23,531 bases of DNA from a virus: the IMG/VR virus record IMGVR_UViG_3300042154_002140, positions 1 to 23,531 of that record; one strand, given 5' to 3'. Under the pieces are notes generated by a model that saw only the letters and a program-made list of their open reading frames with translations, was not told the DNA's origin and ran no database searches. Shown here piece by piece: positions 1 through 23,531 of the stretch (position 1 is its first letter; every line of letters starts with the position of its first letter). The translations under genes were made by a program, and so were the position numbers.

Positions 1-525
1 CTGGAGGAGGGAGGATTTAAACTCCCATTCAACCTCCGAGATACTGCGGGGGCTATTGGCAGCAGCCCACGTAGCGAGTGCCTTGTAGGTCATGCGGTAG
101 GCATCCTTGTGGACATGGATCTTGCCAAGGGCGCAGAACTTACCCCCCAACGGGAGCGGGTAAGTTGCGGGATCGGGATCTTCGTCAGGCGACTGGAACA
201 GAAGCGTGATCTCTGCGAACTCGATGACCTTGTGGTCCGACTCTTCGCGGAGGACCGCTGCTTCAGCTTCGTTGTAAGCCATCCGGCACATGGCATCGGA
301 GCCATACGGGATGTCTTCTTTCCAACCCTTGACAGGGTTGATCACCGTGACGGGGATCGCCGACTCTTTCTCAGCGAGAACGTGGATCTTGTCCAGAACG
401 ATGGACCCAACTGGAGCATCGATATTCGATGTCTTCTGGATCAGGTTGATGCGGGGGATATCAATGTCATCTGCGGAGATGAGAAATCCCTTGTTTGCTG
501 GTTGCGTCTTTACGATTTCACTCAT
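1..525 (-). CDS. Partial phage protein of unknown function, possibly DNA-metabolism associated (C-terminus outside window)
   Basis: The reading frame starts at the ATG at 525 (first residues MSEIVKTQPANKG) and stays open for all 175 codons to the left edge, so only the N-terminal part is visible. It is soluble, with no signal peptide or membrane segment. The early stretch DIDIPRINLIQKTS, followed by a short beta-rich segment and a later aromatic segment, recalls a common phage protein found near recombination or single-strand DNA-binding genes. That resemblance is from memory and weak. The gene lies 45 bases downstream of the split nuclease in the same leftward cluster, which fits a role in DNA metabolism. 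There is no Shine-Dalgarno sequence; the upstream bases read AAAACAAC. The frame is surely coding, but no function can be assigned. Confidence 0.75.
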   Translation of the reverse strand, partial: MSEIVKTQPANKGFLISADDIDIPRINLIQKTSNIDAPVGSIVLDKIHVLAEKESAIPVTVINPVKGWKEDIPYGSDAMCRMAYNEAEAAVLREESDHKVIEFAEITLLFQSPDEDPDPATYPLPLGGKFCALGKIHVHKDAYRMTYKALATWAAANSPRSISEVEWEFKSSLLQ

Positions 526-570
526 GTTGTTTTACTGCGTTTTGTTTTATTGGTTTGTTAGTTTAGCGTC

Positions 571-1437
571 TCAGGAGAGCGTGAACCGCTCCTCAGAGGT
601 CTCAAGGATCCCATGTGAATCGAGATCGTCAAGAAATTCTTTTTGTTTCGCCCCCTTTTCACCCTTCGGGGCTTTATCAGAAATAGCCTTGGTAAGCTTA
701 CCCAGCGGAAAGGTTGCCGTGGAAAGCAATTCAGCTTCCGTAAGTCCGTAACCCAGAGCTACTTCGACAAGCTTCTCGTTGTCCTCACAACGCTTCATGC
801 ACCCCATGGAACGCAGCCGCAAGGTGGGGAACTCAAGCCCGTCCTTCGCCATAGCCACCACCTTGGAGCGGAATGTGTCTGCCCAATTGGACACAACCTT
901 AGCGATTCCGTAGACGTTCTCAAGCGTCTCAGGGTCTGCACCTTCTGGGTCGAGCGAGTCAGGTAGGCTCACGCCCAGCTTGTCTGCGACCCCAAGGACG
1001 AGACTTCCCAACGCGGGGCAGTTCGACTCGTAAGCACAGAAGCGGCAGTTCTGAGTCGGGTTCAACTCGTCCAATGACGGTGTGCCACAAGCCCACTTGG
1101 AGCGAACATAGGCAGCACGGGCGATTACCACGCTGACCTGTTCCCGCAAGGTCTCAAGTTCACTGCGGTGAAAGGTATGGTTGGGGGTGTCGTTGTAGAA
1201 GGGGATGTAGAAAACGAACGTGACGCTTTCAATGTCACTGAACTTCTCAAACACCCCGATGGTGTAAGCCTTCGCTTGCCAGTTCTCAGAGGGGTGATCA
1301 ATCTGTGATACCCCCGTTTTATAATCAGCAAGGAGTGCCTTCTTATCTTTGATCGTAAGACGGTCGCAGGTTCCGTAGGTCTTAAGACCGTAGTTGAGGG
1401 GGATCTCCAATTGGATCTCGTTGTATTCTGTTATCAT
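571..1437 (-). CDS. RecB/Cas4-type PD-(D/E)XK nuclease, C-terminal subunit of a split enzyme
   Basis: 288 residues carrying the catalytic core of a RecB-family (PDDEXK_1/DUF2800-like) nuclease. GTCD contains Asp25. LLADYKTG supplies the Asp38-x-Lys40 pair, and NWQAKAY gives the Gln54-x3-Tyr58 motif. Cys131, Cys134 and Cys140 form the CxxCx5C arrangement typical of the C-terminal ligands of the [4Fe-4S] staple in Cas4, AddB and Dna2. The usual N-terminal quarter, with the first cysteine and the GxxxH motif, is absent here; it is encoded by a separate gene at 1899-2144. The start ATG overlaps the stop of the preceding gene as ATGA. Such enzymes process DNA ends in recombination and are common in phage replication clusters. 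The 3' end holds an imperfect GGAG/CTCC hairpin. Nuclease family membership is well supported; function as a two-chain enzyme is inferred. Confidence 0.85.
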   Translation of the reverse strand: MITEYNEIQLEIPLNYGLKTYGTCDRLTIKDKKALLADYKTGVSQIDHPSENWQAKAYTIGVFEKFSDIESVTFVFYIPFYNDTPNHTFHRSELETLREQVSVVIARAAYVRSKWACGTPSLDELNPTQNCRFCAYESNCPALGSLVLGVADKLGVSLPDSLDPEGADPETLENVYGIAKVVSNWADTFRSKVVAMAKDGLEFPTLRLRSMGCMKRCEDNEKLVEVALGYGLTEAELLSTATFPLGKLTKAISDKAPKGEKGAKQKEFLDDLDSHGILETSEERFTLS

Positions 1438-1652
1438 TGATTTTCTCGTTTAAGATGCTTCACAAATTCTCTGACATTCTTGGGGTTAGCGGTAGCCCAA
1501 AGGCATCCCCGCTCTTGACGACACCAGTCCTCATACAACATGGTCAAGGTTTCGTCTGGGAACTTGGAAAGAAGCTCATGCTCCTTGAGGAGCCTCATAT
1601 CTTTCATCTGCGACTTGTCGAGCCATTCTCCGACAGTGTGTGATTCAGTCAT
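1434..1652 (-). CDS. Small hypothetical protein lying between the two nuclease halves
   Basis: 72 residues, charged and predicted mostly helical, with an N-terminal TVGEWLDKSQMKDMRLLKEH segment and a basic C-terminus (VKHLKRENQ). I do not recognise the family. It starts inside the 3' end of the winged-helix gene (8-base overlap) and its stop overlaps the start of the nuclease C-terminal gene as ATGA. It is therefore almost certainly translated from the same message and coupled to both neighbours. Its position between two parts of one enzyme suggests either insertion into an ancestral nuclease gene or an accessory subunit; the sequence alone cannot separate these. Two cysteines (WCRQERGC) are present but do not form a clear metal site. 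Confidence 0.7.
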   Translation of the reverse strand: MTESHTVGEWLDKSQMKDMRLLKEHELLSKFPDETLTMLYEDWCRQERGCLWATANPKNVREFVKHLKRENQ

Positions 1653-1902
1653 TGTCTTTTGTATTTAGTTGCCAAAGTGTTCCTTTACGGCAGTTGTTGG
1701 ATGATTCCTTGAGAAGTCGGCGGGGATCCCGTGTCATTACCAAGTGTTGTTTTATCTCGTTGAGAACTTTCGAGATGTTGGTTGCCTTCGGCCACGCGAG
1801 AGCTTCAGTCAAGTCCCGGATGTGCCACTGCTTCCCATCGCTTAACAACAGCAGGATTTTATCGCGTAAGTCTGCCCGTTGTCCGTATCGGAGAGATCTC
1901 AT
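1645..1902 (-). CDS. Small winged-helix-like DNA-binding protein
   Basis: 85 residues. LRDKILLLLSDGKQWHIRDL, then a helix-turn-helix-like ALAWPKATNISKVLNEIKQH, then a two-strand wing (VMTRDPRR, KGTLWQLN) gives the order expected of a winged-helix domain covering almost the whole protein. The family is inferred from this pattern, not from a specific match. It begins by ATGA overlap with the stop of the nuclease N-terminal gene (1899-2144) and is followed by the 72-residue gene with an 8-base overlap. It could regulate the cluster, or act as a DNA-binding partner of the split nuclease that surrounds it. Confidence 0.7.
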   Translation of the reverse strand: MRSLRYGQRADLRDKILLLLSDGKQWHIRDLTEALAWPKATNISKVLNEIKQHLVMTRDPRRLLKESSNNCRKGTLWQLNTKDND

Positions 1903-2144
1903 CCTGCGGTGAAGGTCTCAAGGAACTTGGTCTCCATATCCACGATCTTGTCGTAGATCGAAACTTCTTCCTCATCGTGCAGAGCAGATGGGTCGCGGGT
2001 TTCGAGAGCTTCATGGATGCGTGTCCCCTTTTCTGCGGCGGCACTGCTGCCACTCAGTCCTTTGTAGCCGGGACACCCAGCGACATACTTCAGTGAGCTT
2101 GGGGAGAACTCAGCGTGTCCCCGGTTTGCGTGGTCTGGTTTCAT
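1899..2144 (-). CDS. RecB/Cas4-type PD-(D/E)XK nuclease, N-terminal subunit of a split enzyme
   Basis: 81 residues that look like the first quarter of a DUF2800/PDDEXK_1 nuclease. HAEFSPSSLKYVAGCPGY matches the usual N-terminal 'HA.lSPSs...w..CPgs' segment. Cys24 sits where the first iron-sulfur ligand of Cas4/AddB-like nucleases lies. G40-T-R-I-H44-E is the GxxxH motif, normally followed by a helix. The protein then ends with a helix (VDMETKFLETF) exactly where the beta-strand leading to the catalytic Asp should begin; that strand opens the protein encoded at 571-1437. The ORF is intact, with clean ATGA overlaps at both ends, so this is not a simple frameshift wreck. It has no catalytic Asp or Lys of its own and would need the other chain to be active. 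Confidence 0.8.
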   Translation of the reverse strand: MKPDHANRGHAEFSPSSLKYVAGCPGYKGLSGSSAAAEKGTRIHEALETRDPSALHDEEEVSIYDKIVDMETKFLETFTAG

Positions 2145-2350
2145 TTTTCGTTTAGTAGTTTCATCACAAAAGCTTTCACATCTTCTTTACTCATGTCTCC
2201 GCTAAGGGACTTGATGAGTTCTTTGAGAAGGTGTTGGGTGAAGTTCATGTCCCCGATGGTGGAGTCAATGTCAACGATGAGGTTGACAATTTTCTTCTCG
2301 CTCATCGTAGCGAGGATCGCGTCAGCGTCAATTTCTGGGTCTCTTGTCAT
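2141..2350 (-). CDS. Small hypothetical helical protein
   Basis: 69 residues, acidic N-terminal half and predicted all-helical (KKIVNLIVDIDSTIGD, then HLLKELIKSLSGDMSKEDV). No family recognised, no membrane segment and no cysteine motif. Its TGA overlaps the ATG of the nuclease N-terminal gene, which supports its being a real gene of the operon. The 89 bases before it form one of the larger gaps of the cluster and contain an A/T-rich leader (TTTTAAAGT directly before the ATG) and a C-rich 11-mer also present downstream of the terminase gene. An internal promoter here is possible. Confidence 0.65.
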   Translation of the reverse strand: MTRDPEIDADAILATMSEKKIVNLIVDIDSTIGDMNFTQHLLKELIKSLSGDMSKEDVKAFVMKLLNEK

Positions 2351-2439
2351 ACTTTAAAATATGAGTTGCCTGTAGGGGGGTCATTTTCTTATCGGAAGGG
2401 GTTTTCTTGTTTAGGAAAAAGCCTCTCTGAAGAAAAGGA

Positions 2440-2709
2440 TTACATCATTTTGATGGTGATACTCGCGATCATTTTGCCGGGGGCAACGTCCATGACCGCA
2501 ACAGGTTCGGTGTTACGTTGTGCGTTGTATCGCTCCCGCGCCTTGTCCATCGCGGCTTGTCTCTCCGCTTCTTGTTGATCAGACTGAGCAGCTACCCCTG
2601 CGTTGAAGGCGCGTGTGAAAAGCTCATGCATCGTCATGTAGGGTTTTCTTTCAAACTCAGCCATTCTCTCTGCGTTGCTATCTTCTCTTCGGTTATCGAT
2701 GATGTTCAT
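2440..2709 (-). CDS. Small hypothetical protein with a coiled-coil-like middle
   Basis: 89 residues. A charged start (MNIIDNRREDSNAERMAEF) is followed by a helix (HELFTRAFNAGVAAQ) and a Gln/Glu/Ala/Arg-rich stretch likely to form a coiled coil. The protein ends in a short hydrophobic beta-like segment (VAVMDVAPGKMIASITIKMM). An alternative start at MAEFERKPY would shorten it by 15 residues. It lies 7 bases downstream of the 98-residue conserved phage gene. The sequence before the ATG is A/T-rich (TATAAATAACAA) without a Shine-Dalgarno. The family is not recognised. Confidence 0.6.
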   Translation of the reverse strand: MNIIDNRREDSNAERMAEFERKPYMTMHELFTRAFNAGVAAQSDQQEAERQAAMDKARERYNAQRNTEPVAVMDVAPGKMIASITIKMM

Positions 2710-2716
2710 TTGTTAT

Positions 2717-3013
2717 TTATACTTGTTTGGTTTGTTTGGTTTGTTCCACTTTTTCCTGCCACTCACGCAGGAACGATTCCTCGCCGTCGTCGCCGCTGAG
2801 TAGGTAGTCGATTCGCTTAACCATCTCCGCGACCTTCCGCAAGGTGTATACCGTTTCTTCAAACTTGTCGGTGATCTCCTGCGGGAATCCGTTCCCAATC
2901 CTCTCGCCGAATCGGTCGAGAGTCTTGTCGTCGTTCAACGCGATCAATTCTTCAATTTCAAATGCGATATCAGTTAAGCGGTGCTGATGATATCCGATAT
3001 ATCCTCCACTCAT
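2717..3013 (-). CDS. Conserved small phage protein of unknown function
   Basis: 98 residues. The pattern MSGGYIGYHQHRLTDIAFEI, then ITDKFEETVYTLRKVAEMV, then RIDYLLSGDDGEESFLREW matches a small protein seen in many phage genomes, with an MSGGYF.Y...I.DIA..IE start and a RID.L.SGDDGE.SF end. Its role is unknown; it is usually found in the early or DNA-metabolism region. The end of this copy is Lys/Gln/Thr/Val repetitive (QTKQTKQV). Just before its ATG lies one copy of a 24-base imperfect direct repeat whose other copy follows the upstream gene's stop. The family resemblance is recalled, not computed. Confidence 0.8.
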   Translation of the reverse strand: MSGGYIGYHQHRLTDIAFEIEELIALNDDKTLDRFGERIGNGFPQEITDKFEETVYTLRKVAEMVKRIDYLLSGDDGEESFLREWQEKVEQTKQTKQV

Positions 3014-3078
3014 AATTCGTCATGCGCTGCGAGTAACTTGCCTAGATTGCTTTTAATTCGTCACACTCTGCGAATAGC
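3014..3078 (-). repeat. Imperfect 24-base direct repeat in an intergenic gap
   Basis: Copies at 3014-3037 and 3055-3078 match at 19 of 24 positions, with a period of 41 bases; both begin AATTCGTCA and share CTGCGA. Read on the transcribed strand, one copy abuts the ATG at 3013 and the other follows the stop at 3080. It could be a duplicated operator or RNA element, or the remains of a local duplication. Confidence 0.6.
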
Positions 3079-3079
3079 A

Positions 3080-3481
3080 TCAGAGCCACTCTTCAATAAT
3101 CATCGCGCCACGAAAGGTGAAGCCATGCGCGTAATATCCGTTGTGATGATTCTCTAGCCGCAGGAATAGGTCCGGCGCATTTTTCTTGCCTCCCCAGCTA
3201 CTCACCAGTTTGAACGTAGCGACGTATTGCTCGCTATCGCGGTCGTCTTGGCGCTGGAAGAAGAGTGGGTCGAATCGGTAACCGTCTAGTTCGATTTCTT
3301 TTCCAGCGTAATCGTCGCTCCTGTAAACTGGGTTATTCCCGTCCGGCGTTTCGCTGATCGTCCAGAAGGCCTGTTCACAACAGGTTCGACTTAGGTCGTA
3401 GCCTAGGATCACGTTGTTGGTGTCGATGAAGTTGACCTTCCCCGGAAAGGTTTCGGTTAGGTTCCAGATGTGCGTTTTCAT
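3080..3481 (-). CDS. DUF7448-like phage protein
   Basis: 133 residues. The order 'NFIDTNNVILGYDLSRTCCEQ ... YVATFKLVSSWGG ... LFLRLENHHNGYYAHGF' resembles DUF7448, a small beta-rich domain of unknown function found in phages and bacteria, which typically has a CCE motif after the second strand and ends with an N.HNGYYSHGF-like segment. There is no catalytic motif or membrane segment. Its ATG overlaps the TGA of the tiny membrane ORF upstream, so the two are probably translated together. Family assignment is from memory of the motif pattern; function unknown. Confidence 0.75.
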   Translation of the reverse strand: MKTHIWNLTETFPGKVNFIDTNNVILGYDLSRTCCEQAFWTISETPDGNNPVYRSDDYAGKEIELDGYRFDPLFFQRQDDRDSEQYVATFKLVSSWGGKKNAPDLFLRLENHHNGYYAHGFTFRGAMIIEEWL

Positions 3482-3555
3482 GGATTAAAGGTAGCGTCGA
3501 TCATAGCGACTCCAGTGAGGATCGCGAAGAGGACAAAGAGGGAGATTTCGGTCAT
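3478..3555 (-). CDS. 25-residue single-pass membrane microprotein
   Basis: A very short ORF: Met-Thr-Glu, then a hydrophobic stretch (ISLFVLFAILTGVAMI), then DATFNP and a stop. Its ATG overlaps the stop of the zinc-ribbon gene as ATGA, and its own TGA overlaps the ATG of the DUF7448-like gene as ATGA. It therefore exactly fills the space between two genes that otherwise would not touch. That double coupling, together with the single plausible transmembrane helix, is the argument that it is real. Possible roles include membrane targeting, a small toxin or lysis-related peptide, or host takeover; none is shown by the sequence. Confidence 0.6.
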   Translation of the reverse strand: MTEISLFVLFAILTGVAMIDATFNP

Positions 3556-3785
3556 GGTTTCTCTTGTGCGTTTCGTTCGGTGGGGGTGGGTTTATCAAAT
3601 GGGATACCACGGGATGCCCTGTATCTGTTGCGGTTGTATTGACGAGATTTCTCAGCGCAGCTAGCACAACGGTTCTTGGTTCCGCCTTCGCCACCGAAAG
3701 GGTAGCGTCCGCACTGTAGGCACATGCCTTGGTCAATCTTTTGTTTCTGCCAGTTATTCATGGTTCTAGTATCTTTGTTAGGCAA
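3552..3785 (-). CDS. Small zinc-ribbon protein
   Basis: 77 residues with two CxxC pairs: MCLQCGRYPFGG, then NRCASCAEKSRQ, spaced 16 residues apart, as expected for a four-cysteine zinc ribbon. The C-terminal half is basic and polar (SRQYNRNRYRASRG). Such small treble-clef or ribbon proteins are common in phages and may bind nucleic acid or a host protein. The start overlaps the 3' end of the helicase gene by 8 bases, and the stop overlaps the 25-residue membrane ORF. The initial MPNKDTRTMNNWQ contains a second Met that could be the true start. Confidence 0.75.
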   Translation of the reverse strand: MPNKDTRTMNNWQKQKIDQGMCLQCGRYPFGGEGGTKNRCASCAEKSRQYNRNRYRASRGIPFDKPTPTERNAQEKP

Positions 3786-5097
3786 CCCCGTGCAGGGTTG
3801 TTAAATTTTCAATCTTCCGCTGGAGTGCCTTGATGACAACCTCCTCGATGGAGTCTGAGGCGAACAAGACCTTCTGGATCGCATCGGACTTTGCGCCATT
3901 GCGGTGGATTCGCCCAAGGCACTGCACATGGTTTTTCGCGGAGTAGCTGGGCGAGATCAATGACACCCGTGGGTATTCCCCCCGCAGATCGTGGAGCGAG
4001 ATACCAGTTCCTCCTGCGGCGATATTGACCACTACGACTCTATCCTCGTCCCGCTGGAATCGGTCGATGATGTTCTGCCTGTCGTCGGCTGTCTGGTTGC
4101 CCACGATCTTCCCACACCCTAGGAGTTGGGCAAGGGCATCTGCCGTGTCGGAGAAATTGACAAAGATCACCACGGACTTTCCTTCCAGCAAAAGATCCTC
4201 TGCCATCTCTGCGATGTCGTGGACCTTGAGCGACTCCGCTAACTGCCGTGCGCGTAGGATGTTTACGAGCATGATGTTGTCCTTGTCCTCAACGGTTCCG
4301 TTCTCGATGTAGTCCTCCATGATTTGGGGCGTAAGCCCAAGGTCATGGAATGCCTTGCGGATCTTGGACAGGTTGGAGAACTGGATCGGTTCGTAGTGGA
4401 CCATGTTCTTCCGGAACGAATCGGGGAAGTCAGAAATGCTGAGTTTGTGCGCGGAGTGTCCGTCTGCCTCGTAAAGCTCCGTGCGGATGTTGGAGAGGTA
4501 TCTTTTGGCGACGAAGTCCCACTGACCCCATGCGTTCCTCACACAACCATTGCGTAACATCCATGAGAAAAAGTTAGGTAACCCGTTCTCCGATTTGTTG
4601 AGGTTGTGCAGTTGCATCGCATAACCCAGCCCACGCATCTCTGCTGGATTCTCCGCTGCCGTAGCGGACATGGAGTGGGTCACATACCCTTGCTGGAGCA
4701 GCGAGATAAACAACTGCGCGTTCTGCGTGTATGGACCCTTGCACTTATGGACTTCGTCAAGCAGGACGAGGGTGTTCTTGGGCAGCTTCCAAGTCATTAG
4801 CTTCGCCCCTTGCTTGGACATCCACGGGGTTTTACCACCCCGGATCTTCTCGTAGTTGGTCACGAAAAGTGGTGTCACGTTGCACTCAGCCAACTCACGC
4901 TCCCATGAGGGGATCACTGCCTTTGGGCATAGGACGGCAACGTGGTTACCTTCCTGCACCCACTCCATGGCGAGTCTCGCGGCTACCACGGTCTTGCCCG
5001 TTCCGGTCGAGGAGGTGTCGAGGGTCGATTTTCTGGACAGGTGTTTCGTCCGGAAGAAGTCTTTTGCCTCCACTTGTTTGTCGAATAATTGCTTCAC
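3778..5097 (-). CDS. SNF2-type superfamily 2 DEVH helicase/ATPase
   Basis: 439 residues with the full SF2 motif set: Walker A STGTGKT (Lys35), the Walker B/motif II box DEVH at 114-117, motif III SAT at 144-146, motif V NIAAGGTGISLHDL, and motif VI QCLGRIHRNG at about 392-401. The two RecA-like lobes are compact, as in phage SNF2-like helicases; there is no nuclease or Zn domain. It probably translocates on or remodels DNA during replication or recombination, fitting its place after the Holliday junction resolvase. The start is GTG at 5095-5097. No in-frame ATG exists upstream, and the first internal Met (residue 44) would remove the Walker A motif. The 46-base gap to the resolvase stop has no obvious ribosome-binding site. 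Confidence 0.93.
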   Translation of the reverse strand: MKQLFDKQVEAKDFFRTKHLSRKSTLDTSSTGTGKTVVAARLAMEWVQEGNHVAVLCPKAVIPSWERELAECNVTPLFVTNYEKIRGGKTPWMSKQGAKLMTWKLPKNTLVLLDEVHKCKGPYTQNAQLFISLLQQGYVTHSMSATAAENPAEMRGLGYAMQLHNLNKSENGLPNFFSWMLRNGCVRNAWGQWDFVAKRYLSNIRTELYEADGHSAHKLSISDFPDSFRKNMVHYEPIQFSNLSKIRKAFHDLGLTPQIMEDYIENGTVEDKDNIMLVNILRARQLAESLKVHDIAEMAEDLLLEGKSVVIFVNFSDTADALAQLLGCGKIVGNQTADDRQNIIDRFQRDEDRVVVVNIAAGGTGISLHDLRGEYPRVSLISPSYSAKNHVQCLGRIHRNGAKSDAIQKVLFASDSIEEVVIKALQRKIENLTTLHGVA

Positions 5098-5143
5098 AGG
5101 GGGGACCGTAAAGCCGGAAACAAAACCATCAAGGGATTTTTGT

Positions 5144-5623
5144 TTACTTTTGTTTTCTCCAATAACACGCGATAAGATAAGCGTCGATCATCCCGTCATG
5201 GGGGATTGTCGCCTTGTCTGATTTTGTCCAATCCTCGCCGGGAGATAGCTGTTCAGCTACGGTCAGCGCAGCAGCCTTCGTTCCCTTGCCCTTGGATCCT
5301 ACCAGCATATTCTTCTGCCATTGGTGGACTTCAACAGGGACCGTTTGCCACCCCTTCATCTCACACGCCCCTAGGATCTTGCCGAAGTTCATCGCCATCG
5401 ACCTCATTGCCTGAGAGCTTTTGGCGTGGCGCAAGGGTTCCTCGATCACGATACAGGGTTCAGTGTGCAGGGCGAGGATCCAATCGCGGAGTGCGAGGAC
5501 ATCCACTTCGGACTTGCCGTTCCGTTTGAGGATCGGCATGACTCGCTTCGCGATAATCTTGCCGTGACTACGCGAGATTGCGCAGAGTCCTCCGTCGATC
5601 CCATTATCGATCCCGATGATCAT
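5144..5623 (-). CDS. RuvC-like Holliday junction resolvase
   Basis: 159 residues, the usual length for phage RuvC-type resolvases. The RNase H-fold acidic residues are in place: Asp6 in IIGIDNGIDGG, Glu61/Glu62 in IVIEEP, and Asp143/Asp147 in HDGMIDAYLIA. The enzyme would cleave branched DNA, either to resolve recombination intermediates or to debranch concatemers before packaging. The ATG overlaps the TGA of the HTH/small terminase gene, linking it to packaging; the SNF2 helicase follows. The family is highly recognisable. Confidence 0.9.
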   Translation of the reverse strand: MIIGIDNGIDGGLCAISRSHGKIIAKRVMPILKRNGKSEVDVLALRDWILALHTEPCIVIEEPLRHAKSSQAMRSMAMNFGKILGACEMKGWQTVPVEVHQWQKNMLVGSKGKGTKAAALTVAEQLSPGEDWTKSDKATIPHDGMIDAYLIACYWRKQK

Positions 5624-6333
5624 CCTTCGTCCTCGACCTCGATATCATCGACCTCGACATCGACCTCATCTTCAACTTCGTCGCTTTCGGCATCAACGTC
5701 GATGACCTTGCCCTTGTTCTGCCGCAGTGCCTTGACATCGATGGTGTGGGTGGGGACTCCCCCTACGCCCACCGCACCTCCGTTGAGCGCAGCCTTGCTG
5801 TTGGTCAGGATCGATACATCGATGCTGATCTTGCCGCGACCACCACCAGACCGTGCATCAAGGCCGAAGCTGCGCCGGATGATCTGGTCAAGTTGGTCAA
5901 GCTCGCGGATGTTCTTGGCAGGTTTAACCAACTTAAGGCTATCCCGCATTAGCTTCACCGCACCAGCGGCAATGTAGCTCTGATACTTCTCAGCGGGGGA
6001 TGTCTGTGCAGCAGCGTGTTCCAAGATCGCCAGATCTTCTGCTTGCCGTTCGTTGGTCTTCTCAAGCCGGATCGAGTCACTGAGAACCCCGGTCAGGTTC
6101 GTGGTAAGGACTTCCTCCACAGGATCAACTTTCGGTTCTCCTAGTTTTGTGTTAGTGTGATAGCGACTCTCCTTTGGAGGAACCCCTAACTCACGCAACC
6201 ATCGACGGAGGGTTGATTTCGAGATCTGCAACTCCTGCATGATGCGGGGCTGCGGGATATCCTGATTGTGCAGATCAATAGCCCTCTGCCTTAACTGATC
6301 CTTTTGGAGTTGGTGTTTAGTCAATTTGGGCAT
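5620..6333 (-). CDS. HTH protein with acidic tail, probable terminase small subunit
   Basis: 237 residues. A homeodomain-like helix-turn-helix lies at about 15-50 (AIDLHNQDIPQPRIMQELQI then SKSTLRRWLRELG). A long helical centre (about 75-170, with LDQLDQIIRRSFGLDARSG) could oligomerise, followed by a Gly-rich linker. The end is strongly acidic (VIDVDAESDEVEDEVDVEVD and on), encoded by short GA(C/T)-GTC-type DNA repeats. N-terminal HTH, helical oligomerisation region and position beside the large terminase gene suggest the DNA-recognition subunit of the packaging motor. Unusually, it is divergent from the large subunit rather than in tandem. It could instead be a transcription factor acting on the shared upstream region. 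Confidence 0.6.
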   Translation of the reverse strand: MPKLTKHQLQKDQLRQRAIDLHNQDIPQPRIMQELQISKSTLRRWLRELGVPPKESRYHTNTKLGEPKVDPVEEVLTTNLTGVLSDSIRLEKTNERQAEDLAILEHAAAQTSPAEKYQSYIAAGAVKLMRDSLKLVKPAKNIRELDQLDQIIRRSFGLDARSGGGRGKISIDVSILTNSKAALNGGAVGVGGVPTHTIDVKALRQNKGKVIDVDAESDEVEDEVDVEVDDIEVEDEG

Positions 6334-6360
6334 ACTTGTTTGGTCAATTTAGGTATACTT
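6320..6360. promoter_or_regulatory. Direct repeat in the divergent promoter region between the HTH gene and the terminase gene
   Basis: GTCAATTTGGGCATACTT at 6320-6337 and GTCAATTTAGGTATACTT at 6343-6360 match at 16 of 18 positions, with a period of 23 bases (about two helical turns). The first copy includes the start codon of the leftward HTH gene. The second lies in the 46-base region that must carry promoters for both directions and contains a plausible TATACT -10 hexamer for the rightward transcript. The spacing fits two protein-binding sites on one face of DNA; the neighbouring HTH protein is an obvious candidate binder. Confidence 0.5.
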
Positions 6361-6379
6361 TTAATAACAGATCCCCATT

Positions 6380-8164
6380 ATGGCAAACAAGTCAAGGCTG
6401 GAGCCGAAGGTTGATCCAAAAACCCAGTTGATGCAGGTTGGTGATTTTACGATCCCACCCACCACATTATTGACTGGGTTACTCTTTGGGTTCGCAAAAC
6501 ACAACGTCGTAAAGGAGAAGGAGTATTACTTCTGGCGGATCTGCGATGTCCTGTGGAATGACCCTGACAGGTGTCCAGAGCCGATGATGGTCAAACACCC
6601 GTGGGCGGAGTTGATGATCCGGGAAGCTCTGGAGCATAAGTATCTGTCCATCGGCGGGTCTGCCAGTTCCGGTAAGTCACATACCATGGCGGCGTTTGGG
6701 ATTGTCAATTGGTTATCCCAACCCAACGAGACCCTGATCCTGATGACCTCAACGACCCTACAAGGTGCGCGGACACGTATCTGGGGTTCCGTGATCTCGC
6801 TGATGTCTGTCATTGAAGATTTCGCCCCCTGCAAAATTCGGGACTCCATCGGCAGTATCGCCTACACCAACGACAAGGGGACGCTGATCGAACGGGCGGG
6901 GCTGCGTCTCATCGCGGCAGAGAAGTCCAAGACCCGCGAAGCAGTCGGGAAGTTCATCGGTATCAAACAGAAGAGAGTATTCGTTATCGCGGATGAGTTA
7001 TCAGAACTCAGCGAGGCGATTCTCAATGCGGGTCTCTCCAACTTGTCGAAGAACGAAGAGCTACACATCATCGGCATGTCGAACCCCTCCTCCCGGTTCA
7101 ATGCCTTCGGTATCTGGTCTGAGCCAAAGGACGGGTGGAACAGTGTCGATGTCCAGCTACACGATTCGTGGGGGACCAAGTGGGGTGGTCGCTATGTGAG
7201 GCTCGACGGTGAGCGCAGCCCGAACATCGTAGCGGGGGAGACCCTGTATCCTTGGCTACCCACCTTTGATAAGGTGGAGGAGGACAAGGCGATTCTTGGC
7301 GAAGACTCACGGGCCTACATGCGAATGGTCCGCGCCGTGTTCTTCGACGGGGATGAGAACGAGAGCATCTACAGTGAGACCGAACTGGTCAACACCGGAG
7401 CGGTGAGTCCTGCGGATTGGCAGTCGAAGCCAGTCCTTGTCGCGGGGCTTGACCCAGCCTTCACCAACGGGGGTGACCGAACAGTTCTTTTTTTTGCCCA
7501 GATCGGCTACGAGAAGAGCGGGAGCTTCTCCATCGAGTTCCTTAACCATTACTTGCTGTCGGATGATGCCACTAACAAGGCAGTGCCGCGAACCTACCAG
7601 ATCGTTAAGCAGGTTGTTGATCTCTGCAAGAAGCACAAGGTGTCGGCGGAAAACCTTGCGGTCGATGCCACGGGCGCGGGATCCCCGTTCTGTGATGTCC
7701 TAGCGGGGGAGTGGAGCGGCGACTTCCTGCGTGTCAGCTTCGGGGGCAAGGCATCGGACAGGCGCGTCAGTGCAAACAGCAAGTTGGTTGGTGAAGAACT
7801 TTACGTTAACCGTGTATCCGAACTCTGGTTCGTGGGTAAGGAACTGATGCGGACTCGACAACTGCGGGGTGTATCTTCTGAATTGGCGCGAGAGATAACG
7901 AACCGGAACTATGATTTGGTCAAATCTGGGACGCTTCGGGTCAAGGTCGAGACCAAACCGGAGTATAAGGCGCGGATGGGTCGAAGCCCGGATTTGGCTG
8001 ATGCAGCCTTCCTTGCGCTCGACTGCGCCCGTCAGCGGATGGGGTTGGTGGCCGTGGAACCCCGAACCCAGAATCAGGAATCAGGGTTCAAGAGACACGA
8101 AACGAAGAGCATCAAGTCGTTGAGAGTGAGTCTGTCATGCGACGATTCCACACTCCTTGATTAG
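6380..8164 (+). CDS. terL: Phage terminase large subunit (packaging ATPase and nuclease)
   Basis: 594 residues with both catalytic domains. ATPase domain: Walker A GSASSGKS (93-100, Lys99), Walker B VFVIADE (Asp205-Glu206) and coupling motif SNP (234-236). C-terminal RNase H-like nuclease: Asp358 in AGLDPAF, Asp429 in VDATGAG, and Asp538/Asp541 in SPDLADAAF. It powers DNA translocation into the prohead and cuts the concatemer. The length is normal and no domain is missing. The last roughly 40 residues are polar and poorly conserved in appearance. Only 46 bases separate it from the divergent HTH gene. The leader (AATAACAGATCCCCATT) has no Shine-Dalgarno. It is followed by a non-coding region rich in inverted repeats. 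Confidence 0.96.
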   Translation: MANKSRLEPKVDPKTQLMQVGDFTIPPTTLLTGLLFGFAKHNVVKEKEYYFWRICDVLWNDPDRCPEPMMVKHPWAELMIREALEHKYLSIGGSASSGKSHTMAAFGIVNWLSQPNETLILMTSTTLQGARTRIWGSVISLMSVIEDFAPCKIRDSIGSIAYTNDKGTLIERAGLRLIAAEKSKTREAVGKFIGIKQKRVFVIADELSELSEAILNAGLSNLSKNEELHIIGMSNPSSRFNAFGIWSEPKDGWNSVDVQLHDSWGTKWGGRYVRLDGERSPNIVAGETLYPWLPTFDKVEEDKAILGEDSRAYMRMVRAVFFDGDENESIYSETELVNTGAVSPADWQSKPVLVAGLDPAFTNGGDRTVLFFAQIGYEKSGSFSIEFLNHYLLSDDATNKAVPRTYQIVKQVVDLCKKHKVSAENLAVDATGAGSPFCDVLAGEWSGDFLRVSFGGKASDRRVSANSKLVGEELYVNRVSELWFVGKELMRTRQLRGVSSELAREITNRNYDLVKSGTLRVKVETKPEYKARMGRSPDLADAAFLALDCARQRMGLVAVEPRTQNQESGFKRHETKSIKSLRVSLSCDDSTLLD

Positions 8165-8208
8165 CTTCCCGGTGCAGGATACAGGGATCAGGAGGGTGTT
8201 TTTGTTTT

Positions 8209-8307
8209 CTACCCCCCTACATAAAAAGTATTTTCTAACTACTGGGTTACGCTTATACGTATAACTGTAACCCACCCCCTACGGGGACTTTTCAAATAGG
8301 GGGGTAG
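8209..8307. repeat. Nested inverted repeats downstream of the terminase gene
   Basis: The gene-free stretch 8165-8477 contains an outer inverted repeat, CTACCCCCCTA at 8209-8219 with its exact complement TAGGGGGGTAG at 8297-8307. Inside lies a 30-base near-perfect palindrome at 8244-8273, with arms GGGTTAC/GTAACCC and core TTATACGTATAA. Next to it is a small CCCC-TAC-GGGG hairpin (8276-8286) followed by ACTTTT, a weak terminator-like arrangement. The rest of the gap, 8310-8435, holds a GGGG/CCCC hairpin near 8372-8383 and a repeated GTTGCATA (8358, 8398) but no ORF or tRNA that I can see. Confidence 0.6.
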
Positions 8308-8435
8308 GATCGTGTGTAGTCGTTGTGGTAATTCAGATAGCCCATATTAAAGCCTACGTTGCATATGGAAGGGGGCGCACCCCATACACAAGGCAGGGTT
8401 GCATACAGTGCCCACATGTAGCCTCGCTTACGCAC

Positions 8436-8477
8436 ATAACACTTGAAGTAATGTGGTTTTTAAGGCATCCTTTCTGA
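8436..8477 (+). promoter_or_regulatory. Putative phage promoter or leader element, copy 1
   Basis: ATAACACTTG, 11 bases, TTTTTAAGGCATC, 8 bases, then the ATG at 8478. The same blocks with identical spacing occur at 11533-11574 before another gene. Six of the 11 spacer bases also agree. It follows a long non-coding region, as expected for the start of a transcription unit. It does not look like a classical sigma-70 promoter. Confidence 0.6.
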
Positions 8478-8840
8478 ATGTCTTGTCCTACCCAAACCAT
8501 ATGCTTCGTCGCTGGTCAGATTTGGGATATGCCCATTACGTTTACGGACGATGCTGGTGACCCGATCAACCTTACAGGGTCTACAGTTTGCTTGATGGCG
8601 AAGAACAACCTCGCTGACGAAGACGTAGACGCCCTTGTGGATATCTCCCAGACGACTCACGTAAACGCCATCATGGGTATGACGACGCTACCCATCGATC
8701 TTTCATCGCTGGATGAAAGCTTCTTTGTTTCTGGTGGTGTCCTAAAAGCGTCTCTTTGGGTCGAGGACTCTAACGACAACCACATTCCGTATGGGGTGTT
8801 GGATTTTGAAATTCAGCCTTCGGCGAAGTATAAACCGTAG
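8478..8840 (+). CDS. Small phage structural protein, probable beta-sandwich (baseplate or tail accessory)
   Basis: 120 residues, predicted mostly beta. The succession 'FVAGQIWDMPITFTDDAGDP.NLTGSTVCLMAKNN', then 'GVLKASLWVEDSNDN', then 'VLDFEIQPS' resembles the N-terminal domain of baseplate or fibre-associated proteins (BppU-like/Ig-like), where a 'G....l.itl.d..G.p.dLtG....l..k' pattern is common. It lies 10 bases before the tail fibre gene and could be an adaptor for the fibre. It begins immediately after a conserved upstream element. Family assignment is tentative; the gene itself is convincing. Confidence 0.7.
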   Translation: MSCPTQTICFVAGQIWDMPITFTDDAGDPINLTGSTVCLMAKNNLADEDVDALVDISQTTHVNAIMGMTTLPIDLSSLDESFFVSGGVLKASLWVEDSNDNHIPYGVLDFEIQPSAKYKP

Positions 8841-8850
8841 ATCGCAGTAA

Positions 8851-11043
8851 ATGAGCGGTAAAATTAAGATCCACTCTAATAGCGTTGGTAAGGTAGTCAT
8901 ACCCGCCAAAGGTAGCATCGTTGCGGTTTCCGGAAAACAAGGTCCAAGTGGACCTGCTGGTGCGCCGGGGGCTGCTGGTGCTGCGGGAGCGACCGGACCC
9001 GCTGGGGCGACCGGACCTGCTGGGGCAACAGGCGCGACTGGAGCAACCGGAGCGACCGGGGCAACCGGAGCTACGGGGGCTGCTGGACCTAACACGGTCA
9101 CTACGTCCACGACCACTAACATTACGGGTCTTCTCAAAGGTAACGGCAGCGTGGTCTCTGCGGCGACTGCTGGAACCGACTACGCTGCTGCTGCACATAC
9201 CCACGCAGGAGATACTCTTGGACCCGTCGAGAAGATTCAGTTCGACACGACCCCTGCTGGTGTTGCTACAACCGTTGGTGACCTGATCTGGAACGTGGGC
9301 GAAGAGACTCTCGATCTCCAGCTAGACGGGTTCGTGATGCACGTTGGGCAGCACCTGATCTACCACGCTCAGAATAGCACCGGGACGGCTATCGCAAAGG
9401 GTGCGCCCGTTATGTTCGCAGGAACGACCGGGGGTAGCGGAAAGCTGCTCATCAAGCCTTGGGACGGGCTAGGCCCAGCGACTCTGTTCATGGGGATCAC
9501 CGGGGAAGCGTTCGCGAACGGCCACCAAGGGTCCGTAGTCGCTTTTGGGAAAGTCACAGGCATCCAGACCAACGGAGCTAATTACGGTCAGACTTGGACA
9601 GACGGGACCATTGCCTACGTGGGGACAACCGCAGGAACCCTGACTAATGTAAAACCTAGCTACCCTAACCCTATCGTTGAGGTTCTAGCAGTGGTCAACG
9701 CACACGCTAGCAACGGTATCGTGTTTGTCCGACCCAACTATATCCTCGCGGATACTTTCGCGCCCACAAGCTCGACCGATAACGCTATCGTCAGGTTCGA
9801 TGGGACGACCGGGAAACTCATCCAGAACTCAGGCATCACTGTTGCTGACGGCGCTACCGGAACTCTCTCTGGCACGAACTCTGGGGACGTTACCCTCGCG
9901 GGGACTCCATCTTACCTGACCATTTCTGGGCAAGAGATCACCCGCAACCAAGTCAACCTGACCGCAGCTTCTGCGCACGTTACCGGGACGCTCCCTGTGG
10001 CGAATGGTGGCACTGGGCAAACTGCTCTAAGCTCAATCGACGCTGCCGATTTTGGTTCGGGAGCCGCAGTGGATAATTACATTTTGGCAGCCGACGGTTC
10101 AAGTGGCGCGACTTGGGAGTCGCCAGCCGCGTTAGGTATTGTCGCCACAAATTCAAGCGCATCATTAAAAGACCTTGCGCTAAATCCCGATACCCTTACA
10201 TCGACTCTGGCAACCAGCGCTCTGAACATTTCTCAAACTTGGAATACAACGGGCGTTCCCACTTTAGTCAAAGGCTATGTCGCAAACACAGCAAGTGGGG
10301 CGAATTCAAAACTATTTGATTTTGGCGTTGACTCAACAACCCGCCTAAATCTTGATTTGTCTGGGCATCTTTACACTAATGCCTCCGACGATTATGCGGC
10401 CTACGGGTTTTTAAACTCGGCTCGCGGGATCGGTTACAGTAGCGCATTTGAAAAGATGGTAATGTATGCCAATGCTTCTGGGGTCGTGAACGCAGGTGTT
10501 GATTCTAACGGCCTTTTTTTACCTGAGACGGGTAAGCTTTCATGGTCTAGTTCCGGGTGGGCTAGCGCCAGCGATCTGTTTTTGTCACGGGCTGCGGCTG
10601 CGACGTTGCAACTGGGCGTCAACCATGCCACCACGGCGACCCGGCAGATCATCAAAGGACACAACGTGTCAACGGGAAACAACACAGGCGCGGAGTTAAA
10701 CTTTCGTGCCGGGAATGGGGCTAACGGAGTGCCGGGAACTCAGGGCATCTGGTTTGGCAATACGGCGAGCAGTTCAATGAAGATTTATGATTCTTTAGCT
10801 GGGGTGGTCCTTGGTGGTTATTACAATGAAGGTCTTCGCGGCTTTCTCCGTATGGGTGGGGGATCGGGGGGAGAAGTGACTCTTGCAAGTAATTCGACCG
10901 ACGGAAATATCGCTTTAACTCCTCACGGAACTGGAAAAGTGAAGTTCGGGACTTTCGTCACCTCCGCATCTCACACTGCATCTGGCTACATCGAAATCCG
11001 GGATGCAGGAGGAACCATCCGAAAACTTGCTGTCGTTTCTTAA
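8851..11043 (+). CDS. Collagen-like phage tail fibre protein
   Basis: 730 residues. After a 30-residue beta-rich start there are about 17 Gly-X-Y triplets (residues about 31-81, many GAT), which should form a trimeric collagen-like shaft. Fibre-type modules follow: LLKGNGSVVSAATAGTDY, STDNAIVRFDGTTGKLIQNS and GTLPVANGGTGQTALSSI, all common in phage tail fibres and adhesins. The end, GYIEIRDAGGTIRKLAVVS, is a recurring fibre C-terminus. There is no signal peptide, no visible intramolecular chaperone and no enzymatic motif. The likely role is host receptor binding. The part after about 10030 has visibly more A/T-rich codons than the shaft half, suggesting a swapped distal module. Two small genes follow closely. 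Confidence 0.88.
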   Translation: MSGKIKIHSNSVGKVVIPAKGSIVAVSGKQGPSGPAGAPGAAGAAGATGPAGATGPAGATGATGATGATGATGATGAAGPNTVTTSTTTNITGLLKGNGSVVSAATAGTDYAAAAHTHAGDTLGPVEKIQFDTTPAGVATTVGDLIWNVGEETLDLQLDGFVMHVGQHLIYHAQNSTGTAIAKGAPVMFAGTTGGSGKLLIKPWDGLGPATLFMGITGEAFANGHQGSVVAFGKVTGIQTNGANYGQTWTDGTIAYVGTTAGTLTNVKPSYPNPIVEVLAVVNAHASNGIVFVRPNYILADTFAPTSSTDNAIVRFDGTTGKLIQNSGITVADGATGTLSGTNSGDVTLAGTPSYLTISGQEITRNQVNLTAASAHVTGTLPVANGGTGQTALSSIDAADFGSGAAVDNYILAADGSSGATWESPAALGIVATNSSASLKDLALNPDTLTSTLATSALNISQTWNTTGVPTLVKGYVANTASGANSKLFDFGVDSTTRLNLDLSGHLYTNASDDYAAYGFLNSARGIGYSSAFEKMVMYANASGVVNAGVDSNGLFLPETGKLSWSSSGWASASDLFLSRAAAATLQLGVNHATTATRQIIKGHNVSTGNNTGAELNFRAGNGANGVPGTQGIWFGNTASSSMKIYDSLAGVVLGGYYNEGLRGFLRMGGGSGGEVTLASNSTDGNIALTPHGTGKVKFGTFVTSASHTASGYIEIRDAGGTIRKLAVVS

Positions 11044-11047
11044 GTTT

Positions 11048-11302
11048 ATGAACATCTCGATCACCCTCGATACCGAACAAACCGCAGCTCTTGACGATCT
11101 GCTCGCTAGCCATAACGCGGGATTGGAAGCTCCGGTTTTGGCGGAAGCTTACCTACAGACTGTCCTGCTTGGAATCATCAACGACAACGTCGAACGGAAA
11201 TTTGAAGCGACCGCCAACAATCTAGTCAAAGCATCAAAACAATTGCCTTATGAATCAAGAATTGCCCTCATTGCCCAAGTCCAAGCAGCCATTGAATCCT
11301 GA
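11048..11302 (+). CDS. Small hypothetical protein following the tail fibre
   Basis: 84 residues from the ATG at 11048, 4 bases after the fibre stop. An in-frame start at 11003 lies inside the fibre gene and is less likely. It is helical, beginning with a strand-like MNISITLDTEQTAALDDLLA and ending with RIALIAQVQAAIES. No family recognised. Its place directly after the fibre gene suggests a fibre-assembly helper or another small tail component, but nothing in the sequence proves this. Confidence 0.65.
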   Translation: MNISITLDTEQTAALDDLLASHNAGLEAPVLAEAYLQTVLLGIINDNVERKFEATANNLVKASKQLPYESRIALIAQVQAAIES

Positions 11303-11471
11303 GATTTCATTGCAACAAGCGGAGGCCATTACGGAGCTTGATGCCCTATTGCATCCCGCTATCCTGCCGGGATTCCTGCAAACGGCGAGTCGCGATCAGT
11401 GGCGGAAGATCGCCTATTACATGGACGCGCTTAAAGAGCTTCTACCGCTGACTGGTTCACCGAAGCAATGA
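11250..11471 (+). CDS. Small hypothetical protein overlapping the previous gene
   Basis: 73 residues, helical (LQQAEAITELDALLHP, then WRKIAYYMDALKELLPL). The ATG at 11250 lies 53 bases inside the previous gene in another frame; a TTG further on, after the previous stop, is an alternative start. It ends 20 bases before a strong hairpin terminator and so closes the fibre transcription unit. No family recognised. The coding call rests on an open frame filling an otherwise empty stretch. Confidence 0.5.
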   Translation: MNQELPSLPKSKQPLNPEISLQQAEAITELDALLHPAILPGFLQTASRDQWRKIAYYMDALKELLPLTGSPKQ

Positions 11472-11491
11472 CCTACGAGTGAGATCAGATT

Positions 11492-11522
11492 GGATGTTCA
11501 CGCACCCGTGAACATCCTGTTT
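11492..11522 (+). terminator. Hairpin terminator after the fibre unit
   Basis: A perfect 11-bp stem, GGATGTTCACG (11492-11502) with CGTGAACATCC (11507-11517), closes a CACC loop and is followed by TGTTTCC. The T-run is short, but the stem is strong and sits between the last gene of the fibre unit and the second copy of the putative promoter element. Confidence 0.7.
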
Positions 11523-11532
11523 CCTGCATCAT

Positions 11533-11574
11533 ATAACACTTGCTGTCATTTGATTTTTAAGGCATCTTTTAGGG
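11533..11574 (+). promoter_or_regulatory. Putative phage promoter or leader element, copy 2
   Basis: ATAACACTTG at 11533-11542, 11 bases, TTTTTAAGGCATC at 11554-11566, 8 bases, then the ATG at 11575. Spacing and core blocks are the same as at 8436-8477. It lies 15 bases after the hairpin terminator, which favours a promoter that restarts transcription. Confidence 0.62.
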
Positions 11575-11868
11575 ATGCCTAATCAACGCTTCAAACGACT
11601 CCCCGGAGGAGGGATACGCTACATGGGCGAAACCTATCCCGGTTTCAATAAGCCCAAGCAAGCCCCCGAAGGGTCGAAGAAGAAGTTTGTTGTGTTGGGT
11701 AAGGAAGGCGAGAGAGTCAAAAAGGTATCCTACGGACACCGGGACTACGAAGACTTCCGGCAGCACAAGGATCCGAAACGTCGAGCAAATTTCCGCGCCC
11801 GTCACAACTGTGATACGGCTACTGATAAAACCACTGCCCGTCACTGGGCTTGCAAACACCTCTGGTAA
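11575..11868 (+). CDS. DUF5754-like protein
   Basis: 97 residues, very basic. The segment VKKVSYGHRDYEDFRQHKDP, then 'KRRANFRARH', and the end 'TARHWACKHLW' follow the DUF5754 pattern: a 'k.V.FG...y.Dyt.HkD..R...y..RH' core and a terminal 'Ta.fws...LW'. The function of this family is unknown. It occurs in tailed phages and large eukaryotic viruses, so a virion or DNA-binding role has been natural to suspect. Here it opens the transcription unit of large virion-type proteins, directly after the putative promoter. The domain call is from motif memory. Confidence 0.75.
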   Translation: MPNQRFKRLPGGGIRYMGETYPGFNKPKQAPEGSKKKFVVLGKEGERVKKVSYGHRDYEDFRQHKDPKRRANFRARHNCDTATDKTTARHWACKHLW

Positions 11869-11870
11869 CC

Positions 11871-13094
11871 ATGGCAACGAGCGCATTTGGAGATTCTTTT
11901 AGTTCTGGCAGATCTTCTAAAGCTGGATACGGCACTTCGATTCAATCGGACAGCCGAGGGACATCAACAAAAGCACCCAGTGCCTTCGGTAATGGAGGTA
12001 GCATGAGCGTGACCTCTCAAGGCTGGACCTCTAACGAAGAAGAGGAAGACGACGGTGGTGGTTTTATGACCAACGTCGAAGAACGTCTTCTTAAAGAACA
12101 GCAAAAGGAAGCTGACAAAGCTGCTAAAGAAGAAGCAGATCGCCTTAAGGCTGAAGCGGAAGCTCGCAAGGCTGAAGAGGAGCGTCTTCGACAGGAAGCT
12201 GCGGCTAAGGCTGCGTCTGAGAAAGCTGCCAGAGAAAAAGCAGCTAAGGTTGCTTCTGATAGAGCGAAGGGTGAGAAAACCACAGGGGTTCTTGAAGAAG
12301 ATGCACCCCCTTCCCCATCACCCGAAGCAGCACCCGCAACACCCGCAGCTACCACTACTCCTGATCAACTTAGGGCGCGGCAAGCTGCGGCTAGAGATCT
12401 TCGGGATGCTTTAACGATAGAGGATGATGCGGTGCGCAATGAAAGGATTGAAGCTGCTAGAAAGGCTGCTACTGACGCAGGGGTAACCGATGAAGCATTT
12501 ACTTCATATGCATGGCGCGAACGTAATAAACCCACCCAAGATCAGTTAACTGCCCGACAAGATGCAGCTAACCGTTTGAAGGCAGGTATCCGAAGCGGTG
12601 ATTCTAATTTTATCAGTGCCGCCAAGGAAGACGCTCAGAATGCTGGAGTTGGGCTTGGTGATCTTACTAGCTTTATAGCTAGGCAAGAAGAAGAGCTTGC
12701 CAGACGGGGTGAGATTACTAATAGAGTAAGGCTTGAAGGCAAGGGTAGTGGACTTGATGAATACTACCAGACGCAGACCGAAAAATCCCGTGGAGTCCCC
12801 CTTGGCTTTTCTTCTGGTAAGGGGCGACCCATTGCCCCTGATTGGCGAATCCACTCCCGACTGTATCGTAGGGTTAATCAAGCTCCTAGAGAAGGCAAGG
12901 TGGATACCAGACTTTCACCTCAAGCTGCGGCTATGTTGTATGAGCAAGCCACTGGGCGTAAACTAGAATCCACCAGCCCTCTTGACTATATTAAACGGCA
13001 ACGTGACTTGGCTGAAAAGAGGCAAATCGCCCTTGAAACAGGTATGCCGATGCCGCAGAATCTTTATGGGTTCGATGAAAGACAAGGGTTTTAA
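11871..13094 (+). CDS. Coiled-coil virion-type protein with a duplicated domain
   Basis: 407 residues from the ATG at 11871, 2 bases after the previous stop; a start at 11850 would overlap the upstream gene. A Ser/Gly-rich disordered head is followed by an acidic patch (NEEEEDDGGGF, about residue 55), a long Ala/Lys/Glu/Arg coiled coil (about 68-140) and a Pro/Ala linker. Two tandem copies of a roughly 59-residue helical unit begin at TPDQLRARQAA (163) and PTQDQLTARQDA (221); both continue to an AG(V)-containing turn and a TS-aromatic-x(2,3)-R segment. The C-terminal part is basic and Pro-rich. No enzyme motif is visible. It is likely an internal or minor structural protein; function unknown. 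Confidence 0.75.
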   Translation: MATSAFGDSFSSGRSSKAGYGTSIQSDSRGTSTKAPSAFGNGGSMSVTSQGWTSNEEEEDDGGGFMTNVEERLLKEQQKEADKAAKEEADRLKAEAEARKAEEERLRQEAAAKAASEKAAREKAAKVASDRAKGEKTTGVLEEDAPPSPSPEAAPATPAATTTPDQLRARQAAARDLRDALTIEDDAVRNERIEAARKAATDAGVTDEAFTSYAWRERNKPTQDQLTARQDAANRLKAGIRSGDSNFISAAKEDAQNAGVGLGDLTSFIARQEEELARRGEITNRVRLEGKGSGLDEYYQTQTEKSRGVPLGFSSGKGRPIAPDWRIHSRLYRRVNQAPREGKVDTRLSPQAAAMLYEQATGRKLESTSPLDYIKRQRDLAEKRQIALETGMPMPQNLYGFDERQGF

Positions 13095-13115
13095 ACTTTA
13101 GCACAACTCACGATT

Positions 13116-14150
13116 ATGGCATTGGGATACTCAGGACATCGAGGATTCGCTCCCAGCGGAATGACTAGCACCCAAATTGCTCAGTATAATGCCGAACTCA
13201 AAAATATTCAGCAGAACTATAGCACCGACGCTCTAAAAAGACAGGCTCAACAAGAACTCGAAAAGGGCAGACTTAGTGGGAGTCTAGATGACCCATACTA
13301 TGATGTGTTCAGAGAGGTTGCGAAAACGGGGAGTTACTCTAGAGGGGCGAGTTTGTACCAAAAATATCTGGATGATAAAACAGTCGCAGAAGGTATAAGA
13401 CAAGCCAACATAGCCTCTAGAATTGAAGGGGCAACTAATCCTGCTGGAGTTGCTCGCAGTAGTAGCGGGGGTGGTGGAGGTGGTAGTGGTGGCGGTAGCG
13501 GGATGGGTAGTTTTATTGGGGGCACTACCGGAGTCTTCCCCGGATATTCCCAGTATCAAAATTATCTCAACAATCAAGGACAACCCATGACAGGACAACC
13601 CATGACAGGCGCACCAATAAGCAGATTAACATTTGGTCCCTACGAGGCTAGGGGTCGAAGAGGAGCTATTCAAAGTGCTTATAGAAAAATTCTTGCAGCG
13701 AATAGTGCTACACCATCAGCAGCATCACCCACAGCACCATCATCAGATATGGCAACTGCTGCTACGGTTGATGATAACGGGTTCGTATATGGTATGGGGA
13801 CTGTTCCGGGAGTTGGGGGGAACCCCGCAACCCAAAGCTCTTCTGCTATGCCAACATTTGTTGCACCTAAGCTAAAGCCTTTCGAGAATAGGGCACTTAA
13901 AAAGATAGGGGCAACCCCTGAGTCTTTGTATGCAAGAGGTATACAACAGAACCCCCTCAACTACGGTCAATACAATCAATCTTTCGGGCAACCCCCGATT
14001 ATTAACTCACCATTTTTTGGGCAACCCTCCACGATGGACGGAAGGTTTGGTGGGCAATCGGGGCTTAAATTTAATCTCGATCCGTCTTCGCCTTATCAAC
14101 AAATGCCTCAAATGGGGGCTATGGGATCAAGACCAATGCGAATCGCATAA
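13116..14150 (+). CDS. Gly/Gln/Pro-rich virion-type protein of unknown function
   Basis: 344 residues. A helical, charged N-terminal third (to about residue 110) leads into a Gly/Ser run (GGGGGGSGGGSGMGS, about 117-131). A low-complexity Gln/Pro/Gly/Met-rich remainder ends SPYQQMPQMGAMGSRPMRIA. A 15-bp exact tandem duplication (13578-13607) encodes GQPMT twice. There are no cysteines, no signal peptide and no recognised domain. Its composition and place between two coiled-coil proteins and before the giant gene suggest a structural or ejected virion component. It is surely coding; the role is inferred from context only. Confidence 0.7.
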   Translation: MALGYSGHRGFAPSGMTSTQIAQYNAELKNIQQNYSTDALKRQAQQELEKGRLSGSLDDPYYDVFREVAKTGSYSRGASLYQKYLDDKTVAEGIRQANIASRIEGATNPAGVARSSSGGGGGGSGGGSGMGSFIGGTTGVFPGYSQYQNYLNNQGQPMTGQPMTGAPISRLTFGPYEARGRRGAIQSAYRKILAANSATPSAASPTAPSSDMATAATVDDNGFVYGMGTVPGVGGNPATQSSSAMPTFVAPKLKPFENRALKKIGATPESLYARGIQQNPLNYGQYNQSFGQPPIINSPFFGQPSTMDGRFGGQSGLKFNLDPSSPYQQMPQMGAMGSRPMRIA

Positions 14151-14161
14151 AATAAGTTATT

Positions 14162-15136
14162 ATGGCTGAGTCTATCTGGAGTTATGAAGGTGATGTAGCC
14201 CCTCAAAAAGGGAGCTACTTTCCCGATGCAGCCCCATCCCGCGCAGGATCTCGATTCACGTATTCGACTCCTGATGCGCAACGCTATGCCGCAGGAGTCC
14301 TTGCCCCTGCACAGGCTGCTATTCGTCAGGCAGAGGAAGACGAGCGCAAGAGGCGCGACGACGAGATGGTTTTCCAACGGAACAAAGCTCTTTTAGAAGA
14401 AGGAAAAGAGCAGTCGAGAATGCGTAGGGAAGCTCTGGAGTTTATTAACAACCCAGAGGTAGCGACTCAGCTATCCGCAATTGACCAAAAGATTTCAGTG
14501 GACCCAATCCAAGCTCAGAAAGAACTGTCAGATTGGACGATGAAGAATATCTCTGGAATTGAATCCAGTTCCGTTCTCAAAGAGAACATCGCTCAGATTC
14601 GTGAACGAATAAACCAAGCTCAGTTGGACACTCGTCAAAAAGATGCTGATCAGTTTATCCGCGTTAAACTGTTGGTAGAAAATAATCAATTCGGCAGAGC
14701 TAAAGAAGAAGCCGCAAAGATTAAGGACTCCGGCATTTTAGGAAACGCTAATATTCTTCTGGAAGCTCGGGGGGCTGCTAATGAGTCCGCACAAGCTAAG
14801 GCAGACTCAGAGGCAAAACAGGAGCAGGACAAAGATAGACAAGATGCTCAACAGAGAGTATTTGGTAACATATACACACAACTCTCAAGAATGAAAATGG
14901 TTACACCACCTCCTTCGGGGGGTCCGGGTAGTCCCCAATCAGAAGCTGCATTTGACCCAATTGATCAAATAGCATTAGAAGCGATGGCTGAAGAAATTGG
15001 AGTAGACCCAAAGCTACCACCTAAAGATCTTTATAAGACAATTCTTAAAAAGACATATTCTTCTAGAGTTGACGGTTTTGGTAATGGAGGTAATGTTGGT
15101 GAAGTTACTGGGGGGATGATGCCATCCACTCCGTAG
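14162..15136 (+). CDS. Coiled-coil virion-type protein of unknown function
   Basis: 324 residues. Charged helix dominates from about 50 to 240 (AIRQAEEDERKRRDDEMVFQ, then RERINQAQLDTRQKDADQF, later ANESAQAKADSEAKQEQDKD), then a Pro/Gly hinge (TPPPSGGPGSPQ) and a small folded end (about 265-300, DPIDQIALEAMAEEIGVDPK). It starts 11 bases after the previous stop, in an A/T-rich leader without a Shine-Dalgarno (AAAATAAGTTATT). No family recognised. It immediately precedes the giant gene and may be a partner or internal scaffold for it. Confidence 0.7.
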   Translation: MAESIWSYEGDVAPQKGSYFPDAAPSRAGSRFTYSTPDAQRYAAGVLAPAQAAIRQAEEDERKRRDDEMVFQRNKALLEEGKEQSRMRREALEFINNPEVATQLSAIDQKISVDPIQAQKELSDWTMKNISGIESSSVLKENIAQIRERINQAQLDTRQKDADQFIRVKLLVENNQFGRAKEEAAKIKDSGILGNANILLEARGAANESAQAKADSEAKQEQDKDRQDAQQRVFGNIYTQLSRMKMVTPPPSGGPGSPQSEAAFDPIDQIALEAMAEEIGVDPKLPPKDLYKTILKKTYSSRVDGFGNGGNVGEVTGGMMPSTP

Positions 15137-15161
15137 CAAAACCAACAGCATCGTTTTAGGA

Positions 15162-18100
15162 ATGGCTACTTTATCCGACCCAAATAAACCAACCTCCCCA
15201 TTCCTAAAGTTCGATGAATGGCTCCAGAGACCGGAGACCTCGAAAAAATTTGACACCCTTCGTGTCGATAGTCTGTTAGGCAAATCTGCCCCCGCAGACG
15301 ATTATCATAGACCCGTCAAGGAATACGGTAACTATGTTCGTCAGTCTTTGCTGAGTTCCAACAAGTATTCCGGAGCGGACTCTGAGAATGAGATCCGCCA
15401 AGGGATGGCAAACATCCTTGATTATTACGGAGCAGTCGAAAAAACCGAAGACGACGAAGACGAAGAAGCCCGTAAAAAAGCCAGTCAAGAAGCCCTCGAT
15501 AAGACAGGGATCTTCATGGAAGATGAGCTTGATACCGAAAAGCTCATAGGGCTTGCCCGTGATAGTGACAACCTGACCAAAGACGAACGGGACGTTCTCT
15601 CCGAGTATGTTGCCTTTAGGGATGTCATCCAAGCACGGGATGAACCCTACTCAACCGAACTCGCGGACCTTAAAAAAGAAGGTTTTGCGGACGGTGTAGA
15701 AGACAAATACAACATCCTCAAGGCCGAAGCTGAGAAGGTTGTATCCGATCCCTTGTTCCAGAACAAGATCAAGCGAGATCTGGTTTCCCAAGGGAGTTTC
15801 CGCATGGCGGAAATCTACCGAGAAAAAGGGGGCCAATTGGAACTGGATAAGGACGGGAAGCCCATCAAGGATTTGTTCTTCCCCCGTGGTGTTCCGCAAG
15901 AACAAATTAACGCGGAGATCAACAAGGCATACTCTGCTGGGGTGTTGGGGGCAAGTAAAGCGGCAGACGCTTTCAGTTATTTGTCCCCCGTGGAAGGACT
16001 CAAGGTTGATGGGTCTGATATCCGGTGGGTTGATTACGGACGGTCCAAAGAGCTAAGTGGGGTAGTCTTTCAATCTATTAATGATGACCCTTACTTCTCA
16101 GAGAGGTTTGGCGAGATCAAAGAAAAAATTGCTGGGGATCAATATCTCAAAAATACCCCAGAAAAAACTCTCTTGGAGAATATCACTTCTCCTTTGGATG
16201 CTGTGTCTTCCCTTTACTATGGGTCACAGGCAACTGAGAGATCCAAACAGGATCTGACTGGGGTTTATGAATCAATCGCGGGGGAACTCAATAGGTCTGG
16301 TCTTCTTGATAAAGGTGACTCTGTCACGGTTGAAGAGATCAAACCGATTATTGATACGCTTGCGATGCGCCAAGCCTACTCTGACGGCACGGTTCGCTTT
16401 TCAGAAATTGAGGGGGACGATCCGAAACAGGCAGCAGCCAATATTGCGGTAGCCCCGGACGGGAGGGTTGTGATGCACCCCGCTGCCATGTTCAGAAAGA
16501 CTTCTTTTGAAGCAACATTAGATGCAAAGAAAGACGAACTGACCCCGCAGCAGATCGCCGCAGCTAGGCTGGATAGGGAAACAATGATGGTTGAACGTGC
16601 GCCCGAAACTGCTAAGCAACTCGCTAGCCAGATGGGGGAGAAGTGGATCACTTTCCAAGCAGAGGTAATTGGGTCTGGCAAGACCCAGAAGGATGCTGTT
16701 GAACTATTCCTTGAGGACCGGGATAACTTCAATGAATTCAAGACCCGTGCAGCAGGTGTCGGGGCATCGATCAAGGATTCTGTGTGGGGCACGCTTCTTG
16801 CCATTCCTGCTTTGGGAGGGAACGAACAATCCAGAGACTATTTCATCAACTACGCTAAGGAACAGCAAGAGCGTCGTAACATAGCTAACCTGTTTGGAGT
16901 TCAGTTTGGCATCGAACAAGACATCGCAGAAGGTCTCACCCCGGTCATCGTTGACGGGCTTGTGACCCTTGGGGTGTCTACCGTAGCTACCCCCGTTGCG
17001 GGGGCAGGGTATCTGGCAGCACGGTCTGGCGCACGGATGACGATGAAGGGTCTTATGACCGCAGCCCTTGGCAAAGGGTTACGCGAGACCACAGAGATGT
17101 CCGCTGAAAAGCTTCTGATGAAGGAGTCCTTGGAAGGAGCCTTCAAAAAGTCCGTGTCGCCGGAAGAAGCCCTTGGTCTAATCAAACAATACAACACGGC
17201 TCTTAACTCTGATTGGGTGAAGGCTCCTGCATACTTCCTACCGACAGCAAACCGTGTCGCCGGGATGAGTTACAGCAGCACTTATGCGACCTTGTCCGAG
17301 ATGAAGAAACCGGATGGGACTCCGATGTATACCCCGGAGGAAGTCCGAAAGGCAGCACTATCTTCCGGCCTGATCCAAGGTGGACTTAGTGCTATTCTTG
17401 CCACTACCTTTTCGGTGGTTGGTAAAGCAGGTGGAGTTGAGGAACTGTTCATGGCAGGAGCCAACAAGAAGCAGATGCTCAGTGCGATCAATCAGTTCGC
17501 TGATACATCTGGCATTACCACCAAGATCAACGGTCGACTTACCGAAAAGACTTTTAAAGAAGTCACTGCTAAACGACTCAAGGAAACCATTAAAGAAAAT
17601 GGTCTTAGTGGGATCGCTTCCCAATCGCGCCTGATGACTGGGGTAGCTGGTGGTGTGAAGATGGGTATTGAAGAGTTTCCGGAAGAAGCTTTGGATCAGT
17701 TCGTCAATGGCATCGTGGAAACTAGCTTTACAGGGGAAGACAAACCCTTGTTTGATCGGATGAGTGAGGCACTGCACGCAGGTGTTGTTGGTCTTGCTAT
17801 CGGTGGTGGTCTTGGGGCTGCGAAAGCAACGTCGAATCAATTTAGCAAGGGTAGCCAACGGGCAACCCAACTTGCCCAACGGCAGATGGAAAGTGACTTT
17901 GTAAGCAAGGTTACTGGTGACCTCCGCAAGTCTGGGTCTCCAATCACGGCAGATCTGGTTGAAGCTGTCCTACGTAAATCCTCTGGGCGAGCCGGGGTTC
18001 GCGTTGGAAATAAGACTGTTTCTGCTGGGGATCTCCTTGCAGCGACTTTGAACAAACCTGCTGCTCCTACGCCGACTCCTGCCGCTGCTGCACCTGCCGC

Positions 18101-21100
18101 TGCACCCACACCGACTCCTGTTGCCGCTGCTGCACCTGCCGCTGCTGCACCTACACCGACCCCTGTTGCCGCTGCATCTACACCGACCCCTGTTGCCGCT
18201 GCATCTACGCCGATCCCTGTTGCCGCTGAACCTGCTTCCGCTGCACCTACGCTGACTCCTGTGGCTGCTTCCGCCACGACAACCCCAACCCGTCGAGCGA
18301 GACCAAGTGGACCTTTTGGGGCAGAGTCCGGGCGTATGCGATACACACCGTGGGCCAGAGCTACAAGCCCTGAGGTTCCAGAAGCTACTGTAGAACAAGG
18401 TGAAGAGATCATCAAAGCCATTGAGGAAGACTCAAGGAACCTCATGGACACGACCCTAGAGGTTGGGACGGATAACATCCCAAAAACTCCAGTTCCTAAT
18501 AACCCTAAGCTTAAACAACAGGCTGCTGCGGCTGCTGTTCAAGCTGGTCAGCAGACTAAATCCAAGTCAGCGAAGAATAAAAAAACAGCGCAGATGGGGG
18601 TTGTCAAAAGAGTTTCCGAAAAAGCTGGGGTTGATGCACAACAAGTCAGTCAACAGATTTCTGCGACACCCAATCGGACCCCACAACTAGTTACCAAGCA
18701 AGCTATCAAAAGCGAAACTGTAGAACCAAAAGACAACTCCAACAGCAATTCTGTTGTTGATGAAGAGGAGCTTGTAGAGTCGGCAGAGATTACTACGAGC
18801 AGTTTGGGTAACCTACGAGAACTGTGGAACGTCGTTAACAACATTTTTGATGTAAGTAGTGATCCCTCAACACGAAGCACGGATATTGTTGAAGGCACTG
18901 ATCTGGATCCTGATCAAGCGATTGAGCTTTCGCTTGTATCCGAGGATATCTACAAAATCTTTCCGGGTATACCAGAAAACCTTGCTACAGTTCCTACGGC
19001 TTCAAAAGATTTATTTAACTGGCTTCAAGATTTTGAAGGTTGGCTAGACCAACAGCAGTCTCAGCTTGAGATTGCACCGACGAAAGCTGCACCGACGAAA
19101 GCTGCACCGACGAAAGCTGCACCGACGAAAGCTGCACCGACGAAAGCTGCACCGACGAAAGCTGCACCGACGAAAGCTGCACCGACGAAAGCTGCACCGA
19201 AGAAAGCTGCACCGAAGAAAGCTGCACCGAAGAAAGCTGCACCTAAACGGGTAAGAACCCCCAAACCCGGAGACGTTGTTGATAGTTCTGGCAGCGTGGT
19301 CGAACCTACGCTTGACGATCAGATCTCTGACTTTTTGATTTCGGAAAACCTCGTTGATTTTGACAAGGAAGGAAATAAAAGTGGGTGGACACTAGAGTTG
19401 CCTACTGGACAAGTAGAGGAGCTTACTCTTTTTGCTGGATCCGGTGGAAGTAACTTTGCAGCTACGGCAGCAGCAATCAAGAGTGTGATAGTAGCGGGGT
19501 ATCCAGTCAAATTCTCCACGAACTATCAGTATGGATTAAAAGGCGTTAAGCTTACTAAAGATAACCTAAGCAAGCTTAATAAGTTTATCATTGAGCAGAT
19601 TGACCAACGCTATCCGAAGATCCCCCTACCGGATGCCCCCGGCAACTACACATCAAAGACTTTTTCAGATTCCTCTGGCAACAAACGCACGGTATACTTC
19701 CAGAACGATATCCCGCATTTCGATAATGATCCAGTTACTGCGAGACTTTTGATCGCTGCTGGACACACTGTTGTAGTCCCCAATATGTTCTGGGGGAATA
19801 TCAATAAGGCGATTAAAGTTCAGACATATGACGACGTAAAACGAGTCACACGGGTGCTTCGTCTTGATGCTAAGACTTTGATACCTGTTGCCATCGCTAC
19901 CACCAGCATAAACGTCCCTGCTGGAATCGCATACTACGACTCCGAGTCGTTTGATTACTGGAAGAGTATCTACAGTCTGTTCTGGAATGACAAAGACAAA
20001 ACCCAAGAGGTTGATTTCGGTATCAGTGAGGAAAAAGCCCTCATGTATTATACCGGAAAGGTTGGGAAGATAACCCTTAAAGACTACTTGACCAAAGCAG
20101 ATAACTTTGTTGGTCAAAAACAACTCTCCCCAAGAAGCTTTCTGTTGATTATCGATAACAACGCTGACCTGCTTCGACAAGCAAAAAATGAGATTATCGT
20201 TGAAGCGTATGGTCGCGCAATACAGGCGTTGATAAGGTCCAAGCTCAAGGGGCATGTAACCAAGTCAGGGGACAAAAACAACTGGGTGATCGGAGAGGGT
20301 GCTGTTGATGCCTTCAAAAACTTCTTGGTGTCCGTTGGGAAAGACCCTAACGAAGTGGCAGGTGCGCTTCGTGCAATGAATTTTGACAAGAACAAAACAC
20401 CGAAAAACGACAAGTTGTTTAAACAATATATCGCAAGTATTTTCAAGGGGCTTAATCAACTTGGTTTCGGAGACAGTGATTCCATCGATAAAATCTCTGA
20501 CAGGGTTATCGACCGCTACAGGAAGTTCATCAAGGAGTCGAGACTCAGGGAAGCTGTTTCAAATACGATAGCTATCGATAACTTCGCCAGACTGGCGGAT
20601 GCTCCTGTTTCGGTTTCGGTTGGTGGCGACTTGACTCGCATGTCCCTTGAAAGATATGCCGAGTTAACTAGTGGTGAAACACCACCTGACGTTGCCATGA
20701 TGCGTAAAGAAAGCGGGGGTTTCATCGATGAAATCTTGAATCTTTCTCCGATAAGCTTGCCGCCGGGAGCGATTGGAATTGGAGTTCAAGAAGTTACCGA
20801 ACCCCAACGACAGGTATGGACATCCCCTACAGGGGCTACTCTTTCCGAACCCATTTACTATGGTGGCAATAGGGCATTCATGGTTAGCAGCGTTATTGAA
20901 TATAGCCCTGCTGAAGGTGCATTGAATCCGGGAGATATCATTACGGAGATCAACGGTGAGTCTACTTCGCGCATTTACTTTTCAGATCTCCCAGAGAAAC
21001 TTCTCTACGGTAATCCCGGAGAAGAGGTAAACTTGCAGGTTATTCGCTTCGACCAAGCAACGAATAGTTATGCGGGAGGAAGCACTCCAGTAACCCTGAC

Positions 21101-23531
21101 CCGTGTTTCTCAAGCTGCTATTAGCGAGGCAGGTATACCACAAGGAATCAAGGATTTCAGCAACCTTTCTTATTCGGAGATTTCAAAAGCACTTGGTAGG
21201 TTGTCCGACGTTGTTGTAGCTACCGCTGATAAATATCCAGAGATTAAGACGGGACTTATCGAGATTTATCGAGGCTTCCTTGGGACAAGCGAGACCTACT
21301 TGGATTTGCGCGACAAAACTTCCCGTGAAATTCTAAGCGGTGCGATGGATGTTCTCAATGCTCTTAGCACTGACTCAGATCTAGGGGACTTCCAGCTTTA
21401 TTCTGATGAATCCCCTGTATCAAAAGAAGCTCTCGATGCGATGGCGTTTTTGAATAAGCTGCGAGGACCGGATCAGAACTTGACCAAGCCACTGTTGCTG
21501 TTCAGAAACTACCTGCGGGTGATGTATAACTTCTCCAATGGGTCTATTGATGCACCACTTACCGATGCTGAAGAAGTCTTGATCTTAAGACCCGTCGAAG
21601 AGTTGTTTGAAATGGTTGGGATGCAATTGAATGAAGACAACTTCAACTCGATTGTGAAAGTCCTTTCCATGAAGGTTGGTAATGTTTTCGGAAAGCGGGT
21701 GCAGGATGGCTTTGCGAAGAACTTCGCACGAACTCAAGAGCAGCGTGATGCAGCCCAAGATCGGAACACTGGAGAAGCCAAGGAACTTGGTCTTGTCAGT
21801 GGCGACCCTGAGTCGGTTATCACTGCACTCAATCGGATCGTTGCCGACAACGACTACCCGCTCTACCTCCGCACCACAGCACGGGCGTTGCTTCGTTCGC
21901 CGGATCTTATCCGTAATACGAAGATCAACATCTTCAGCAACAACCTCGACTTCGCTGGTAAGTTTGGAACGGATGTCAACGGCAACTATGTTGTAAGCCT
22001 CAATCTCCGTGGGTCGAACGGCAAGTCCCTTGCCTCTGTCCTCACCCACGAATACCTCCACGCCCTTACGCACAATGCGCTTAACGATCCTCGCTATGCC
22101 AACAATGCGAAGGTCATCGAACTCAAGCGCACCTATGAGGAACTCAAGACCCTCATCGAAGAGAAGGGTCTGACCGACCCAGAGCTTCTCGCAGGGATGG
22201 AGCGTGTTGATGAGTTCGTCGCATACATGTTTACTTCGCAGTCCTTCCAGAACGCAATCAAGCGTGTTGGATTCCGCGAAAGCAAAGGATTCTTCAAACG
22301 CATCTTGGATACTATCTTGGATATCTTTGGAATCCGCGCAGCCCTCCGTCAGAGCGAGATCTACACGCAGATGGTCGATCTTGTCTACTACGCCCCGAAC
22401 GCTGAACCCCGCACGATGGGTCGCTTTAACTCTGGGCTAGCACAGTCGGTCGCGGAAGCGGCAGCGGAGTATAAGGAGAAGATGTCAACGGTTGGGGACA
22501 TGACCCGACCCGGAACCGTGATCCCTGCACCCAATGCCCAAGCAACGCCCGTGGTGGCAGGAGACCCGAACATGGTCCAAGACCCCCGTGATACCGAACG
22601 GCAGCGGGAGCTTGCCCGAACCATGGTCGCACGAATCCGGAGCCTTGGATCTGTCCCCGCCGAAGTCCCCGTGGTTGTTAACTACGGTCTGCCACAAGCA
22701 ATGGGCATCGATGTGGAGACAGGCAACTTGATCATCAACCCAGACAAGATCGCCTCTGAATTCGTGAGCATCACACAAGATGATGCGGAGGTTGACGTAG
22801 CACTGGAGATCGCCATTGATGAGGAACTGACCCACGTTGCTGACGTTTCCACGATCCCACAAGGGGAGTTCAACCAATTCGCGAACACTATTGCCGACAG
22901 TGAGCTTGAGGAAACCGGAGTTAAATACTACAACGATCCCACATACACGTTGCCGGATCCTGCCGTTGATTCGGACAGATACTTGACGGAACGAAACCTC
23001 CTTGTCTCCGAACGTCTGCGCCAGAATGTGCAGGGCATCCTCCTTGGTCAGTCCACGGAAGACATGTTCTTGTTCCTTAGCCGGAACAAGGCTAACAAAG
23101 CGGTGTCCATGTTCGCAGAGGCATACTTCAAGCGTGTTGTTGCAGGATACACGATGAAGCGGAACCTGCGTAAGTTCAGCCCCCGCGAGCGTGCGCTCCT
23201 TACCAGACTCATCAACGAGCGTAGAAGGCTCGCCCTCAACTACCGTTCGCCCAACCCACACTTGACTGCGGGACTTACCGGAGAAGACTTGGTTAATCAG
23301 GTAGAGGCATTCATTGCCCAGCATAACAGCAAAATCGCACCCGCCCCGCCAGAGGAAGACAAACCCGCAGAGGATCCGACCAAGTTTGACCAGCAGAACA
23401 ATCGGTTCACGGTGCAGGACGCGACCTTTGTTAGTCCGACCGACAACACCAAACTCTCTGGTGAGTTCCGTTCGTCTTTCAACCTGCCTCTTGTTACGGG
23501 CCAAGTGGAGGAGATTGGCAAGCTGCTCGAT
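15162..23531 (+). CDS. Giant multidomain virion-type protein (polyvalent-like) with PDZ and zinc-metallopeptidase-like domains, partial
   Basis: The frame starts at the ATG at 15162 (MATLSDPNKPTSPFLKFDEW) and runs 2790 codons to the window edge without a stop. Residues 1-590: soluble, mostly helical. Hydrophobic Gly/Ala-rich segments: about 591-626 (TPVIVDGLVTLGVSTVATPV), 734-755 and 872-889 (HAGVVGLAIGGGLGAAKA), like membrane-interacting regions of ejected proteins. Ala/Pro/Thr linker: about 966-1042. Tandem APTKA/APKKA: 1305-1359. PDZ domain: about 1900-1985 (SPAEGALNPGDIITEING). Zincin-like domain: about 2255-2380, with HEYLH at 2296-2300 and Glu2351 in VDEFVAYMF. A second zincin-like segment at about 2510-2570 has EELTH (2554-2558) in place of HEXXH. 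I infer an internal virion protein ejected with DNA that may cleave host or virion proteins. It could instead be a large tail protein. The open frame is certain, the function is not. Confidence 0.85.
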   Translation, partial: MATLSDPNKPTSPFLKFDEWLQRPETSKKFDTLRVDSLLGKSAPADDYHRPVKEYGNYVRQSLLSSNKYSGADSENEIRQGMANILDYYGAVEKTEDDEDEEARKKASQEALDKTGIFMEDELDTEKLIGLARDSDNLTKDERDVLSEYVAFRDVIQARDEPYSTELADLKKEGFADGVEDKYNILKAEAEKVVSDPLFQNKIKRDLVSQGSFRMAEIYREKGGQLELDKDGKPIKDLFFPRGVPQEQINAEINKAYSAGVLGASKAADAFSYLSPVEGLKVDGSDIRWVDYGRSKELSGVVFQSINDDPYFSERFGEIKEKIAGDQYLKNTPEKTLLENITSPLDAVSSLYYGSQATERSKQDLTGVYESIAGELNRSGLLDKGDSVTVEEIKPIIDTLAMRQAYSDGTVRFSEIEGDDPKQAAANIAVAPDGRVVMHPAAMFRKTSFEATLDAKKDELTPQQIAAARLDRETMMVERAPETAKQLASQMGEKWITFQAEVIGSGKTQKDAVELFLEDRDNFNEFKTRAAGVGASIKDSVWGTLLAIPALGGNEQSRDYFINYAKEQQERRNIANLFGVQFGIEQDIAEGLTPVIVDGLVTLGVSTVATPVAGAGYLAARSGARMTMKGLMTAALGKGLRETTEMSAEKLLMKESLEGAFKKSVSPEEALGLIKQYNTALNSDWVKAPAYFLPTANRVAGMSYSSTYATLSEMKKPDGTPMYTPEEVRKAALSSGLIQGGLSAILATTFSVVGKAGGVEELFMAGANKKQMLSAINQFADTSGITTKINGRLTEKTFKEVTAKRLKETIKENGLSGIASQSRLMTGVAGGVKMGIEEFPEEALDQFVNGIVETSFTGEDKPLFDRMSEALHAGVVGLAIGGGLGAAKATSNQFSKGSQRATQLAQRQMESDFVSKVTGDLRKSGSPITADLVEAVLRKSSGRAGVRVGNKTVSAGDLLAATLNKPAAPTPTPAAAAPAAAPTPTPVAAAAPAAAAPTPTPVAAASTPTPVAAASTPIPVAAEPASAAPTLTPVAASATTTPTRRARPSGPFGAESGRMRYTPWARATSPEVPEATVEQGEEIIKAIEEDSRNLMDTTLEVGTDNIPKTPVPNNPKLKQQAAAAAVQAGQQTKSKSAKNKKTAQMGVVKRVSEKAGVDAQQVSQQISATPNRTPQLVTKQAIKSETVEPKDNSNSNSVVDEEELVESAEITTSSLGNLRELWNVVNNIFDVSSDPSTRSTDIVEGTDLDPDQAIELSLVSEDIYKIFPGIPENLATVPTASKDLFNWLQDFEGWLDQQQSQLEIAPTKAAPTKAAPTKAAPTKAAPTKAAPTKAAPTKAAPTKAAPKKAAPKKAAPKKAAPKRVRTPKPGDVVDSSGSVVEPTLDDQISDFLISENLVDFDKEGNKSGWTLELPTGQVEELTLFAGSGGSNFAATAAAIKSVIVAGYPVKFSTNYQYGLKGVKLTKDNLSKLNKFIIEQIDQRYPKIPLPDAPGNYTSKTFSDSSGNKRTVYFQNDIPHFDNDPVTARLLIAAGHTVVVPNMFWGNINKAIKVQTYDDVKRVTRVLRLDAKTLIPVAIATTSINVPAGIAYYDSESFDYWKSIYSLFWNDKDKTQEVDFGISEEKALMYYTGKVGKITLKDYLTKADNFVGQKQLSPRSFLLIIDNNADLLRQAKNEIIVEAYGRAIQALIRSKLKGHVTKSGDKNNWVIGEGAVDAFKNFLVSVGKDPNEVAGALRAMNFDKNKTPKNDKLFKQYIASIFKGLNQLGFGDSDSIDKISDRVIDRYRKFIKESRLREAVSNTIAIDNFARLADAPVSVSVGGDLTRMSLERYAELTSGETPPDVAMMRKESGGFIDEILNLSPISLPPGAIGIGVQEVTEPQRQVWTSPTGATLSEPIYYGGNRAFMVSSVIEYSPAEGALNPGDIITEINGESTSRIYFSDLPEKLLYGNPGEEVNLQVIRFDQATNSYAGGSTPVTLTRVSQAAISEAGIPQGIKDFSNLSYSEISKALGRLSDVVVATADKYPEIKTGLIEIYRGFLGTSETYLDLRDKTSREILSGAMDVLNALSTDSDLGDFQLYSDESPVSKEALDAMAFLNKLRGPDQNLTKPLLLFRNYLRVMYNFSNGSIDAPLTDAEEVLILRPVEELFEMVGMQLNEDNFNSIVKVLSMKVGNVFGKRVQDGFAKNFARTQEQRDAAQDRNTGEAKELGLVSGDPESVITALNRIVADNDYPLYLRTTARALLRSPDLIRNTKINIFSNNLDFAGKFGTDVNGNYVVSLNLRGSNGKSLASVLTHEYLHALTHNALNDPRYANNAKVIELKRTYEELKTLIEEKGLTDPELLAGMERVDEFVAYMFTSQSFQNAIKRVGFRESKGFFKRILDTILDIFGIRAALRQSEIYTQMVDLVYYAPNAEPRTMGRFNSGLAQSVAEAAAEYKEKMSTVGDMTRPGTVIPAPNAQATPVVAGDPNMVQDPRDTERQRELARTMVARIRSLGSVPAEVPVVVNYGLPQAMGIDVETGNLIINPDKIASEFVSITQDDAEVDVALEIAIDEELTHVADVSTIPQGEFNQFANTIADSELEETGVKYYNDPTYTLPDPAVDSDRYLTERNLLVSERLRQNVQGILLGQSTEDMFLFLSRNKANKAVSMFAEAYFKRVVAGYTMKRNLRKFSPRERALLTRLINERRRLALNYRSPNPHLTAGLTGEDLVNQVEAFIAQHNSKIAPAPPEEDKPAEDPTKFDQQNNRFTVQDATFVSPTDNTKLSGEFRSSFNLPLVTGQVEEIGKLLD
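19074..19238 (+). repeat. 15-bp tandem repeat (11 units) within the giant gene
   Basis: Eleven consecutive 15-base units: eight of GCACCGACGAAAGCT followed by three of GCACCGAAGAAAGCT, encoding APTKA x8 then APKKA x3. Units are identical apart from the single ACG/AAG codon change, so copy number probably varies by slippage. The encoded Ala-Pro-Lys tract resembles the basic tails of histone H1-like proteins. Confidence 0.95.

Follow-up and report, generated by a model that had tools for sequence, protein, structure and literature searches.

The window, a stretch of 23,531 nucleotides of viral DNA, carries near its beginning a series of short genes on the minus strand, which are, in the order of transcription, a 69-aa gene (2141-2350), the N half of a nuclease (81 aa, 1899-2144), a gene for an 85-aa protein predicted to be winged-helix-like (inserted gene 1, 1645-1902), a gene for a 72-aa orphan protein (inserted gene 2, 1434-1652), the C half of the nuclease (288 aa, 571-1437) and a gene truncated by the window end (525-1). 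All junctions from the 69-aa gene through the C half are stop/start overlaps of the ATGA type, of 4-8 nt: one ATGA links the 69-aa gene to the N half and another links the N half to inserted gene 1, in each case with the stop of the first gene lying over the start of the second; inserted gene 2 shares 8 nt with the stop of gene 1, and its own end forms an ATGA with the start of the C half. These overlaps suggest that translation of the genes in the split locus is coupled. The 69-aa gene belongs to the same operon, and no counterpart was found in the loci where the nuclease is fused; the truncated gene lies in the gp2.5/DUF2815 position, between the nuclease and PolA, and gave no Pfam match to DUF2815.

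The C chain matches the Pfam families DUF2800 (E 3.7e-19, profile positions 114-341 of 368) and PDDEXK_1 (E 8.1e-8, profile 111-247), while the N chain alone aligns with positions 1-61 of DUF2800 with an E-value of 0.11, under the curated cut-off; with the phrog_69 exonuclease profile, the N chain matches positions 78-143 (2.5e-5) and the C chain covers positions 193-444. When the two chains are concatenated, a single collinear DUF2800 match is obtained (8.9e-22, profile 1-341), which is better than that of either part; the scores are 12.1 bits for the N chain, 69.6 for the C chain and 78.2 for the joined chains, the curated Pfam cut-off for membership being 21 bits. The collinear matches and the gain on joining indicate that N and C are two parts of one protein, and both chains fall in the nuclease family. 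Thus, as judged from their sequences, the 81-aa protein represents the N-terminal part, and the 288-aa protein the C-terminal part, of a single DUF2800/PDDEXK_1 (RecB-like) nuclease.

The motifs of the family are spread over the two chains. The N chain carries Cys24, the first cysteine of the predicted cluster, and the GxxxH motif (G40-x3-H44), while D25, D38-x-K40, Q54-x3-Y58 and the cysteines C131-x2-C134-x5-C140 are in the C chain; together these residues comprise the catalytic D, DxK and QxxxY, the GxxxH motif and the complete iron-staple cysteine pattern. A first-pass annotation of the DNA had assigned all of them to these two proteins, and they are indeed found at the residues it gave, in minus-strand ORFs whose coordinates were right; it made no mention of the two intervening genes or of the fused relatives. 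In 84 distinct fused relatives none of the named motif residues varies. The same annotation had called the nuclease RecB/Cas4-type: the RecB-like family and a Cas4-like fold hold, but membership in Cas4 does not, since the C chain scores 14.7 bits against a cut-off of 65 with NCBIfam TIGR00372; the PADLOC Cas4 profiles gave only weak matches. The accurate name is "DUF2800 phage exonuclease".

A search with the C chain retrieved 30 viral loci, 24 of which encode the nuclease in one ORF and four in split form (L001-L004), the other two being ended by a contig edge. A second search, ranked on the N chain, gave 72 fused loci and four ended by a contig edge, and its split matches were again the contigs L001-L004. 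Across all searches the fused loci number at least 181, of which at least 123 differ from one another in the region of the junction; searches with fused queries favour fused loci, so that the relative frequencies of the two forms are biased, and several hundred further matches exist. The split form was present, among the matches listed, only in the window and in four other IMG/VR contigs, which have the same arrangement (N, winged-helix protein, 72-aa protein, C). Identity to most fused relatives is 70-78% for the N chain, compared with their N-terminus, and 46-52% for the C chain. The fused junction, e.g. FLNTIIGDAERTEYNEV in L005, aligns with ...FLETFTAG(stop) at the end of the N half and MITEYNEI... 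at the start of the C half, with a loss of about one residue. In a tree built with the 84 fused and the five split proteins, the split ones form a single, fully supported clade nested among the fused ones, which indicates that the split is a single derived gene fission; the root was placed at the midpoint, and the distant helicase-nuclease fusions, which are also in one piece, fall outside.

The five split contigs come down to only two separate lineages, which differ at about 20% of their nucleotides and have a dS close to 1 or higher between them. Purifying selection acts strongly on both halves: among the split contigs dN/dS is 0.056-0.110 for the N half and 0.081-0.141 for the C half (about 0.08 between the two lineages and 0.14 in closer pairs). 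The occurrence of the same arrangement in four other contigs, together with purifying selection on both halves, places the finding far beyond chance. All the contigs are metagenomic, which could speak for an error of sequencing or assembly, or for a pseudogene in decay; however, the same four genes are arranged identically in five contigs with up to about 20% nucleotide divergence, the four retrieved contigs stem from four differently numbered IMG data sets, and all frames are open and under purifying selection. Such a reading is thus extremely improbable, and the conserved arrangement refutes it for practical purposes.

Residue conservation bears on whether both chains are still in use. Taking as near-invariant the columns conserved at 98% or more in the fused relatives, the split proteins keep 57 of 59 (24/24 in N and 33/35 in C), and all 11 named residues are kept, including the four cysteines, GxxxH, D, DxK and QxxxY. 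One could suppose that the C chain alone, or neither chain, performs the nuclease work and that the N chain is vestigial or now serves another function, because the catalytic acids, DxK and QxxxY all reside in C; against this stand the complete retention of the near-invariant columns of N, its dN/dS, as low as that of the C chain, and its cluster cysteine and GxxxH motif, invariant in the 84 relatives, which make this supposition improbable. Faster evolution after the split was also considered and rejected: in a rough comparison limited to the six relatives that share all nine genes, the rate ratios are 1.81 for the C half and 1.56 for the N half, within the 1.20-3.07 range of the neighbouring genes. 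That one nuclease is divided between two genes, each of which holds some of its cysteine and catalytic motifs, as the first-pass annotation had proposed, is therefore strongly supported by the collinear profiles, the one-ORF relatives, the single derived split, and the selection on both halves and conservation of their residues.

The two inserted genes are themselves under purifying selection, with dN/dS of 0.05-0.10 for gene 1 and of 0.06-0.16, where computable, for gene 2. The AlphaFold2 model of the gene 1 product (pLDDT 68) has an H-H-H-E-E topology, with helices at residues 6-20, 28-34 and 43-56 and strands at 61-66 and 76-81; its nearest folds are the Zalpha and MarR/PadR winged helices (best E 0.007), so that the protein is modelled as winged-helix-like. 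Inserted gene 2 has no family in Pfam (above cut-off), PHROGs, NCBIfam or PADLOC. No homologues of the inserted genes were found outside the split contigs in IMG/VR, in the flanks of the fused relatives, in INPHARED or in the four family libraries, and a sequence search for solved structures returned only chance-level matches. Neither protein has an HNH or GIY-YIG match in Pfam, PHROGs or NCBIfam, and no insertion-site duplication was found at the ends of the insert.

Mobile elements occur close to the nuclease in its fused relatives. In L006 a free-standing HNH_3 gene (5193-5753) lies between the helicase and the nuclease, overlapping the nuclease start, and 22 other loci also have such a gene at this place; these 23 loci, in which the HNH gene is directly upstream of the fused nuclease, suggest a homing hot spot next to the DUF2800 nuclease. 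The locus has thus been visited by such elements, and nothing ties them to the present insertion. L022 encodes a family A DNA polymerase (5628-8345) with an in-frame insert of about 300 aa between GLLAEN and CAQGLARDIF, which begins with Cys and ends with HN ahead of the next Cys, and which is probably an intein.

These elements, together with an insertion that is almost exactly clean with respect to the fused forms, as for an intron, would agree with removal of the insert by RNA splicing, protein splicing or ribosome bypass, in which case a one-piece nuclease would still be made and there would be no true split. However, an Rfam scan gave no match to any intron family even at a permissive E-value, and an intron was rejected; the several stops in the N frame across the insert, together with the change of frame between the halves, exclude an intein and led to the rejection of read-through as well. 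Moreover, the insert is wholly coding, with overlaps of 4-8 nt, which leaves no non-coding room for a ribozyme, and both its genes are under purifying selection. For ribosome bypass of about 460 nt we know of no precedent. Removal of the insert is thus very unlikely, and a true division into two proteins is the preferred reading.

The fold was modelled with AlphaFold2 on the fused relative L006, from an alignment of 17 sequences (pLDDT 81; pTM 0.59, moderate). On this model the split site maps to residues 81-85, the loop between the helix at 59-80 and the strand at 86-97; the N part corresponds to three helices, while the C part contains the core sheet, the later helices and the CxxCx5C motif. 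A Foldseek search of the PDB with the same model returned AdnAB, RecE, MGME1, SSO0001 (a Cas4), the Cas4-Cas1-Cas2 complex, AddAB and Exo5, with modest to low TM-scores; a RecB-like PD-(D/E)XK core fold is thus recognised on the fused-relative model, with TM-scores that are modest.

The gene order RuvC-like resolvase, SF2 helicase, nuclease, small protein, PolA and primase is common to split and fused phages. DUF2800 nucleases commonly sit in a duf2800-gp2.5-polA module (PMC8093625), and in L001 the nuclease is followed by a syntenic gene for a 206-aa protein, which has no DUF2815 match, and then by PolA. The helicase of the window (3778-5097, minus strand, upstream of the nuclease halves) was recognised by Helicase_C (7.1e-11) and phrog_62 (4.8e-41), and is 38-40% identical to the N-terminal part of larger proteins of four distant relatives, in which helicase and nuclease form one ORF of about 700-825 aa (L026:3217-5550, L027:4546-6885, L028:1627-4104, L029:4402-6885). 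These single ORFs suggest that the two activities act together in end processing, and that the SF2 helicase and the DUF2800 nuclease may constitute an end-processing helicase-nuclease; the fusion recalls the logic of AddAB and Dna2, with a different helicase superfamily.

Other features of these genomes were observed. L001 contains, upstream of its split nuclease, a gene for a 131-aa protein weakly resembling SprT/metalloproteases (4328-4723), located where the alignment between the window and L001 is interrupted. The window also encodes a 730-aa protein (8851-11043) with collagen-like GATGATGA repeats near the N-terminus, possibly a tail fibre, and a 2790-aa open-ended ORF with a Lys/Pro/Ala-rich tandem repeat of APTKA units at 19061-19264. 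The best matches of the terminase among cultured relatives are only 22% identical, and the phage lineage thus appears to be uncultured. The host search gave three MAG matches, in different bacterial phyla; these are probably binned viral contigs, and no host was therefore assigned.

The explanation that we consider very probable is gene fission by the two-gene insert, followed by reassembly of the N and C chains in trans around an iron-sulfur staple shared by both. The ancestor would have been a one-piece gene for a DUF2800-type RecB-like exonuclease, in a phage replication/recombination operon, and a single break would have occurred when the two-gene cassette inserted at the loop that leads from the third N-terminal helix into the first core strand. 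Coupled translation would now yield two separate chains, which would join non-covalently into one nuclease; to it the N chain would contribute three helices, Cys24 and the GxxxH motif, and the C chain the PD-(D/E)XK core along with Cys131, Cys134 and Cys140. These three cysteines of C and Cys24 of N would together bind an iron-sulfur cluster that staples the chains to each other. With the neighbouring SF2 helicase, the predicted nuclease most likely trims DNA ends, feeding recombination and replication. The putative metal site could instead hold zinc or a [2Fe-2S] cluster.

The iron-sulfur staple of Cas4 and AddB is bound by four cysteines and is needed for protein integrity, and Sso0001 turned insoluble when any one of the four was changed (PMC3466216). 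Activity is known to persist in phage enzymes that have been split, as for NrdA of Aeh1 and gp43 of phage 25 (PMC2988022). Reassembly in trans appears well founded, as an inference, in view of both the Cas4/AddB staple and these enzymes, active though split by insertion.

The split nuclease is a variation on kinds of system already described and does not form a class of its own. As in the DUF2800 (PF10926)/PHROG 69 exonucleases (PMC8093625), both chains are collinear with the profile and the operon contains a helicase, a gene in the gp2.5 position, PolA and primase; unlike the relatives sampled, which are single polypeptides, there are two here, with two genes in between. The motif order C...GxxxH...D...DxK...QxxxY...CxxCx5C is that of AddB, Cas4/SSO0001, Exo5 and Dna2 (PMC3466216), and the fold search of the fused-relative model returns AddAB, Cas4 and Exo5; unlike in these iron-staple nucleases, the predicted staple cysteines lie on two proteins, and the C chain scores below the Cas4 family cut-off. 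The genes-in-pieces enzymes of phages, such as the Aeh1 NrdA (mobE insertion), the T4 topoisomerase (mobA insertion) and the split gp43 of Aeromonas phages (PMC2988022), are similar in that the gene is contiguous in relatives, is split by an insertion and has conserved pieces, and stop/start overlaps suggest coupled translation. Unlike Aeh1 nrdA and T4 gene 39/60, the insert consists here of two small genes, without a homing endonuclease; the enzyme is also a different one, with a split predicted metal-cluster site. A search of the open-access literature returned no report of a RecB-like iron-staple nuclease with its metal-cluster site divided between two genes.

A further, doubtful possibility is that the winged-helix protein and/or the 72-aa protein are now part of the system, e.g. 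as subunits or as regulators of the joining of the halves, and that the inter-chain iron-sulfur cluster acts as a switch of assembly, which may be redox-sensitive; if so, the switch would keep the nuclease off until needed. Split ribonucleotide reductase, topoisomerase and DNA polymerase are already known in phages. If the two halves reassemble, the locus would provide a natural split nuclease with cluster-dependent assembly, as well as a point of division, shaped by evolution, at which a conditional nuclease could be split, and it would allow a direct test of whether the staple is able to keep the two parts of the fold joined.
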